A stretch of 64,000 nt of DNA, taken from Armatimonadota bacterium (GTDB lineage: Bacteria; Armatimonadota; DTGP01; JAKQQT01). This document shows, in pieces, positions 1 through 64,000 of the stretch. The position numbers and the translations under genes are program-made. The notes under the pieces are model-generated. The model was not told where the DNA came from. It made no database searches and saw nothing but the letters and a program-made list of their open reading frames with translations. Position 1 is the first letter of the stretch, and each line of letters opens with the position of its first letter. The DNA lies in assembly GCA_036504095.1 (NCBI GenBank), contig DASXVS010000043.1, positions 1-64,000 of the forward strand, written 5' to 3'.

Positions 1-1
1 C

Positions 2-499
2 TACACGACGATGCAACGCCTTCACCGTGAGACGAAGTCCGACCTCCTGTTCGCCAACACAAGCAAAGCGCCTATGTCGTTCGACCTGAACGACGGGCAA
101 ACGCGCAACCTGCTGGAGTCCGCCGCCCGCCAATACTCCAAAGATGCGTTCAAGATTCAGGGAATCACCGTTCTCCAGGACGCCCTGCCGGACAAGGCGG
201 CGCCGATGGACCGCGTAAACGCCGCGATGGACTGGCTGGGCAAGGAAACGCCGGAAGACGCACGGCCTGTTGACTGCCGCGGCGCAAAGGAGCTGAACGC
301 CTTTGCGGACGCTGTGGCGCAGAATGCAAAGCAAATGGCTGCCAGCCTGAACGGCCGAGACCTCTACTTCTCGGAGTTGTCCGAAGACCAGCGGCAGTCG
401 ATGATGGACCTGATGCGGGCCGGGCGCCTTGTGATAGAAGCCAAGATGGTAGCCCAAATTCTACAAGGCGCGCGCAACGACCAAGGTAAGTTCGATTGA
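2..499 (+). CDS. Hypothetical protein, 5'-truncated by window edge
   Basis: The frame is open from the first bases, so the true start probably lies outside the window; an internal ATG at 11 would give 162 residues. The protein is soluble-looking, with charged helical segments and no signal peptide or membrane segment in the visible part. It ends LQGARNDQGKFD and is followed at once by a hairpin. I recognise no family. Codon use matches its neighbours, and the antisense frames give only low-complexity Arg/Pro proteins, which supports the plus strand. Confidence 0.5.
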   Translation, partial: YTTMQRLHRETKSDLLFANTSKAPMSFDLNDGQTRNLLESAARQYSKDAFKIQGITVLQDALPDKAAPMDRVNAAMDWLGKETPEDARPVDCRGAKELNAFADAVAQNAKQMAASLNGRDLYFSELSEDQRQSMMDLMRAGRLVIEAKMVAQILQGARNDQGKFD

Positions 500-509
500 T
501 CGCTCTCGC

Positions 510-533
510 GCCCGGCGGGGGCCGGGCCTCTTC
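510..533 (+). terminator. Hairpin after the truncated first gene
   Basis: GCCCGGC (510-516), loop GGGG, GCCGGGC (521-527), then CTCTTC. A perfect 7-bp GC stem 10 bases past the stop codon; the U tract is weak. Confidence 0.5.
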
Positions 534-896
534 AGCGAGTGGAAGACCGTGTGCGTGGACTCCAGCGGCACCGTTCGGAAGGCCCAGAAAGCCGTGTAGG
601 CCGATGCCAACATGAGGAAACGGGGAAATGAGGGCGCTCGAGATACCCTCGCTTCGCAATTCCGCCGTTTCCTCAGTTCAGGCGGGGTCACAACTCAATA
701 CCGGGCCACGAACGCACGATATGTAGTGGTTCAGGGACTCCTGGGACACTAGGTTTTGTGTGCTACAGGGGTGTTAACGGGTGTTGTGACCCAGCCTCAT
801 CTCCTCGTTCGCCGATCCTCCCCGTTTCCTCACTTCCTTCCGGCCCCGGTGTCTGGGTCCGAACCCTCGCCCCCCGTCCCCGCGTCTTATGTGGTG

Positions 897-902
897 TATA
901 AT
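897..902 (+). promoter_or_regulatory. Possible -10 box for the GHL10-like gene
   Basis: TATAAT preceded directly by TG, inside a GTGG/CCAC inverted repeat, about 87 bp before the ATG at 989. I see no good -35 box, so this is a weak call. Confidence 0.35.
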
Positions 903-988
903 CCACTTGGCCCTGTTGCGCGTGTACCCTTCCGGGCCTCGGCATCGTAGCGACTCTTGTAACTCATCATTCGAAACAGGAACCCGGA

Positions 989-3952
989 ATGACAGATTCT
1001 CGCTTGTTCGCGTCTCTCGCATGCACCGTTGCGCTGGCGTGCCCCGTTTTCGCGCAGAAACCGGCGCCGGTCACAAAACCCACGCCCGGAACGCCGGCCG
1101 GGGTGAAGGCACTCCCGGAGCCCAGTTTCGGTCCGCTGCCGGCCTTTGAGTTTCCTAAGGGCTCCAAAGTCGATAATCGGGGCCTTATGTTCCGCATGAA
1201 CCGCTATGCGGCGGGCGAACGCGTGATGGCGGTCGGCTACGGGCAGTATCGCGACGGCGCCCAATGGTCCGATGACGCATTCAAGGCCGAGCGCACGCTC
1301 ATCGGCCGCCTGCAGATGATCGCCGAGCAGGAGAGCGCGAAAGAGCGTAACTACATCCCGTTCAAGGTCGGTTCGGCCTTCGCCATCGCGCCGGAATCCC
1401 GGGAGCAGGCCAACCTCGATCTCAGCGGCGCCAGTGAGTTCGACCTCTCCGGCCGCGGGCTGCTCATCGACCAGATTCTCCTCGCCATCCCCGACAACCT
1501 CATCGCCGCGCTCGGCTCCGACAACGGCATCGCCGTGTCCTCGCTTCCGCGCGACCTCCAGTCCGCCCTCGCCCGCGCGTTTAGAACGCCGCTCAAGGTC
1601 ATGAACCGCAAGCCGTCCACATACAAATCGGACGACGGCTTGGAGCACGCGTCGATCGAAATGGAAGACAAAGGCCGGATAGATGACCCCATCAACTGGG
1701 CCTCCGCGCGCCTGCGGGCCCAACTGCACATCACCGGCGCGATGGTTGACCTGAAGCCGTACGGCGCGTACATCAGAATCCCGGACACCGGAATGGTCTT
1801 CGGCACCGACCAGGACCAGCAACGCAACTGGCGCGATCGCGGCGTCGACCTGCCGCTCTTCGACACCGTTCCAAATACCTACAAACCGTCCGATCTCATC
1901 GGCAAGAAATTCGTCCAACCCCTCAACTACGCCGGCCTGTGGACGGTTGATGATGTGGTGAAGCAGATCGCCAAACTCACGGGACTCAAAATGTACGTCT
2001 CGGCTGTCTACGCCGACGAACCTGTCTTCATTGGCTCGAACTCGCTGACCATCGGCGAAGCGATCGACGGTTTGCGCCTTTGCCTGGCCGGCGCGTGGCG
2101 CAAACTCGGCGACGCGTACATTCTCGCCTGGGACCGATTGGGCCTGCAAGCGGTTCAGATGCTCGCGCACGAATCCGCCGAAACGGCCTCCAAAGCGGTC
2201 AAGCGCCGGCGGCGCGAAGCGGATGCTTCCACAGACTGGGTGAAACTCGTCGATCGCCTGGCTTTCGACGGCTCCAACGGTTTGGCTCTCAACGATGACC
2301 AGCGCAAGAAGGCGTTCGATGCCGGCCCGGCAAAGGGACCGGGAGGTCCACCCGCCGATCAGGGCAGAATCCCGTTTTCCGAAATGACGCCGGACCAGCA
2401 GGCGTGGATTCGCGAGGCGGCTAAGAAGGATAGCGTCAGCCTTCCAGGCGTCGACGGCCAACCCGAGGTCAACCGACCGTTCACGGAATCGGATATCACC
2501 CAGTCCTACATCGACGGCCAGGCTGTGGTGAATGTCGCCGTCAAGGTTCCGGATTACGGCTGGGTTGCCGCGCCTAACGAGTGGGATCAGTCGCAGATCA
2601 GCCATTGGAGCATCGCAAGCAAGCGGGAAAAGCTGACAAAGGGAGCCGAGGGGGTTAAGCGGAACGTCCTGGACGATGCGCCAAAGGAGATTCGGGACTT
2701 GATTGCCAATCCCAAGCCCACGGTTCCTCCCGCGGTGATCCGGGCGTTGATGGTTCCACCGCTGGGTCCCGCGCGCCTGAAGGTCCTGGCCGACGAAATG
2801 AAGCGCCACGGCCTCAACACGCTGTTTTATCCTGTGCTCTTTGGCGGATATTCAACCTTCGAGAGCAAGGTCTTTCCGCTGCACCCATCGCTCCGCGGCA
2901 GCGACGGCTGGGCCGCCGCCACTTCGGCCATGGCGCCGGCCGGGATAAAGGTCATCGGCTATCTTCACACCCTTGCCTGGCAGGACGCCGGAGACAAGGC
3001 GCATTACCTGACGAAACACGCGGACTGGCTCGATGTGGACGTGGTCGGCCGGCCAAGGCTCGATTGGTTTGAGACCCATCCCGAAGCCCTCGTCAAAGCG
3101 GCCAGTATCGGCATCCTGGCGGCGAACTATGTGCGGCCCCAGGAACCTCTGGTCATAGCCCGCCTGCAAACGCTGGTGGATGAGTTCTCAAAGAAGCCCA
3201 ACGCCGCCGGCATCTGCTTCGCTGAATGGCAGCCTGCAACGGCGGGGCAGAACTCCCCCTTCCCGGGCACGCTCAACACGCCGGCATTGGGTTTCGCCTA
3301 TTCGGATCGGCTTGACTGGTTGCGCCGCTCCGGGCAGGACCCCGTAGACAACCTGGTTTCATGGGATGACTTCGTTCCGCCATCCCTTGCCGACCGCCGG
3401 TGGAGCATCATGCGGGATTCCGATACGAAAAAACTGGATCCGCACAACGACCTTCTGATCGCCCTGCTCAAACGCGCCAAGGCCGACCGCAAAGACTGGA
3501 AAACCTGGCTGGTGAACTCGGCGACTCCCGACTTCCGGTCGGTGCAGGCGGGGGACGATCTGAGGAAGGAAGCGGACGAGGTTGTGAGCGGCGTATTCGG
3601 CGCGATGATGCCCGGTGGTGGCAACCAGGGCGTTATCCTCCCGGTCACCTCCCAGAACCTGCTCGCCTCGCTGGCGGACGACCAACTCCCGGCGGACGAA
3701 GTGATCCCGGATTCGGTGCTCAAGATGCCGGCAATCGTCACCTACAGCCTGTTCTTCAGCGAGTTGATGTCGCCAGGGCGCCAGCAAAAGACGACCTTCT
3801 CCAGCGCCATCTACGATTTCCGAACGTCTCCGGGGGAGATAACTTCCTCTCTCCAATGGATCAAGGCGCCGGATAAGGGCACCATGACGCCGGCGGTACC
3901 GCAGGTCAGGAACGCCGTGGCGGTGCCGGAACCGCACAAAACGATCCGTTAG
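989..3952 (+). CDS. Large secreted protein with GHL10-like C-terminal half
   Basis: 987 residues. The N-terminus MTDSRLFASLACTVALACPVFAQ is a signal peptide, followed by a Pro/Lys-rich linker. Residues about 45-590 are a large region I cannot assign. From about 600 the protein resembles GHL10-type TIM-barrel hydrolases: LKVLADEMKRHGLNTLFYPV, then KVIGYLHTLAWQ and an ICFAEWQP segment as barrel strands. That family is found in secreted polysaccharide-active proteins; the substrate is unknown and catalytic residues are not assigned. The ATG at 989 follows GGAACCCGGA. Codon use matches the neighbours. The 640-residue antisense frame across it is a GC-rich shadow. Confidence 0.75.
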   Translation: MTDSRLFASLACTVALACPVFAQKPAPVTKPTPGTPAGVKALPEPSFGPLPAFEFPKGSKVDNRGLMFRMNRYAAGERVMAVGYGQYRDGAQWSDDAFKAERTLIGRLQMIAEQESAKERNYIPFKVGSAFAIAPESREQANLDLSGASEFDLSGRGLLIDQILLAIPDNLIAALGSDNGIAVSSLPRDLQSALARAFRTPLKVMNRKPSTYKSDDGLEHASIEMEDKGRIDDPINWASARLRAQLHITGAMVDLKPYGAYIRIPDTGMVFGTDQDQQRNWRDRGVDLPLFDTVPNTYKPSDLIGKKFVQPLNYAGLWTVDDVVKQIAKLTGLKMYVSAVYADEPVFIGSNSLTIGEAIDGLRLCLAGAWRKLGDAYILAWDRLGLQAVQMLAHESAETASKAVKRRRREADASTDWVKLVDRLAFDGSNGLALNDDQRKKAFDAGPAKGPGGPPADQGRIPFSEMTPDQQAWIREAAKKDSVSLPGVDGQPEVNRPFTESDITQSYIDGQAVVNVAVKVPDYGWVAAPNEWDQSQISHWSIASKREKLTKGAEGVKRNVLDDAPKEIRDLIANPKPTVPPAVIRALMVPPLGPARLKVLADEMKRHGLNTLFYPVLFGGYSTFESKVFPLHPSLRGSDGWAAATSAMAPAGIKVIGYLHTLAWQDAGDKAHYLTKHADWLDVDVVGRPRLDWFETHPEALVKAASIGILAANYVRPQEPLVIARLQTLVDEFSKKPNAAGICFAEWQPATAGQNSPFPGTLNTPALGFAYSDRLDWLRRSGQDPVDNLVSWDDFVPPSLADRRWSIMRDSDTKKLDPHNDLLIALLKRAKADRKDWKTWLVNSATPDFRSVQAGDDLRKEADEVVSGVFGAMMPGGGNQGVILPVTSQNLLASLADDQLPADEVIPDSVLKMPAIVTYSLFFSELMSPGRQQKTTFSSAIYDFRTSPGEITSSLQWIKAPDKGTMTPAVPQVRNAVAVPEPHKTIR

Positions 3953-3965
3953 CCCGGCCACTCCG

Positions 3966-4226
3966 TCAGTTCCCGGCGGAGTCGTCTCCTCGCTCGCGAT
4001 CCGCGTTGCGCTCCGAGGCGCTCCTGGCCCAGGCCTGCAACAGCGCCAGGGCGACGCCGGCGCCAACGGCCACCGCGCCCAGAACGGCCCATTTCATCGG
4101 CGTCAGCGGTCGTTCCCCGCTCAGGTGCCCATAAAGCAGCGCACCCAGGGCAAGCAGCGAATACATCAGCCCGCGCGCCCACGGGCTGGGCGAATAGGCC
4201 GGTTTATTCAGGCCGGGCTTAAGCAT
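3966..4226 (-). CDS. Small membrane protein, two TM segments, coupled to miaB
   Basis: 86 residues starting MLKPGLNKPAYSP. Hydrophobic stretches at about 20-34 and 45-63 predict two transmembrane helices; the C-terminus is highly charged (SERNADRERGDD). Its ATG overlaps the TAA of miaB in the bases ATGCTTAA, which is why this internal start is preferred over a longer frame that would run into miaB. The overlap implies translational coupling to miaB. No family recognised. It converges with the preceding gene, 13 bp apart. Confidence 0.6.
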   Translation of the reverse strand: MLKPGLNKPAYSPSPWARGLMYSLLALGALLYGHLSGERPLTPMKWAVLGAVAVGAGVALALLQAWARSASERNADRERGDDSAGN

Positions 4227-5619
4227 CCTGCACTTCCTCTCCCAGGAAACCCCACATGAAGCCTTCCTCGGCGCGAACGTGGACGATCTGGCCGATTCGC
4301 GACGCCGGCCCGTCGAAGTGAACCGTCTTGTTCTGGCGCGACAGCCCCTTGAGCTGCCCGGGCTTATCACCGTGCCCGTCCACAAGCACCTCGAACACCT
4401 CGCCCACCTGGGCCTGATTCACTTCCCGGCTGATCCGCTGCTGGAGTAAACTCAGTTTGCGAAGCCTCCGGCTTTTCACGGCCGGCGGAACCTGATCGGG
4501 CCAGTCCGCGGCTTTCGTACCCGGACGGATGCTGTAGACAAACGTGTAGGCGCCGTCGAATCTCACCCGTTCGAAGAGGTCCAGGGTTTGGTCGAACTGG
4601 TCTTCCGTCTCGCCCGGGAAGCCAACCATCACGTCCGTCGTAATCGCCACGCCCGGCACACCGGCCCGAACGTCATCGACGAGTTGCAGGAAATGTTCCC
4701 GCGTGTAGCCACGGTGCATCCGCTCCAGCACCTCGTTGTCGCCGGCCTGCACGGGCAGGTGTATCCACTCGCAGACCACCGGAATCTCGCGCATCGCCGA
4801 AATCAGGTTTGGAGTGCAGTCCCTGGGATGCGGGCTGGTGAACCGGACCCTGTCGAGGCCCGGCAGCCCGTCGAGCGCGCGCAGCAGGTCGGGAAATGTC
4901 AACTGGTCCGCGGAGTCTCGCGTCGCGGCGATCCTGAGCTGTCCGTTCCCGCGGGGCGTTTTCCAGGAGTCCACCGTCTGTCCGAGGAGAGTCACTTCCC
5001 GCGTTCCGCCGGAAACCAGCGCGCGAACCTCGGTGACGATGTCCTCCAGGCCGCGGCTGCGCTCCCGGCCGCGCGTGAAGGGGACGATGCAGAAAGTGCA
5101 GAACTTGTCGCAGCCGAACATGATCGGAACAAATTCGCGGAGTTTGCTTGAAGCTCCCTCGACGGCCTCGCGAATCGCCGGGAAATCGTCGTATTCCTGG
5201 AGATCCGATCGTCGCATCGGGAGGTCCAGAGCGGTCACGGGCTGTCCCGTTCGGCGCACGGTCGCCACCAGTTCAGGAAGCTCCTCGATGCGCGCGGTAC
5301 CCATGATGATGTCGATGTGCGGCGCCAGGCGGCGCAGCTCATCGCCTTCACGCTGTGCCTGGCATCCGCAGACGCCGAGGACGGTTCCCGGCCGCCGGGC
5401 CTTCAGGCGCTTCAGTTCCCCGAGGCGGCTGTAGACCTTGTTTTCCGGCTTCTCACGGACCGAGCACGTGTTGATAAGGATTACCCCCGCGTCCTCGGCC
5501 GATTCCGCCGCCGCCATTCCCTGCCGTTCCAGCAGGCGCGCCATATAGTCGGTATCCGCAACGTTTTGCTGACAGCCGAACGTGATAATGTGATAAGTCT
5601 CCCGTTGTGTCTCAACCAT
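4219..5619 (-). CDS. miaB: tRNA-2-methylthio-N6-dimethylallyladenosine synthase
   Basis: 466 residues, normal length. MiaB is a radical-SAM methylthiotransferase that converts i6A37 to ms2i6A37 in tRNAs reading codons that begin with U. The N-terminal UPF0004 domain has the three conserved cysteines C16 (FGCQQN), C52 (NTCSVRE) and C86 (GCQAQ). The radical-SAM cluster motif is C170-DKF-C174-TF-C177. The C-terminus (about 400-460) is the TRAM RNA-binding domain. The QQN and NTCSVRE forms fit MiaB rather than RimO or MtaB. A small membrane protein gene overlaps its stop codon. Confidence 0.95.
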   Translation of the reverse strand: MVETQRETYHIITFGCQQNVADTDYMARLLERQGMAAAESAEDAGVILINTCSVREKPENKVYSRLGELKRLKARRPGTVLGVCGCQAQREGDELRRLAPHIDIIMGTARIEELPELVATVRRTGQPVTALDLPMRRSDLQEYDDFPAIREAVEGASSKLREFVPIMFGCDKFCTFCIVPFTRGRERSRGLEDIVTEVRALVSGGTREVTLLGQTVDSWKTPRGNGQLRIAATRDSADQLTFPDLLRALDGLPGLDRVRFTSPHPRDCTPNLISAMREIPVVCEWIHLPVQAGDNEVLERMHRGYTREHFLQLVDDVRAGVPGVAITTDVMVGFPGETEDQFDQTLDLFERVRFDGAYTFVYSIRPGTKAADWPDQVPPAVKSRRLRKLSLLQQRISREVNQAQVGEVFEVLVDGHGDKPGQLKGLSRQNKTVHFDGPASRIGQIVHVRAEEGFMWGFLGEEVQDA

Positions 5620-5700
5620 AACGGCTTCATTCTACCACAAAGTGAAGTCGCGAGACAGGAGACAGGCCGGCGAGGGGGATTGGTTGAGGGGCTCCCGGGG

Positions 5701-6171
5701 CTACTGCCAGCCCGGGACCATGCGCGTTCGGTTCACGTCGTGCCACGTTAACGGAACGATGATGTCGTCCCGACTGGGTTTGCCATCCGGGCCGAGAGAG
5801 CGGAGGCACCCCGCGGAATTCGCGGTTGGCGGGACGAGACGGATCAGGCGGCCCCATTCGTCGGTCGCGGTGTCCCTCCCCACTGCCTCCTCCAGATCGT
5901 TCGCATCCGGCGGTCCGTGCTGGGCCGACCACATCCGGAGCGTGGCCTTGATGCCCATCATGCGCTGCCGCGTGGTGATCGCACGGGCTTCGTCCTGAAT
6001 ATGGGAGAGGCGCCCGGCCACCGAAGCGCCATCGCCACCCGGAAGAAAGCGCGACGCTTCCTTCAATTTCGGAGCGGCAACGCCGCCGACGAGCAGAATC
6101 ACTCCGAGCATCATCAGACGCCCGGACTTGAAGAGACCGCCATTCCCACCGTCTGAATTGTTACTTCCCAT
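5701..6171 (-). CDS. Membrane-anchored GspG-like pseudopilin protein
   Basis: 156 residues. A short polar N-terminus precedes one hydrophobic helix (about 18-34), with no canonical GFTLIE cleavage motif. The C-terminal part carries a DEWGRLIRLVPP segment and a LRSLGPDGKPSRDDI segment, which resemble the conserved end of GspG-type major pseudopilins (..DPWGNPY..SLGADG..DDI). It may be a minor pseudopilin or a stand-alone relative; no type II secretion genes are nearby. It is divergent from the GH116 gene and upstream of miaB on the same strand. Confidence 0.55.
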   Translation of the reverse strand: MGSNNSDGGNGGLFKSGRLMMLGVILLVGGVAAPKLKEASRFLPGGDGASVAGRLSHIQDEARAITTRQRMMGIKATLRMWSAQHGPPDANDLEEAVGRDTATDEWGRLIRLVPPTANSAGCLRSLGPDGKPSRDDIIVPLTWHDVNRTRMVPGWQ

Positions 6172-6284
6172 GTGACTTGCCCGAATGCGACTATTGTCAT
6201 GTCATTCCATCCTGCGTGCAGCATCCCACACTGGAATTTGCAGTACATAGAGGTGGACTTTTCGCCCTGGACGAGGAGGCTGCA

Positions 6285-8861
6285 GTGAGTACGATGCGTG
6301 ATAATCGCCTTGAGAGCAACCAGAGAACCTTCGAAGGTGATTGTCTGCGGACCATTGCCTTCCCCCTGGGGGGAATCGGTACCGGTACAGTGTCGATGGG
6401 TGGCCGGGGCAATCTGCAGGACTGGGAGATCTTTAATCACCCTGGCAAGGGGCACTCGCTCCCACTCTCTTTCTTCGCGCTTTGGTGCCGGCCGGACGGC
6501 CAGGCGCCCGTAACCCGCATTCTGGAACGCCAGTACCTGAAACCCTTTCACCACGCCCATGGGATCTCACCGTCCTATCTCGGCGGCCTCCCGCGCTTTC
6601 GCGACGCCTCCTTCACTGGCGAGTACCCGAGCGCCTACGTCACATTGGCTGACGAAGCCATTCCGCTCGAAATATCCATGCGTGCCTGGAACCCGATGAT
6701 CCCGATGAACGCGGACGATTCGGGCATCCCCATCGCCCTCTTCGAATGGAAACTGCACAACCACACCGATGCTCCCATGGAGATCGCGCTGGCTTTCAAC
6801 GTGCTGAATCCCGTCGGGTGGGACGGGCTCGCTCCGCTCGATTCGCGCCGCGCTCCGTTCCTCGGCGGCAACCGGAACACCATCCGTACAGGCGACGGCC
6901 TGACCGGCGTGGTTCTGACCAATGACCGCCTGGCGATGGACGATCCCCGATACGGCTCCATCGCCATCTCGTCTCCCGAAAAAGATGCTGAGGCCTACGC
7001 TCGCTGGCGGCGCGGAGCCTGGTTCGATGATGCGCAGTGGTTCTGGAACCGCTTCAGTCATAACGGTACTCTCGATCACGAACCAGACCTCGGCCCAACG
7101 CCGGACGGCGAAACCGATATCGCCACCGTCATCGTTCGAAGGGTCATCCCGGCGGGCGAACTACACGGCCTGGACTTTTCCCTCTCCTGGTCGTTCCCTA
7201 ATCTGCGCAACACGTGGAACACAGAGCCGGAGGTCGCCGGAAAACCTCTCGGCAATTACTACGCGGTCAAGTTCCCGGATGCCTGGTCCGCCGCAGCGTA
7301 TGTTCAACGGGAGCGCCTCCGCCTGGATCTGGATACGCAGGACTTCCAGGACTGGATCTGCGATGATTCGCTTCCGCCGGAGCTTACCGACGCCGTATCC
7401 GCCAACATGAGCATCGTCCGGACGACGACTGTCACGAGAACCGCGGACGGACGGATGAACGCCTTTGAGGGCTGCAGCGACGGTGCGGGCTGCTGTCCCA
7501 TGAACTGCACCCATGTATGGAACTACGCCCAGACCGTTGCCGCGCTCTATCCCGAATTGGAGCGATCTGTCCGTGATACCGACTACCTCAGCAACACAGA
7601 CTCGCGCGGTGACATGGCGTTCCGCACCCTCCTTCCACTAGTTGGACAGCGATGGGCGTTTCGCGCCGCTGCGGACGGTCAGATGGGGACAATACTGCGC
7701 CTCTACCGCGAATGGCTCAACCACGGCGACCTGGACTGGCTGAGATCGCTCTGGCCGGCCGCCAGGCGTTCGTTGGAATTCGCATGGTCGCCCGATAATC
7801 CGGACCGTTGGGATGCGGACAAAGACGGTGTGATGGAGGGAATCCAGCACAACACCTATGACATCGAGTTCGTCGGCCCGAATACGCTCATGGGCTCGTG
7901 GTACCTTGCCGCGCTTGTGGCGGCCGCACATATGGCGGATGCGTTGGGTGAAACGGATTCGGCGGAGGAGTACCGTGCTTTGGCGCGCCGTGGAGCGGTT
8001 GGACACGACGTTCTCTGGAACGGCGAGTATTATGAACAACACGTAAGGTTTGACCCGGCGGTGCAGGGCCCCCAGCTCACTCGTCATGCCGGTCAGGCTT
8101 CGTCAGACGAGACAGGTCCGTTCTACCAGTATGGCGCCGGCTGCCTGTCCGACCAGCTAACGGGTCAGTGGTTCGCCCATTGTCTTGGCCTCGGCCATGT
8201 GTTGCCGGCGGACAAAGTTCGTTCGGCCGCCGAAGCCATCTATGGCCGCAACTTCAGGAGTGATCTTTCCCGTCACGCCAGTTGCCAGAGGACGTACGCC
8301 CTCAACGACGAAGCGGGACTCCTCATGTGCACATGGCCAAACGGGCAAAAGCCGGGATTCCCCTTCCCCTACGCCGACGAAGTGTGGACCGGCATCGAGT
8401 ATGCAGTAGCAGCGCTGCTGATCTACGAAGGTCTTGTGGACGAAGGCCTGAGCATCGTTCGTGCGACGCGCGATCGCCACAATGGCTCAAATCGCAATCC
8501 ATGGGACGAATGCGAGTGCGGGCACCACTACACCCGGGCAATGGCGTCCTGGTCGCTCCTGACCGCATACACGGGCTTCCAGTACAGCGCCCCGGACGCC
8601 AGTATCGGGTTCGCCCCGTGTGTGCCAGGAAACTTGCGCACGTTCTTCGCCGCCGGAACGGCCTGGGGCCAATGGATGAGGGAGGATGACCGCCAATACC
8701 TCATCGTCAGTTATGGTACTCTCACCCTCAAGCGCTGGCGGAACGCCGCCGGAACCGCAACCCTCAAAGGGGAGCCCGTTGCGGCGTATACGGATGGATC
8801 GGACACTGTGTTCGATCCCCCTGTCACCCTGCACAAAAACGACTACGTGGCCGTGGTATGA
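6285..8861 (+). CDS. GH116-family glycoside hydrolase (glucosylceramidase/beta-glucosidase-like)
   Basis: 858 residues from a GTG at 6285, chosen because GAGGAGG sits 5 bases before it; an ATG follows three codons later and an upstream frame to 6177 lacks an SD. The N-terminal GBA2-type sandwich domain begins with FPLGGIGTGTVSMGGRGNLQDWEI-type sequence. The catalytic (alpha/alpha)6 barrel (DUF608) contains NCTHVWNYAQ, EGIQHNTYDIEFVGPNT, PFPYADEVWTGIEY and WDECECGHHYTRAMASWS. GH116 enzymes remove beta-linked glucose or xylose. No signal peptide is evident. An in-frame remnant resembling its own C-terminus follows the stop codon. Confidence 0.9.
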   Translation: MSTMRDNRLESNQRTFEGDCLRTIAFPLGGIGTGTVSMGGRGNLQDWEIFNHPGKGHSLPLSFFALWCRPDGQAPVTRILERQYLKPFHHAHGISPSYLGGLPRFRDASFTGEYPSAYVTLADEAIPLEISMRAWNPMIPMNADDSGIPIALFEWKLHNHTDAPMEIALAFNVLNPVGWDGLAPLDSRRAPFLGGNRNTIRTGDGLTGVVLTNDRLAMDDPRYGSIAISSPEKDAEAYARWRRGAWFDDAQWFWNRFSHNGTLDHEPDLGPTPDGETDIATVIVRRVIPAGELHGLDFSLSWSFPNLRNTWNTEPEVAGKPLGNYYAVKFPDAWSAAAYVQRERLRLDLDTQDFQDWICDDSLPPELTDAVSANMSIVRTTTVTRTADGRMNAFEGCSDGAGCCPMNCTHVWNYAQTVAALYPELERSVRDTDYLSNTDSRGDMAFRTLLPLVGQRWAFRAAADGQMGTILRLYREWLNHGDLDWLRSLWPAARRSLEFAWSPDNPDRWDADKDGVMEGIQHNTYDIEFVGPNTLMGSWYLAALVAAAHMADALGETDSAEEYRALARRGAVGHDVLWNGEYYEQHVRFDPAVQGPQLTRHAGQASSDETGPFYQYGAGCLSDQLTGQWFAHCLGLGHVLPADKVRSAAEAIYGRNFRSDLSRHASCQRTYALNDEAGLLMCTWPNGQKPGFPFPYADEVWTGIEYAVAALLIYEGLVDEGLSIVRATRDRHNGSNRNPWDECECGHHYTRAMASWSLLTAYTGFQYSAPDASIGFAPCVPGNLRTFFAAGTAWGQWMREDDRQYLIVSYGTLTLKRWRNAAGTATLKGEPVAAYTDGSDTVFDPPVTLHKNDYVAVV

Positions 8862-8864
8862 TTT

Positions 8865-8957
8865 GTGGTGGCGTCACAGCCGGCCGGCGCCGATACCATG
8901 CTCGATAGCCCGGTTCACCTGAAGGCCGGCGACGTTCTGAGCATCCGCGAAGCGTAA
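8865..8957 (+). pseudogene. Remnant of a second GH116 C-terminus, in frame after the stop
   Basis: Directly after the TGA of the GH116 gene (8859-8861), the same frame stays open for 30 codons to a TAA at 8955-8957. It contains GADTMLDSPVHLKAGDVLSI, which lines up with the end of the intact protein (GSDTVFDPPVTLHKNDYVAV). The simplest reading is the tail of a lost tandem GH116 paralogue. Alternatives are a recent stop mutation in a longer C-terminus or chance similarity over about 20 residues. Confidence 0.5.
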
Positions 8958-8961
8958 GCGC

Positions 8962-9339
8962 CTACATTTCGACGCGCGAGACGGCCCCCGTGTCCACGGT
9001 CCAATCGTAGATGTTGCGGCCCGCCTTGACCTCCACGGGTTTGCTTTCTCCGTAGTTATAGGGAAGTTCTGTCGGCATTTTGGACTCGAGCGCGAACTGG
9101 TACACGAGCATGTATTTCCCCGGTTGGATGCCGGTGAAATTCAGGGTACCGCCCAGATCCGTTCTCTTCCGCTCAACGTAGGTGCCCGGGCGGTCTACGC
9201 TGACCAGCGTAACCTGGATGCCTTTCGGCATTGTCGTGCGTACGCTCAGACTCGCCGAACCGGCCTGGTCCTTCCGGCATCCTCCAACCACAATGGCCAG
9301 GCCAACCGCGATCATCAGAAATACCTTCGAGATGCGCAT
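8962..9339 (-). CDS. Small lipoprotein with a prealbumin-like beta-sandwich
   Basis: 125 residues from the ATG at 9339, which has a GAGGAGGG SD 4-11 bases upstream; the longer frame to 9381 does not. The N-terminus MRISKVFLMIAVGLAIVVGGC is a lipoprotein signal with lipobox VGGC, so the mature protein would be lipidated at C21. The remainder (GTLNFTGIQPGKYMLVYQF) looks like a carboxypeptidase-regulatory or SpaA-type beta-sandwich. Function unknown. It converges with the GH116 remnant 4 bp away. Confidence 0.65.
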   Translation of the reverse strand: MRISKVFLMIAVGLAIVVGGCRKDQAGSASLSVRTTMPKGIQVTLVSVDRPGTYVERKRTDLGGTLNFTGIQPGKYMLVYQFALESKMPTELPYNYGESKPVEVKAGRNIYDWTVDTGAVSRVEM

Positions 9340-9500
9340 TTCACCCTCCTCAGGCAGATATCCGCCAGGCGCCCCCCGCACAATCCAGTTGGTGAATCCC
9401 CGAATACCGTGTGGAACGAATAGTTGGACCCGACTGGCAGGAAGCGTCCATTTATCGTCTCTAGTAACTTAGACAGTTCGTTCCGCAAGGGGTTCCGACC

Positions 9501-10067
9501 GTGGATATCATCGCTATCGAGTTTCCTGTTGAAGGACAGATGAAGCTCACCGTTCAAATGCCCGAAACGGGGCGTTTCACAACGTACGGCCTGCCGCATC
9601 TCCCGAGGCGGTTGTTCCGGCTGTTCCCGCAGTTGAACACGCATAAATGTGATAACGACTTCGGGTACTCCTTCAAACGTGAATGCCAGGATACCGAATT
9701 GCCCCATCTCCTGGAACACCTCATCATCGAGATCCAGAGCCAGATCCAGCCTCAGGGGATCCTCCGCGGCGAGACGGTGTGGGACTGGAGATGTGACCCG
9801 CGCGGCCGATTCCACGTTTATGTGGACTATGAAAACGAAGTCCTTGCGATGGCGGCATCCAGGCTTGCCGAGCGCATCATCAAGGCCATCGACGACCGCG
9901 ACGTTGACACGCTGGATATCGATGCCGAATTGGGGCGCCTGCGCGAAATCGCACGGCTGGGGCGCGAACTGGCGTCCCGTCTGCACCCGGCGCCGCGAAA
10001 TTCCTGGGAGGAATCCCCCACGCCGCTCCCGGTGAGCGACCCGAGGCCACTAGCGTTGGCGGCATAA
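9501..10067 (+). CDS. Stand-alone cyanophycin-synthetase N-domain homologue with HxxEH
   Basis: 188 residues from a GTG at 9501, with AAGGGG 8 bases upstream. The protein matches the N-terminal domain of cyanophycin synthetase CphA in layout: LPHLPRRLFRLFPQLNTHKC, a region around residues 66-82 holding H69-LL-E72-H73 with E77 four residues on, and GRFHVYVDYENEVLAMAASR at about 102-121, the CphA YEDE..AL.A.RLA segment. The ATP-grasp and Mur-ligase-like domains are absent and none is encoded nearby. HxxEH is the inverted zinc-peptidase signature, reported as a hydrolytic site in some CphA1 N-domains. A metal-dependent hydrolase or polyamide-binding protein is inferred. The Pro-rich tail from about 162 looks disordered. 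Confidence 0.7.
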   Translation: MDIIAIEFPVEGQMKLTVQMPETGRFTTYGLPHLPRRLFRLFPQLNTHKCDNDFGYSFKRECQDTELPHLLEHLIIEIQSQIQPQGILRGETVWDWRCDPRGRFHVYVDYENEVLAMAASRLAERIIKAIDDRDVDTLDIDAELGRLREIARLGRELASRLHPAPRNSWEESPTPLPVSDPRPLALAA

Positions 10068-10086
10068 TCCCCTCAGGACATTGATG

Positions 10087-10140
10087 GTGAAATGAAGTAA
10101 AGCCACAAAGACCTCTCTTTGTGGCTTTACTTCATTTCAC
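10087..10140. terminator. Perfect 25-bp palindrome between convergent genes
   Basis: Left arm 10087-10111, loop CCTC, right arm 10116-10140; all 25 positions pair. The arms are AT-rich compared with the surroundings. It lies between two convergent stop codons and should act as a bidirectional terminator. Confidence 0.8.
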
Positions 10141-10151
10141 TGTGGCCACGG

Positions 10152-12455
10152 TCAGGGCAGCGTACCGATGCCGTTCATCGCGCGGGCGACACGCACCGCG
10201 TCTTCCAGCGTTATCTTGCCATCCGGAGTCGGCGTGGGCCACACGTCCGCCGATGCCAGCACCTGGTTGCGAATCGTCAGGTTCGCGTTAGGGTCGGCCG
10301 GGTCGAACGCGCCATAGGAGAGGCCGGCCGCCATCCGCAGCACGTAGGCAACGTCGAATGGGTCCAGCACGCCGTTCTGGTTGACGTCGCCCTTTACGTT
10401 CGGTACGGCGGCGCCGAACTTGACGTCTGTCCACGTCGTTGAGTCCGTAAAGCGTCCCGATTGCACATCGCTCGTGCTGTAGTCTGCCGGCAGGGAATCC
10501 GCATGCGCGGACGGACGATGCCGGGCGACCAGGAGCCCCCAGATTGAGCTCGTGGTCGGAGGTGCGAACGGAGTCAGCATATCCAGGGCGATGCGGGCCT
10601 CGAGCGTCCACGAATTCCCCGTATATCCCAGGTGAACCTGCCACGCGTAAGAGGAAACGTCCTCGGCGCCGGTTCCATCGGGGTTGATCCTCCGCTGGAA
10701 GGACAACGGGAGCGACACCGGGACGCCGCCAACCACAGGCGGGATGTTAGCGGCGAACTGGAAGAGATTGGTCGCCACTCCCTTAACGTCGTGCCGGTGC
10801 GGTGGATCGAGGTAGATCTGAACGTTGTCGTCCTGGGTCAGCATGTTCAAGTTACCGTAGGCCGCGCGGTTGAGGCCCAGGCTCGGCTCCAGGCCGTACA
10901 CCGCGATGTACAGGTTGGAGTCATCGTACATAGCGTAGGCGATAGTCTGTATCGAGCCGCTCATCGTGCCGCCGCCCAGGGTGTACATCTGCATCGAGGG
11001 GTTGAGGTACTTGCCCGGGAACAACTCCCCATCCGCAATCGGCGGCGCGAACGCGCGCGCAAGTGTATAGGCGGGCACAAGATCCGGCAGCAGGATCCCG
11101 GCGGCCGCCTTCGTTTCGCCGGAGTTGAGCGTCACAGTCCCGCGGTTCGAAACGTAGCCATAGCGCGACGCGCCCAAAGTGAGTGTTCCCGGTTGTACGC
11201 TGGGCAATATGTACGAGCCGTCTGCCCCCGTGACGGCCACCGGCGTATCCAGCCCGCCAATCACAACCGTGGCGCCGACAGACGGGCGCGGGCTGGGCGA
11301 AGCCACCTCGGTGACGTTCCCGGTGATCGTCCCGGGCTGAAGGGTCGTGGGAGTGATGAGGGCGCGAACGGTCTGATCGATGGGATTTCCGATCGTGTCC
11401 GGCAGGGCGGCGCCGAGATACACGTGGCTCCCTGCTACACACCCGGGCGCCAGCGTCGGCGTCGTGTCCAGCGGCTGCAATTGCTGGAGCGTCGCGTCCG
11501 TGCTCAGACCATACCCGAACCCGTCGTTCTTGTAGATGCCGTCATAGCCGTACCGGAAGGACGTCAGCACCGGGTTGCCCAGATTGTCCGCCCCGTCCGC
11601 GGTGAGAAACAGCGAAGCCACGCCGTCTATCGTGCCCGCCGCGGTAATCGAGTCGATGATGTAGCCCACAAAAGCGGCCGGAATCCCCGTCCAGGTCTGG
11701 CTTACGACACCGCCGGCCGAGTCGAACACAGCGATGGCGGTCTGGGGAATGGTGCCCGGTGTCAGCACGTAGAACCGTAACCCGGCGCCGGTATCCAGCG
11801 CGGCAACGTCACGGACCTTGGTCGTGGAAGACAGAGCTATGTCCGACTGCTTGGTGAACGCCCCGCCGGACACGCTGGTGTAGATCTGGAGTGACGACAC
11901 CGTGGCGATCGCCAGGTACACCGTTGCGCCGGACTTGGCGGTGGCGATGCCCCCCGGCGTGGCCCCGATGTCGGCCACGATCGTCGTGACATCGGCGGAG
12001 GTATGCGCGCCGTCCGATGCGGGAGCGCTGTCCAACTCCCAGCTTGTGCTCGTCGCCTTCACGAAATAGAGCGTGGTGTCGTCCGGGCTGAGGGCGATGT
12101 CGTTGATGGTGGTCGGCGAGGCCGGGGTGATTGAGCCGACCACGGCCCCTCCGGCGGTGTCCATCACCAGCACTTTACCGGTGGAGGCGTTGCGAACCGT
12201 CTCAAACAGGCGGGTGTCCGTGCTGTTCACGGCGATGCCGCGGCCGCTGTTGGACGAATACTGGCCCGAAAACTGGTACGTGGCGTCCGAGGTGTATGTG
12301 GCCGCCAAAACAGGCGGGAGGGCGAGGATGGCGGTCGCGATCGCCGCCAAGGTAATTGAGGGTCGCAACGGAGTAAGCCCCTTCCTGCCCGTACGGGCAA
12401 CAGCAGCGTCGTCCGCGGGCGCGGCCGACGACTTTCCTGATATATAGCGTACCAC
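10152..12455 (-). CDS. Secreted multidomain protein: propeller, CarboxypepD_reg, CBM9-like, dockerin
   Basis: 767 residues in the longest frame (GTG at 12455). A TTG at 12368 with AGGAAGGGG 9 bases upstream would start just before the signal sequence (SITLAAIATAILALPPVLAA) and is a good alternative. Domains: a beta-propeller-like region (about 55-360), a carboxypeptidase-regulatory repeat (about 370-450, GADGSYILPSVQPGTLTLGA), a CBM9-like sandwich (about 455-690, with YDDSNLYIAVYG and DDNVQIYLDPP) and a dockerin-type pair (GDVNQNGVLDPFDVAYVLR, then DGKITLEDAVRVARAM). No cohesin is seen, so the dockerin is probably not cellulosomal. Likely an extracellular glycan-binding protein. Confidence 0.75.
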   Translation of the reverse strand: MVRYISGKSSAAPADDAAVARTGRKGLTPLRPSITLAAIATAILALPPVLAATYTSDATYQFSGQYSSNSGRGIAVNSTDTRLFETVRNASTGKVLVMDTAGGAVVGSITPASPTTINDIALSPDDTTLYFVKATSTSWELDSAPASDGAHTSADVTTIVADIGATPGGIATAKSGATVYLAIATVSSLQIYTSVSGGAFTKQSDIALSSTTKVRDVAALDTGAGLRFYVLTPGTIPQTAIAVFDSAGGVVSQTWTGIPAAFVGYIIDSITAAGTIDGVASLFLTADGADNLGNPVLTSFRYGYDGIYKNDGFGYGLSTDATLQQLQPLDTTPTLAPGCVAGSHVYLGAALPDTIGNPIDQTVRALITPTTLQPGTITGNVTEVASPSPRPSVGATVVIGGLDTPVAVTGADGSYILPSVQPGTLTLGASRYGYVSNRGTVTLNSGETKAAAGILLPDLVPAYTLARAFAPPIADGELFPGKYLNPSMQMYTLGGGTMSGSIQTIAYAMYDDSNLYIAVYGLEPSLGLNRAAYGNLNMLTQDDNVQIYLDPPHRHDVKGVATNLFQFAANIPPVVGGVPVSLPLSFQRRINPDGTGAEDVSSYAWQVHLGYTGNSWTLEARIALDMLTPFAPPTTSSIWGLLVARHRPSAHADSLPADYSTSDVQSGRFTDSTTWTDVKFGAAVPNVKGDVNQNGVLDPFDVAYVLRMAAGLSYGAFDPADPNANLTIRNQVLASADVWPTPTPDGKITLEDAVRVARAMNGIGTLP

Positions 12456-13078
12456 GGAGGGCGCATCCGTAGCAAGCGGCGGGGAAAGGCCGGCTGCGTG
12501 CCTGGATAGTGGTGCGTGTTGGGTGACGTTAGGCCCCTACGGCTTCAGCCGAAGGGAAGGCTCCCCGCCCGAGCGGTTCGCGAAATCCCGTCGTTCCTTC
12601 TCATGAAACGATGGCGCGATCGGATTGCGCCGCGCCGTCTGATGGCGTCGACGACGATTGGCCGCATCCGCTCCTGCGCGGGGGTTTGCAGACAAAATAC
12701 GTGTAGGTTTTTCCCTCTGCAATATTGTACTATAACAATGAATGTCAAAAGCCTGGCTGTTTGACGACGGGCATAGAGAACCTTGGCGGAGTTGGTGGGA
12801 CTGGCTGGCGAAGGCTGGTTGCTGTAGAGATGCTTCCCCGATCGAAACAACGATCGCTGATGAGCGCGCCTGTGGGCACGGAAGCCTCGATCGCCGAACA
12901 GCCTTCATCCAATCGGCCTAGCCAACCCTTGGGCCGTCGGCGCCGCCCCTTCATCACCTCAACGAAGAACACCGCCGCCGTGCCCTCCCAATATCTGGGA
13001 CGCGATCAGCAGCGTTCCCACGACGTGTTTGCGCAACGACTTAGCGAGCACCACTAGTCTGAGCAAGAGGAGAAACGT
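12456..13078. other. 623-bp intergenic region upstream of the large FN3/dockerin gene
   Basis: Short frames occur on both strands but none has an SD, conserved look or sensible composition. The left part holds the 5' region of the minus-strand gene. At 12,723-12,738 is ATTGT-ACTATA-ACAAT, an AT-rich imperfect palindrome whose core recurs upstream of the STAS-UspA gene. From about 12,780 to 13,060 I see nothing assignable; this would be a long leader for the gene at 13,079. Confidence 0.5.
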
Positions 13079-16000
13079 GTGAAACGAATTCGACTTGTTC
13101 TTCCCCTCATGGCGGGCATTGCTGCCCTCATGGGAATTGGAAGGACTGCGAACGCGGCAGCTGTCGGGCTGTATTTTACGAAGAACCCCGTGAACGCCAC
13201 GGCGGGGACCCAGTTTACCAGCCAGCCCGAAGTGCACGCCGTTAACGCTGACGGCACAACCGATGCAACCTACGCCGGGGATATAACGCTCACCGCAACA
13301 CCCCTTACCGGCACTCCGGGAGGCATCCTTACCGGCACCACAACGCTGACCGCGGGCGCCGGTATCGCCACCTTCATTGACCTCGCCATCGACAAACCCG
13401 GACAGTACAAACTGACGGCGTCTGCAGCGGGGCTCACAAGCGGCAGCAGTACCGGAATCAACATCGGAACCGGTGTCACCCTCACGGAGATCTGGAGCGT
13501 ACAGCCGGACACGAACAACGACAAGACGCTCACCATCACCGGCATCAACCAGTTGCGAAGCATCGCCGCCAACCACACCCCGGGCCACCCGTTCGCCGGC
13601 ACCATCTACATCACCCGCCGCAGGGACACAACAGCTACCCAGCAGGGCGGAACGGCGGACGTGTTCTACTGGAAGGGCAACCATACCCTCACTCCGGGCG
13701 GACCCAATTTCGCGGTCCCCGACGGACGCTTCGATATGGCGGCCCTCGCGGCAACCGGCATGAACGTCGGTAACGCTTGCTGGGCCATTTCGGTTGCGGA
13801 CGACGGCTACGTCTACGTCAACTCCTACAACAGCGGCGAGATCGCCCGCTTCAACCCGGATGGAACGGCGCCGGTCCGCGTTATCGCCGTATCCCCCGCC
13901 CCCATCTTCCGCCAGATTTACGCCACCGGCAGCGGAATCAACACCGTCATCTGGGGGGTTGAGGGAAGCGCGGCGTCGGGCCAGGTCTACAAGTTCACGG
14001 CCACGGCCGTAGACACCAACGGCGCGCCTTCCGCGTTCGCCACCACCAAGGCGTTCCCGTTCAATAATGGCGACACCCAGGCCAACATCAACGAGCAGTG
14101 CGTGGTCAATCACGCCGGCACCGCGTTCTACTACACGAAGGGCCAGTTGGGTCACAACAAGGCCTCCAAACTCGATATGTCCGGCGTGGTAGACGCCACG
14201 TTCTACGCCAATGAGTCCGGGGCCGGCACGCCCTCATCCGGAGCCGCCATCGACAGCCAGGATCGCGTGCTCTACATCGCCGGTTACACCGATCCGTATG
14301 GTGTTGTAGCTACAGACCCGGTTACCGGTGTCGATCTGACAACCAACACGATCGCCTCCGGCACGGCCAACGCCTACACGCCATCAATGGCCGCAAGCAT
14401 CAACAACGCGCTCTACGACTTCGTTGAACTTTCGCGCTATTCGGACCGCCACTTCTTCTACCTCGGCTGCAACCGTGGGACCGCGGTGATCGCGGGGCTG
14501 TTCTCCTCAGACGTCCCCGCCGCCGATCCGACCGGCGTGCTGGTTGAGAACCCCGGCACCGGCTCCAGCCTGCAAATATCGTGGACGCCCGCCATCGATC
14601 CTGAGATCAAGGGCGTCAATATTTACCGCTCGACAACCCAGGGCGTCATCCCGGCCCAGCCGATCAACTCCACACCGCTCACCGGCTCCACCTACACGGA
14701 TAACGGGCTCACCTCCGGCACCACCTACTATTACACGGTCCGAAGCTCCGCCCTCGACCCCGTTCTGAACACGGCCTATGAAGGCGCCAGCACCGCGCAG
14801 GTAGCCAAGACCGCGTCCCTCGCCGGAATCCCCGATCCGCCGTCCGCCGCCACCGCCGCGGACACCAAACAGGGCGGACAGATTCTCGTCTCCTGGACCA
14901 ACCCGCCGCAGTTCGCCGAGAAGATCAACATCTACCGCTCAACCGCCGCCGGAACGCTGGGGACCAAGGTCAAGGTCTTCGCTCCCGTCGTTAACGGCGC
15001 CGCCGCCTCCTGGACCGACAACGGCCTCACCAACGGCACACCCTACTTCTACACCGTCCGCGCCGCCAACGGCACCGACCAGGAAACGACCAACACCGCT
15101 CAGGTGAGCGCCACGCCAACCGACCAGGTTCCGCCAACGTTTGCCGGCGTGAAAACCATCACCGAATACGGAATGCCTGGCTATCGCGTCACTTGGGACG
15201 TCGCCACCGATAACTCTCTGCCCATCACGTTCAAAGTCTACGTCGCTTCCTCGCCGGCCGCGGTTAACTGGAACGCGCCCGCGGTGACAACGACCGACAG
15301 CAAGTGCGACCTCACCGTCCCGCTCGGCCAGGACGCCTACATCTTCGTCCGCGCCACGGACGCCGCAGGCAACCAGGAAACGAACACCAAGTACCTCGTC
15401 GGCACCCCGTCCAAGGTCATCGTCGACTCCGACATCAACAGCCCAACGTATAACTCCGCGGCGTTCAACCCGCAGCCCGATCCCGCCTTCCCCGCTCTCC
15501 AACAGACCGGAATCGGCAGCGACGCCGGCAAGACCAACGTCACCGACCTCCTCAACAGCGGAACCCTGCAGGGCGTCTTCTGGCTCAGCTCCAACGACAA
15601 ACTCGGAAAGTGCAAATACACATTGCCGATTACCGTAGCTGGAACCTACGACATCGACGCGTTCTGGACGAACTGGGCAACAGCCGGCTTCAACCTGAAC
15701 GTTCCCGGGTACGTCTATCACGTGACCTACCCCAACGGCGCCACGGAAGATATCCCGCTTGACGAACTGACTTCCTCCGGCGGCAAGTGGAACCTGCTGA
15801 AGAGCACCTACCTCACGGTCGGCAACCTCGTCGTAGTGGGAGACGCAACTGGCAGTTTCGATACCGCAGCCACCAGCAACAACGCCTCCGGCGCCATCCG
15901 CGCCATGCTTCACCTGGCTCCGGCAATGGTCAATATCTACCGTTCCGCGACGCCTCCGACCATCGATGGCAACATCACCAACACGGAGTACGCCGGCGTC

Positions 16001-16804
16001 AGCCCCATCTTCCTTGGCCAGCATTACCAGGACGTCGTTGGCGGCCCGTGGAACGGTCCGGCCGACTACTCCGGCAATGCTTACGTTAAGTGGGACACCA
16101 ACAATCTCTACATCGCCTACGACGTGACGGACGCTACCCCCGAATTCCCGGCAACCGCGGACACGGCGATCTTCAACCGCGACAGCCTGGAAATCTACTT
16201 CGGTCTCACCAATCCGCAGGATCCCACGCGGACAACTTACGATGCCGGCGCCGATTTCCAACTCATCATCTCCGCCGACTACAACACGTCAACCGGCGCT
16301 ATGACGCCCAAATGGTTCTGCCCGCAGTTGAGTGGAACCGTAGTAGGCGCAACGCCCGCCGGTGTGATGGGCGCCAAAAAGACCGCGAAGGGCTACACCT
16401 TCGAGATCGCGATTCCCTGGACGACATTCGTATCTACGCCGCCTGTCTCCGGTCAGGTGATCGGCTTCAACCTCTCCGGTAACAACACCCAGACGGCAAC
16501 CTCCACCGGCCAGGACAACGCCTTCGTGCTGAGCGCGCTGGGCGGATCCTGGGGCAATCCCAGCCACTGGGTGCAGGCCACCTTGCTTGCGTCCACACCG
16601 CCGGCCATCGCCCCGGGTGACGTAAACATGGACGGCTCGGTCACCTTCAAGGACGCGGTAGCGGCTTTGAGGATCGCTGCCGGCTTCATCAACGCCGATG
16701 ATGCAAGCGTGTCCTTCGCGGCCGCAAACATCAACGTCCCCGCATCCGGAAAGATCGGTGTTCCGGAAGCGGTGAAGATCCTCCGAAAGGTCAACGGCAA
16801 GTAA
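13079..16804 (+). CDS. Secreted 1241-residue protein: Ig-like, propeller, FN3 repeats, CBM9-like, dockerin
   Basis: GTG start with AGAGGAG 6-12 bases upstream. Signal peptide about 1-26 (LVLPLMAGIAALMGIGRTANA). Order seen: an Ig-like domain to about 130; a beta-propeller-like region to about 485 (DDGYVYVNSYNSGEIARFNP); FN3-type domains at about 485-590, 590-680 and 690-780 (GLTSGTTYYYTVRSS and GLTNGTPYFYTVRAANG); a golvesin-like sandwich at about 785-950; a CBM9-like domain at about 955-1175 (DTNNLYIAYDVTD, RDSLEIYFGL); a dockerin-type end (GDVNMDGSVTFKDAVAALR, then GKIGVPEAVKILRKVNGK). Role inferred as extracellular glycan binding. It shares the CBM9-dockerin tail with the divergent neighbour. 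A strong terminator follows. Confidence 0.8.
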   Translation: MKRIRLVLPLMAGIAALMGIGRTANAAAVGLYFTKNPVNATAGTQFTSQPEVHAVNADGTTDATYAGDITLTATPLTGTPGGILTGTTTLTAGAGIATFIDLAIDKPGQYKLTASAAGLTSGSSTGINIGTGVTLTEIWSVQPDTNNDKTLTITGINQLRSIAANHTPGHPFAGTIYITRRRDTTATQQGGTADVFYWKGNHTLTPGGPNFAVPDGRFDMAALAATGMNVGNACWAISVADDGYVYVNSYNSGEIARFNPDGTAPVRVIAVSPAPIFRQIYATGSGINTVIWGVEGSAASGQVYKFTATAVDTNGAPSAFATTKAFPFNNGDTQANINEQCVVNHAGTAFYYTKGQLGHNKASKLDMSGVVDATFYANESGAGTPSSGAAIDSQDRVLYIAGYTDPYGVVATDPVTGVDLTTNTIASGTANAYTPSMAASINNALYDFVELSRYSDRHFFYLGCNRGTAVIAGLFSSDVPAADPTGVLVENPGTGSSLQISWTPAIDPEIKGVNIYRSTTQGVIPAQPINSTPLTGSTYTDNGLTSGTTYYYTVRSSALDPVLNTAYEGASTAQVAKTASLAGIPDPPSAATAADTKQGGQILVSWTNPPQFAEKINIYRSTAAGTLGTKVKVFAPVVNGAAASWTDNGLTNGTPYFYTVRAANGTDQETTNTAQVSATPTDQVPPTFAGVKTITEYGMPGYRVTWDVATDNSLPITFKVYVASSPAAVNWNAPAVTTTDSKCDLTVPLGQDAYIFVRATDAAGNQETNTKYLVGTPSKVIVDSDINSPTYNSAAFNPQPDPAFPALQQTGIGSDAGKTNVTDLLNSGTLQGVFWLSSNDKLGKCKYTLPITVAGTYDIDAFWTNWATAGFNLNVPGYVYHVTYPNGATEDIPLDELTSSGGKWNLLKSTYLTVGNLVVVGDATGSFDTAATSNNASGAIRAMLHLAPAMVNIYRSATPPTIDGNITNTEYAGVSPIFLGQHYQDVVGGPWNGPADYSGNAYVKWDTNNLYIAYDVTDATPEFPATADTAIFNRDSLEIYFGLTNPQDPTRTTYDAGADFQLIISADYNTSTGAMTPKWFCPQLSGTVVGATPAGVMGAKKTAKGYTFEIAIPWTTFVSTPPVSGQVIGFNLSGNNTQTATSTGQDNAFVLSALGGSWGNPSHWVQATLLASTPPAIAPGDVNMDGSVTFKDAVAALRIAAGFINADDASVSFAAANINVPASGKIGVPEAVKILRKVNGK

Positions 16805-16828
16805 TCCTCGCCGTTGCCGCATGCTGAG

Positions 16829-16870
16829 AAAGGAGGCTGGCGCGATGAACGCGCCAGCCTCCTTTCATTT
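16829..16870 (+). terminator. 16-bp perfect hairpin after the FN3/dockerin gene
   Basis: AAAGGAGGCTGGCGCG (16829-16844), loop ATGAA, exact complement 16850-16865, then CATTTCATT. A strong intrinsic terminator. Confidence 0.8.
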
Positions 16871-16943
16871 CATTCGCCCGTCCGCCGATGTGGAATGGGC
16901 GCCCCGCCCGTTACCAATCTACGCAGCCGGTTGGCGAAACAGG

Positions 16944-17386
16944 GCAGTATGGCGCCGGTAGCGCCGGCGCCTCGCCGGCATGGCCGCGAAGCCCGCCTTC
17001 GCGGGCTGATTCCGCAGTCGCCGAAGGGCGACTTGGTGCTCTTCATAGCCGTGACTTCAGTCGCCGGGGAAGGCACTAACCCGCAAATGCAGTATGGCGC
17101 CGGTAGCGCCGGCCCCTCGCCGGCAGGGCCGCGAAGCCCGCCTTCGCGGGCTGATTCCGCAGTCGCCGAAGGGCGACTTCGTGCTCTTCATAGCCGTGAC
17201 TTCAGTCGCCGGGGAAGGCACCTAACCCGCAAATGCAGTAAAGCGCCGGTAGCGCCGGCGCCTCGCCGGCATGGCCGCGAAGCCCGCCTTCGCGGGCTGA
17301 TTCCGCAGTCGCCGAAGGGCGACTTGGTGCTCTTCATAGCCGTGACTTCAGTCGCCGGGAAAGGCACCTAACCCGCAAATGCGTTA
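16944..17386. repeat. Three tandem copies of a ~145-bp palindrome-rich unit
   Basis: Units begin near 16,944, 17,089 and 17,235 (GCAGTA..GCGCCGGTAGCGCC), giving periods of 145 and 146. Each unit contains nested inverted repeats: GGCGCC blocks, AGCCCGC-CTTC-GCGGGCT, and AGTCGCC-GAAG-GGCGACT. Copies differ at only a few positions (for example GGCGCCTCG against GGCCCCTCG). Frames through the repeat encode repetitive Arg/Gly/Ser protein and are rejected. Together with the terminator this accounts for most of the gene-free stretch 16,805-17,485. Confidence 0.9.
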
Positions 17387-17485
17387 GGCGCCAAACTCCG
17401 GGATGACTCATGGTGCCGATTCGTGGCGACGGGTGGGACGCCCGTTCTGCTATTGATGTCGTTCACCCGGCGCGGTGGAGGCGCG

Positions 17486-18223
17486 CTAGCCGCTGAAATT
17501 CGACCCGGGAATCCACGGGCTGAGCTTGGCGTCGTTTCGCGACTTCTCGGGGAAACTGCGAACGTGGCCATCGATACACAGGATCTCCGTATTGTTCATA
17601 TGGGGAAACTCTCCGCCGGCCGCCTTGCTCGCCGCGTCGCCCTGGCCGATGATCCGTTGATCCCACATAACCGGCATGCCGGCGGGGCTGCGGTGGTATT
17701 TGGCGAACGTCTCCGTGTTTGAACTGTCGGAGAATGGCGCAAAGGTGTATGGGCCGTCAAGCGGCAGGCCCGCCAATCCGCCGATCGGGATTTTCCCGAG
17801 ATTCGTCACCGCCCCGGGCTGCCCCTCAGCGAAGAACGAGTAGTAGATGTAGGCCCAGTTCTGATTCGGCGGCGGATAGGTGTTCAGCGACGCGGGCACA
17901 GCCGTGCAGTACCATATGCTCTCGCGGATGTTCTGCTTGGTGATAGTGCTCTTCATGTACGGGTTCAGCGCCTCCACCACGCAGTACTTCTGCGAGGTGG
18001 CGTTGGTCAGATCGTATCCTCTCCACGCGAATGGAAGCCGCCCGTCATTGTCCTGGGCATATGAGATGATGGCGGTGCCGATCTGCTTCAGCTGGCTGAT
18101 GCACTTGGTCTGAATGCTTCGCTGCCGCGCTTTGGCAAACACCGGAAACAATATGGCCGCCAGGATGGCGATAATCGCGATCACCACCAGCAGCTCAATG
18201 AGCGTGAAAGCCCGTCGCGACAT
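17486..18223 (-). CDS. DUF1559-type prepilin-like protein
   Basis: 245 residues. Start set at 18,223 (MSRRAFTLIE) because GGAG lies 8 bases upstream and prepilin leaders are short; a frame to 18,259 is open. The leader RRAFTLIELLVVIAIIAILAAI is a class III prepilin signal cleaved before F, with E5 conserved, followed by FPVFAKARQRSIQTKCISQLKQIG. The C-terminal HVRSFPEKSRNDAKLSP-type end is the H-X9-DG-like region of DUF1559 proteins (here ILCIDGHVRSF). These proteins are numerous in Armatimonadota and Planctomycetota; the specific role is unknown. Confidence 0.85.
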   Translation of the reverse strand: MSRRAFTLIELLVVIAIIAILAAILFPVFAKARQRSIQTKCISQLKQIGTAIISYAQDNDGRLPFAWRGYDLTNATSQKYCVVEALNPYMKSTITKQNIRESIWYCTAVPASLNTYPPPNQNWAYIYYSFFAEGQPGAVTNLGKIPIGGLAGLPLDGPYTFAPFSDSSNTETFAKYHRSPAGMPVMWDQRIIGQGDAASKAAGGEFPHMNNTEILCIDGHVRSFPEKSRNDAKLSPWIPGSNFSG

Positions 18224-18309
18224 CCTGATCTCCGCAGCCTCGTTAGGCGCCAGATTCAATTGCGTATCCCTTGCTGAACGTGGATTCCCGGCACTGCACC
18301 ACCGCGGTG

Positions 18310-19080
18310 CTATTCGGCCGGCATCTGATCGATAATAACTTCACAGTGCGCGCGGCGGAGCACACTCTCCGACGCATCGTCGTCGGCCCGCCCCTCGCCC
18401 GGCGGCCGGCTCAGAACCAGGGTCTTGATCTTGAGCGTCTCGACCATCTGAAGGACGCCCTCGTTCCGGTCCCGGCTTCGCTGGATATGGCGGAACGGGC
18501 GCAGGCCGTATTTCCGCACGGTCGCCTCGCACTGGTCCAGCAGCGCCTGGGCAGCGTCCTCGGCCTCCGGCATGGGGGTGTTCAGCGGCATCGTGCGGGG
18601 AACGGTGAGCAGGTAAACCAGGTGAATATCGGATTTCGCGTCGCGCCCGAGACGGCACGCGGTTGAAACGGCGTGCTCCGCCGCGTCCGGGTAAAGCAGC
18701 GGAACAAGGGTCCCCGTTCCCTGAACGGCCGTGCTCGTGTCCGCGATTCCACCGGCCTGCAGCGACTTCCTCGCCTCATCGACAGTGGAAGCGATCGGGA
18801 GGCGGCTGCGAAGCCCCGGCACCGATTTCAGCGTCGCGAGGACGTTCTCAGGAAGCTGCGCCAGCACCATGCGCGCGTCCGCGGATTCGATAAAGTGGAT
18901 GGCGTCAAGAAACGTCTCGCCACCCTCGGAGGTAACGTCTGCCAAATGCGTGCAGTCGATGATGATGCCGTGCGGATGCTTCCGCAGCAGCAGGTTCGTC
19001 ACCGCCTTGATGGTCAGCCACTGGTTGTCCCGTATGTCGCCGTACAGGCGAACGCTGTCTTCACGCGCTTCAACTATCAT
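18310..19080 (-). CDS. STAS domain fused to UspA-like domain
   Basis: 256 residues. Residues 1-105 look like a STAS/anti-sigma-antagonist fold: a conserved strand HGIIIDCTHLADVTSEGGET, with T50 and S51 near the usual phospho-Ser position, then FIESADARMVLAQLPENV. Residues about 120-256 look like a universal stress protein: an LVPLLYPDAAEHAVSTACRLG start, DIHLVYLLTVP, and a C-terminal VETLKIKTLVLSRPPGEGR.. SVLRRAHCEVIII-type end. No membrane segments, so not a SulP transporter fragment. A signalling role (partner switching or stress) is inferred. A strong promoter lies just upstream. Confidence 0.6.
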   Translation of the reverse strand: MIVEAREDSVRLYGDIRDNQWLTIKAVTNLLLRKHPHGIIIDCTHLADVTSEGGETFLDAIHFIESADARMVLAQLPENVLATLKSVPGLRSRLPIASTVDEARKSLQAGGIADTSTAVQGTGTLVPLLYPDAAEHAVSTACRLGRDAKSDIHLVYLLTVPRTMPLNTPMPEAEDAAQALLDQCEATVRKYGLRPFRHIQRSRDRNEGVLQMVETLKIKTLVLSRPPGEGRADDDASESVLRRAHCEVIIDQMPAE

Positions 19081-19127
19081 TCCGCACGCACCTCTGAACC
19101 AACACCAGAATTGTTATAGTACACCTG

Positions 19128-19156
19128 ATTATAGCAGGCGCCTTGCAGTTTGTCTA
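19128..19156 (-). promoter_or_regulatory. Sigma-70 promoter for the STAS-UspA gene
   Basis: On the minus strand: TAGACA (19,156-19,151), 17-bp spacer, TATAAT (19,133-19,128), with TGC before the -10 (extended). Predicted start of transcription near 19,121, giving about 40 bases of leader. The downstream TGTACTATAACAAT at 19,110-19,123 overlaps the start site and could be an operator. Confidence 0.75.
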
Positions 19157-19166
19157 CGCGCGGCGC

Positions 19167-19511
19167 TCACCGTTTGGCCCGGCTGGATCGGCCGTCCACA
19201 ACGATGAGCATCCCCCGTAGACTGCCTCCCCGGAGCACCCGCACGAGGCGGCGCAGAACGCTGCGCTCGGCCGTGACCAGGTCCTTCAACACAACGATGC
19301 CCGCGTAACGCCTCGGCGCGAAATGCGAGCGGGACGTGAAGTCGCTATCCGCCGTCACCAGTACCGCCTTCATCCCGGCCGCCAACGCCGCGACTTCTTC
19401 GTCCGTCGCCCGAGGGTCCGCCACGTCTACGACGCGCTCAACGCGAAAACCCTCCTCCAGAAGCGCGTCGATGATCGGTCCGGGAACACAGTGATCTGCC
19501 AATATCTTCAC
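19167..19511 (-). CDS. DUF5615 PIN-like protein
   Basis: 114 residues from a GTG at 19,511. MKILADHCVPGPIIDALLEE, then ATDEEVAALAAG and AVLVTADSDFTSR match the DUF5615 family, a small PIN-like fold with acidic residues D6 and the TADSDF aspartates in the predicted metal site. Such proteins often pair with a DUF433-type antitoxin, but none is adjacent. Whether it is an active toxin is unknown. Confidence 0.75.
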   Translation of the reverse strand: MKILADHCVPGPIIDALLEEGFRVERVVDVADPRATDEEVAALAAGMKAVLVTADSDFTSRSHFAPRRYAGIVVLKDLVTAERSVLRRLVRVLRGGSLRGMLIVVDGRSSRAKR

Positions 19512-19579
19512 TCATTCATCTTAACCCTTCCGCATTCCTCCGGTCCGTCATCGGTCGACGCAAGCTTCCCGGGGCGGCA

Positions 19580-19585
19580 TATAAT
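19580..19585 (+). promoter_or_regulatory. Likely -10 box of the grpE operon
   Basis: TATAAT 48 bases before the grpE ATG. The best -35 candidate (TCGACG, 19,555-19,560) is 19 bp upstream and only a partial match, so the -35 is unsure. No CIRCE element was seen. Confidence 0.5.
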
Positions 19586-19632
19586 GCTTATACGCGTTGC
19601 GCCGTGCAGCGCAGGTAATATCTGAAACGCTT

Positions 19633-20169
19633 ATGTCTCAACACTCAAAGAAAAACACAATCATCGAAGATCAGCCGTCACCGGCGGAAGCGACGGCGGA
19701 TTCTGCTTCGCCGGACACAGCGATCGCCGCGTTGGAAGAAAGAGTCCGCGCCGCCGAAGACGCGGCTCTTCGGTCAACGGCTGAATTCCAGAACCTGAAA
19801 CGCCGCCAGCGCGAGGAGATGGAACGCCTTCAGGATACCGCGACCAAGGAACTCGTCCTTTCCCTGCTGCCGGTCGTGGACGACCTGGAGCGCGCCCTCG
19901 ACGCGGCCGGATCCACCGCGAACTCTGAAGCGTTGAAGAATGGCGTCGAACTGACGCTGACCAAATTGCTCGCCGCGCTCGGAACCGTCGGCGTCCAGAA
20001 ACTGCCCGCCGTCGGCGAACAGTTCGACCCGTTCCTCCACGAGGCGGCGATGCAGCTTGAACCATCCGAATCGTACCCCTCGGGGACTATCGCACAGGAA
20101 CTCCGTTCGGGCTATACCCAGCACGGGCACGTCATCCGGCCCAGCCTCGTCGGCGTCGCGCACGACTGA
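19633..20169 (+). CDS. grpE: Nucleotide exchange factor GrpE
   Basis: 178 residues from the ATG at 19,633 (MSQHSKKNT). GrpE releases ADP from DnaK in the Hsp70 cycle. An acidic disordered N-terminus, a long coiled coil (about 35-80) with AEFQNLKRRQREEMERLQ, then KELVLSLLPVVDDLERAL and the C-terminal wing QFDPFLHEAAMQLEPSESYPSGTI are characteristic. dnaK and dnaJ are not adjacent. It heads a plus-strand run ending at ybaB. Confidence 0.92.
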   Translation: MSQHSKKNTIIEDQPSPAEATADSASPDTAIAALEERVRAAEDAALRSTAEFQNLKRRQREEMERLQDTATKELVLSLLPVVDDLERALDAAGSTANSEALKNGVELTLTKLLAALGTVGVQKLPAVGEQFDPFLHEAAMQLEPSESYPSGTIAQELRSGYTQHGHVIRPSLVGVAHD

Positions 20170-20192
20170 CCCATTCCCTGAGAAATGAGAAT

Positions 20193-20558
20193 ATGACGGA
20201 CACACAACAAACCACAGCCTCCGCCCTGCTTGACGCAATAGCCCGATACGATGCAGACGCGATCTCATCCATCGTAACGGATGACGCCCTTCTCCTCGTT
20301 CCCGAGCGCCCAGCCTATGTGGGTCCGGAAGGCGCGGCGGAGATGATCCGCGACCTGTCACGCACATTCGTCGAGTGGAACCCCAGGGCGCTGCGTGTCG
20401 CATCGGAGGCCGGCGTCTCGACCGTCGAGTGGACCTGCACCATCACCGATTTTGGCGGGTCTGAATCTTGCCTGGACGGCTGTACTGTCCTGGATTTCCG
20501 GGACGGCAAAATACAGCGCGCCCGATTCTACTTCCGTCCGGAAGACAGAGACCAATAG
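20193..20558 (+). CDS. NTF2-like (SnoaL/DUF4440-type) protein
   Basis: 121 residues. ALLDAIARYDADAISSIVTDDALL, then VGPEGAAEMIRDL and LDFRDGKIQRARFYF are the alpha-helix and sheet elements of the NTF2-like cone fold. These proteins range from ketosteroid-isomerase-like enzymes to ligand binders; the substrate cannot be named. It lies 23 bp after grpE and 5 bp before the next gene. Confidence 0.75.
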   Translation: MTDTQQTTASALLDAIARYDADAISSIVTDDALLLVPERPAYVGPEGAAEMIRDLSRTFVEWNPRALRVASEAGVSTVEWTCTITDFGGSESCLDGCTVLDFRDGKIQRARFYFRPEDRDQ

Positions 20559-20563
20559 CTCCG

Positions 20564-21100
20564 GTGCCAAACGCTCCTCTGTTATTCGCTTTGGGGCTGC
20601 CGAATTCGCTCGCCGGGTCTACGGTGTTCACGGCCCTGGTGCTGTCCGCCACGTATGCGCTGCTTCGTGCCCTCATCAGAGTCGAGCCGATGCGCCGCCC
20701 CGCGAACGGAAGCATCGATGAGGACGAAATGCCGCCATCCGATGAGAGCGGCGTCGAATATGGTTCGACGGCGGATTCCGAACCGGTCGAGGAACCCGGG
20801 CCGGCGACAATCACCGCCGGAACGGTTGAGGTTGAGCCCGCCGGCCGCCCCGTCTCGCTGGAGGCCCTCATGGTTCACGGCATCCACATCGCGGTGGGCA
20901 ATCCCGTTGCGCACGTGATGCAGGCGGTGCGCAGAGGCGATTCGACCGCGGCGCCTGTCATCGAGAAGGACAATGCGGGCCGCGCCACACGGGTGACCCG
21001 CGAATACAAGATCGACCAACAGGCGATCCAGTTCGTATTTGAACGCGATGCACCGGACGACCACCTCTTGCTGACAGACATACAGATTCTCAACGATTAG
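20564..21100 (+). CDS. Single-TM hypothetical protein upstream of dnaX
   Basis: 178 residues from the GTG at 20,564, six bases after the NTF2-like stop codon; the longer frame to 20,468 would overlap that gene. A hydrophobic segment (about 10-30) is followed by an acidic linker rich in Glu/Asp/Pro and a C-terminal domain (VSLEALMVHGIHIAVGNPV.. REYKIDQQAIQFVFERD) that I do not recognise. Type II membrane topology is inferred. Confidence 0.55.
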   Translation: MPNAPLLFALGLPNSLAGSTVFTALVLSATYALLRALIRVEPMRRPANGSIDEDEMPPSDESGVEYGSTADSEPVEEPGPATITAGTVEVEPAGRPVSLEALMVHGIHIAVGNPVAHVMQAVRRGDSTAAPVIEKDNAGRATRVTREYKIDQQAIQFVFERDAPDDHLLLTDIQILND

Positions 21101-21119
21101 AACCGGAGATACCGGGTCC

Positions 21120-22802
21120 GTGTCATACGTATCGCTTTACCGAAAGTACAGATCACAGGGGTTCGACGAGGTCCTCGGGCAGCGTCACGTCACCCAGACC
21201 CTGAAGAACGCCCTCGCCGCGGGGCGTGTCCCCCACGCCTACCTGTTCACGGGCCCCCGTGGTACCGGCAAGACCTCCACGGCCCGCATACTGGCCAAGG
21301 CGCTCAACTGCACCTCGTTCGATAAGCCCACCCCAGACCCGTGCGGCCACTGCGAAGCCTGCATCCGCATCCGGGACGGCTCCAGCATGGACGTGATGGA
21401 AATCGACGCCGCCAGCACCCGCGGAATCGACGACATGCGCGAACTCAGGGAGCGTGTCAAATACGCGCCCGCTGAAGAACGATATAAAGTTTACATAGTT
21501 GACGAAGTTCATCAACTTAGCGGCGATGCGTTTAATGCGTTTCTTAAGACTTTGGAGGAACCGCCGGCTAACGTCATTTTCGTGCTGGCCACTACCGAGG
21601 TTCACAAGGTTCCCGCCACCATCCTGAGCCGGTGCCAGCGATTCGATTTCCGGCGCGGCGGGCTTGCCGACCTGAAGGAACGCATCGAGACGGTGTGCAA
21701 GGGCGAGAACTGGTCCATCACGCCAGAGGCTGTGACGGCCCTGGCCGTGGGCGCGAACGGAGGCTATCGCGATGCGCTGAGCCTGTTGGAACAGGTGGCC
21801 GCCTATACCTCCGGGGCCGGCGCAATAACGCTGGACGACGTGGGAATCGTCCTCGGCAGTATGGCCGACGAGCAGTTGCTGGCCGCCGTGGACGCCGTCA
21901 TCAAGCGCGATCCCGCCGCCTGCTTCAAGGTGGTTGACGAAGCGTTGGCCGCCGGCGTTGAGGTTCGGCAGTTCATCACCGGTCTGCGCCGGCGATTCCG
22001 TGACCTGCTGATGATCGCGGTGGGCGCGGTCACCGAGGACTCTGCCGTCGTTGCCAGCCAGCGGGAACACCTCCAGGAGCAGGCGAAGGCGCTGCCGCAG
22101 GCCGATTGCGTCTGGTGTATCGACCAGTTGAATGAAGCGGAGCGAGACCTGCGATGGTCGCCGCAGCAGCGCCTCCTGCTGGAGACAACGCTGGTGAGGC
22201 TCGCCACGCGCAGCGATCGATCCGCCGCCGCTCCGCAACCCTCCGCGCCGGCCCACGCGGCCGCAGCGGTACATGAGCGCCCGGCGGCCGCACCCGCGCC
22301 ACGAAAGCCCGCGCCACATCCGCAGCCTCCGCAGGCCGCGGCGCCGCCACAACGGTCGAACGGCCGCCAGCCAACACCCCCGCCATCGATCGACCCGCCG
22401 GACGGAGAGATCTACCACCCGACGCCGGACGACCTGCCCGGCCTCGCTGACGCGTGGGCTAGGATGGTCGCGCAGATGAAAGGCAGCAGCAAGGAGAGAA
22501 GCCGGGGCATGTCCGCGTTGCGAGTCGAACGCGGTATGCTCATTATCGGCGGACCCATTGAGATGTGGGTCGATAAATCCAATGAACTGCGCGAAAAGAT
22601 ACAGGAGTCGTTCGCCAAAGCGTATGGCAAACGCGTGCCTCTGCGCTTTATCCACGTTCCAGTCGGTCCTGGCGATGACGAGGAACGGCCGCCGGAAGCC
22701 CCGCCTGCCCGGGAGGCATCCATGCCGAGCCTTGAAGACCTGGCGGGAAGTATATTTGACGTCGGGTCGGACGACGATTCACCGAACCCATTCACGGAGT
22801 GA
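21120..22802 (+). CDS. dnaX: DNA polymerase III gamma/tau subunit
   Basis: 560 residues, GTG start. Clamp-loader AAA+ ATPase: Walker A GPRGTGKT (45-52), zinc-binding cysteines C64, C75, C78, C81, Walker B VYIVDEVHQ (124-132) and the SRC motif (ILSRCQRFDF). After the three clamp-loader domains comes a Pro/Ala-rich linker (about 370-430) and a C-terminal tau-like domain (ADAWARMVAQMKGSSKERS). No slippery A-run for a gamma frameshift was seen. An 80-base AT-rich patch covers the Walker B codons. Confidence 0.95.
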   Translation: MSYVSLYRKYRSQGFDEVLGQRHVTQTLKNALAAGRVPHAYLFTGPRGTGKTSTARILAKALNCTSFDKPTPDPCGHCEACIRIRDGSSMDVMEIDAASTRGIDDMRELRERVKYAPAEERYKVYIVDEVHQLSGDAFNAFLKTLEEPPANVIFVLATTEVHKVPATILSRCQRFDFRRGGLADLKERIETVCKGENWSITPEAVTALAVGANGGYRDALSLLEQVAAYTSGAGAITLDDVGIVLGSMADEQLLAAVDAVIKRDPAACFKVVDEALAAGVEVRQFITGLRRRFRDLLMIAVGAVTEDSAVVASQREHLQEQAKALPQADCVWCIDQLNEAERDLRWSPQQRLLLETTLVRLATRSDRSAAAPQPSAPAHAAAAVHERPAAAPAPRKPAPHPQPPQAAAPPQRSNGRQPTPPPSIDPPDGEIYHPTPDDLPGLADAWARMVAQMKGSSKERSRGMSALRVERGMLIIGGPIEMWVDKSNELREKIQESFAKAYGKRVPLRFIHVPVGPGDDEERPPEAPPAREASMPSLEDLAGSIFDVGSDDDSPNPFTE

Positions 22803-22840
22803 ACACCCCGCCCACATCGCGCGGGCAAGAGGAGATTGAT

Positions 22841-23185
22841 ATGGCCGGACCATTTGGCGGAATGCCGAACATCGCGAAGATCATGAAGGAAGCCCAGCAG
22901 ATGGGCGACAAAATGAAGAAGGTCGAGGAGGAGCTCAAGACCATCCAGGTTGAGGCGGCCAGCGGCGGCGGCATGGTCAAGGCCGTCGTGACCGGCTCCG
23001 GCGACCTCCTCTCCATTAAGATCGCCCCGGAGGTTGTAGACCCGGAGGACGTGGAAATGCTGGAGGACCTGGTGGTAACCGCCATCCGCGAAGCGCTGGA
23101 GTCCGCCCAGGAGCTGCGCGAGGAGAAGCTTGGCGGGGTCACCGCCGGCCTGCAGGGCATGAAGGTACCGGGACTGCCGTTCTAG
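22841..23185 (+). CDS. ybaB: YbaB/EbfC family nucleoid-associated protein
   Basis: 114 residues from the ATG at 22,841, which has AGAGGAG 6 bases upstream; the longer frame to 22,799 overlaps dnaX and lacks an SD. MAGPFGGMPNIAKIMKEAQQ, GGGMVKAVVTGSGDLLSIKI and DLVVTAIREAL are typical of this DNA-binding dimer. dnaX-ybaB is a common pair; the usual next gene recR is absent here. Confidence 0.93.
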   Translation: MAGPFGGMPNIAKIMKEAQQMGDKMKKVEEELKTIQVEAASGGGMVKAVVTGSGDLLSIKIAPEVVDPEDVEMLEDLVVTAIREALESAQELREEKLGGVTAGLQGMKVPGLPF

Positions 23186-23283
23186 CGGCTGAGGGCTGAG
23201 GGCCGAGGGCTGAGGGCTGAGGGCTGGGGGCTGAGGGCTGAGAGCTGAGGGCTGAGGGCTGAGAGCCGAGGGCTGAGGAATGA
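23186..23283. repeat. Heptamer minisatellite (GGGCTGA)n
   Basis: About thirteen tandem units of GGGCTGA with variants (GGGCCGA, GAGCTGA, GGGGGCTGA) fill the region after the ybaB stop codon. Short GGGCTGA/TCAGCCC runs recur near 62,766-62,800, 62,907-62,931, 52,131-52,141 and 57,444-57,466. Confidence 0.9.
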
Positions 23284-23396
23284 GGGGGTTGTAGATTCAT
23301 GGTTGGTCAGCCAATCCCCTTCCATTGAGATGGCGGGTTGGGCTTAGCGAACTCGGCCTTCGCCGGCTGCGGAATCCTCGGCGTTGGGTGACACCA

Positions 23397-25439
23397 TTAT
23401 AGCGCTGCGATCAGAGCTTCCAGGTTGGTGGTCGGCGTCTGGCACGCGAAGTCTTTGCACACATAGGCCGTAGCTTTACTGTCAACCACCTTCATCTCGG
23501 CGAGCCACGGCGCAGCGGAAAACGCCGACGAATGAAGAAGGGATGTGGTCGGCAGAAAGCGCGCCTGTACGGCTCGGACCATCGCCAGGGTGTCGGCCGA
23601 CTTCGGATCGCCTGCGATAACAACCTGGGCGGGGGGCGTGATCATAGTGTCCAGCGCGCAAAGCATGGCCGGGATGCTTTCCGGGCTATCACCGAACGTG
23701 CCCGAGGCGGCTGTCACCGTTGCCGCGCCCTTCTCGCGCCACGCCGCCTCGCCGGTCATCTCGGCAAGACGGAACAGCACGGATGCGGCGACCGAGTTTC
23801 CCGCCGGTTCGGCGCCGTCGTACTGGTGCTCGTACTGCCCGGCCGCGAACAGGAAGCCGCCCGTGTCCGGAATCCAGAACCGTTCCACCATCACCCGCGC
23901 AATGTCGATCGCCGCTGCCAGGTAGCGCACATCCAGGGAAGCCTCATAGAGATCGAGCAGGCCCTGGGCGAAGAACGCGTGGTCGTCCAGGAAACCCTCT
24001 ACCGCCACCTCGCCGTCACGATAGCGCCGGTGCAGCGTCCGCTTGTCCGCGTCCCACAGTCTGCCCAGCATGAAATCAGACGCGCTCCTGGCTGCTTGAA
24101 GATAGTCCTCGTCGCCGATTGCCCGGTACGCATGGCTGAAACCCGATATCATCAGGCCGTTCCAGCTTGTGAGAATCTTGTCGTCCAGCAATGGACGCCG
24201 ACGCAGCTCCCGAGTGCGCAGGAGGATCTCCATCGAATCGCTCAGCAGCTCGCGGACGTTCCGTTCGCTGATGCCGTATTCCTCGGACAAGCCCTCCGTG
24301 CTCGCGGAAACCGAGAGGACCGTCTCGCCGCGCTCGAAATTGCCTTCGTCCGTCACGCCGAAGTAGGCGTTCACGATCCGCGCGGTCTTCTCGCCAAGGG
24401 CCGCCTCGGTTTGCTTCGGAGTCCACGTGTAGAAGGCGCCCTCGCGGGACACCCCGGTCGCATCGACGCTGTCCGCGTCCTCGGCGCTGTAGAACGCGCC
24501 TTCGGGGCTGGTCAGATCGCGCCGCACGTAGGTCGCGATGTCGTACACGATGCCGGCCAGGTCGCCATTGAGCGTTAACTGGAATGCGTGCGCTGCAACG
24601 CTCATCAACTGGGCCTGGTCATAGAGCATCTTCTCGAAGTGCGGGACGCCCCAATGCGCGTCAACACTGTAACGCGAGAACCCGCCACCGAGATGGTCGT
24701 GGATGCCGCCGACCGCCATAGACCGGAGCGTCTGGACGACCATGCCCAGTGCTTCCTGATCTCCGGTGCGTGCGTGATATCGCAGGAGGAACTCGAGGCC
24801 CGCCGGGCGAGGGAACTTGGGCGCCCGCCCGAACCCGCCGTTCTGGTGGTCAAACAGGCCGTCGAACGCTGCGTAGCCGGCGTCGAGCGTGAACTCGCCG
24901 ATCTCCGGTCGCTCCGCCGCGTTGGCCGCGCCGAGGCCATCCAGCGCGGCCGCGACCTTGGCCGCTTGCGAACGGAAGCCGTCCGGGTAGGTGGTCCACA
25001 ACTCGTGGATGCGGTGCAAAACGTCCACGAAGCCGGGCCGGCCGAACGCGGAGGTGGGCGGAAAATAGGTACCTCCGTAGAACGGCTCTAGATCGGGCGT
25101 GAGCCACACAGAAAGCGGCCAGCCACCCTGCTGCCCCATCGCCTGGACGGCGAGCATGAAGCGGTGGTCCACGTCCGGCCGCTCCTCGCGGTCGACCTTC
25201 ACGTTGATGAAATACCGGTTCATCACGTCCGCCACGTCCGGGTTTTCGAACGACTCGCGCTCCATCACGTGGCACCAGTGGCACGTGGAGTAGCCGATGG
25301 AGACGAAGAGCGGTTTGTCCTCCGCCTTCGCCAGGGCGAGCGTTTCGTCGTTCCACGCGCGCCACTCAACGGGGTTGTGAGCGTGCTGGAGGAGATAGGG
25401 GGACTTCTCGTGGATCAGGCTGTTGGTGTGATCAGGCAT
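23397..25439 (-). CDS. YyaL-type thioredoxin-domain protein (DUF255, SPATA20 family)
   Basis: 680 residues, normal length. The N-terminal thioredoxin-like domain has [19 protein letters not shown] and the C53-HW-C56 motif; the rest is an (alpha/alpha)6 barrel similar to N-acylglucosamine epimerases and GH76/88 folds ([42 protein letters not shown]). The cellular role is poorly defined; a redox or sugar-linked function is suggested by the fold. Convergent with ybaB across the heptamer array. Confidence 0.9.
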
Positions 25440-25526
25440 ACCGTAAGAACCACGCGACGTGGTCTTTGATTCCGTCTGGCGCTTCCCGGTCCATCAAACG
25501 CGGAGAGGTGACACCGCAATCGGCAG

Positions 25527-25742
25527 TCAGACCGATACGTTCACCGCTTCTGCAACATGGCGCGGTGGAGGGATCGGCTGCCCTTGTTCCTGTAAGACCT
25601 CGATGTAGACCGCGATGGCCTCGCGTACGTTGAGTTGGGCATCAGCAAGAGTGTCGCCCAGGCTCACGCAACCGGGAAGATCCGGCACGATGGCGCCCCA
25701 GTTGGTCTCACCCTTCTCATACAGGACCGTATACTCGGCCAT
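25527..25742 (-). CDS. hicB: HicB-family antitoxin
   Basis: 71 residues. YTVLYEKGETNWGAIVPDLPGCVSLGDTLADAQ.. NVREAIAVYIE is the short HicB form with the degenerate RNase-H-like fold and no separate DNA-binding domain. HicB normally neutralises the mRNA interferase HicA. The upstream hicA, 5 bp away, is broken, so this is an orphan antitoxin. Confidence 0.85.
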   Translation of the reverse strand: MAEYTVLYEKGETNWGAIVPDLPGCVSLGDTLADAQLNVREAIAVYIEVLQEQGQPIPPPRHVAEAVNVSV

Positions 25743-25747
25743 TGTCT

Positions 25748-25878
25748 CTACCTCAAGCCGGCTTGCTTCAGGATGGCCCTCAGCGTTCCCGGCGGTATGT
25801 CATCACTTGGATGCCCTTCGTGCGAACGAGGAACCAACCGTCATCCCTGATCATCAAGAGAACGTCGCGCACTTTCAT
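25748..25878 (-). pseudogene. hicA: hicA toxin with internal deletion and frameshift
   Basis: From the ATG at 25,878 the frame reads MKVRDVLLMIRDDGWFLVRTKG, the HicA N-terminus (exact alpha1-beta1). Two bases out of frame the C-terminus HPSDDIPPGTLRAILKQAGL with a final R follows, ending in TAG at 25,750-25,748, five bases before hicB. About 20 codons between them are missing, including the SH[RK] segment with the catalytic histidine. The toxin must be inactive. Confidence 0.8.
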
Positions 25879-25931
25879 GATAACACACGAACGGTAGATC
25901 GCCCATGGTCAAGCGGCTCATCGCCTTCGCC

Positions 25932-28595
25932 CTACGCCAAACTTTCCAGCAGCGTCAGGCGATCCTTCAGAGCCGACTGCTTCCCCAGCAGTTCGATTTC
26001 GATGGCGCGTTCCTTCTCGATGACTTCCGGCGGCGCCTTACCGACAAACGCCTGGTTGCCGAGTTTGCCCTGAGTGCGCTGGAGGTCTTTCTCGATGGCC
26101 AGCAGGTCCTTATTTGCCTTGGCGGTCGCGACCGGGATATCGAGCAGTCCCTCCACCGGCACGTAGATCTCCGCGGCGGGGGAATGGGCCGGCCACGATT
26201 TCGCGGGGCGTTCGGACGCCATATTCACTTCAGCGCGCGCGAGGTGCTTGATGAGCCACCCGGCGTCGGCGAGCGCGGCGTCGGTACCGTTGACCGGGCA
26301 GATAGTGGCGGTAATCGGCTGGCCGGGCGGGATGTTGATGGCCGCGCGCACCGAGCGCAGTGCCTCCACCACGCCGAACGCGGCAAGCATCTCCTCCTCC
26401 GCGGCGAGGTTGCGCCACGACGGCTGAGCGACCGGGTACTGCGCCACGATGAGCGGAGTCGGGGAGGCGCACGCGGGCGCACCCGACTGGACCGCTGCAT
26501 AAAGCTCTTCCGTCACGAACGGCATGAACGGGTGCAGCAATCGCAGGGTCTGCTCCAGCACGCCAATGAGAACGGCCTGCGCATCGGCGCGGTCCGGTCC
26601 CTGAAGGCGCGTCTTCGCCATCTCCACGTACCAGTCGCAGTACTCGTTCCACACGAACTCATAGATGGCGCGGCCGGCATCGTCGAGGTTGTAAGCCTCC
26701 AGCGAGGCTGCCACCGCCTCGGTAGTGGCCGACAGGCGGCTGATAATCCAGCGGTCCGCCGCATTGAGGGTGGCGATCTTCGCTGGGTCGAAGCCGCCTT
26801 CGAACGCCGGATGCGTGAAGCCTTCTTCCACGTTCATCAGCACGAACCGCGTGGCGTTCCAGAGCTTGTTCGCGAAATTGCGGCTTTCGGCCATGCGGCT
26901 TTCATTGAACCGTACGTCCTGTCCCTTGGCGGCCATGAACAGCAAGCCGAGACGCGTTGCGTCAGTACCGTACTTCGCGATCATCTCCAGTGGGTCCACG
27001 CCTGTGCCGAGGCTCTTGCTCATGCGCCGGCCGTCGGTCGCCTGAATCGTGGCGTGTACGTACACGTCGTTGTATGGGATCTTGTCCAGGTAGTGCTCGC
27101 TCATCGAGATCATGCGCGCGATCCAAAGGTACAGGATATCGCGCGCGGTGATCATCAGGTTGGTGGGGTAGAAGTACTCCAGTTCGGGCGTCTTGTCCGG
27201 CCAGCCGAGCACGGCCATCGGCCACAAGGCGGACGAGAACCAGGTATCCAGCGTGTCGTCATCCTGCACGACCGCGCCACCGCATTTGGGGCACCTGTCC
27301 GGCGCGGTTGCCTGGACGGTGATCTCCCGGCAGTCCTTACAGAAATACGCCGGGATCCGGTGTCCCCACCAGAGCTGGCGCGAGATATTCCAGTCGCGAA
27401 GGTTCTCGATCCACTGTGCCGTCTGCTGGGCGAAACGTTCCGGGAAATACGTCACCTGCCCCTCGCCGATGACGCCGAGCGTACGCTTCGCGAGGTCTTT
27501 CTCACGGCACCACCACTGGTCCAGCAGCAGCGGTTCGATGATGGTGTGGCAGCGCGCGCAATGGCCTACAGCATGGGTGTAGTCCTCTATCTTCTCGAGC
27601 AGACCCAGCGCCTCCAGGTCGGCAACCACCCTTTCGCGGCACGCGAAGCGGTCCAGCCCCGCGTATGCGCCGGCCGCCTCCGTCATTTTCCCATCTTCTC
27701 CGATGACCGAGATCTGCTCCAGGTTGTTGCGCAGTCCGGCCTGGTAGTCGTTCGGGTCGTGAGCGGGCGTCACCTTCACCACGCCGGTCCCGAACTCCAG
27801 GTCCACCAGGATATCGTCGGCGATGACAGGTATATCGCGGTCCATCAGAGGCAGGCGGACGGTCTTACCGATGAGGCCGTTCCAGCGGGGATCCCTGCTG
27901 TTCACGGCAACGGCGGTATCTCCCAGCATGGTCTCCGGCCGCGTTGTGGCCACGACTACCGATCCGGAACCGTCGGCCAGGGGGTAGCGGAGGTGCCAGA
28001 GGCTGGAAACTTCGTCGTCGTGCTCAACTTCAAGGTCCGATAATGTGGTGCCGTCCTTCACGCACCAGTTGACGACCCGTTTGCCGCGGTAGATGAAGCC
28101 GTCGTTGTACAGGCGGACGAACGACTCGGTGACCGCGCGGTAATAGCGGTCGTCCATTGTGAAGCGCTCGCGGGACCAATCGTAGGAGCAGCCGAGCGCC
28201 TTCAACTGGCCGATGATCTTTCCGCCGTAGAGCTCCTTCCACGCCCAGGCGTGTTTCAGAAACTCGTCGCGTCCGATTTCGACCGGGTTGATTCCCTGTG
28301 CGCGAAGCGAATCGCGGACCTTGATGGTGGTGCTGATGCTCGCGTGGTCGGTTCCGGGGACGCAGAGCGTGTTGAAGCCGCTCATGCGCTTCCAGCGGAT
28401 GAGCGTGTCATGAATCGCGTGCTGGAGGCCGTGACCGAGATGGAGTTCGCCGGTCACGTTGGGAGGGGGAATGGTGATGCAGTAAGGCGTGCGGCTGTGA
28501 TCGACCTCGGCCCTGAAGTAGCCGCCTTCGTCCCAGATGCCCAGCCATTTGGCCTCCACGGCCGTCGGTTCGTATGCTTTCGCCAGTTCGGTCAT
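25932..28595 (-). CDS. valS: Valyl-tRNA synthetase
   Basis: 887 residues, normal length. Class I aaRS with the HIGH-type motif in PPPNVTGELHLGHG (43-56), the CP1 editing domain (VPGTDHASIST and DDEVSSLWHLRY region), the KMSKS-type RRMSKSLGTG at about 525, an alpha-helical anticodon-binding domain and a C-terminal coiled-coil arm (LAIEKDLQRTQGKLGNQAFVG), all standard for ValRS. A hairpin with a T6 tract lies in its short leader. The 712-residue antisense frame is a shadow. Confidence 0.96.
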   Translation of the reverse strand: MTELAKAYEPTAVEAKWLGIWDEGGYFRAEVDHSRTPYCITIPPPNVTGELHLGHGLQHAIHDTLIRWKRMSGFNTLCVPGTDHASISTTIKVRDSLRAQGINPVEIGRDEFLKHAWAWKELYGGKIIGQLKALGCSYDWSRERFTMDDRYYRAVTESFVRLYNDGFIYRGKRVVNWCVKDGTTLSDLEVEHDDEVSSLWHLRYPLADGSGSVVVATTRPETMLGDTAVAVNSRDPRWNGLIGKTVRLPLMDRDIPVIADDILVDLEFGTGVVKVTPAHDPNDYQAGLRNNLEQISVIGEDGKMTEAAGAYAGLDRFACRERVVADLEALGLLEKIEDYTHAVGHCARCHTIIEPLLLDQWWCREKDLAKRTLGVIGEGQVTYFPERFAQQTAQWIENLRDWNISRQLWWGHRIPAYFCKDCREITVQATAPDRCPKCGGAVVQDDDTLDTWFSSALWPMAVLGWPDKTPELEYFYPTNLMITARDILYLWIARMISMSEHYLDKIPYNDVYVHATIQATDGRRMSKSLGTGVDPLEMIAKYGTDATRLGLLFMAAKGQDVRFNESRMAESRNFANKLWNATRFVLMNVEEGFTHPAFEGGFDPAKIATLNAADRWIISRLSATTEAVAASLEAYNLDDAGRAIYEFVWNEYCDWYVEMAKTRLQGPDRADAQAVLIGVLEQTLRLLHPFMPFVTEELYAAVQSGAPACASPTPLIVAQYPVAQPSWRNLAAEEEMLAAFGVVEALRSVRAAINIPPGQPITATICPVNGTDAALADAGWLIKHLARAEVNMASERPAKSWPAHSPAAEIYVPVEGLLDIPVATAKANKDLLAIEKDLQRTQGKLGNQAFVGKAPPEVIEKERAIEIELLGKQSALKDRLTLLESLA

Positions 28596-28616
28596 CGATC
28601 CCCCCGGGAAACGTGC

Positions 28617-28644
28617 AAAAAAGCCCCGCCCGTTCGGGCGAGGC
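28617..28644 (-). terminator. Terminator-like hairpin in the valS leader (possible attenuator)
   Basis: On the minus strand GCCTCGCCCG-AA-CGGGCGGGGC (one G-U pair) followed by six T, 22 bases before the valS ATG. There is no other minus-strand gene for it to end, so it would attenuate valS or shape its leader. Confidence 0.6.
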
Positions 28645-28663
28645 GAATCGGTTTGGTACTCCC

Positions 28664-28692
28664 ATGCTAGCAGACGGCGCGGAAGGCGTCAA
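28664..28692 (-). promoter_or_regulatory. valS: Predicted valS promoter
   Basis: Minus strand TTGACG (28,692-28,687), 17-bp spacer, TAGCAT (28,669-28,664). Predicted start near 28,657 gives a leader of about 62 bases, nearly all hairpin. The -10 matches at four of six positions. Confidence 0.45.
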
Positions 28693-28800
28693 AATGCGTG
28701 TCTCCGGTGATGGAGCCACCGAGGACAGAGAGGAAACGGAGGTTCACGGAGGAGTAGTGTAGTTGGCGGGGCTACACTGACAGCAGCACTTGAATGGCGA

Positions 28801-29364
28801 ATGGAGGCACTCGAATTGGCGATCGATTCACTGTCCAGGGTCTTTGAGGGTTGGGAGGGGTACAACACCAGCCTAGTGCACGCGATTGAGCCGCTGACGG
28901 CGGAGCAACTGGCATTTCGGCCCGCTCCCGCCATGTCTTCGGTCGGCGAGGTAGCCGCACATATCGCCTTCGGCCGTGTGGGCTGGTTCCACAACATGGG
29001 CGCTCCAGGCGCCTCCGCGCTGGCGGAGCAGATATCGGCGATCGAGAAGCCCGGCGGCCGCGCCACCGGCCCGATGAGCGAAGACCCTTCGGAACTGGTG
29101 AACTGGCTCAACGCCACGTGGGCGATGGTCGAAGGAACCCTCGGGGCGTGGACGGTGGAGGATCTGGCGGTAACGTATCCGCACACCTACTGGGGCAAGA
29201 CATACGCCGTATCGCGGCAGTGGACCATCTTCCGCATCCTGGCTCACGATATCCACCACGGCGGCCAGCTTACGGTGATGCTTGGGATGCAGGGCATCGA
29301 ACCGCCGGAGTTGTCCTCACTGGGCGGCCACCTGACGGAGCCGCCGCTGTGGGACGGGCAGTAG
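28801..29364 (+). CDS. DinB-family metalloprotein
   Basis: 187 residues. A DinB/YfiT four-helix bundle: SLVHAIEPLTAEQLAFRPAP, VGEVAAHIAFGR with H54, and FRILAHDIHHGGQL with H149 and H152/H153, giving the usual three-His metal site. Members include bacillithiol transferases and thiol-dependent detoxifying enzymes; the substrate is not predictable. Divergent from valS. Confidence 0.85.
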   Translation: MEALELAIDSLSRVFEGWEGYNTSLVHAIEPLTAEQLAFRPAPAMSSVGEVAAHIAFGRVGWFHNMGAPGASALAEQISAIEKPGGRATGPMSEDPSELVNWLNATWAMVEGTLGAWTVEDLAVTYPHTYWGKTYAVSRQWTIFRILAHDIHHGGQLTVMLGMQGIEPPELSSLGGHLTEPPLWDGQ

Positions 29365-29412
29365 CGGCGTGGACGAGGTCGTCCAGCACGCACAAGAGGT
29401 GAGAGGCTACCG

Positions 29413-29484
29413 CGGTGTCATGCTGAGCGCAGCGAAGGACCTCGACCTTACGTCGAGATGCTGCGCTGCGCTCAGCATGACACC
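29413..29484. repeat. Dispersed hairpin repeat (GTCATGCTGAGCGCAGCGAAGGA type)
   Basis: Left arm from 29,416 reads GTCATGCTGAGCGCAGCGAA; its near-complement ends at about 29,482 (TTCGCTGCGCTCAG-like, then CATGACA). CGACC-TTAC-GTCGAG forms the inner stem. A degenerate copy is at about 62,823-62,892. It lies between the convergent DinB and GH3 genes and could act as terminator. Confidence 0.75.
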
Positions 29485-29492
29485 TTCGAGAC

Positions 29493-31661
29493 CTATCGCT
29501 CAACCGTTGCCCTCTGCCTGATGTCGGCGCTGGAGGTTCCGATCTGGATTTCGTACCTGCCCGGCGTCACCACGAACTTGCCCACGGTTTCGTCATACCA
29601 CGCGAACGCGTCGTCCTTGAGCGTGAACTGCGCGTTCACCTTCTGGCCCGCGGCGATGTGGACGCGGCGGAACGCCTTGAGCTGCTTGATGGGCCGGTCC
29701 TTCGGCGCACCCACTTGGTGGACGTAGACTTGAACCACTTCGTCACCGTCTGTTCTACCGGTATTCGTGACGTCCAGAGAAAGGTCCACGCTATCGGTGG
29801 AGATCGATGTTTTGGGTTTGCCGTACTTGAACGATGTGTACGAGAGGCCGTGGCCGAACGGGTAGAGGACCTTTCCGCCGAAGTACCGGTAGGTACGGCC
29901 GGCCATGTTGTAGTCGGTGAACGGCGGCAGATCCTCGACGCTCTTGTAGAAAGTGACCGGCAGACGGCCGGCGGGGTTGTAGTCGCCAAACAGAACGTCG
30001 GCGACCGCATCGCCGTGCTGACCCGGGTACCAGGCCTGCACGATGGCCGGAATGCGATCGTTCGCCCAGTTGACTGCCAACGCGCTGCCGCTGAGAAGGA
30101 CCAGCACAACCGGTTTCCCGGTGGCCGTCATCGCCTCGATGAAGTCCTCCTGCGCTTTCGGCAAATCGATGTTCGTCCGGTCACCGCCGGAGAAGCCGGG
30201 TACTTTGACGTCCATCTCCTCGCCTTCGAGGCGCGGCGAGATGCCCATGACCATCACAACTGCGTCGGATTTGGCCGCTTCGGCGAGAGCGTCGGCTTTC
30301 GTGGGGCTGTCCGCGGCCAGTTCGGAGCCTTTGAAGTACGTGACTTCAGCCTTCCCGGCGAGCTTGTCTTTTATGCCCTTCAATAAGGTGATGGGGTGGG
30401 AGGGGTCGCCGTTGTAGTTGCCCAGCATCACCTCGACGTCGTCGGCGTTCGGGCCAACGACCAGAAGCCTCTTCAGATCCTTCTTCAGCGGGAGGGACTG
30501 TTTCGCGTTTTTGAGAAGGACGATGGATTCCCTTGCGGTCTGCAAGGCGAGGGCATCGTGCTCGCTGGAGTCGTTCACGCTGAACGGGATGCTGTTGAAC
30601 GGCACCAGTTCGGGAGGATCGAACATGCCGAGGCGGAAGCGGGCGATCAGGAGACGTTTGAGGGCGGCGTCGATTTGCTTCTCGGAAATCAGGCCCTGTT
30701 TCACTGCCTCCGGAAGCTGGCGGTAGGTGCCCCCGCAGTTCAATTCGGTTCCAGCCAGCACGGATATGGCCGCCGCTTCGGCGGCGGTTTTCACGGTCTT
30801 GTGTCCGCGATACACGTCCGAGACGGCGTCGCAATCGGAAACGACGTAGCCGTTGAAACCCCACTGGTCGCGAAGGATATCGGTCAGCAGGCGCTTGCTC
30901 GCGGTGCACGGCACACCGTCAGTGCGATTGTAGGCGCTCATCACGGAGAAGGCTTTGCCCTCCCGGACGGTGGCCTCGAAGGCGGGGAGATAGGTGTTGA
31001 ACAGGTCCGAGTCCGAAACGACCGCGTCAAACGAGTGGCGGAGCGACTCGGGACCGCTGTGAACGGCGAAATGCTTGGAGGTGGATACCGTTTTCAGGTA
31101 CTTCGGGTCGTCGCCCTGCATCCCCGTGACGAATGCGACGCCCATGCGTGACGTGAGGAAGGGGTCCTCGCCGTACGTTTCCTGGCCGCGGCCCCATCTG
31201 GGGTCACGAAAGATGTTGATGTTGGGCGACCAGAAGGTCAAACCGTAATACCCGTCGGTGTTGCCCTTTTTCTGTGCGTCACTGTACTTCGCCCTCGCTT
31301 CGTCGCTTATTACAGTCGCAACACGGTGATGCAGGTCGGTGTCCCAGGTTGCGGCGAGGCCGATGGCCTGCGGGAACACGGTTGCATGGCCGGCGCGCGC
31401 GACTCCGTGCAACGCTTCGTTCCACCAATCGTAATGTGGAATACCGAGGCGCGCAATTGCCGGCGCGTTGTTTTCCATCTGGGCGGCCTTCTCTTCGAGC
31501 GTGAGCCGGGAGATGAGGTCGTCGGCGCGCGCTGATATCGGCAGATTCGGGTCACGGAACGGCATCATGGAAGCCTCCTGCGCGAGGGCGGGCAAGGCCG
31601 CCAGAAGGAACGCCGGAATAATGAGCCGGCGAACGCGAACACGAATATTCATCAGATTCAA
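29493..31661 (-). CDS. GH3-family beta-glucosidase/beta-xylosidase
   Basis: 722 residues with signal peptide (RRLIIPAFLLAALPALA, cut near residue 28). GH3 N-terminal TIM barrel: DDLISRLTLEEKAAQM, HYDWWNEALHGVAR, TFWSPNINIFRDPRWGRGQETYGEDP-type segment, SKHFAVHSGPE, and the nucleophile Asp in GFNGYVVSDCDAV. The C-terminal sandwich and FN3-like domain end with YDETVGKFVVTPGRYEIQIG. WWNEALHG and SKHFAVHSGPE favour the xylan/arabinoxylan-type GH3 subgroup. It starts 31 bp after the PBP1A gene on the same strand. Confidence 0.93.
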   Translation of the reverse strand: MNLMNIRVRVRRLIIPAFLLAALPALAQEASMMPFRDPNLPISARADDLISRLTLEEKAAQMENNAPAIARLGIPHYDWWNEALHGVARAGHATVFPQAIGLAATWDTDLHHRVATVISDEARAKYSDAQKKGNTDGYYGLTFWSPNINIFRDPRWGRGQETYGEDPFLTSRMGVAFVTGMQGDDPKYLKTVSTSKHFAVHSGPESLRHSFDAVVSDSDLFNTYLPAFEATVREGKAFSVMSAYNRTDGVPCTASKRLLTDILRDQWGFNGYVVSDCDAVSDVYRGHKTVKTAAEAAAISVLAGTELNCGGTYRQLPEAVKQGLISEKQIDAALKRLLIARFRLGMFDPPELVPFNSIPFSVNDSSEHDALALQTARESIVLLKNAKQSLPLKKDLKRLLVVGPNADDVEVMLGNYNGDPSHPITLLKGIKDKLAGKAEVTYFKGSELAADSPTKADALAEAAKSDAVVMVMGISPRLEGEEMDVKVPGFSGGDRTNIDLPKAQEDFIEAMTATGKPVVLVLLSGSALAVNWANDRIPAIVQAWYPGQHGDAVADVLFGDYNPAGRLPVTFYKSVEDLPPFTDYNMAGRTYRYFGGKVLYPFGHGLSYTSFKYGKPKTSISTDSVDLSLDVTNTGRTDGDEVVQVYVHQVGAPKDRPIKQLKAFRRVHIAAGQKVNAQFTLKDDAFAWYDETVGKFVVTPGRYEIQIGTSSADIRQRATVER

Positions 31662-31692
31662 CTCCGGTACAGTGGGTTCGTTGGTGGTCCCG

Positions 31693-34026
31693 CTACCGCC
31701 CCGGACCGTGAAGGCGGCAGATAGCTGTGGGTGTATTCGGCGTCAGGCGCCTGGTGATCGTCCTTGGACAATAGGGGTTTGCGCGGAGCCCGGTATCGGC
31801 ACACAGCACGACGATACCCGCGGCAGGGGCTGCGGGAGCCGGCTCCGGTTCCGGCGGCGGCGGGTTGGCCGTTTCCGTCGCGGCGTCACCGGTGTCGCCG
31901 GTGGTATCGGTCGGTACGGGTGGGCTTGCAACGACCGGACGCGGTGCGGGCCGCGCGGGGACGGGGCTCAGGGCGGTGCCCGGATGGATGTCGCATTGTT
32001 GTGTCGGGGCGTCTTCGGGCTTGAATTTCCGCGTATTCCAGTGCGGGCAGTGATTGGTTGCGATCAGGCCGCTATCGGGGCAGATCTTGAGCGAGACCAT
32101 CCCGTCCGCGCCGGGCGCCGGGGTAGCGATCTCGCGTTGTCCCGGCATTTCCGAGCCGGGAGGGCTCGTCAAATCCGGCCGGTTGCGCGGGTTAAGCTGC
32201 AATGCGCGCTGCATGAACGCGTCCCAGATCGGGATGCAGCATCTGCCGCCCGACGCGTGCAGAAGCGGTCGGAAATTGTCGTTTCCCACCCATACGGCGG
32301 TTGAGAGCTGAGGCGTAAACCCCACAAACCACACGTCGCGCTCGTCCGAAGTCGTGCCGGTCTTGCCGAATGAATCCGGGATCACTCCGGCAGCGCGGCC
32401 GGTGCCCATTGTGATCACGGCGCGCAGCATCTCGTCCATCTCCTGAACGACTTCCGGCCGCACAACCTCCTGCGGTTGCGGATTGGCCTGCTCCAGGGTG
32501 TTGCCGTCGCGATCCTTCACTTCGAGGATGGACAGAGGCTCGATGAACTTGCCTTTGACCGCGAACGCTCCGTACGCGCCGGCCATTTCGAGCGTGCTCC
32601 CGCCGCCGGCGCCAATGGCCGTCGGCAGGTACGGCGGCAGGCTGCCCTTCAGGCCCAATCGCCGCGCGACCTCGATGGCCTTCCTGATACCAATGGCATC
32701 CGCGGTATTGATGGCGGCGAGGTTGATGGACAGGGCCACGGCGGTGCGCAGCGAGACGCGGCCACGGTACCGCCCGTCATAGTTGCGGGGCGTCCATCGC
32801 TTGCCGTTCCCGGCCGGCCAGGAGCGCCGGGAGTCGCCGACCGTTCGATACTGGTTCCAGCCTTCGTTGAGCGCCGCCGTGTAAACGAACGGCTTGAACG
32901 ACGAGCCCAACTGGCGCTTGTTGCTGATCGCGCGATTGAACTGCGATTTGCCCCACTCTTTGCCGCCCACCATGGCGCGGATGTAGCCGTTGTGGGGATC
33001 GACACACGTGAGGGCCGCCTCGGTTTTCGAGGTGACAAGGTGCTGGCTGGCGGCTGTCGCCAACCCTGCAACAACGGCCTGTTCCGCTGCCTGCTGCATC
33101 CCGTAGTGAAGGGTGGTCCGCACTTCGAGCCCGCCGCGGTCAACAGTCTCCGGCCCATAGCGTTCTTCCAGCTGGCGGACGACGTAATCGACGAAATGGG
33201 GGGCTTTCCACTCGTTGGTGACGTTGTTCTGCCTGGGGATCAGGCGGACGGGTTCCTGAGCCGCGGAGCGGGCTTGTTCCGGGGTTATGTAGGTCAGCTC
33301 GGCCATGCGCGCCAGCACGATGTTGCGCCGCTCTCGTGCCGCCGCCTTGTTCTTGAAGGGATCGAACTCGGTTGGCCGTTGCGGTATGCCCGCGAGCATG
33401 GCGGATTCGGCGAGATCGAGTTTGGAGACGGGCTTCCCGAAATAGCGCATTGCGGCAGCCTGCACCCCGTAGGAGCGCGCCCCATAGTACACTTCGTTCA
33501 AATAACCCTCGAGAATCTCCTTTTTGGAGTATTTTCGCTCCAGGCGAAGCGCGACGACCGCCTCCTGGAGTTTACGGCTCAGCGTTTTCTGCTTGCCGAG
33601 TTCATACGCGTTGCGAGCCAACTGCTGGGTGATGGTCGAACCGCCCTGGCCGAGATGGCCACCCTTCACGTTGGAAACTAGCGCGCGGCCGATCCCGTGC
33701 AGGTCCAGGCCCGAATGCGAGTAGAAACGATAGTCTTCGATGGCGACGGTCGCGTCCTGCAATTGCTGCGGGATGTCCTTGATGTGGATGTAGTCGCGGT
33801 TTTCGCTGAAGATTCGGGCGAGCAGCACGCCGTCCGCTGAATAAATGCGGGTGGCGGCGGAGGATAGCCCGAGTTCCTCGATGTTCGGGAGGCGCTGCGT
33901 GACCTGATACAGGGCCAGTGCGGCGAAGCCGACGACCGCCAGCAGGAACGACAGGCACCCGAATTGAAGCGCGTACTTAAGCCGCGACACGCGGCGGCGC
34001 CGTTTTCGGCGCACGGTTGTGCTCAT
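31693..34026 (-). CDS. Class A penicillin-binding protein (PBP1A type)
   Basis: 777 residues; bifunctional peptidoglycan glycosyltransferase/transpeptidase. A basic N-terminus precedes one TM helix (about 20-41). GT51 domain: E97 in VAIEDYRFYSHSGLD, GGSTITQQLARN (128-139), RKLQEAVVALRLERKYSKKEILE. Transpeptidase: S375-SF-K378, SIN (433-435), KTGTTSDERD (about 555). The C-terminal 130 residues are Pro-rich with two Cys-bearing repeats (CPDSGLIATNHCP.. and CADTGLRANPYCP..). Periplasmic. Confidence 0.93.
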   Translation of the reverse strand: MSTTVRRKRRRRVSRLKYALQFGCLSFLLAVVGFAALALYQVTQRLPNIEELGLSSAATRIYSADGVLLARIFSENRDYIHIKDIPQQLQDATVAIEDYRFYSHSGLDLHGIGRALVSNVKGGHLGQGGSTITQQLARNAYELGKQKTLSRKLQEAVVALRLERKYSKKEILEGYLNEVYYGARSYGVQAAAMRYFGKPVSKLDLAESAMLAGIPQRPTEFDPFKNKAAARERRNIVLARMAELTYITPEQARSAAQEPVRLIPRQNNVTNEWKAPHFVDYVVRQLEERYGPETVDRGGLEVRTTLHYGMQQAAEQAVVAGLATAASQHLVTSKTEAALTCVDPHNGYIRAMVGGKEWGKSQFNRAISNKRQLGSSFKPFVYTAALNEGWNQYRTVGDSRRSWPAGNGKRWTPRNYDGRYRGRVSLRTAVALSINLAAINTADAIGIRKAIEVARRLGLKGSLPPYLPTAIGAGGGSTLEMAGAYGAFAVKGKFIEPLSILEVKDRDGNTLEQANPQPQEVVRPEVVQEMDEMLRAVITMGTGRAAGVIPDSFGKTGTTSDERDVWFVGFTPQLSTAVWVGNDNFRPLLHASGGRCCIPIWDAFMQRALQLNPRNRPDLTSPPGSEMPGQREIATPAPGADGMVSLKICPDSGLIATNHCPHWNTRKFKPEDAPTQQCDIHPGTALSPVPARPAPRPVVASPPVPTDTTGDTGDAATETANPPPPEPEPAPAAPAAGIVVLCADTGLRANPYCPRTITRRLTPNTPTAICRLHGPGR

Positions 34027-34171
34027 GACAATAGGATGTTATCTCTATCGGGGCCACGATTGGAAGCGCGTCGATGCGCCGACGCCGGAGCGCCCACTTC
34101 ATGAACGCCGGTCACCTCGTCGTGTCACGCAACGACCGGGCGTGAATAGCGCGGCCCAGCGTTGCGTCTGA

Positions 34172-34177
34172 TATAAT
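34172..34177 (+). promoter_or_regulatory. Extended -10 promoter of the polysaccharide locus
   Basis: TGATATAAT: TATAAT with TG one base upstream. No clear -35 at 17 bp. Upstream of the O-antigen-ligase-like gene, with which it points. Confidence 0.45.
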
Positions 34178-34299
34178 GGTAGTGGCCGCCCGCGCCTCCG
34201 GCTTCCCCACGGCCATTGTTTGCGGCGTCCCATCCCTCGGAGCCGTACGGCGCCGCTGCGTGGCAACTTGGAAAGCGGTTGAAACCGCAATATAGTGGA

Positions 34300-35808
34300 A
34301 TGGCCCGTTCGCGCCGCGAAGCAGTTGATGGCGTGAGTTACCGCGAAATCGCACAGCCTATGGACATACCGTTCCTGTACAACAAGGCCGCCGCGGCGCC
34401 GCGCCGCGTGGATATCGCGGCGCTGCTCATCATCCTGCTTCATGCCGCCGCGCTTGTCCTCTTTGTAGTGAAGCCCCTGGAAGGCGCTGTCCTTTTCTGC
34501 GTTGGGCTTACAGTGGCAGTGGCGCTTGGGCGTCCCCTTCCCATACTCCTCGTCAGCCTTGCGCTGCTGTGGGTGAACGATCCGCTGGCCGACCTTTACC
34601 CGTTGTCACAGTATACGGCCTGGAAGGACGTGCTGCTTCTCGTCGTGTTCATCGGGTGGATGCTTCGCAGCCTGGTACTGCGGCGCCCCGTGGTGCTTGA
34701 CAGCCCTATCTCGCGGCCGCTCTTGCTGCTCGTTATCGCTTTCCTGGTCGGGTGCATTAACAGTCCCAGCATGACGCACGCGGTCCTCGGGCTGAAGGCA
34801 TGCGTGTTTTACAGCGTCTGGTATTTCGTGCTGCCGGAGATCATCCGGTCGAAGCGCGACGCGCGCGCACTGGTGATGGCGGTTCTTTTCGGCACCGTCT
34901 GCCTGTCTTTCTACAATTTCTGGGCCGTGCAGCAGCCGGCGTACGGGATATTCCCCGCGGGGCGCGACGGGCGGGTTCTGCCTGGCGCGCTGATGGTGCA
35001 CTGGAGCCCGTCCAGTTCGTTCCTGCCGCCGGGAATCCTCTTCGGAATGGTGATCGCGCCGCGGCTGCGTATGTGGCGCAGGATCCTGGTGAATATCGCC
35101 GTGGTCATCGGTGTCGGCGGCCTCGTGGTGACGTCCGGCAGGGCGGCGTGGGGCATCCTGCTCATCACGACCCTGATCCTGAGCGCACTTGGTCGGCGGG
35201 CGGGGTTAACCCGCATCCTGCTGGTCGCCGTCATCGTGGCAGGCGTCATCCAGACGCAGATGTCGCTGGATGTGACCGAGAGAGCGGCGTCGGCATTTGA
35301 GAGCAATGACGTGAGCGCCGATGCGCGTGAGGCCGAGTTCACGACTGTCACCCTGCCCTTTGTCCTCTCCCATCCCTTCGGCGCGGGCACCGGATCGATG
35401 TCCGCTCAGGGTTCCGCAAAGGTGTGGGCAGGTGGATCGGACGTGGATTTTGTGCTTCAAAAGGGCATTATCCACAACGGTTTTCTACTCGTCGCCATCG
35501 AGATCGGCTGGGTGGGGCTTGCCGCATACATCTGGATGCTGATCGCCGCGATGGCCGCATCATGGCGGGCGTACAAGAAGGCCCGCGACCCCTTTGTCAA
35601 GGATCTCGCGCTCTCCTGCCTGGGCATTGTCTTCTTTTTCACAGCCATGAATTTTGCCTTGTCGATCCTGACGACGGCCCTGATCGGCTACGATATCTGG
35701 GTCTTCCTGGGGCTCATCACACTGCTCCCGCGTCTGGACGACGAGGCGACGAACGCCGCCGGGAGGCTGGCATCGTCCGTCGCCCCCGAACCCGTGGCCT
35801 GCCGATGA
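34300..35808 (+). CDS. O-antigen ligase/polymerase-like membrane protein
   Basis: About 502 residues from the ATG at 34,300; ATG 34,360 (MDIPFLYNK) and a TTG at 34,216 are alternatives, none with a clear SD. About eleven hydrophobic helices, with a large loop near the C-terminal third ending in FVLSHPFGAGTGSMSAQG and VLQKGIIHNGFLLVAIEIGW, the Wzy_C/WaaL signature (HNxxL..E.G). Likely polymerises or ligates a surface glycan at the periplasmic face. First gene of a run with three glycosyltransferases. Confidence 0.8.
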   Translation: MARSRREAVDGVSYREIAQPMDIPFLYNKAAAAPRRVDIAALLIILLHAAALVLFVVKPLEGAVLFCVGLTVAVALGRPLPILLVSLALLWVNDPLADLYPLSQYTAWKDVLLLVVFIGWMLRSLVLRRPVVLDSPISRPLLLLVIAFLVGCINSPSMTHAVLGLKACVFYSVWYFVLPEIIRSKRDARALVMAVLFGTVCLSFYNFWAVQQPAYGIFPAGRDGRVLPGALMVHWSPSSSFLPPGILFGMVIAPRLRMWRRILVNIAVVIGVGGLVVTSGRAAWGILLITTLILSALGRRAGLTRILLVAVIVAGVIQTQMSLDVTERAASAFESNDVSADAREAEFTTVTLPFVLSHPFGAGTGSMSAQGSAKVWAGGSDVDFVLQKGIIHNGFLLVAIEIGWVGLAAYIWMLIAAMAASWRAYKKARDPFVKDLALSCLGIVFFFTAMNFALSILTTALIGYDIWVFLGLITLLPRLDDEATNAAGRLASSVAPEPVACR

Positions 35809-35879
35809 GGAACGCCGCGCGTCAACTCCCGGCAGACCGCAGCGTCGCCGTCGTCGCGAAGGCGGCGGGGTAAGCGCCC

Positions 35880-37061
35880 ATGGCAGCGACAGACGAGGGG
35901 GCGACCAGCGAATCGAGCCCGGGTGTGCTCTACATTGAGCGTAACGCCGTGCTCGGCGGCACCGCCCGAATCCTGCTCCTGTGCATGCGAACGGCCCAGG
36001 AGATGGGACTCCGGCCCGTCCTCGCCTGCCCGGGCGAGGGCCGCCTGCCGGACGAAGCCCGCGCGATGGGCATCCCCGTCGAGCCATGCAACTTCACCGC
36101 GATGCAGCGAACGCGGAACCCCGCGAAGCTGCTCGGATACGTCGCCGGCCTTCGACACGAAGGCGCCAGCGTGACCCGAATCTGCCGCAAGCATCGCATC
36201 TCGCTCATTCACGTTCACGGACCGATCTCCGCGATGTACGCAGTCAACGCGGCGAAAGCACTCTCACTGCCCGTGATCTGCCATCTGCACGAGGCGACCC
36301 CGCCGACCCTGTATCACCGGCTGGCGTGGAGGTACGCGGCTCCCATCGTCACGGCGTTTGTGTGCGTTTCACAGGCGGTTCGCCGCCTCGCCGGTGAGAT
36401 CGGGCTGCCGGAAGATCGAATCCGTATCGTATACAACGCCGTCGATCCGTCTTTCCTGGCCGATGATGTGAAGGCGGCGCCGGACATCGTCGGCCCGGGG
36501 CCGCACATCGGTGTTGTGGGCCTGATCGTGCCGCTGAAGGGGCAGGACGTCTTCCTGAGCGCCGCGGTCCGGCTCGTTGAGCGCCTGCCATCGGCGCACT
36601 TCTACATCGTGGGGTCGCTTGCCCACCCGGACGACCAGCCGTATCTGGATTGCCTTCGCGCGATGGCCGCCGCAGAGCCGCTCGCGGGACGCGTAACTAT
36701 CACCGGATACCGCAGCGACATACCGCAACTGATGAAGGCGTGGGACGTGGTGGCCGTGCCGACCGTGTGGCCGGAGGCTTTCGGGTTGGTGGCCGCCGAG
36801 GCCATGGCCCTCGGCCGGCGCACCGTGGTGTCCGCTGCCGGCGGGCTGCCGGAGATCGTGGAGGATGGCGTTACGGGGCTGGTGGTACCGCCGAATGACG
36901 CGGAAGCCCTCGCGGACGCGATCGAGGACCTGGCATCGCGGCCTTTGGACGATCCGATTGGCGCGCGCGCCGCGCTTTCGATCCGCGAGCGGTTCAGCCC
37001 GGAGCGGTTTGCGGCGGCCATCCGGGAACTGTACAGCCAGTGCCTCCCGGGCGGGCAGTGA
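35880..37061 (+). CDS. GT4-family glycosyltransferase
   Basis: 393 residues. GT-B fold: N-terminal half with SGGTARILL-like loop (VLGGTARILLLCMR) and IHVHGPISAMYAVNA; C-terminal half with GVVGLIVPLKGQDVFL, ITGYRSDIPQLMKAWDV, and the donor-binding E-x7-E motif in PEAFGLVAAEAMALG. Donor and acceptor are unknown. It lies between the O-antigen-ligase-like gene and a second GT4. Confidence 0.9.
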   Translation: MAATDEGATSESSPGVLYIERNAVLGGTARILLLCMRTAQEMGLRPVLACPGEGRLPDEARAMGIPVEPCNFTAMQRTRNPAKLLGYVAGLRHEGASVTRICRKHRISLIHVHGPISAMYAVNAAKALSLPVICHLHEATPPTLYHRLAWRYAAPIVTAFVCVSQAVRRLAGEIGLPEDRIRIVYNAVDPSFLADDVKAAPDIVGPGPHIGVVGLIVPLKGQDVFLSAAVRLVERLPSAHFYIVGSLAHPDDQPYLDCLRAMAAAEPLAGRVTITGYRSDIPQLMKAWDVVAVPTVWPEAFGLVAAEAMALGRRTVVSAAGGLPEIVEDGVTGLVVPPNDAEALADAIEDLASRPLDDPIGARAALSIRERFSPERFAAAIRELYSQCLPGGQ

Positions 37062-37116
37062 GCGATTGCGATTCAGCATGCAGACGCTATACTGAGGGCA
37101 ACAGGAGACAGCCTTC

Positions 37117-38250
37117 GTGCGCATTGGCATTCATGCACATCTGCTTCATAGCGGCGAGAGTTACCGCAACGCGGGAATCAGCCAGTACATACGGTACCTG
37201 CTGACCGCCTTGCAGACCGAGGCGCACGACCACGAACTGATCGCTTTCGTCAACAGCGGCTTCAGCGAACCCGGCCTCCTGCCCAATACCCGGATCATCC
37301 AGTCGCGAGCGCCGGGCGAGAGCGCGTGGCGACGCATGTTGTTCGAGCAGATGTCGCTTCCCCTCCTCACCGCGCGCCTGCGCCTCGATGTGTTGCATGG
37401 AACGGCGTTTGCGCTGCCGATTGCGGGTACCTGCCCCGGCGTCGTCTCCGTGATGGATGTGGGCTTCCTGCGCTTCTCCGACAAGCATCTCAGCGCGAAC
37501 AGGCGCTACCTTACGGCCATCAGCAAGGCGAGCGCCCGCCGCGCGAAACGTATCATCGGCATCAGCAAGGCGACCGCGGAGGATTGCATCTCGCTCTTGG
37601 GAGCGCCGCGCGATCGCGTGCGAATTGTGTACTGCGGCGTGGACCACGAGATCTACCGCCCGCAGCCCGCCGCGGATGTCGCCGCCTTTCGCACGGCAAA
37701 GGGGCTGCCGGACCGCTTTGCGTTGTTCGTCGGGACGCTGGAGCCGCGCAAGAACCTGTGGTCATTGTTGCGGGCGTTCTCGAAGGCGAGGAAGAACGGT
37801 CTCGAGCAGGATCTGGTGGTCGTCGGCGGTGCGGGCTGGCTCTTCGAGGACATGCTGCGGCGTGTTCGGGACGAGGGATTGGACGACGGCGTTCGATTTG
37901 TGGGTTACGCCAGCACGGACGAAATGTCTCTGTGGTATGCGGCAGCCGAGTATTTTGTCTACCCGTCGCTGCTCGAAGGCTTCGGACTGCCTGTCGCCGA
38001 GGCGATGGCTTGCGGCACGCCCGTCATCACCAGCAACGTATCATCGCTGCCGGAAGTTGGCGGAGACGCGGTCGAGTATGTGACGCCGACTGACGTGGAG
38101 GATATCGCCACGCGCCTTTCGGAAGTTGGTGGGGATGCCGACAAACGCTCCCGGATGCGGTGCGCTGGGTTGGACCGCGCGAGCGGGTTCCGATGGGACG
38201 AGGCCGCGCGGCAGACGCTGGCCGTTTACGAAGAAGCGAGGGCACTCTAA
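37117..38250 (+). CDS. GT4-family glycosyltransferase
   Basis: 377 residues, GTG start with AGGAG 10 bases upstream. GISQYIRYLLTALQTE near the N-terminus, SKATAEDCISLLGAPRDRVRIVYCGVD in the linker, LFVGTLEPRKNLWSLLRAF and YPSLLEGFGLPVAEAMACGTPVI in the nucleotide-sugar domain. The pattern fits WbaZ/mannosyltransferase-type GT4 enzymes, but the sugar is inferred only by class. Confidence 0.9.
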   Translation: MRIGIHAHLLHSGESYRNAGISQYIRYLLTALQTEAHDHELIAFVNSGFSEPGLLPNTRIIQSRAPGESAWRRMLFEQMSLPLLTARLRLDVLHGTAFALPIAGTCPGVVSVMDVGFLRFSDKHLSANRRYLTAISKASARRAKRIIGISKATAEDCISLLGAPRDRVRIVYCGVDHEIYRPQPAADVAAFRTAKGLPDRFALFVGTLEPRKNLWSLLRAFSKARKNGLEQDLVVVGGAGWLFEDMLRRVRDEGLDDGVRFVGYASTDEMSLWYAAAEYFVYPSLLEGFGLPVAEAMACGTPVITSNVSSLPEVGGDAVEYVTPTDVEDIATRLSEVGGDADKRSRMRCAGLDRASGFRWDEAARQTLAVYEEARAL

Positions 38251-38257
38251 GTTACGC

Positions 38258-39373
38258 ATGAAAGTTGCTATCATCCACGACTGGCTGAACCAGAACGGCG
38301 GCGCGGAGCGCGTACTGGAAGAGTTCCACGCCATGTACCCCGACGCGCCGATCTACACGAGCATGTACGACGCGGAGCGCATGCCCGCGGCGTATAAATC
38401 CTGGGACATCCGGACCACCTGGATGCAGCGCCTCCCGATGGTGACGAAGAAGCACCAGCTCTTCATGCCGTTGTTCCCGGCGGCGTTCGAAACGATCGAC
38501 CTCTCCGGCTACGACCTCGCGATTTCCAGCAGCAGCGCGTTCTGCCATGGCGTGCTCACGCGCACCGAGGCGTGTCACGTGTGCTACTGCCATACACCGA
38601 CGCGATTCATATGGAACTACTTCGACTACGCGAAGCGTGAGAGGCTGTCCGCCTGGAAGAGAAGACTACTAGCACCTTACCTGTTCAAACTCCGTCAGTG
38701 GGACAGGACTAGCGCGGATCGTGTGGACTATTGGATCGCCAACTCCGGCCTCGTGAAGGACCGCATCGCCAAGTACTACCGGCGGACTGCGGCGGTGATC
38801 TACCCTCCGGTGGACACGGCGCGCTTCGTGCCGGAAGCCGGCTACGATGACTACTACCTCGTGCTGAGCCGCCTGCTGCCGTACAAGCGGATCGACCTCG
38901 CTATCGAAGCGTGCAACCGCACGAAGAGCCGACTGCTGATCGCGGGGAGCGGCCGCGGGACGGAACAGCTGAAAAAGCTGGCCGGCCCGACCGTGGAGTT
39001 CCTGGGCCGCGTTCCGGAAGAACAGTTGAGCGGCCTCTACGCGCGCTGCAAGGCGTTCATCTTCCCCGGCGAGGAGGACTTTGGCCTCACGCCGCTGGAA
39101 GCCAACGCCGCCGGCCGCCCCACTATCGCCTTCAAGGCGGGTGGTACGCTGGACACGGTCCTACCCGGCGTCACCGGCGAGTACTTCACGGAGCCGACAG
39201 TGGACAGCCTGGTGGCCGCGATGACCGCCTTCAATCCCGACGCCTACGATCCCGCCAAAATCCGCGCCCACGCGGAGACGTTCGACACGAAGGTCTTCCG
39301 CGCGCAGTTCCAGGACTTCGTTAAGCGCAGTATGGAAGCGTACGCGAAGGGGATTCCGGTGTACGACCAGTAG
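38258..39373 (+). CDS. GT4-family glycosyltransferase
   Basis: 371 residues. Start at the ATG 38,258 (MKVAIIHDWLNQNGGAERVL), 7 bases after the previous stop codon; the longer frame overlaps that gene. Conserved GGAERVL acceptor loop, CYCHTPTRFIWNYFDY, VLSRLLPYKRIDLAIEAC, and FPGEEDFGLTPLEANAAGRP. Closest in style to WcaI/WbdC-like mannosyltransferases. Last gene of the polysaccharide run, ended by the octamer hairpin. Confidence 0.9.
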   Translation: MKVAIIHDWLNQNGGAERVLEEFHAMYPDAPIYTSMYDAERMPAAYKSWDIRTTWMQRLPMVTKKHQLFMPLFPAAFETIDLSGYDLAISSSSAFCHGVLTRTEACHVCYCHTPTRFIWNYFDYAKRERLSAWKRRLLAPYLFKLRQWDRTSADRVDYWIANSGLVKDRIAKYYRRTAAVIYPPVDTARFVPEAGYDDYYLVLSRLLPYKRIDLAIEACNRTKSRLLIAGSGRGTEQLKKLAGPTVEFLGRVPEEQLSGLYARCKAFIFPGEEDFGLTPLEANAAGRPTIAFKAGGTLDTVLPGVTGEYFTEPTVDSLVAAMTAFNPDAYDPAKIRAHAETFDTKVFRAQFQDFVKRSMEAYAKGIPVYDQ

Positions 39374-39376
39374 GTC

Positions 39377-39453
39377 AACCAGTCAATGGGTCAATGAGTC
39401 AACGGGTCGATATCGGTCCGTTGACTCATTGACTCATTGACCCATTGACTGGT
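39377..39453. terminator. Hairpin built of tandem octamers (GTCAATGG/GTCAATGA)
   Basis: Left arm 39,377-39,405 is AACCA(GTCAATGG)(GTCAATGA)GTCAACGG-like; the right arm 39,418-39,453 is its complement plus one additional 8-base unit. It lies between convergent stop codons and should terminate both operons. The one-unit difference points to slippage. Confidence 0.85.
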
Positions 39454-39458
39454 TTATC

Positions 39459-40637
39459 CTATTTCACTGCCGCAATCCTTCTTGCGGCTTCGGCGAGGAG
39501 TTCGCCGTTCTTGTCGCCGCTCACCGTGAGGCTCATGCGGAACCAGCCGTCGCCGTGGGGGCCGTAGCCCACGCCGGGGATCACCAGCACGCCGGCTTCC
39601 TCCAGCAGGCGCTTCGCCCACGCAATGCTGCTTCCACCGCCCGGAACGGGCGCCCAGACGTAGAACGTAGCCTTCGGCTTCGGGATACTCCACCCAGCTG
39701 CGTTAAGGCCGTCCACAAGGGCGTCGCGGCGCCTTGCGAAGAGGGCCAACGTCTCGTCCAGGCTGTGGGCCTGTTCGTTCAGGGCGTACGCTCCGGCGGC
39801 GCTCAGGGCCATGAAGCCCTTGCTGTCCACGTTGCTCTTCAGGCGGTTCAGGATGCCGATGATGTCCGAATTGCCCGCCGCGAAGCCCACGCGCCAGCCG
39901 GTCATGTTGAACGTCTTGGACAGCGAGTGCATCTCGATGGCCAGGTCCTTCGCGCCGGGCACCTGAAGGATACTGGGCGGCAAAAAGCCGTCGTAGTGGA
40001 CCTCGGTGTACGCCGCGTCCTGGCAGACGATGATTTCGTACTCCTTCGCGAACGCGACCACTTCCTCGAAATACGACAGTTCGGCCACGGCGCCGGTCGG
40101 GTTGTTCGGGTAGTTGATGGTCATCAATTTCGCGCGTTTCGCCACGTCGGTCGGGATGTCTGCCAGCACCGGCTTCCATCCGTTTGCGGGCCCCATCGGC
40201 ATCTCATAGACTTCGGCGCCGGCCATTTTCGCGCTGACTTTGTAGACCGTGTAGGCCGGATCCGGCGCGAGCACGAGGTCGCCGGGGTTCAGGAGAGACC
40301 AGCTAAGGTGCGCCAGGCCTTCCTTGCTGCCGATGGTGAGGAGCATTTCCGTCGCGGGATTCAGATCCACGCCGAACCGGCGCTTGAACCACGCGGATGC
40401 CGCTTCGAGGAACGGCGGGTAACCGCTGGCCGACTCGTCGTAACGGTGGAACTCCGGGTTGGCGACCGCTTCCTGGGCTGCGTGGATGATCGAGTCCGGC
40501 GTCGGGCGGTCGGGGTCGCCGATGCCGAGGTCGATGAGGTCTTTGCCTTCAGCGATGGCCTTGCGCTTGGCGGCGGCGATTTCGCCGAAGAGATACGGTG
40601 GGATGGCGGCCAAACGGTCCGCCGGATGGATTGTCAT
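39459..40637 (-). CDS. dapL: LL-diaminopimelate aminotransferase-like class I/II aminotransferase
   Basis: 392 residues. PLP fold-type I enzyme: PLP lysine K241 in HSLSKTFNMTGWR, N178 in NYPNNPTG, D207 and Y210 in CQDAAYTEV, R249 and the C-terminal PGVGYGPHGDGWFRMSLT. IDLGIGDPDRPTPDSI and FHRYDESASGYPPFLEAASAW fit DapL, which makes LL-diaminopimelate from tetrahydrodipicolinate in lysine and peptidoglycan synthesis. A related aspartate/alanine aminotransferase cannot be excluded. It is the last gene of the long minus-strand run. Confidence 0.8.
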   Translation of the reverse strand: MTIHPADRLAAIPPYLFGEIAAAKRKAIAEGKDLIDLGIGDPDRPTPDSIIHAAQEAVANPEFHRYDESASGYPPFLEAASAWFKRRFGVDLNPATEMLLTIGSKEGLAHLSWSLLNPGDLVLAPDPAYTVYKVSAKMAGAEVYEMPMGPANGWKPVLADIPTDVAKRAKLMTINYPNNPTGAVAELSYFEEVVAFAKEYEIIVCQDAAYTEVHYDGFLPPSILQVPGAKDLAIEMHSLSKTFNMTGWRVGFAAGNSDIIGILNRLKSNVDSKGFMALSAAGAYALNEQAHSLDETLALFARRRDALVDGLNAAGWSIPKPKATFYVWAPVPGGGSSIAWAKRLLEEAGVLVIPGVGYGPHGDGWFRMSLTVSGDKNGELLAEAARRIAAVK

Positions 40638-40682
40638 AAGTATCGTTTCCTGTTCATATGTACGCCGCCGGGGCGGCTTGCT

Positions 40683-42782
40683 CTAGAAATACCTGCCGGG
40701 AACGTAGTCCAGGTAGACTTTGTGCTGGAACGTTGAGTAAACGAGCGAGAGAGAGCGTTCGCCAACGATTCGGGTAACGCGCGCCTCTATGTTGACAGCC
40801 TGAAAAGTGGTCTCGTAGATCGGGTTCGGGGACGACAGTCCCTGCCGGAAGATGCCTGCATTCAGTGTGGCCGCCCAGACGGGCGAAAACAGATATTGGC
40901 CGCTCACTCTGAAGTTGCGCGTCTTCTGGTCGATGCCGACCGTTGCGAACGCCATCATCGACCACTTGGGCATCTTCCCATAGGAGAGGCTGGCGGTAAT
41001 CGTTTGGCGTTCCGGCCGGATGATATCGGAATCCGGGGTGGGCCGGTAACCGAAGTCGCTGTAGTTGTAGACGAAGTTGGCGGACCCCATCTTGCCCAGC
41101 GGCTGCCGGGCGGTCACCGTTCCCTGGGTGGAGCGCCTCGCCGACCCGCTGCCAAACGACAGGCCCTGGCCGAAGGAGGCGTCCATCGCGAACCCGCCGC
41201 GCGCCTTGACCGTCGGGGCGATGATGCGGCCGCTTACGGATTGCGAGTTTACGCCTTGAACCGGGCCGTAGACGAGGGTTTTCCACGTGGGGTCGAGCAT
41301 GGTGGTCGCCAGCCACTGGCGACCTACGGACCCGCCGACGGTCCAGGCGAATCCTGCGGCGAGCGGCCGGGGTGTGGATTGCGCAGACAGGTCCACGTTG
41401 CCCGTCGTCTGGTTCGCTTTAAGCGCCGGGGGCAGAGTCTGGCCGGCCTCCGGCGGCACATTTTCGTACCCCGTCGTCGCCTGGGTACGGCTGCCGAAGG
41501 CTGTGAAGGAGGTGTTGTATCCCTTTGCCTGATGGGAAAGGGACATGTTGGCCAGGGTGTAGCGAGCCAGCGCGCCGTAGCCGGTCCGTGTGTCCACATT
41601 GAAGTATCCGCGCGTGGACTGTCCCAGATTCTGGTTATGCGTCCACGACAGCCCCCAGTCGGGCGACGTGATGCGTGTCAGGGCGGCGGATCCGTCAGTG
41701 CCTCTCCCGAGATCGTACTTGGTGAGCAGGTCCAGCGCCCACCCTGGGACGGTGGCGCCGTAGAGGCCTTCCGGCGCGTTGAATTTCATCCGCAGCTGTG
41801 ATGAACCTATCGCGCCGGCGGCGACGTAGTACGGTATGTCGAGCAGCGGCCCGCGCGGCCCCAGCCCGATGTATTGGGCGTAACCCAGGTGAGTGTTGTC
41901 CAGCGGTTTGACGTGGTAGGGGAGGGTGAGCCGCTCCTTACCGTTCAGGATCAGGCGGGCGTGCGTGAACTGGAGTTCGACCCCGGGAAGGAGAAGGACT
42001 CGCGATGCGCGCACCGCGAATGGGCTGGGCGTGAGGTCCGCAAACTCGAACTCGTGTGCCGGTAGCGGGCCTAACGCCTTTGTGAGCTCTCCCGTGAATC
42101 CACTGAACTCGAAAAGACCTCTCACTGGCTCATCGAGGCCAAACACCATGCCGGTGTGAGCCTCCCAGTTGTACTGGAAACGGTCCGCCGCGATGTGCTT
42201 GTCGCCGAAGGTGATCGTAAGCGCGCTTGCTCCCGGTTTGGATTCCGCCACTATGGTGGAACGCTCCAGCAGCATTTGAGCGCGGTCCGCGCTGATCTGC
42301 AGGCGTCCGATCTTGAACCGTACGCTGCCGGTCGCGTCAACGACGCCTTCAAAGTCGTTGTAAAGCAGGTAGTCCGCCCGGACCGAGACCGCGGCCGCCG
42401 ACTGGCCAAACACGATCGGCCTGGAACTGAATTCCACGGTGATTTCCGCCGTGGCATGCCCGGCCGACGCCGTCACGGTTGCCCGGCCCGGCACGGTGCT
42501 GCTGGTCAACCGCACACTGGCCTGTCCGCCCTGGCTGGATGCGGCCGATTCGATGCTGCCCAGCGTGGTCGAGAAACGGATGGGGAGCCCGTTGGGCACC
42601 AGGCCGCCGCTGCGATCGCGAACCTCGGCTGTGATCGTGGTAGTGGTGGCGCCGTCCGCGAAAATCGCGGCGGGTTTGGCCGTGAGGCGAACGGTTTCGG
42701 CTTCCTGCGCGCGCGAGGCGCACTGGAGCGCAAGGGCTGCGAGACACAGGCCCGGGATGGCGCTGATGATGCGGAGTCTCAT
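40683..42782 (-). CDS. LptD/OstA-like outer-membrane barrel with N-terminal invasin-type Ig domain
   Basis: 699 residues. Signal peptide about 1-25. Residues about 28-118 form a Big_1-type Ig domain (AKPAAIFADGATTTTITAEVRDRSG.. VRLTSSTVPGRATVTAS). Residues about 130-230 resemble an OstA repeat domain (VRADYLLYNDFEGVVDATGSV, RLQISADRAQMLLE, KHIAADRFQYNWEAHTG). The remainder alternates in beta-barrel fashion and ends GRYF, with the C-terminal aromatic typical of BAM substrates. LptD assembles lipopolysaccharide at the cell surface. This homologue is unusual in its Ig fusion; LptD function is inferred. It implies an outer membrane. Confidence 0.65.
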   Translation of the reverse strand: MRLRIISAIPGLCLAALALQCASRAQEAETVRLTAKPAAIFADGATTTTITAEVRDRSGGLVPNGLPIRFSTTLGSIESAASSQGGQASVRLTSSTVPGRATVTASAGHATAEITVEFSSRPIVFGQSAAAVSVRADYLLYNDFEGVVDATGSVRFKIGRLQISADRAQMLLERSTIVAESKPGASALTITFGDKHIAADRFQYNWEAHTGMVFGLDEPVRGLFEFSGFTGELTKALGPLPAHEFEFADLTPSPFAVRASRVLLLPGVELQFTHARLILNGKERLTLPYHVKPLDNTHLGYAQYIGLGPRGPLLDIPYYVAAGAIGSSQLRMKFNAPEGLYGATVPGWALDLLTKYDLGRGTDGSAALTRITSPDWGLSWTHNQNLGQSTRGYFNVDTRTGYGALARYTLANMSLSHQAKGYNTSFTAFGSRTQATTGYENVPPEAGQTLPPALKANQTTGNVDLSAQSTPRPLAAGFAWTVGGSVGRQWLATTMLDPTWKTLVYGPVQGVNSQSVSGRIIAPTVKARGGFAMDASFGQGLSFGSGSARRSTQGTVTARQPLGKMGSANFVYNYSDFGYRPTPDSDIIRPERQTITASLSYGKMPKWSMMAFATVGIDQKTRNFRVSGQYLFSPVWAATLNAGIFRQGLSSPNPIYETTFQAVNIEARVTRIVGERSLSLVYSTFQHKVYLDYVPGRYF

Positions 42783-42822
42783 ACCCTTATCTTAGGCAGA
42801 CAGCGAAATGGACGCGGCGCGG

Positions 42823-43734
42823 TCAGGATCCTGCCCTGTGGAAGAACCCGCGGCGCCTGGCGGCCGGAGGGTCCGGGGCCGCTTCGGACGGCTGCACCTG
42901 CCCCGAGTCGTCGAGGACTCGCAGGATGGCGACGGTGACGTTGTCCGGGCCGCCGCGGGAGTTGGCAACGCCGATCAACTCTCCGCATGCGAGGGATGGC
43001 GGGGAGGCAACCGCCAACGCGGCAATCTCCGGGTCGGCAACCACGCCGGTGAGCCCGTCGGAGCAGAGCAGGAGGGTATCACCGGGCAAGAGGGGATAGC
43101 GGACGACGTCCGGCTGGACGGCGGGCTCGGGGCCGAGCGACCGCGTGATGATATTGCGGCGCGGGTGGTGTGCCGCTTCCTCCCGGGTGAGGATGCCCAA
43201 TTGGACGTGCTCTTCCACGAGGGAGTGGTCGCGTGTCATCTGAGTGGCTATCCCGTCGCGGATCAGATAGGCACGGCTGTCTCCCGCCCAGGCAACCACC
43301 GCATCGCTGTCAACAATCGCCACCGTGGCCAGCGTGCAACCCATGCCGGAACGAGACGGAATCGCGCGGGCCGTATCGTATATCACGGCGTTGGCCTGCG
43401 AAAAGGCCCTGGCAACGGCATCTTCCACGGAGCCGTTGACGCCGCCGAAATACGCCTGTGCCAACGCCTTCAGCGCCATCTCAGAAGCGATCTGCCCGGC
43501 CGCGTGGCCCCCCATGCCGTCCGCTACGGCGTACAGCCGTCCCCGGTTCGCCAGAAGGACGGGATCTTCCGGTTCCCACCAATCGAATTTGTCTTCGTTG
43601 TTCTCGCGAACGCGGCCCAGATCCGTCTTGGCCGCGAATTGCACGGCGAGATGGATCTCGGGTGCCTGGCGCGGAGTCTCGCCCGGCGGGAGGTCGGCCG
43701 GCTGGAGTTCCGCCGTAATCTCATCCGGCGTCAT
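42823..43734 (-). CDS. PP2C-family Ser/Thr protein phosphatase
   Basis: 303 residues. PPM fold motifs in order: TDLGRVRENNEDKF, AVADGMGGHAAGQIAS (metal-binding DG), AVVAWAGDSRAYLIRDG, HSLVEEHVQLGILT, LLLCSDGLTGVV and GGPDNVTVAILRV. It would dephosphorylate Ser/Thr targets in the cytoplasm. It overlaps the FHA gene by 14 bp and follows a VWA gene, so it likely acts in a phosphothreonine circuit. No Ser/Thr kinase is in the window. Confidence 0.92.
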   Translation of the reverse strand: MTPDEITAELQPADLPPGETPRQAPEIHLAVQFAAKTDLGRVRENNEDKFDWWEPEDPVLLANRGRLYAVADGMGGHAAGQIASEMALKALAQAYFGGVNGSVEDAVARAFSQANAVIYDTARAIPSRSGMGCTLATVAIVDSDAVVAWAGDSRAYLIRDGIATQMTRDHSLVEEHVQLGILTREEAAHHPRRNIITRSLGPEPAVQPDVVRYPLLPGDTLLLCSDGLTGVVADPEIAALAVASPPSLACGELIGVANSRGGPDNVTVAILRVLDDSGQVQPSEAAPDPPAARRRGFFHRAGS

Positions 43735-44509
43735 CGGCGGACTCCTCCTCTTCCGCCGGCAGGGGAACGTACCGCAATGCCTCCCGCCCGAACACGATCT
43801 CCTGACCGGCCTCCAGGGTCTCCGTCGTCCCCGGAGCCAACCGCCGCCCCGAAATGAACGTCCCGTTGCTGCTGCCCGAGTCGATGATGGTTAACTGGCC
43901 GTCCGCCACCGTCAGCACGGCGTGGAAGCCGGAAACGAACGGATCACTGAGCACCACATCGTTGCCGGGCTTCCGTCCGATGCTGTTTGCGCCCTGCTTT
44001 ACGGCGTAGGAGACTCCGGCGCCTTCCAGGTGGCCGGCCACCGGAGCCTCGGCATCGATCTCCTCACCGTCCGAGGGTTCCACGGGGTTGCCATCCGCGC
44101 CGGACAGATGGAACACCACCACGCCGAACTGGATGCGCTGGCCCGGCGCCACCTGGCGGTCTTCGCCGGGCGGCAGCACGGCGCTGCCCGTCTTCGTCCC
44201 GTTACTGCTCCCCTCATCCCGGACCGTCACCACGGTATCGTTGACGGTGATGATGGCGTGCCGCCTCGAAACCGACGGATCGGAGAGGAATACATCGGCC
44301 AGGATACGCCCAACGACGTTTTCGCCCTGTTTCAGCGGGTGCGATTCGCCGTCGCCTAACAGCCTGTAGCCCGGGACCGCGTCCGCGGCGCCGCCGGGCG
44401 TCGAATCGAGGCGGAAGCCGCAATCCGCGCACCACTCCGCCGTTGGGCCATTTTCCGCGCCGCATACCGGGCAGGGTGCGCCGGCGATCATCTGTGTTCT
44501 CTCGTCCAT
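43721..44509 (-). CDS. Zinc-ribbon protein with two FHA domains
   Basis: 262 residues. The N-terminus has a zinc ribbon (C13-PV-C16, C27-AD-C30). Two FHA domains follow, at about 55-125 (NVVGRILADVFLSDPSVSRRHA, then DEGSSNGT) and 165-250 (NSIGRKPGNDVVLSDPFVSGFHA, then DSGSSNGTF), each with the R, SxxH and N residues that bind phosphothreonine. The leading MDERTQMI contains a TxxI element suited to an FHA ligand. Coupled to the PP2C gene. Confidence 0.9.
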   Translation of the reverse strand: MDERTQMIAGAPCPVCGAENGPTAEWCADCGFRLDSTPGGAADAVPGYRLLGDGESHPLKQGENVVGRILADVFLSDPSVSRRHAIITVNDTVVTVRDEGSSNGTKTGSAVLPPGEDRQVAPGQRIQFGVVVFHLSGADGNPVEPSDGEEIDAEAPVAGHLEGAGVSYAVKQGANSIGRKPGNDVVLSDPFVSGFHAVLTVADGQLTIIDSGSSNGTFISGRRLAPGTTETLEAGQEIVFGREALRYVPLPAEEEESADDAG

Positions 44510-44546
44510 TGGGTTTCGTTCTCAGGTTCAGACGCGCGGGGCTGCG

Positions 44547-45905
44547 TCAGGAGCGCTTGCCGCGATCGAGGTCGAGCGACGTGCCGATCAAAGTCTTTTC
44601 CGCCGCGTTCGAGTCGCCGGCACGCAGGCTGCCGAGGGCTTGAGTGATATCCGCCGCGCGATCCGCCTGTCCGCCGGTGATCAGAATCTGTTGTGTGCGC
44701 TCGAGGTCCAGCATGGCCGTTCTGCTGTCGATCTGCTGGGTCCGCATGCCCATGAGGGTGCGTTCGAGCGTCTGCGAAGCCAGCGCCACCTGAAGCTCGG
44801 CGGCCACGCCGGTGTCTTCGGAAGCAGCGGCTTCGGACGGGTCCGCAATGAATCTCCATACCGCGTCCGCGCTGAGGCGTTCGGTTCGACCGGTCGCGGT
44901 GTTTTCAAACTCCACCTCAACCACCGCGCCGCGGAACTCTCCGGTGGGGCGCGGGCCGAAGTCCATTTCCGCCAGCAGCGTCAACGCGGCGCCCTGCTCC
45001 AGGTCCGCCACATCGACCTCGATGCCTTCCGGCGCGAATGCGAGCTTGTGACCGTAGACCTGGCGCACGCGATTCCATTTGGCGGGTTTGATTCTGAGCT
45101 TCGCGCCGCGCGCCGCCAGATTCATCATGGTCATCAGTTCGGAGCGGAATACTTCGGGCAGCAGTTCGGGGCGCGTGATGTAGTAATAGTTGCCTCCGCT
45201 GCGGCGGGCGATACCGGCCAGCAGTTCCTCGTTATACTCCGGGCCGAAGCCCAGCGCCGTAACGGTGATTCCACGCGATTTCTGTTCCGCCGCCTGCCCC
45301 ACGATGCTCTGAAAATCCCGGATGCCCGCCGTCGGCTCGCCGTCGGTGAGCAGAAGGACGCGGTTGACCATGCCTGCCGATGCGACGGATGCGACCTGGT
45401 TGGCGGCCACCACGATGGCGTCATACAGGTTGGTGGTGTTGCCCGGAAGGATACGCTGGATGTGCTCCTTCAGTAATTGGCGGTTGACAACGCGGCGCGC
45501 CGGCACGATGACGTCCACATCTTCGGCGAACGTGACGATCGTGAGAACATCGCTTGGCTCCAGAAGGTCGATGATCTGCGCGCAGGCCCTCTGCACGTAC
45601 TGCAACGGTTCGCCTTCCATGCTGCCGCTGCGGTCGATCGCGAGGGCCAGGTTGAGCGGCATGCGCGGGCCCCGGGCCAGGCCGCTGCCCGCCGCGCGCC
45701 ACTGTACCATCAGGTGATCGCGGCTTTGGTCGGTGGACAGGAGGCTTCCGTGTTCGGGACGGCAGGTGAGGGTGAAATCGGCGCCGGGGGGCGGCGTCAT
45801 CTGGGTTCTGTTGGCGTCCGGGAGGCTGGACGCGGCGCCGATAACGGTCTTGTCTGGATCGAAATTTTCCATAGTTGTTTCGCTCGGTGAATTGGGGACA
45901 TCCAT
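44547..45905 (-). CDS. VWA-domain protein of the FHA/PP2C module
   Basis: 452 residues (or 441 from the ATG at 45,872). The VWA domain (about 84-255) has the MIDAS D91-R-S93-G-S95, with T and D elsewhere (DGEPTAGI). A beta-sandwich (about 270-390) and a C-terminal helical segment follow, as in Mg-chelatase-like or YfbK-type VWA proteins. The two ends share a motif: DKTVIGAASSL near the N-terminus (T20) and EKTLIGTSLDL near the C-terminus (T438), both plausible phosphothreonine sites for the neighbouring FHA domains. No signal peptide. Confidence 0.85.
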   Translation of the reverse strand: MDVPNSPSETTMENFDPDKTVIGAASSLPDANRTQMTPPPGADFTLTCRPEHGSLLSTDQSRDHLMVQWRAAGSGLARGPRMPLNLALAIDRSGSMEGEPLQYVQRACAQIIDLLEPSDVLTIVTFAEDVDVIVPARRVVNRQLLKEHIQRILPGNTTNLYDAIVVAANQVASVASAGMVNRVLLLTDGEPTAGIRDFQSIVGQAAEQKSRGITVTALGFGPEYNEELLAGIARRSGGNYYYITRPELLPEVFRSELMTMMNLAARGAKLRIKPAKWNRVRQVYGHKLAFAPEGIEVDVADLEQGAALTLLAEMDFGPRPTGEFRGAVVEVEFENTATGRTERLSADAVWRFIADPSEAAASEDTGVAAELQVALASQTLERTLMGMRTQQIDSRTAMLDLERTQQILITGGQADRAADITQALGSLRAGDSNAAEKTLIGTSLDLDRGKRS

Positions 45906-45935
45906 CAGACGCGTCCAGGAGCGATTCTGTTACGA

Positions 45936-46358
45936 TCAGGCGCCCTGCGCCTCGGAAATGGCGCTTACGGCCAGTTTGTCTGCGCGCTCGTTCTCCGCGT
46001 GGCCGCTGTGACCGCTCACCTTGACCATCCTGAAACGGCCGCAGCGGGCAATCAGCGCTTTCGCTTCGGCAATCGCCTCCAGGTTGGCCTTGGGCTTCCA
46101 CGGTCTGGTCAGGCAGCCGATGGCATAAGCGCTGTCGCTGTAGACGGTAACGTCGGCGTCGGCTGGGTCTTTCACGCGCTTCAGGGCCTCCGAAACGATT
46201 TTGAGTTCAGCGGTCTGATTAGTGCCAGGACCAAGCGGCACCGCCCACTCGCGTTCGTGTCCGTCGCATTGCGCCACGATTCCGCCGCCCGTTGGCTGCG
46301 GCCCTTTGAACTGGTTGCCGGAGCAAGCGCCATCTACCCAGAACTCGTATTTTCGCAT
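45936..46358 (-). CDS. rnhA: Ribonuclease HI
   Basis: 140 residues. Degrades the RNA strand of RNA-DNA hybrids. Catalytic carboxylates D9 (WVDGACSGN), E51 (QTAELKIV), D75 (YSDSAYAI) and D127 (ERADKLA), plus VSGHSGHAENERAD with the loop histidine. Tightly placed between the sensor kinase and VWA genes. Confidence 0.92.
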   Translation of the reverse strand: MRKYEFWVDGACSGNQFKGPQPTGGGIVAQCDGHEREWAVPLGPGTNQTAELKIVSEALKRVKDPADADVTVYSDSAYAIGCLTRPWKPKANLEAIAEAKALIARCGRFRMVKVSGHSGHAENERADKLAVSAISEAQGA

Positions 46359-46397
46359 AGAGATATAATGTGGATTCAGACCTCGGACGGGTACGCC

Positions 46398-48140
46398 CTA
46401 CGCCGCCGGCGCCGTCGGGCCGTGGACGGGAAGTGTGAACGTGAATGTCGAGCCCTTGCCGTATTCGGAATCCAGCCAGATTTTGCCGCCGTGCAACTCC
46501 ACCAGATTCTTCACCATGTTGAGGCCAAGGCCCGTGCCGGGAATGTTTTCGAAGCCCTTCGCTTTGACGCGGCTGAACTTTCCGAAGATCTTTGGCAATT
46601 GGTCCTTCGGGATGCCGAGACCCTGGTCCGCCACCGCCACCTGCACGCGATCCTCGGACGGCAGATAGGTGACCTTCAGGTTGATCTCGCCACCGTTCGG
46701 CGAGTATTTGCGCGCATTGCTGACGAGGTTGCTGACGATGCGATCCACCTTGACCTCGTCGGCTAGAACGGGTGGCGCGGCGGGGTCGATCTCCACCCGG
46801 TAGGTGTGCAGGCTGGTGTTTTCCTGGTCGAGGCGCACCACATCCTCCACGATCTCGCCGATGCGGACCGGCGCGAGATGGAGGTCCAGCGCCTTGCCGG
46901 CGTCGATCTTGGCAACGTTCAGGAGGTCGCTGATCATGCCCAGTTGGCGCTTGCAGGACTTGGCGATGATGCCGAGGAACTCCTGACGGTCCTCTTTGGT
47001 GAACATCTCCTCCTCGGGGTCCGAGAGCAGCGTTTCCGCGAAGCCCTTGATGGCCGCCATCGGGTTGCGCAGGTCGTGTGCGGCGGCGTCGATGAAGGAC
47101 GTCTTGCCGCGTTCTGCATTGCGCACATCCGTGATGTCGCTGAAGACCGCTACCGCGCCGCTTGGTTCCTTGTCCTGTCCGTGAATCTGGGCGGCCTGCA
47201 TCCGGAAGATGTACGGTTTGGTCTCGCCCTCGGCGCCAAGGTTGACGGTTATCTCCGCCATGCCTTCCTCGCCCTTGAGAGCGTCCTTAATGGTCGCAAG
47301 CGCCAGTTGATCGGGGATGATGTCGTCAATGGGATGCCCTACGCCCTCGTTGCCGTTCCCGTCGAGGTGGCAGATGCGGCGTGCAGACGGGTTCATTTCG
47401 CTGACGATACCGTCGCTCTGGACCATCAGCAGGCCAACGCTCACGCTTTCGAAGGTTGCCTCGTAGCGTTCCTTCTCCTCAATGATCTCCTCGAACATGC
47501 GGGCCTGCGCCAGCACCGAAGCGGCGTTGCGCGAGAGCATCGCGAGGAGTTTGACGTCTTCCGGCACGAACTGGCCGCCGAAGCGCTTGTTGAAGACCAG
47601 CATCAGGCCGGCGCGCTTGGTCTCGAGAACGCGGCCCTGCTCGTCCTTCCGCTCAACATCCAGCGGAACGATGAGGCCGTTGCGCGCGCCGAACTGCGCC
47701 AGCACCGGCGCCTCCGCGGGGTTTTTCCAGATGCGAGAATCGCCGGTCCGGAAGACCTCGGACGCCAGACCCTGCTTCGCGCTCACGCGGATGTCCGCCA
47801 GATACTCACCGGGGATCCCGAAGGCCGGTTCGCGCGCAACCAGTTCGTCCGTGCGGCGATCGTATGTCATATAGATCGCCTTTTCGGCCTGGATGATCAT
47901 CGCCACCTTCATCAGGAGGCGGTTCAGCGTTTCCACGAACTCCGCCGGAGCGGTGATTGTGGCCGCAACCGGTTCTTCCTTGGCGCTCTGGTCGCTTTTC
48001 AGTGTTTCGACCTGGCCCTGTAGTTCCTTGAACTTCTTCAGCAGATCGCGGTACTTAGCCTGGAGTTCATCGTGCGGCATATCGCCGTCGCCATGTGTTA
48101 TAGATGTCACAGTTGCCCTCTGTATTCGTGATTGGTGCAT
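46398..48140 (-). CDS. Cytoplasmic sensor histidine kinase: coiled coil, GAF, PAS, HisKA, HATPase
   Basis: 580 residues from the ATG at 48,140, chosen because the promoter -10 box lies at 48,170-48,175; ATG 48,080 is an alternative and the frame to 48,401 lies upstream of the promoter. A coiled coil (DELQAKYRDLLKKFKELQGQ) is followed by a GAF domain, a PAS domain (YEATFESVSVGLLMVQSDG), an H-box (DAAAHDLRNPMAAIKG), the N-box (RIVSNLVSNARKYSPNGG), and G boxes (DQGLGIPKD, GTGLGLNMVK). No membrane segments and no response regulator next to it. Confidence 0.9.
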   Translation of the reverse strand: MHQSRIQRATVTSITHGDGDMPHDELQAKYRDLLKKFKELQGQVETLKSDQSAKEEPVAATITAPAEFVETLNRLLMKVAMIIQAEKAIYMTYDRRTDELVAREPAFGIPGEYLADIRVSAKQGLASEVFRTGDSRIWKNPAEAPVLAQFGARNGLIVPLDVERKDEQGRVLETKRAGLMLVFNKRFGGQFVPEDVKLLAMLSRNAASVLAQARMFEEIIEEKERYEATFESVSVGLLMVQSDGIVSEMNPSARRICHLDGNGNEGVGHPIDDIIPDQLALATIKDALKGEEGMAEITVNLGAEGETKPYIFRMQAAQIHGQDKEPSGAVAVFSDITDVRNAERGKTSFIDAAAHDLRNPMAAIKGFAETLLSDPEEEMFTKEDRQEFLGIIAKSCKRQLGMISDLLNVAKIDAGKALDLHLAPVRIGEIVEDVVRLDQENTSLHTYRVEIDPAAPPVLADEVKVDRIVSNLVSNARKYSPNGGEINLKVTYLPSEDRVQVAVADQGLGIPKDQLPKIFGKFSRVKAKGFENIPGTGLGLNMVKNLVELHGGKIWLDSEYGKGSTFTFTLPVHGPTAPAA

Positions 48141-48169
48141 AAAAGGGGGGCCCTCATGGGGCACATGCG

Positions 48170-48175
48170 CATTAT
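48170..48175 (-). promoter_or_regulatory. Extended -10 box of the sensor-kinase operon
   Basis: Minus strand TGTTATAAT: TATAAT with an upstream TG. No good -35. The predicted start of transcription is about 20 bases before the ATG at 48,140. Confidence 0.5.
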
Positions 48176-48241
48176 AACACGCGACCGAGGGGCGAGAGGC
48201 GAGGGCCGGGGCGCGAGCGCGTGCGGCGCCGCTCCGGGGGG

Positions 48242-48270
48242 TTGACAGAAAATGCGCCCCGAAGCAAAAT
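48242..48270 (+). promoter_or_regulatory. Predicted promoter of the BtrH-like gene
   Basis: TTGACA (48,242-48,247), 17-bp spacer, CAAAAT (48,265-48,270; four of six). Divergent from the sensor-kinase promoter about 70 bp away. Confidence 0.5.
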
Positions 48271-48356
48271 AGGCTTGCGGTTTGCGGCGGCTGCGCGGCA
48301 TACCAAGAGTGCCGCCCCGGAACACCGGCCGCAGGCGCGAGAGGAAGGTAGCTGCA

Positions 48357-49397
48357 ATGGATACAGCATTGGATCACGGCTCGCCCATCAGTCAGGAACA
48401 CGGCGCGCTTCGTGGCGTCCCGGGCCTGTCATGGGGGCGAAGCGGAGATTGCACGTTCATCGGCAGTCTCGTGGCGGCAACTTCCGTAACCCCGTTTCCC
48501 TGCCAGTATGAGGCGACGATGGGAGCGACGGGACTGGCGTTTCGTGTGAGATGGTATCAGGGGGATTCCGTGCAGCGGTGGTGCCCGTCGAGCCCCGTGG
48601 GCGAGTTTCCCGAGGAGCTTGAGGCCGCGCGAAAGGCCACCGGCTGGGCGCTCAGGGTCGAGTCTGAAGCAGACGGCATGGCGCGGCTGGCAGGCGACAT
48701 CCTGTCCAGCATTACGGCTGGCCGGCCGGTTCTGGCCTACGATGAGAGTCTGAACGTTGCGGTTGTCTTCGGAGCTGAAGACGAAGGCCGCACCGTGCTG
48801 ATGCACGACTATTTCCACGGCGATGAGCCCGTTCGCCGTCGCACGGCCGATCTGAAGATGATGGTAATCTTCCTGGGTGAACACTCGGAACCGATATCCG
48901 AACGCGATGGGGCGCTTCAGGGCCTGGGCATGGCTCTGCGTTTCCATCAGATGCGCCACGACCCGCCCGGCAACGAGGAAAAGGGTTACTGGCACGGCGC
49001 CACCGCGCTCGAAAAGTGGGCCGGGGACCTCGGTTTGTTCGACACGCTGACCGACTGGGAACGTGACAGCCTCTTCATGGTCAACTGGTGGAACTTCGAA
49101 GGGATGGCGGACGCCAGACTGCACGCCGCCCCGTTCATCCGCAAGGCGATTCCTCTGTTCCCGGACGCCGCAAGAGACCATTTGGAGCAGGCGGCGACCG
49201 TCTACGAAAACGAGGCCCGCAAACTCCGCGCGGTGCTCTACGGAGGGGAGTGCTTTACGGGGCCATGGACGTCCAGGACCATCAAGGATTGGACTCGCGC
49301 GACCCGGCAGGCCGAACAGGAGCTCCTGGGGTGCGCGGCGGAGGTTGAGACCGATGCCATGAAGCACATCGAGGCCGCGCTGGCGGTCCTCCAGTAG
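48357..49397 (+). CDS. BtrH/C39-like papain-fold hypothetical protein
   Basis: 346 residues from the ATG at 48,357 with AGAGGAAGG 8 bases upstream. The N-terminal LSWGRSGDCTFIGSLVAATS, with a Cys before a helix and a glycine-rich lead, followed by ITAGRPVLAYDE and VLMHDYFHGDEP, recalls the BtrH N-terminal/C39-like cysteine acyltransferase-peptidase fold. The C-terminal half is helical (HLEQAATVYENEARKLRAVL) with a possible bundle. Family assignment is tentative and the substrate is unknown. Confidence 0.5.
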   Translation: MDTALDHGSPISQEHGALRGVPGLSWGRSGDCTFIGSLVAATSVTPFPCQYEATMGATGLAFRVRWYQGDSVQRWCPSSPVGEFPEELEAARKATGWALRVESEADGMARLAGDILSSITAGRPVLAYDESLNVAVVFGAEDEGRTVLMHDYFHGDEPVRRRTADLKMMVIFLGEHSEPISERDGALQGLGMALRFHQMRHDPPGNEEKGYWHGATALEKWAGDLGLFDTLTDWERDSLFMVNWWNFEGMADARLHAAPFIRKAIPLFPDAARDHLEQAATVYENEARKLRAVLYGGECFTGPWTSRTIKDWTRATRQAEQELLGCAAEVETDAMKHIEAALAVLQ

Positions 49398-49471
49398 GTC
49401 GGGCACGGAGGCCCGACATACCGACAACGATGAACGATGGGCGACGAATCCGGCGCTCATCGTTCATCGTT
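49398..49471. terminator. Double hairpin between convergent genes, outer arms of TGAACGA heptamers
   Basis: GTCGGGC-ACGGAG-GCCCGAC at 49,398-49,417 is a perfect 7-bp hairpin. AACGATGAACGATG (49,426-49,439) pairs with CATCGTTCATCGTT (49,458-49,471). The second stem is two TGAACGA heptamers. Confidence 0.8.
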
Positions 49472-49481
49472 CACCGTTTCC

Positions 49482-51989
49482 CTACTCCACCTGCCACTCG
49501 CAGATGCCGCCTGACCAGCCCGGCTTGAGCTGCACCTCAACCCGCAGGGCCGTCGTCTTCACACGGTTGAACGTCACTTCGTTGAACCGGTCCGGAGCGA
49601 CGCCGTATTCGATCGCATTCGCCACGGGTACCCAGTTATCGCCGTCCTTGTAGAGCAGGCGCCAGGACGCGGGCAGGTCGCAGCCGCCCGATATATCGCG
49701 GTCCGCGAACCAGAACACGCGGGCTTTGGAGACCTGGGCCGGCTCGGGGAATGCAAGCTCGGCCCATTCGGACGTGCCCTTGTGGTCCCACCAGGAGAGC
49801 CGGGGATGGCCGGTATCGCTGGATTTCGAGGGCACGACTCCATCGTTGATGGCGGCCACCGAATCCAGATGCCAGCAATGCGATGCGGACGGCCGGCTTC
49901 GAAAGGCCAGGGTGGCGGGAACGGCCAGTTTGGCCTCAGCCGGCATCCACACGTTCATCGCGCCCGGTTCGCGGTTGGCGCTGGCGTAAAAAGGCACGGC
50001 GGTGAGCTCCGCTCCGGCAGTGCGTGATTTGCCGCCTGCCTCAACCCGGGCGCGGACCTTGCCGCGCACCACGGCGACGCCGCCCAGCGTGTTCGGTTCG
50101 TAATCGGCTGTGAACACCGCCTTCGGGTCGATGAAGAGGCGCCCGACACCTTGCGGGTTATCGGCCGATTCGACGCAGTAGACCACAGGGCCGCGGGTCA
50201 GGGCCACACGCCCGGTGTCGGCCTCGACCCTGGAATTCGCTTTCACCTGCCGGACCGGCATATCCATGTGGAGTTCGACGATGTCCCCGGCTTTCCACAG
50301 GCGGTGCAATCGGGCGTATCCGCGCACAATCTCGAGCCGGGTTGAGCTGCCGTTAACGCTCAGCGTCACGGCGCCAGCGGCCGGCAGGCCCTGCGGCTGA
50401 TAGAGCTCTTCCCTCGATGACGCGCCCTGGCACCAGCGGGGGACGCGCACAAACAGGTCGAACTCCGCCGGCGTTTCGGTGTCCACGGAGAGGCTCATCT
50501 GGCCTTCCCACGGGTACCGTGTCATCTGCTTTAGCGTGACCTTCGTTCCGTCCAGGTCCAACGTGGCGCGGCTGCCAATGAACAAATTCACGTACGCCGC
50601 GTTGGGTTCCTGCGCGTAGATATATCCTGGCAGGGCGCCGGTAATCTTGAGGAACATCGGCGGGCAGCACGGGCAGTCGTGCCATTCCCAGCGGCGCAGG
50701 CCGTTTCCCGTGAGCGGGTTCTGGTAATAGTAGTGATCGCCGGCAAGGGCGACGCCGCCGGGAATGGCGTTGTACAGCGCCCGCTCCAGCTCGTCGATGT
50801 AGCGCGCGTCCCCGTACAGCAGGTTCATCGCGCGGTTGAAGAACCCCGAGGAGACGGCGGCGCACGTCTCCATGTAGCCGTCGTTGGGGAGGAAATAGTC
50901 CGGGCCGAACTTCTCGTCGTCGCCGATCGCCCCGCCCGCGCCCGTGATGTACATCTTGTGGTTGATGTAGCTGTCCCAGAACCGCTGGGCGGCGGCGTAG
51001 TAATCGGCGCGGTCGGTGACGTCGGCGAGTGCGGCGATGCCGGCGCAAAACAGGGTCGCCCGAACGGCGTGCCCTTCCAGCGACGTCTGTTGCGCCAGCG
51101 GCACGCGGTCCTGGCCGTAATCCCCGAAGCTCTTGTCCTTGCCGGTGCGACCCTCGTGCCGGCCGCGCGCGTCGATGAAGAACTGTGCCAGTTCCAGGTA
51201 ACCCTTCGCGTTTACGGGCACCGAAACGCTCCGGACGGCGGCGGGATCGTCCCTGTACAGGAGGTAGAGCTTCACCAGGGCATCCTCGGGGCCGGAATGT
51301 CCAGGCACCACGTTGGCCTTGGGCGACGGACCGATGGTATCGCACATCAGGTTCGCCATCTTCGTGGCGGCTTCCAGAAGGGGAGCTTTGCCGGTGGCCC
51401 GGTAGTAATGGACGCCGGCCTCGATCATCATGCCCGCGTTGTACACGTCGTGCTGGCCCCGATCATCGCCGCCGTTCATGCCCCAGCGCTGGGACTGGGG
51501 GGCCATCGACTGGGTCCAGGTGTTCAGGTAGCCGACTGGGTCCTTGGCTTGCGCGGCGACGATGCGGGCGATGTAGCCGTCGATGCGCGCCTCGAGCGCG
51601 GCGTCCCGCTTCTCCGCCAGGTAATCCGCGGCGCCGGTGATCATCTCGTAGATCAGCCCATCGTACCACGGCGGACCCGCGTGCTGCCCCGTTTTACCGT
51701 CCCGCACGAGGTCGAAGTTGTTGATGGCCCCGCCGCGATCGTTCTCGAATTTGGTGAAGCAATCGTTGATCGTCACCTCGCGCCAGGTCTTCAGTTTGGG
51801 CGACCAGAACGGGTCGTCGATGCTTACCTGCGAGATGGGCACCGGCGTGAGGCGGTGCGGCTGGGCGATGGGGGCCTTTCCGGCCATGGCTTTGTCCTCC
51901 GCTGAGTATGATGAAGCCGCGAGCAGGCCCATCGCCACGCCGGCGATGGCGTTTCGGCGAATGGACCCGGTATGAACGGTAATCGGCAA
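49482..51989 (-). CDS. GH127-family (DUF1680) beta-L-arabinofuranosidase-like enzyme
   Basis: 835 residues from a TTG at 51,989, which has GAGGAG 7 bases upstream; the longer frame to 52,106 would run into the hairpin beyond. Signal peptide about 1-30 (RRNAIAGVAMGLLAASSYSA). Catalytic (alpha/alpha)6 barrel with QVSIDDPFWSPKLKTWREVT, GQHDVYNAGMMIEAGVHYY, SLEGHAVRATLF and the cysteine cluster HDCPCCPP, which holds the zinc-bound nucleophilic Cys in this family. The C-terminal sandwich ends EWAELAFPEPAQVSKARVFW and SGGICEWQVE, a common accessory domain in this group. Likely periplasmic or secreted. Confidence 0.9.
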   Translation of the reverse strand: MPITVHTGSIRRNAIAGVAMGLLAASSYSAEDKAMAGKAPIAQPHRLTPVPISQVSIDDPFWSPKLKTWREVTINDCFTKFENDRGGAINNFDLVRDGKTGQHAGPPWYDGLIYEMITGAADYLAEKRDAALEARIDGYIARIVAAQAKDPVGYLNTWTQSMAPQSQRWGMNGGDDRGQHDVYNAGMMIEAGVHYYRATGKAPLLEAATKMANLMCDTIGPSPKANVVPGHSGPEDALVKLYLLYRDDPAAVRSVSVPVNAKGYLELAQFFIDARGRHEGRTGKDKSFGDYGQDRVPLAQQTSLEGHAVRATLFCAGIAALADVTDRADYYAAAQRFWDSYINHKMYITGAGGAIGDDEKFGPDYFLPNDGYMETCAAVSSGFFNRAMNLLYGDARYIDELERALYNAIPGGVALAGDHYYYQNPLTGNGLRRWEWHDCPCCPPMFLKITGALPGYIYAQEPNAAYVNLFIGSRATLDLDGTKVTLKQMTRYPWEGQMSLSVDTETPAEFDLFVRVPRWCQGASSREELYQPQGLPAAGAVTLSVNGSSTRLEIVRGYARLHRLWKAGDIVELHMDMPVRQVKANSRVEADTGRVALTRGPVVYCVESADNPQGVGRLFIDPKAVFTADYEPNTLGGVAVVRGKVRARVEAGGKSRTAGAELTAVPFYASANREPGAMNVWMPAEAKLAVPATLAFRSRPSASHCWHLDSVAAINDGVVPSKSSDTGHPRLSWWDHKGTSEWAELAFPEPAQVSKARVFWFADRDISGGCDLPASWRLLYKDGDNWVPVANAIEYGVAPDRFNEVTFNRVKTTALRVEVQLKPGWSGGICEWQVE

Positions 51990-52067
51990 AGTGGCGCTCC
52001 TCAGGGGTGTTTCCAGGGTGATTTCCCTCTCAGGATAGTCACCGTGACGGGTATCCCCAAAAACTAG

Positions 52068-52114
52068 GAGGAGCGATGAACGGTGAATCCTGCATTCATC
52101 GTTCATCGCTCCTC
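52068..52114. terminator. 21-bp hairpin beside the aspS remnant
   Basis: Left arm 52,068-52,088, loop CCTGC, right arm 52,094-52,114, 20 of 21 pairs. It contains GATGAACG units of the heptamer family and lies just past the stop codon of the aspS 3' remnant, so it looks like the former aspS terminator. Confidence 0.75.
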
Positions 52115-52211
52115 GTTCATCGTTTCCGCCCCCTCAGCCCTCTTCGGGCGGCATCACAATGCTCAGGTGCAGTTCGTCCAGTTGCGCCTGGTCCACCGGG
52201 CTGGGCGCGCC
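52096..52211. repeat. Direct repeat bounding the island (left copy)
   Basis: Consists of the shared 20-mer, a short variable TCAGCCC-type stretch and the aspS 3' remnant. The right copy spans 57,423-57,535. Both have the same orientation. It resembles an att-like duplication made by insertion into a gene 3' end. Confidence 0.75.
52134..52211 (-). pseudogene. aspS: Detached 3' end of aspS (last 25 codons plus stop)
   Basis: Minus-strand translation gives [16 protein letters not shown] then SIVMPPEEG and a stop codon, against [16 protein letters not shown] then DVVMSPEEG in the intact gene at 57,458. By hand alignment 68 of 78 bases match. Homology ends sharply at the first G codon. The flanking 20-mer TCATCGTTCATCGCTCCTCG is also shared (52,096-52,115 and 57,423-57,442). 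This is one boundary of the island. Confidence 0.88.
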
Positions 52212-52242
52212 GCGTTTATGAACGCAATCAGTATATCTGATA

Positions 52243-52280
52243 TGTCAAATAGTTGACAAGCAGGCGGGGGGGGGTATAAT
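52243..52280 (+). promoter_or_regulatory. Consensus promoter with G9 spacer and palindrome over the -35
   Basis: TTGACA (52,253-52,258), 16-bp spacer, TATAAT (52,275-52,280). The spacer contains nine consecutive G (52,266-52,274) abutting the -10. TGTCAA-ATAG-TTGACA (52,243-52,258) is a perfect inverted repeat that includes the -35. Change in the G-tract length would move the spacing through 15, 16, 17 or 18 bp. Predicted start of transcription is near 52,287. Confidence 0.85.
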
Positions 52281-52362
52281 TCATATGAGCCAAACTCTTC
52301 TCGCGCGAAGTGACCACCAAGACACGCCACCGAGCGCCATGCTGTTCGCGAGGAGGTACGTC

Positions 52363-53568
52363 ATGCAGTCTCGCTTGGGCCGTTTCGCGGCCCTCTCCCT
52401 TCCCCTTCTGTTCGTCTGCCCCGTCCGCGCGCAATCCGTTGACCCCACAGTCGTAGCGGCGGATACCGCGTATACGGCTAAACGGTATGCGGAGGCCATA
52501 CCGCTCTACCAGCAGGTCGTCGCATCGAAACTGCCCGACGGTGTTCGGGCGCGCGCTCAGTTTCAGATCGGCTGGTCTTACTACAACTTGGACAACCGGA
52601 AGCAGGCGCAAGCCGAATGGGTGGCTGCGGCCGACAAGTTTCCCACCCAAGCTTCTTACGCGTGCAACTCTCTGCTTCGAGCAGGAAACAGTGCTGTTGG
52701 CGCTAAGGACTACACTTCGGCCGCGACATATTACCAGCGGGCTGCCGACACCTACACAACGGCGGCGGAAGCTCGCGAATTCGCGATTCAGGCTCGCTGT
52801 TGGCTCGGCAACGTCCACCTCAGAATGGCGGAACAGACCAAGCTCAGGGAATCCCGGACCGCCCTTGCCACGGGATCGGTCACAACCGGCGAGGAAATCT
52901 GGAAGCAGGCCGCGCCTGACTTTCACGCTGCGGAGGATGCATACTCGCGCGTGCTGAAGGACTTTCCTGAAGCGGGAATACTCCGCGCAGAAGCCGAAAT
53001 GTTGCTTGTATCGCTGAAACTGGAATATGCGATTTACGGACAAGGCAACTCTTTTGAAGACGTGATCGCGGCTGCGGGCGCTTTCTTATCGAAGTGGCCG
53101 GACGACTCCACGCGATGTCCCACGGTCCTGATGATGCGGGCCGAATCATGCTTCTGCATGCGGCGGTACGACGCTTCCATTGCCGACATCACTACCATTC
53201 AAACGACGTATGCGGCTACGGCGAAAGAGTCCCTCGGAACATCGCAGTTCTACATGGCCCGTTGCTATGAGGACATGCATGATTGGGCGCGAGCCCTGGC
53301 CGAGTACACCAACTACCTTGAACTGGCTGTCCCATCATTCAATGAACGCCTCCTGCATTCGCAAGCCCAGTTTTTTACGGGACATTGCCTCCGCGGATTG
53401 GGCAAAACCGCGGACGCTGCGGCAGCGTATCAGAAAGTCATAGATGACTATGCCGACTGTCCCATCGCGCGAAGCGCCGCGATATACCGTGACGATCTAG
53501 CGGCGGAACTCCAACGCGATGGGATTCTCCAACCCACTCTTGGCGCATCGGAGGGCTCGTCAAAATGA
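52363..53568 (+). CDS. Secreted TPR-type protein, first gene of island operon
   Basis: 401 residues from the ATG at 52,363, which has GAGGAGG 6 bases upstream. An in-frame ATG at 52,285 lies at the predicted transcription start and is rejected. Signal peptide MQSRLGRFAALSLPLLFVCPVRAQS. Repeated helix pairs of TPR type: DTAYTAKRYAEAIPLYQQVV, AQFQIGWSYYNLDNRKQAQAEW, KDYTSAATYYQRAA, FYMARCYEDMHDWARALAEY, HCLRGLGKTADAAAAYQKVI. Such proteins act as periplasmic scaffolds. Its stop codon overlaps the next ATG (ATGA). Confidence 0.75.
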   Translation: MQSRLGRFAALSLPLLFVCPVRAQSVDPTVVAADTAYTAKRYAEAIPLYQQVVASKLPDGVRARAQFQIGWSYYNLDNRKQAQAEWVAAADKFPTQASYACNSLLRAGNSAVGAKDYTSAATYYQRAADTYTTAAEAREFAIQARCWLGNVHLRMAEQTKLRESRTALATGSVTTGEEIWKQAAPDFHAAEDAYSRVLKDFPEAGILRAEAEMLLVSLKLEYAIYGQGNSFEDVIAAAGAFLSKWPDDSTRCPTVLMMRAESCFCMRRYDASIADITTIQTTYAATAKESLGTSQFYMARCYEDMHDWARALAEYTNYLELAVPSFNERLLHSQAQFFTGHCLRGLGKTADAAAAYQKVIDDYADCPIARSAAIYRDDLAAELQRDGILQPTLGASEGSSK

Positions 53569-55415
53569 CGCCACGTTATCTTTTCGGCTTCCTGCTCCTT
53601 ACAACGATCCCATCGTCCGCTCGTGCTGGTGCCAGCGGTCACTGGGAGTATCCGCCAACATACAATGCAGTTTACTGTCCGAGCACGACCTCCATCCCTC
53701 CCGGCGGCAAGATCGTCTTTCGGGCTAGAAAGGACTCGTGTTCGAGTGGCATTCCCGCCAAGGACTACGACACGTATTACGACATTTACAACCAAAAAGT
53801 GGATCCGCCGTTGCCGCAATCCACTGAAGATGAGACGTTTACGGTCACATGGCTTGTCAATGGCGTGGAGGTTGGAGCAGGCACGGACTACGAATGGACC
53901 GCTCCATGCGACCCCGGAACGTATTACGTGTCCTGGACGCTGTCGAACAATAGGGTTTACGGCGATCCAAGAAAAGATCCTCCGGTGACGGCCGCCCTCG
54001 GAAGCGTGACCGTGACAGCCTTACCATCTGTGAATATTGTGAGTCCAGGTTGCGAAGGTGAGTTTATAGCCGATGACCCAAACACCACCGAAGATGAGGC
54101 ACGGGTAAAGGCCTACGTCACAGTTCCGGCGGGTGACAGCGTCTCTTTAGTGCAGTTGTGGGTGGACGGATGGCCTGAGGCCGACATGCATTATGTTAGT
54201 GATGCTTCCGGGGGCTTCTGGATATACGAGTGGCCCTTACCGATGACCCTAACGGGCGATCACGTCTTAACGGTGATGGCTTACAATAGTCATAGTTGCA
54301 CAGGATCCACGTCGAGACACGCATTCCTCAACCCTGAAGTCCACACAGACACTATATCGTTTGCCGGATATTCGCTTTGGAATCGCGAGGACGGGGATGA
54401 ACCAATAGAGGCGCCACAGTGGCACGTTACGAACCAGACGTACACAAAACCTTTTGCCTATCAGGCGGGATCGGGCATATCACCGAGTGTCCAAATGGTT
54501 ACTACGAACGTACCAGGTTCAGTCTGGTCACGTTACAAAGTAAGGGGAACGTGGAAGAACTCGGCTGGATCCGTGATCGGAACGCCATATTCGACGACGG
54601 TGGACACGCCTTCTCCTGTCGCATTTCCGGCCTCGCTGGCGCACTCCACTACAGCACCCAACCTAGTTATGGACTACACGCTGGACCAGTCTTACGACTT
54701 CTATGTTCGCAAGTGCGATGATAGTGATTGGTGTTGGGCTGGAGCGACAAACACATCTCACCCTCAAGTGTTCTTAACATTTGGGGAGCCGCTTGGACCA
54801 TGGGGCACGAGCACTAACAATGGGCCGCGGTCATGCTGGACTAGCGTACTTAGTCTTGCATGCCAATGGATGCCTGAGACGGGGTATGCGAACCCCGGTG
54901 GGAAGTTGGATGCGCGAAAGAGAGTTGCAGATCAGGCATACAGCCAGGCGTGGACAACCTACACTGACCAAGGGACGAACTACGCGCGGGGAAATGACAC
55001 GTTCGATATGACCACCTTCATGTTGGGCAACACTTCCGATTGCCAGGACATGTCGTGCTGGTGGATCAAGGTTTGCAATAGCCTCGGGATGAATGGGCAG
55101 TTCGTTATCATTACGGGGGGCCAAGAGGGTCTGCGCACGCGACATATCCTTGCGGTCGGAAGGAGTACGTGGGGCGCCGAAGACTGGGGCTTCCATCAAG
55201 TCGGATGGTATAGCAACGTATTCGACGCTTGCCTGAAACTGAAATGGCCCCCGTACGGCCAAAACGATCCAAGCCGGGTGCCTCAAAACGAGGACCTCTA
55301 CGGGAATTATGAACGGGATTTCTGGGATCGTTACTACTACAACGAGGCAAGCTGGACGATACCGCAGTACGTGTACCCAATCAGCCTCCCTCATACTTTG
55401 GGCCAGGTGAAGTGA
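53565..55415 (+). CDS. Secreted protein with Ig-like domains and a candidate transglutaminase-like Cys/His/Asp core
   Basis: 616 residues. Signal peptide MTPRYLFGFLLLTTIPSSARA. Residues about 25-165 and 165-265 look like Ig-type sandwiches (FTVTWLVNGVEVGAG, VSLVQLWVDGWPEADMHYV), then another beta domain to about 420. The C-terminal part has DCQDMSCWWIKVCNSLGMNG, TRHILAVGR, FHQVGWYSNVFDACLKLKW: a Cys on a helix followed by His and Asp in the order used by transglutaminase-like cysteine hydrolases. That assignment is inferred by eye. GC is visibly lower than outside the island. Translationally coupled at both ends. Confidence 0.6.
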   Translation: MTPRYLFGFLLLTTIPSSARAGASGHWEYPPTYNAVYCPSTTSIPPGGKIVFRARKDSCSSGIPAKDYDTYYDIYNQKVDPPLPQSTEDETFTVTWLVNGVEVGAGTDYEWTAPCDPGTYYVSWTLSNNRVYGDPRKDPPVTAALGSVTVTALPSVNIVSPGCEGEFIADDPNTTEDEARVKAYVTVPAGDSVSLVQLWVDGWPEADMHYVSDASGGFWIYEWPLPMTLTGDHVLTVMAYNSHSCTGSTSRHAFLNPEVHTDTISFAGYSLWNREDGDEPIEAPQWHVTNQTYTKPFAYQAGSGISPSVQMVTTNVPGSVWSRYKVRGTWKNSAGSVIGTPYSTTVDTPSPVAFPASLAHSTTAPNLVMDYTLDQSYDFYVRKCDDSDWCWAGATNTSHPQVFLTFGEPLGPWGTSTNNGPRSCWTSVLSLACQWMPETGYANPGGKLDARKRVADQAYSQAWTTYTDQGTNYARGNDTFDMTTFMLGNTSDCQDMSCWWIKVCNSLGMNGQFVIITGGQEGLRTRHILAVGRSTWGAEDWGFHQVGWYSNVFDACLKLKWPPYGQNDPSRVPQNEDLYGNYERDFWDRYYYNEASWTIPQYVYPISLPHTLGQVK

Positions 55416-55416
55416 A

Positions 55417-56472
55417 ATGAATGGACTAAAGAAAAGAGTCTGGGTTTGTGTGGTTGTGGCTGGCACGGCATTGGCTGCTGTGACGCTGGTTTGCGGTGGT
55501 ACATTCGTGGCGGCTGCGCCTCCTCCCAACTGGAGTGTATTTGGCGCGTTACTCCTCGGGCGCGATGAGCTTCCTTGGGATTGCATGCTAGACGCAGTCG
55601 AGTCAGGTTCTACTGTGCATTCAGCCTGCTTCGCATCGCTGCCCGCTACCCAAGTCGTTCACGAGGGCTGGCGCACCGTACCTGCCAGCAACGGTCGCGC
55701 CGAGAATCAGATTCAGATATCAATCGCATGTGCGTCTACGCGTGAGGATGCCGTTAGTGGAGTTGAGGCGGAACTCAAGACCGTGCCAGCCATCATACCG
55801 GAAGTGACTGGTGAGCCTTATTTGTTACCGTTTGCGGACCGTGCCTGGACGAAACACTCCGCGAGTAACGTCGCGACGGAAAAATTCGCACGCGTGCTGT
55901 TCGTAAGGGGTACCATTGCGGTGTCGGTCTCGGTATACAGCGGTAAGGGCTTCGCTGGTCGTTATGCAGTTGAGCTTTCGACCCGTCTTGGGACGCGGAT
56001 TGATAGGTATTCTAGCAACAAGCAACTGCCGTGTGGTGAGTTTCCCGTATCGGCGGCGGATATGGCCTGCAATCCGTTCGTCACTTGGCAAGCCACTCAT
56101 GTGCCTGCACCTAGCGGAACGGTTGGGGCGGCCATCGCGATGAAGGCGGGAAACGGTCTGCCCCGTCTGGTAGCCGCATTCAAGACCGGCTCGGGTGAGT
56201 TGATTGTTCCGTTGCGCCAGCTACTCGGCGTAGCACAGCCGGGCACATACGTCAAGACTGGTGTTGGAAGGGTCTCCTTCACCGCTGCCGGGAAGGCTGT
56301 GGTGCTGGGCGCCACGCGGGCAGGTACCGTAGATGGCGCAGCCGTTAATCTACGGGCGGCTCCAATTCTACAGGGCAAGGAACTGATCGTGCCGGTGACC
56401 ATGCTCGAAGATGTCCTCGGCCGGAAGGTGACTTGGTCGACGCTCAACAAGATGCCTCTTGCGAAGATGTAG
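55417..56472 (+). CDS. Secreted protein with copper-amine-oxidase-type stalk domain
   Basis: 351 residues, starting one base after the previous stop codon. An N-terminal hydrophobic segment (about 8-34) is a signal peptide or anchor. Residues about 35-215 are unassigned. Residues about 240-350 resemble the Cu_amine_oxidN1 (PF07833) stalk: LIVPLRQLLGVAQPG, VSFTAAGKAVVLGATRAG, then LQGKELIVPVTMLEDVLGRKV. Third gene of the island operon; probable cell-surface protein. Confidence 0.65.
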   Translation: MNGLKKRVWVCVVVAGTALAAVTLVCGGTFVAAAPPPNWSVFGALLLGRDELPWDCMLDAVESGSTVHSACFASLPATQVVHEGWRTVPASNGRAENQIQISIACASTREDAVSGVEAELKTVPAIIPEVTGEPYLLPFADRAWTKHSASNVATEKFARVLFVRGTIAVSVSVYSGKGFAGRYAVELSTRLGTRIDRYSSNKQLPCGEFPVSAADMACNPFVTWQATHVPAPSGTVGAAIAMKAGNGLPRLVAAFKTGSGELIVPLRQLLGVAQPGTYVKTGVGRVSFTAAGKAVVLGATRAGTVDGAAVNLRAAPILQGKELIVPVTMLEDVLGRKVTWSTLNKMPLAKM

Positions 56473-56504
56473 ATCAGCCCGCCACACCCTGGCCGCTTCA
56501 CGGT

Positions 56505-56543
56505 GCGCCCTCGATCTCGGCATTCTTCCAAGATCGAGGGCGC
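56505..56543. terminator. 13-bp hairpin ending the island operon
   Basis: GCGCCCTCGATCT (56,505-56,517) and its exact complement (56,531-56,543) around a 13-base loop, between two convergent stop codons. Confidence 0.75.
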
Positions 56544-56544
56544 T

Positions 56545-57426
56545 CTACTTTGAAAACACAATGAACGCGTGCGGCACCGGCCGGATGCGCGGCGGATTCC
56601 CAGTGCTTACAGCTGCTGCGGCTCGGCCCTTCCACATAAGGCAGGTGCTCAGACCCGAGTCCAGAAGCACTCCTTGCACCGCGCCAACCTTGGCCATTGC
56701 CTCCGCGAACCTGAAGCTGCTGACCTCCTCGCGTGTGGCGAACAATAGCATTCGGCCAGCGGCGTCCACGCCGACTGCGGCCCGTGGTCGGAAGTCCATG
56801 GCGGTGGAAACGAACGTGTGGCGAATAGTCGGAACATCGGATACCTTCCCGTTTCGAACGAGCCAGCCGCCGCCGACAAAGGCATCCTGAACGTCCGGGA
56901 CGAGGCTCCGCAATACCTTGATACTCGTTCCCATATCCGGTTCGAACGGCATTATCCTCAGTGATTTGGTGCCTAACAACACTATCGGCCGGCCGGAGCA
57001 CTTCAGGTTGACGTACAGATGCGAAGGCGCATAACGCTTCCCGCTGCCGCTCAACGCGGGCCCCACGATGTTGTTCCGCGCGTCGAAGAATGTTCCGTTC
57101 AGACCGCCGATCCCATCCACCATTTTCACCCACGAAGCGACCGATCTGTTTAGTGGCCCAAACGCAGTACGTACTCGGCCTCCCCTGATGAGTGTGTAAC
57201 GGTAGCCCTGAATCGTGACCCTTTCGAAGCGCGGCGGTGGGAAAACGAGTCGGACGATGCTTGCTTGGGAGGGGGAGATAGGTGCTTGGTCGTCACCCTT
57301 TTCAGGAGCCTTGGACCCCGCGGTGGCGGACAGCACAGCACAAGGGACGGAAGCTGCGGCAAGGACCAGCACAGTCGCGCGGGAAGCGGTGAACGATGAG
57401 TAAAATCGGCGCAAAGCTATCGTCAT
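56545..57426 (-). CDS. NAGPA-type phosphodiester glycosidase domain protein
   Basis: 293 residues with an N-terminal signal or anchor (SRATVLVLAAASVPCAVLSA). The core carries GIGGLNGTFFD, RAAVGVDAAGRMLLFATREEVSSF-type segment, EAMAKVGAVQGVLLDSGLST and a C-terminal RPVPHAFIVF: the NAGPA/DUF2233 fold of phosphodiester-alpha-GlcNAcase-like proteins, often linked to exopolysaccharide. Its ATG lies inside the aspS terminator flank, so the gene begins right at the island edge and uses sequence from the direct repeat. Confidence 0.8.
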   Translation of the reverse strand: MTIALRRFYSSFTASRATVLVLAAASVPCAVLSATAGSKAPEKGDDQAPISPSQASIVRLVFPPPRFERVTIQGYRYTLIRGGRVRTAFGPLNRSVASWVKMVDGIGGLNGTFFDARNNIVGPALSGSGKRYAPSHLYVNLKCSGRPIVLLGTKSLRIMPFEPDMGTSIKVLRSLVPDVQDAFVGGGWLVRNGKVSDVPTIRHTFVSTAMDFRPRAAVGVDAAGRMLLFATREEVSSFRFAEAMAKVGAVQGVLLDSGLSTCLMWKGRAAAAVSTGNPPRIRPVPHAFIVFSK

Positions 57427-57535
57427 CGTTCATCGCTCCTCGCTCAGCCCTTGCCCCTCAGCCCTCTTCTGGTGACATCACCACGTCCAGGTGCAGTTCG
57501 TCCAGTTGCGCCTGGTCCACGGGGCTTGGGGCGCC
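57423..57535. repeat. Direct repeat bounding the island (right copy, in intact aspS)
   Basis: Contains the shared 20-mer (57,423-57,442) and the last 26 codons of the functional aspS. TGAACGATGA (57,398-57,407) just outside pairs with TCATCGTTCA (57,423-57,432), re-creating a terminator stem. Confidence 0.75.
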
Positions 57536-59242
57536 GGTCATGGGGTCCTGGCCGGTGGTGGTCTTCGGGAAGGCGATGACCTCGCGGATGTTGTCCGTGT
57601 CCAGCAGCTTCATGATCAGGCGGTCGATGCCTGGTGCGATACCGCCGTGGGGCGGCGCGCCATACTGGAACGCCTCGATGATGTGGCCGAACCGCTCCTG
57701 AATGGACGTGTCGTCGTAGCCCATCAGGTCGAAGATCTTCTTCTGGATGTCACTGCGGTGGATCCGGATGCTGCCGCTGGCCATTTCGGCGCCGTTGCAC
57801 ACCAGGTCGTAGGCGTTGGCGCGCGCCTTGCCGGGGTCTTCGTCCAGCCAGTGCACGTCCTCGTCCTTCACGCTGGTGAATGGGTGGTGCTCGGCGTCCC
57901 AGCGCTGGGTGGCCTCGTCCCAGTTGAACATCGGGAAGTCCACCACCCAGGCGAACATCATCTGGTCCGGGTCCATCAGGTCCTTGCGCCGGCCGACCTC
58001 GAGGCGCAGCGCGCCCAGCGTCTTCGCGACGACGGCCTTCGAGTCCGCGACCACGAACACGCTGTCGCCGATCTCGGCGCCGGCGGCGATGCGGATATTC
58101 TCCAGGTGTTCCACTGTCACGAATTTGAGCATACCGGACGACGGCGTCTTGACCCCTTCCGCCGTGTACGCCAGCGAGACGAGGCCCTTTGCGCCCTGGG
58201 ACTTGGCGAAATCCGTCAGGCGGTCGATATCGGCCCGGCCGATGCTCGCGCCGCCCGGGTAGCGCAGCGCCTGGATGCGCCCGCCGGACTCCAGCGTGCC
58301 GTCGAACACTCGGAACCCGCAGCCGCGAAGGATGTCGCCGATGTCCACCAGTTCGAGGCCGAACCGGAGATCCGGCTTGTCGCTGCCGTACTTGTCCAAC
58401 GCCTCGGCGTGGGTCAGCCGCAGGAAGGGGCTGTTGATCTTCTTCTCGCTGACCGCCGGGATCATCTCGGTGTACAGGCCCTCGATGATGCTGAGAACAT
58501 CCTCCTGCGTTGCGAATGACATCTCGAGGTCCAACTGTGTGAACTCCGGTTGGCGGTCGGCGCGCGGATCTTCATCGCGGAAGCACTTGGCGATCTGGAA
58601 ATAGCGCTCGAAGCCGGCGACCATCAGTAGCTGCTTCATCTGTTGCGGCGACTGTGGCAGCGCATAAAAATGGCCGGCATAGAGGCGCGACGGCACGAGG
58701 TAGTCGCGCGCGCCTTCCGGCGTGCTCTTGATGAGGATGGGCGTCTCGACTTCGATGAAGTCGCGCTCGCAGAGGTAGTCCCGCATGAACTTGATGACCT
58801 TGTGGCGAAGGAGCATGTTGCGATACATGGACGCGCGGCGCAGGTCGAGGTACCTGTATTTGAGGCGGAGGATTTCGTCGCTGGTGGTATCGTCCGCGAT
58901 GGGGAACGGCGGCGTCTTGGCGGGGTTGAGAATCTCGACCTTCGACGCGACGATCTCCACCTCGCCGGTTGGCATATTGGGGTTCACGTTTTCGGGCTCG
59001 CGCGCGATGACGGTGCCGGTCACGCTCATCACGTACTCGGGCCGGGCTTCGTCCGCAGCGTTCCGCGCGTCGGCCTGTTCCTCGTGCGCCACGGTCTGTA
59101 CCAGCCCCGTGCGGTCACGCAGGTCGATGAAAATGACTCCCCCGTGGTCCCGGCGCTTCTGCACCCAGCCATTGACCGTCACGGTCTGGCCGATGTGTTC
59201 CAGCCGCAATTCGCCACACCAAATCGTTCGTTGAGTGTACAT
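57458..59242 (-). CDS. aspS: Aspartyl-tRNA synthetase (AspRS)
   Basis: 594 residues, normal bacterial length. Class IIb: an N-terminal OB-fold anticodon domain ([21 protein letters not shown]), motif 1 region, motif 2 in [18 protein letters not shown], the bacterial GAD insertion domain (about 300-410) and motif 3 [12 protein letters not shown]. Whether it is discriminating or charges tRNA-Asn too cannot be judged safely here. hisS lies directly upstream. Its last 25 codons are duplicated at 52,134. Confidence 0.96.
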
Positions 59243-59257
59243 AGTCCCCCCAGCCCG

Positions 59258-59320
59258 GGAAATGAGGAAACGGGGAAATGAGGAAACGACTTCGTCCCAT
59301 TTCCCCGTTTCCTCATTTCC
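59258..59320. terminator. 23-bp hairpin of GGAAATGA/GGAAACGG octamers between hisS and aspS
   Basis: 59,258-59,280 pairs perfectly with 59,298-59,320. Arms are tandem 8-base units. Being between hisS and aspS on one strand, it would reduce readthrough and perhaps make aspS rely on its own start. Confidence 0.85.
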
Positions 59321-60599
59321 TCATTTCCACAATCCGTTTCGCTGCCGCCACCGCTTCGGCGCGCGGCACGGTGTGCTGCTCGGCGACCGCCATGTCGCGC
59401 AGCGTTACGGTCCCGTTGGTCAGCTCATCCCCGCCGATGAGGAGGACCACCCCGGCGCCGGCCTTTCCGGCGGACTTCATCTGGCTCTTGACGCTTCGAT
59501 GCAGCGGGTCGAACTCCGCCGCCAGCCCTGCATCGCGGCACTCCTGGCACAGAGCGAAGACCTCGCCTCGCGTTTCGTCGCCCGCGGCCACCGCGTAGAC
59601 ATCCGCGGTATCTGGGACCGGCGGCGTCACGCCGGAGTCTTCCATGGCGAGCATCAGGCGCTCGATTCCCATCCCGAAGCCGATGCCCGGGGTGGGCGGC
59701 CCGCCCAGGGCCTCGACGAGACCGTTGTACCGCCCGCCGCCGCCGATGCTGCTCTGCGCGCCCAGTCCGCCGTGAACCCACTCGAAGGCCGTGCGCGTGT
59801 AATAGTCAAGGCCGCGGACGAGCAGCGGATCGACTTCGAAGGCTATGCCCAGCCGATCCAAATGGGACTTCACCGCGTCAAAATGCGCTGCGTTTTCCGC
59901 CGTCAGGTATTCCTGGATGCGCGGCGCGCCGGCCACGAGCTCGCGGTCGTTCGGCGCTTTGCTGTCCAGGATGCGCAGCGGGTTGGTCGCCAGCCGGTTG
60001 CGGCTCTCTTCGGTGAGATCGGCGGCGCGGGGCGTGAAATAGTCCACTAGCGCCTGGCGGTAGACCGGCCGGTCCTCCGGAGAGCCAACGGAATTAATCT
60101 TGAGCACAGCGCCTTTGATGCCCAGTTCCGCATGGAGGCGGCAGCCGAGCGCGATCACCTCGGCGTCCGACGCCGCGTCGCTGGGGCCAAGGACCTCGAT
60201 GCCCACCTGGTGGTGCTGCCGGAACCGGCCCTTCTGGGGGCGGTCGTACCGGAACATCGGCGCGATGTACGCCAGCTTCACAACCGGTGAGTCGGCGATG
60301 AGTCCGTGTTCGATGGCGGCGCGGATCACGCCGGGCGTGCCTTCGGGTCGCAGGGTGAAGCTGTCGCCGCCGCGGTCCGTGAAATCGTAGGTTTCCTTGG
60401 TGACGATGTCCGACGTCTCACCGCTTGAACGGTGTGTGATCTCCGAACTCTCGAAGAGCGGCGTGCGGATCTCACCGTAACGGTAGAGGCGGCAAACGCG
60501 GCGGAAGGTTTCTTCCACGCGCAGCCAGGCGCCTACCTCGGCGGGTGTTACATCGTGTGTGCCCCTCGGGGCCTGGAACTTGAGATTTGTGTCGGCCAT
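59313..60599 (-). CDS. hisS: Histidyl-tRNA synthetase
   Basis: 428 residues from ATG 60,599 (MADTNLKFQAPRGTHDVTP); four more codons are open upstream. Class IIa motifs: RGTHDVTPAE, motif 2 FRYDRPQKGRFRQHHQVG, HisA RGLDYYTRTAFEW, the glycine-rich GGGGRYNGLVEALGG, and motif 3 GIGFGMGIERL. The C-terminal anticodon domain starts near 330. hisS-aspS adjacency is common. Confidence 0.96.
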   Translation of the reverse strand: MADTNLKFQAPRGTHDVTPAEVGAWLRVEETFRRVCRLYRYGEIRTPLFESSEITHRSSGETSDIVTKETYDFTDRGGDSFTLRPEGTPGVIRAAIEHGLIADSPVVKLAYIAPMFRYDRPQKGRFRQHHQVGIEVLGPSDAASDAEVIALGCRLHAELGIKGAVLKINSVGSPEDRPVYRQALVDYFTPRAADLTEESRNRLATNPLRILDSKAPNDRELVAGAPRIQEYLTAENAAHFDAVKSHLDRLGIAFEVDPLLVRGLDYYTRTAFEWVHGGLGAQSSIGGGGRYNGLVEALGGPPTPGIGFGMGIERLMLAMEDSGVTPPVPDTADVYAVAAGDETRGEVFALCQECRDAGLAAEFDPLHRSVKSQMKSAGKAGAGVVLLIGGDELTNGTVTLRDMAVAEQHTVPRAEAVAAAKRIVEMRK

Positions 60600-60618
60600 G
60601 TGGGAATCCATGCGCGAA

Positions 60619-60637
60619 AGGCCCCGGAATGGGGCCT
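60619..60637 (-). terminator. Short hairpin upstream of hisS
   Basis: AGGCCCC-ATTCC-GGGGCCT on the minus strand followed by TTCGCG, 20 bases before the hisS ATG. It may end the small membrane gene upstream or act in the hisS leader. Confidence 0.5.
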
Positions 60638-60757
60638 GCAGGTCACGTACAGGTTAACGCGCTGGAGGGTTGTGCGGCAAGCGGGAGGGTGTGCGGGAGG
60701 GGGAGAGTGGGTGAGGGGGCGACGCGGCCTCGTAGCGCGTGCGCCTACCCCGCGAAT

Positions 60758-61123
60758 TCATTCGCCGGGGCGAGTCCGCTTGTCTTTAGTTTTCTTGCGC
60801 CTGTCCAGGTACACGTCAAGCCGCACAATGACAAACATCCCTGCGGCGAATGTTGCGAGGTCGATCGCTAGGCGCGGCAGGAACGGAATCGGCGGGTTAT
60901 GCGAACCGAATTCGGATCCCGAACCGACGAACGCGAGAATCCACCACAGGTAAAGAAGACCCGGAAACGAAAGGAAGACGCGTAGGGAAGGGCTGTTTCG
61001 AGTACGTGGCAAAGCGAAGCACAAGAGAAGAACAAACAGCAACATTGACGTCGCCGTGAGTAGGTTGAGGATCGAAAATCTGTCGGCCCACCGCTCCGCA
61101 ATCATGCGCATCATCGAAGACAC
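60758..61123 (-). CDS. Small membrane protein, copy A of a tandem duplication
   Basis: 121 residues. Hydrophobic stretches at about 20-40, 50-68 and 85-103 suggest three TM helices; the C-terminus is basic (DRRKKTKDKR). It is paralogous to the next gene: both start M(R)MIAERWADRF / MHVIADRWAEFF and share SGSEFGSHNPPIPF / SSGREFRNHHPGIAL. No family recognised. Confidence 0.6.
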   Translation of the reverse strand: MSSMMRMIAERWADRFSILNLLTATSMLLFVLLLCFALPRTRNSPSLRVFLSFPGLLYLWWILAFVGSGSEFGSHNPPIPFLPRLAIDLATFAAGMFVIVRLDVYLDRRKKTKDKRTRPGE

Positions 61124-61203
61124 CCCCTAACATCGAGACCGCTGGAAAGCAACCGTTAAGTAGAGTATGCCCTCGGACGCGGGAGCCGCACCATATCGGA
61201 CCC

Positions 61204-61322
61204 ACTGAATGAATTCAGTGGCTGACCGGCGAATGTCGGCTAAAGCCGACTCCCGCCCGCCGCAAATGTCGGCTTCAGCCGACATTATGGCAGGCAGCCA
61301 TCGATTTCAGTCGGTGGCGTGG
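61204..61322. repeat. REP-like element, copy 1
   Basis: About 119 bp: CACTGAAT-GA-ATTCAGTG, then GTCGGCT-AAA-GCCGAC and TGTCGGCTTCAGCCGACA, ending CAGTCGGTGGCGTGG. Copy 2 at 61,793-61,912 has the same order of palindromes. Confidence 0.85.
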
Positions 61323-61324
61323 TG

Positions 61325-61678
61325 TCAGTGTTGCGGCGCCTTTGCGCTGGTTCTACCGGTGAATTTGGCTACGGTGAGCGAGATCAGGCTGATGACGACA
61401 AGGCCGGATATAAGGAAACACAGGTTGACCGCCAGACCCATCCAGAGTGCAATCCCGGGGTGGTGATTTCGGAATTCCCGTCCCGAACTAAGGCAGGCGA
61501 ACATCCACAGCCACAAGACGAGTAGCGTTGGGGTAAGAAGAACACGGAGATATCGAGTCGGGCGCAAACTCGACAACAGGCCAATCGCCAGGATCAAGCA
61601 AAGCCATTCGAGAATCGCGTCGACCACACTGCTGACAGCGAAGAACTCCGCCCACCGGTCCGCAATGACATGCATCAT
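61325..61678 (-). CDS. Small membrane protein, copy B of a tandem duplication
   Basis: 117 residues, three or four predicted TM helices (about 20-40, 48-65, 80-105). Aligns with copy A over the N-terminus and the middle loop. The upstream spacer is shared too: TGGAAAGCAAGCGTCAAGTA here and TGGAAAGCAACCGTTAAGTA before copy A. The duplication unit therefore includes leader and REP element. Confidence 0.6.
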   Translation of the reverse strand: MMHVIADRWAEFFAVSSVVDAILEWLCLILAIGLLSSLRPTRYLRVLLTPTLLVLWLWMFACLSSGREFRNHHPGIALWMGLAVNLCFLISGLVVISLISLTVAKFTGRTSAKAPQH

Positions 61679-61792
61679 CGAAGTAACCCTCTACACCGGT
61701 ACCGTTGGAAAGCAAGCGTCAAGTAGAGTATATCTCCCGCACCCGCGATTCGCGCCACACACGCTGCAAACTGCTGAGGCTTCCCCGGCCCA

Positions 61793-61912
61793 CTGAATGA
61801 ATTCAGTGGCTGACCCGCGCAATGTCGGCTGAAGCCGACTCCCGCCCATCGCTAGCGTCGGCTTCAGCCGACATGGTGGCAGGCAGCCATCGACTTCAGT
61901 CGGTGGCCTGGC
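61793..61912. repeat. REP-like element, copy 2
   Basis: Same sequence of palindromes as 61,204-61,322 (CACTGAATGAATTCAGTG, AATGTCGGCTGAAGCCGACT, GTCGGCTTCAGCCGACA). It overlaps the 3' end of the neighbouring hypothetical gene, supplying its last codons. Confidence 0.85.
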
Positions 61913-62183
61913 GCGCCGGCGAGTGTTCCGCGGCAGGTTGCGCATATCTTTCCCGCACCCGCGTTTCGCACCACGCCTTCTGCGAACGGCTGAGGCTTCC
62001 ACGGCGGTCGATTTGATCGAGGATACGAAGCGCGAAATCGAGCTTGGTGCCCTCTTCAGCCTCTTCGTCGAACCAGGCGGTCATGTCCTCGATGTAGGAC
62101 ATTGCGGATTCGCATTCGCGCAGGTCATCCGGGGTCAGGTCCGTATTCATAGCATGCGTGAAGGCCCGCCACTGAACGACCAT
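61896..62183 (-). CDS. Hypothetical acidic helical protein
   Basis: 95 residues, or 84 from the ATG at 62,150. LRECESAMSYIEDMTAWFDEEAEEGTKLDFALRILDQI and SLSRSQKAWCETRVRERYA suggest a short helical protein. No family recognised. Its 3' end runs into REP copy 2. A fragment similar to its SLSRSQKAWCETRVRE codons is repeated at about 61,740-61,790. Confidence 0.5.
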   Translation of the reverse strand: MVVQWRAFTHAMNTDLTPDDLRECESAMSYIEDMTAWFDEEAEEGTKLDFALRILDQIDRRGSLSRSQKAWCETRVRERYAQPAAEHSPARQATD

Positions 62184-62264
62184 TTCACATGGAGTTCAGC
62201 GCCGGGCCCGATTTCAACTCTGGCTGATGATGACTCAGCAGTCCGATACCAGGAGCCTGGTGAA

Positions 62265-62348
62265 TCACCGAGTCATCGAGTGAATGAGTGAACGTGTCAA
62301 TATGCTGGCAGCCATCATTGACTCGTTGACTCATCGACCGATTGACGC
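62265..62348. terminator. Imperfect octamer hairpin after rpmB
   Basis: ACCGAGTCATCGAGTGAATGAGTGAACGTGTCAAT and a diverged complement (ATTGACTCGTTGACTCATCGACCGATTGACGC). Same family as 39,377-39,453. It follows the rpmB stop codon on the minus strand. Confidence 0.6.
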
Positions 62349-62349
62349 A

Positions 62350-62580
62350 TCAGGCGGCTGTGGGGGTCTGTAGGCCGTGAAGGCTCTTGCCGGCCTTGAG
62401 GCACTTGGCGCAGGCCAGAACGCGCTTCTGATTACCACCGCCGGCGGACACGTGCGTCACCTGGAGGTTCGGCTCGAACCAACGGTTCGTTTTTGGGGCA
62501 CGCTGGGCCCACGCGGAGTGGCGGTGGCGATGGCTGCGTCCGGCCATCGCGCCCTTCCCGCAGAAATGGCACTCTCTCAT
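62350..62580 (-). CDS. rpmB: Large ribosomal subunit protein bL28
   Basis: 76 residues. MRECHFCGKGAMAGRSHRHRHS, RAPKTNRWFEPNLQ and LACAKCLKAGK match bL28. C4, C7, C57 and C60 make it the zinc-binding (C+) form. Start has AAGGAG 10 bases upstream. Confidence 0.93.
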   Translation of the reverse strand: MRECHFCGKGAMAGRSHRHRHSAWAQRAPKTNRWFEPNLQVTHVSAGGGNQKRVLACAKCLKAGKSLHGLQTPTAA

Positions 62581-62938
62581 TAGAATATCGCTCCTTCATC
62601 CACGCGGCCTGCGTTACCGTTGCCGGCCGCACCAAATAACTAAATGAACTGCATAACCCCGCGGCGGGCGAAACCCGACGGCGCTCTCACGCGTTAACAT
62701 CCGCGGATGAGGTTGTGCAAACCATTCCATAATACCATGTTGAACGCCCCTTCGGCAAACGGAGTTGCAGGGCTGAGGGGATCGGGCCGAGGGCTGAGGA
62801 GTGTAGGCGCGATGTCAGGCAAGTGGACGTCCTGGGCGAAGCGGAGGATCTCGTCGTGACGCGAGATGTTTCGCTGCGCTCAACATGGCATTACCTCGGA
62901 CCTCACCTCTCAGCCCTCAGCCCTCAGCCCTAGAAACT
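62581..62938. other. 358-bp intergenic region with nested repeat hairpins
   Basis: Upstream half contains the rpmB leader. At 62,766-62,800 are GGGCTGAGG units and at 62,907-62,931 the complementary TCAGCCC units; between them lies a degenerate copy (62,823-62,892) of the 29,413 hairpin repeat. No gene was seen. Confidence 0.6.
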
Positions 62939-64000
62939 ATGGATACACGACTCCCAATTGGATACATCGCAACGAACGGCGTGTGGCTCGAGCCTTCGGA
63001 CTCTCTGAGCCATGCGGTCGATGTGCTGGGCGATTCGCCGTCCGGCGCCGTGCCGGTGCTTGAGGGCGGATCGCTCTGCGGCCTGGTCTCCGATCGCGAG
63101 GTGGCGCGGGGTGTACTGATGGGACCCGCGGCGACCGTGGGCGATGTTATGACGCGCGCGGTACCCATCGTCCCATCCGAAATGCCGATTCAGGATGGCC
63201 TTGCCCTGTTGGCGGAAACCGATTTTCCGGCGCTCCCCGTCGCCACTCCGGAGGGCCGGTTTCTGGGCACGATCGGCCGCGGCGAACTGCTGCGGTCCAT
63301 CTACCTCCGCCGCCGGCCAAAGCAGATCGGAGGGATGGCGACGCCGCTGGGCGTCTACCTTTCCGACGGGACCTTCAGAGGCGGCGCCAGCGACATCGCC
63401 CTGGTCCTCACGGGGGTCTTCCTCTTCATCGGCACGGTGGTGTCGATGGGTCTTTCGGGGCTGGCGGCCTGGGCATGGGTTCGGCTTGGCCTGCCCCGGG
63501 TGTACACGCAATGGGTGTCGACGGCTGCGTGGACGCTGGCGTTCGCTCTCTGGTTCCGGCTCTCGTGGGTTGCGGGGTATCACGCGGCGGAGCACCAGAC
63601 CGTGCATGCGATCGAGCGGAACGAGGCGCTGACGCTTGAGCGGGTCGCGCAGATGCCGAGGCCGCACCCGCGCTGCGGGACCAACCTGGTTGTGCTGGCA
63701 TCGGTATTCGTCACAATGTACGCGTGGATGGGCGTGGATCCGCTGGTGGCGGGCATCATCAGCCTCATCATCTACCGGTTTCTCGGCCACTGGGTTCAGT
63801 TGCATATCACCACCAAACCGGCGACGCGGCGGCAGCTGGAATCGGGAATTCGCGCCGGCGAACAACTGCTGGAACGATACCAGGGCGGCGCGCCCCCTGC
63901 ACGCTTCGGGGTATTCCACCGAATCTGGAATATGGGCCTGGTGCAGGTGGCTATCGGCAATATCGGCCCTACGCTGCTGCTGCCGCTGCTCGCGCCGTAC
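62939..64000 (+). CDS. CBS-domain pair fused to DUF1385 (YqhQ-like), truncated by window end
   Basis: 354 codons to the edge without a stop. Starts MDTRLPIGYIATNGVWLEPS at an ATG without an SD. Two CBS repeats (about 10-125: VLEGGSLCGLVSDREVARG, AVPIVPSEMPIQDGLAL, ETDFPALPVATPEGRFLGTI). The following membrane region has TM helices at about 155-185 and 190-215, then the DUF1385 motif YHAAEHQTVHAIE and HPRCGTN. YqhQ-type function is unknown; CBS domains suggest control by adenine nucleotides. The 329-residue antisense frame is a shadow. Confidence 0.8.
   Translation, partial: MDTRLPIGYIATNGVWLEPSDSLSHAVDVLGDSPSGAVPVLEGGSLCGLVSDREVARGVLMGPAATVGDVMTRAVPIVPSEMPIQDGLALLAETDFPALPVATPEGRFLGTIGRGELLRSIYLRRRPKQIGGMATPLGVYLSDGTFRGGASDIALVLTGVFLFIGTVVSMGLSGLAAWAWVRLGLPRVYTQWVSTAAWTLAFALWFRLSWVAGYHAAEHQTVHAIERNEALTLERVAQMPRPHPRCGTNLVVLASVFVTMYAWMGVDPLVAGIISLIIYRFLGHWVQLHITTKPATRRQLESGIRAGEQLLERYQGGAPPARFGVFHRIWNMGLVQVAIGNIGPTLLLPLLAPY

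Follow-up and report, generated by a model that had tools for sequence, protein, structure and literature searches.

A candidate phase-variable promoter with a poly-G spacer, carried by a dispersed promoter-to-signal-peptide module in an Armatimonadota genome

A promoter with a run of nine G between its -35 and -10 elements is located in front of three genes in a 64,000-nucleotide stretch of Armatimonadota DNA (the whole stretch being referred to as the window). Is the length of this G run a switch, or is the run an incidental part of an ordinary promoter? An earlier note on this DNA had proposed a phase-variable promoter, and this proposal was followed up by computational analysis of the window, of the 4.68-Mb genome to which it belongs, and of other genomes of the phylum and beyond.

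The promoter and its operon

The elements of the promoter and the leader are as follows.

52236..52434, + strand: shared module of promoter, 5' leader and signal-peptide coding sequence, with bounds taken from its alignment to the contig C7 copy
52243..52258, no strand: TGTCAA-N4-TTGACA dyad overlapping the -35, perfect in the window copy only
52253..52258, + strand: -35 element TTGACA, invariant across the six tract-bearing copies
52266..52274, + strand: G9 tract, presumably the hypermutable portion of the spacer (16 bp); its length in paralogs ranges over G7-G12
52275..52280, + strand: -10 element TATAAT; TAGAAT, GACAAT or CACAGT in paralogs
52287..52362, + strand: predicted 5' untranslated leader, strongly conserved in sequence, without hairpin support
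52351..52356, + strand: Shine-Dalgarno sequence AGGAGG, invariant across the six tract-bearing copies

The exact TTGACA and TATAAT and the 16-bp spacer ending in G9, all described earlier, were confirmed by direct reading of the window sequence: the spacer occupies 52259-52274 (AGCAGGCGGGGGGGGG, i.e. AGCAGGC plus G9) and is closed by the tract, which the -10 adjoins directly. This G9 is the sole G run of at least 8 within the 64-kb window. By searching the genome for exact TTGACA-N14..19-TATAAT, a total of seven sites were identified as against none for the reversed pattern, and the seven are therefore very probably real promoters; the window site alone among them contains a G tract and a 16-bp spacer. 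Transcription should start near 52287, about 7 nt past the -10, and the start codon of gene 1 is the ATG at 52363, downstream of AGGAGG. Another ATG at 52285 was ruled out as the start, because the -10 is too near and the frame is closed in the paralogs C46 and C7.

The genes downstream and the surrounding repeats are the following.

52096..52212, no strand: left copy of the duplicated aspS 3' end with the adjoining repeat
52363..53568, + strand: gene 1, predicted secreted TPR-repeat protein of 401 aa, its signal peptide common to the paralogs
53565..55415, + strand: gene 2, protein of 616 aa with a signal-peptide-like N-terminus, without confident family
55417..56472, + strand: gene 3, predicted secreted protein of 351 aa with a weak copper-amine-oxidase N-terminal-like domain
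56545..57426, - strand: convergent gene for a phosphodiester glycosidase (NAGPA) domain protein, outside the operon
57423..57536, no strand: right copy, the 3' end of the intact aspS gene, bracketing the low-G+C segment together with the left copy

Based on the tight packing of the three genes and the signal-peptide-like N-termini of all three products, the earlier description as an operon of three secreted proteins holds as a prediction. Gene 2 has no relatives among 60 related genomes and no confident match in PDB, Pfam or NCBIfam, and structure prediction of its C-terminal part gave a pLDDT of 31. The location on an island, also claimed earlier, is plausible: the G+C content is lowered across the operon and the convergent phosphodiester-glycosidase gene (54-59%, as against 62-66% in the flanking sequence), and on either side of this segment there is one copy of a 117-bp direct repeat containing the aspS 3' end, the copies being 85% identical. 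Both copies retain the in-frame C-terminus and the stop codon, and recombination between them would excise the 5.3-kb island, leaving aspS intact.

Other repeats were observed as well. A 21-bp inverted repeat at 52068-52114 of the window (GAGGAGCGATGAACGGTGAAT / ATTCATCGTTCATCGCTCCTC) is related to the GATGAACGATGA-type repeat beside aspS (57423-57441). A dispersed repeat is present at 61083-61322 and 61647-62005 of the window and at L107:5383-5925, the sequences being 75-94% identical; in L107, on contig C64, it is a tandem unit of about 139 bp.

Copies of the module in the same genome

Upon search of the genome for G runs of at least nine, 14 tracts were identified, and three of them were located in near-identical sequences clearly related to the window promoter. 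By subsequent DNA and model searches, a total of seven module copies were identified, of which six carry a G tract between TTGACA and the -10, and one (C53) is without the tract; an eighth match (C64:1-38) was left out of the count, being the overlapping contig end of copy C67a. The window module is 83% identical to the C7 copy by blastn over 199-203 bp, and 79-82% identical to those on C46 and C67. The similarity covers about 200 bp, from the promoter through the signal peptide, and breaks off on both sides, and the stretch upstream of the -35 is also conserved within the module. The mature proteins encoded behind the copies differ, including TPR proteins, a PKD-like protein, a HEAT-repeat protein and unknowns. 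The module is absent from 290 other genomes of the phylum, and a search of 85,000 species genomes with the leader pattern gave seven chance matches, none of them with TTGACA and a G tract upstream. The six tract-bearing promoters are listed below.

Window copy: G9, spacer 16 bp, -10 TATAAT
Copy C46: G8, spacer 15 bp, -10 GACAAT
Copy C7: TTGACA-N10-G7, the G7 following AATAGGCACC, spacer 17 bp, -10 TAGAAT
Copy C67a: G12, spacer 19 bp, -10 CACAGT
Copies C67b and C22: G11 each, spacer 18 bp, -10 CACAGT

In the window copy (TTGACA-AGCAGGC-G9-TATAAT) and in C7 the homopolymer lies between an intact -35 and an intact -10, and the -10 is poor (CACAGT) in three paralogs, C67a, C67b and C22. Within one genome the spacers thus measure 15, 16, 17, 18, 18 and 19 bp, on and off the 16-18-bp optimum, and this distribution is what would be expected as a snapshot of independent switches. 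Between C67a and C67b the tract differs (G12 versus G11), and all of 45 flanking bases upstream and 44 of 45 downstream are identical.

These copies bear on two other proposals for the same sequence. The palindrome pointed out earlier is present as TGTCAA-ATAG-TTGACA, the next best site in the window having two mismatches. The repressor that was supposed to act on it as a second control did not gain from the comparison: the perfect dyad is found in one of the six tract-bearing copies, the other five having TATCAA or TATCGA in place of TGTCAA, so that the second base pair is broken in five of six. The interpretation as an operator is thus a weak one, a less stringent operator being conceivable. 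A structured leader RNA was rejected, because the predicted fold is weaker than those of shuffled sequences (z +1.5), compensatory changes are absent and Rfam gave no match.

The C67a and C67b copies are about 99% identical from promoter to signal peptide and about 75% identical in the mature coding sequence, a difference suggesting that the copies of the module have been homogenised, probably through gene conversion. In addition, the loci C22 (L043) and C53 (L090) share flanks of 90-93% identity, with the galU 5' end on one side, and contain different genes inside; this seems to be a second locus where operons of the family are exchanged, or else a strain variant in the assembly. Taken together with the aspS repeats bracketing the window operon, it suggests that the module operons sit at sites of duplication and replacement. 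Both pairs of loci would also fit the view that a duplicating module, kept alike by gene conversion, is what matters and that the G tract is its by-product, a view that is nevertheless quite improbable, since other genera of the phylum have poly-G promoters that are unrelated and keep the tract in the absence of the module (see below), and since gene conversion and tract switching are compatible with each other. Contig C67 also contains, at L091 4397-5018, a tandem array with units of about 100 bp that are about 80% alike.

Long G runs and poly-G spacers in the phylum

Run-length statistics were obtained from a 464-kb sample and the whole-genome search for G9. G runs of at least 9 were seen 14 times as against about 7-15 expected, indicating that a length of 9 alone is unremarkable. 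Runs of at least 11 were seen seven times as against 0.3-0.9 expected by extrapolation from shorter runs, the assembled lengths for runs of 11-16 G being possibly off by one. Three of these seven are in promoter copies of the module and three are in or beside the starts of signal-peptide genes, so that at the genome level long tracts are in excess at control points.

The latter three read as poly-C tracts. A C13 at C56:557-569 (L047) is in frame inside signal-peptide coding sequence, a C11 at C72:4815-4825 (L050) is in frame in or beside such sequence, and a C12 at C7:44941-44952 (L110:6942-6953) is near the start of an RHS-repeat gene and out of frame as assembled. These tracts look like candidate translational switches or contingency loci.

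Of 291 genomes searched in the phylum, 27 (from 22 genera) contain the pattern TTGACA-N3..12-G7-TANNNT, with 43 matches in total as against two for the reversed control. The spacer was 14-19 bp in all 43 and 10-13 bp in none, although the pattern allowed the shorter spacers too and about 37% of matches were expected there by chance; exact TATAAT was present in eight of the 43. In 287 genomes from the family to which a Lysobacter genome belongs, the same pattern gave six matches and none when reversed, and the genomes with the pattern numbered 27 in the phylum versus six in this family (Fisher p 0.0002). This comparison suggests that the poly-G spacer design reaches beyond the phylum, yet is commoner within it. 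By a simple score, signal-peptide-like N-termini were found downstream in 19 of 28 cases versus 64 of 314 background ORFs. For this comparison the starts were selected by their match to a Shine-Dalgarno sequence, except for one placed manually, and a few of the entries are paralogs.

An origin of the window promoter by chance or as an assembly artefact might be argued from the ordinary frequency of 9-G runs in the genome, but is already contradicted by the seven module copies and by the 43 versus two matches in the phylum, and its probability is practically negligible. A real but non-switching promoter, in which the G tract is tolerated and the lengths reflect slow divergence since duplication, would be another explanation: C46 and C7 differ by substitutions as well as in tract length, and spacers of 15-18 bp can all sustain some transcription. 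This explanation is nonetheless unlikely, because the tract changes while its flanks do not, as in C67a/b, in three copies in the relative G290 (G10, G11 and G14 with 0-1 flank mismatches) and in two copies in the relative G043 (G11 and G10 with 1/45 upstream mismatch), and because long G runs are in excess and the design recurs strongly in the phylum.

Two further features were observed among the relatives. At L150, L152, L154, L156 and L173, relatives of family f13, the -10 of the poly-G promoter is about 6 nt before the ATG, which suggests leaderless transcripts of secreted proteins. At L125-L127 (G290) and L130-L133 (G272, G273), a shared GTGAGTAGTTAC motif is located 40-60 nt past the poly-G promoter and is followed by divergence; this boundary resembles the border of a further copied module.

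Tract-length switching and known systems

The anatomy of the promoter, its paralogous copies, their differences in tract length and the phylum-wide enrichment with promoter-compatible spacing are direct observations on the DNA. The phase-variable promoter proposed earlier is now supported by five tract-bearing paralogs with other tract lengths, by tract changes between near-identical copies and by the excess of 43 over two matches with sigma70-compatible spacing. Phase variation is thus a well supported reading of these sequences, and that the window promoter is phase-variable through the G-tract length of its spacer, as one locus of a set sharing the module, is given a probability of about 0.8. 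The promoter would be of sigma70 type, its strength being set by the length of the slippage-prone G tract between -35 and -10. Gain or loss of Gs by slipped-strand replication would shift the spacer onto or off the 17-bp optimum, G9 in the window giving 16 bp and G10 giving 17 bp, and the genes are probably switched up and down at random in this way. The operon for three exported proteins would then be expressed at different levels in different cells. Copying would have placed the module of promoter, leader and signal peptide ahead of several operons for secreted proteins, and the tract length would be particular to each of them. Slippage within the population, its effect on transcription, the export of the products and the benefit are what we infer from these arrangements.

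The mechanism has precedents. In porA and fetA of Neisseria meningitidis, a homopolymer lies between -35 and -10 and the number of G sets the spacer around the 17-bp optimum (PMC2791445, PMC7864442); for the Neisseria precedent invoked earlier, porA is the true match. The tract in the spacer and the 17-bp optimum are common to both systems, and the products are exported there and predicted to be secreted here. Whereas porA and fetA are single loci, one module recurs here at several loci whose products differ, and the phylum, in which switching is so far a prediction from sequence, is an unrelated one. In Treponema pallidum, tp0126 has a poly-G between -35 and -10 and is transcribed best when the total distance is 17, and several paralogous tpr genes each have a poly-G (PMC7864442). 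Poly-G tracts of varying length and several paralogs with a tract are thus shared with Treponema, but the tpr tracts are near the start site instead of in the spacer, and the tpr products are putative outer-membrane porins. A different arrangement is found in Neisseria opc and in Treponema tprL, where the poly-C or poly-G overlaps with a core element of the promoter and where an effect of spacing has been argued against (PMC7864442). The opc tract is likewise a homopolymer in the core promoter that controls the level of transcription, but it overlaps with the -35, and its effect is believed to be mediated by a regulator (PMC7864442), whereas the -35 is intact here.

The opc and tprL cases raise the alternative that the tract acts without spacing, through DNA shape, promoter opening or binding of a regulator, in line with which three of the copies here have a degenerate -10 and the module shows conservation upstream of the -35. 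This alternative is very doubtful, given that the spacer contains the tract, both hexamers are intact and the total spacing is 14-19 bp, in the window as well as in the 43 matches from the phylum. Control by spacer length is therefore the preferred reading.

With respect to the module, Mycoplasma vlp-type families are similar in having many copies with alike 5' regions (a promoter with a homopolymer tract and a signal peptide) and divergent mature parts. The vlp products form a lipoprotein surface coat and the tracts are poly-A, in contrast to the TPR, PKD-like and other secreted proteins and the poly-G here. Most known cases of phase variation through slipping tracts come from host-adapted pathogens, and a search of the available papers on Armatimonadota and phase variation found none linking the two.

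The mechanism itself is already known from porA/fetA and tp0126, and the new parts are the dispersed module and the phylum-wide spread. The sequence evidence suggests that the same design is used at many loci in one genome and over 22 genera of the phylum, none of which was linked to a known case in this analysis. A wider interpretation, which we favour only slightly, is that the phylum uses poly-G spacer promoters as bet-hedging for secreted proteins, and that in this genome a portable module carries the switch between operons, giving many states of the cell envelope by independent switches. If this is true, isolates or metagenome reads of the phylum could be used to ask why bacteria randomly diversify their secreted proteins, and the portable switch module would be a ready system for tests of spacer-length control.
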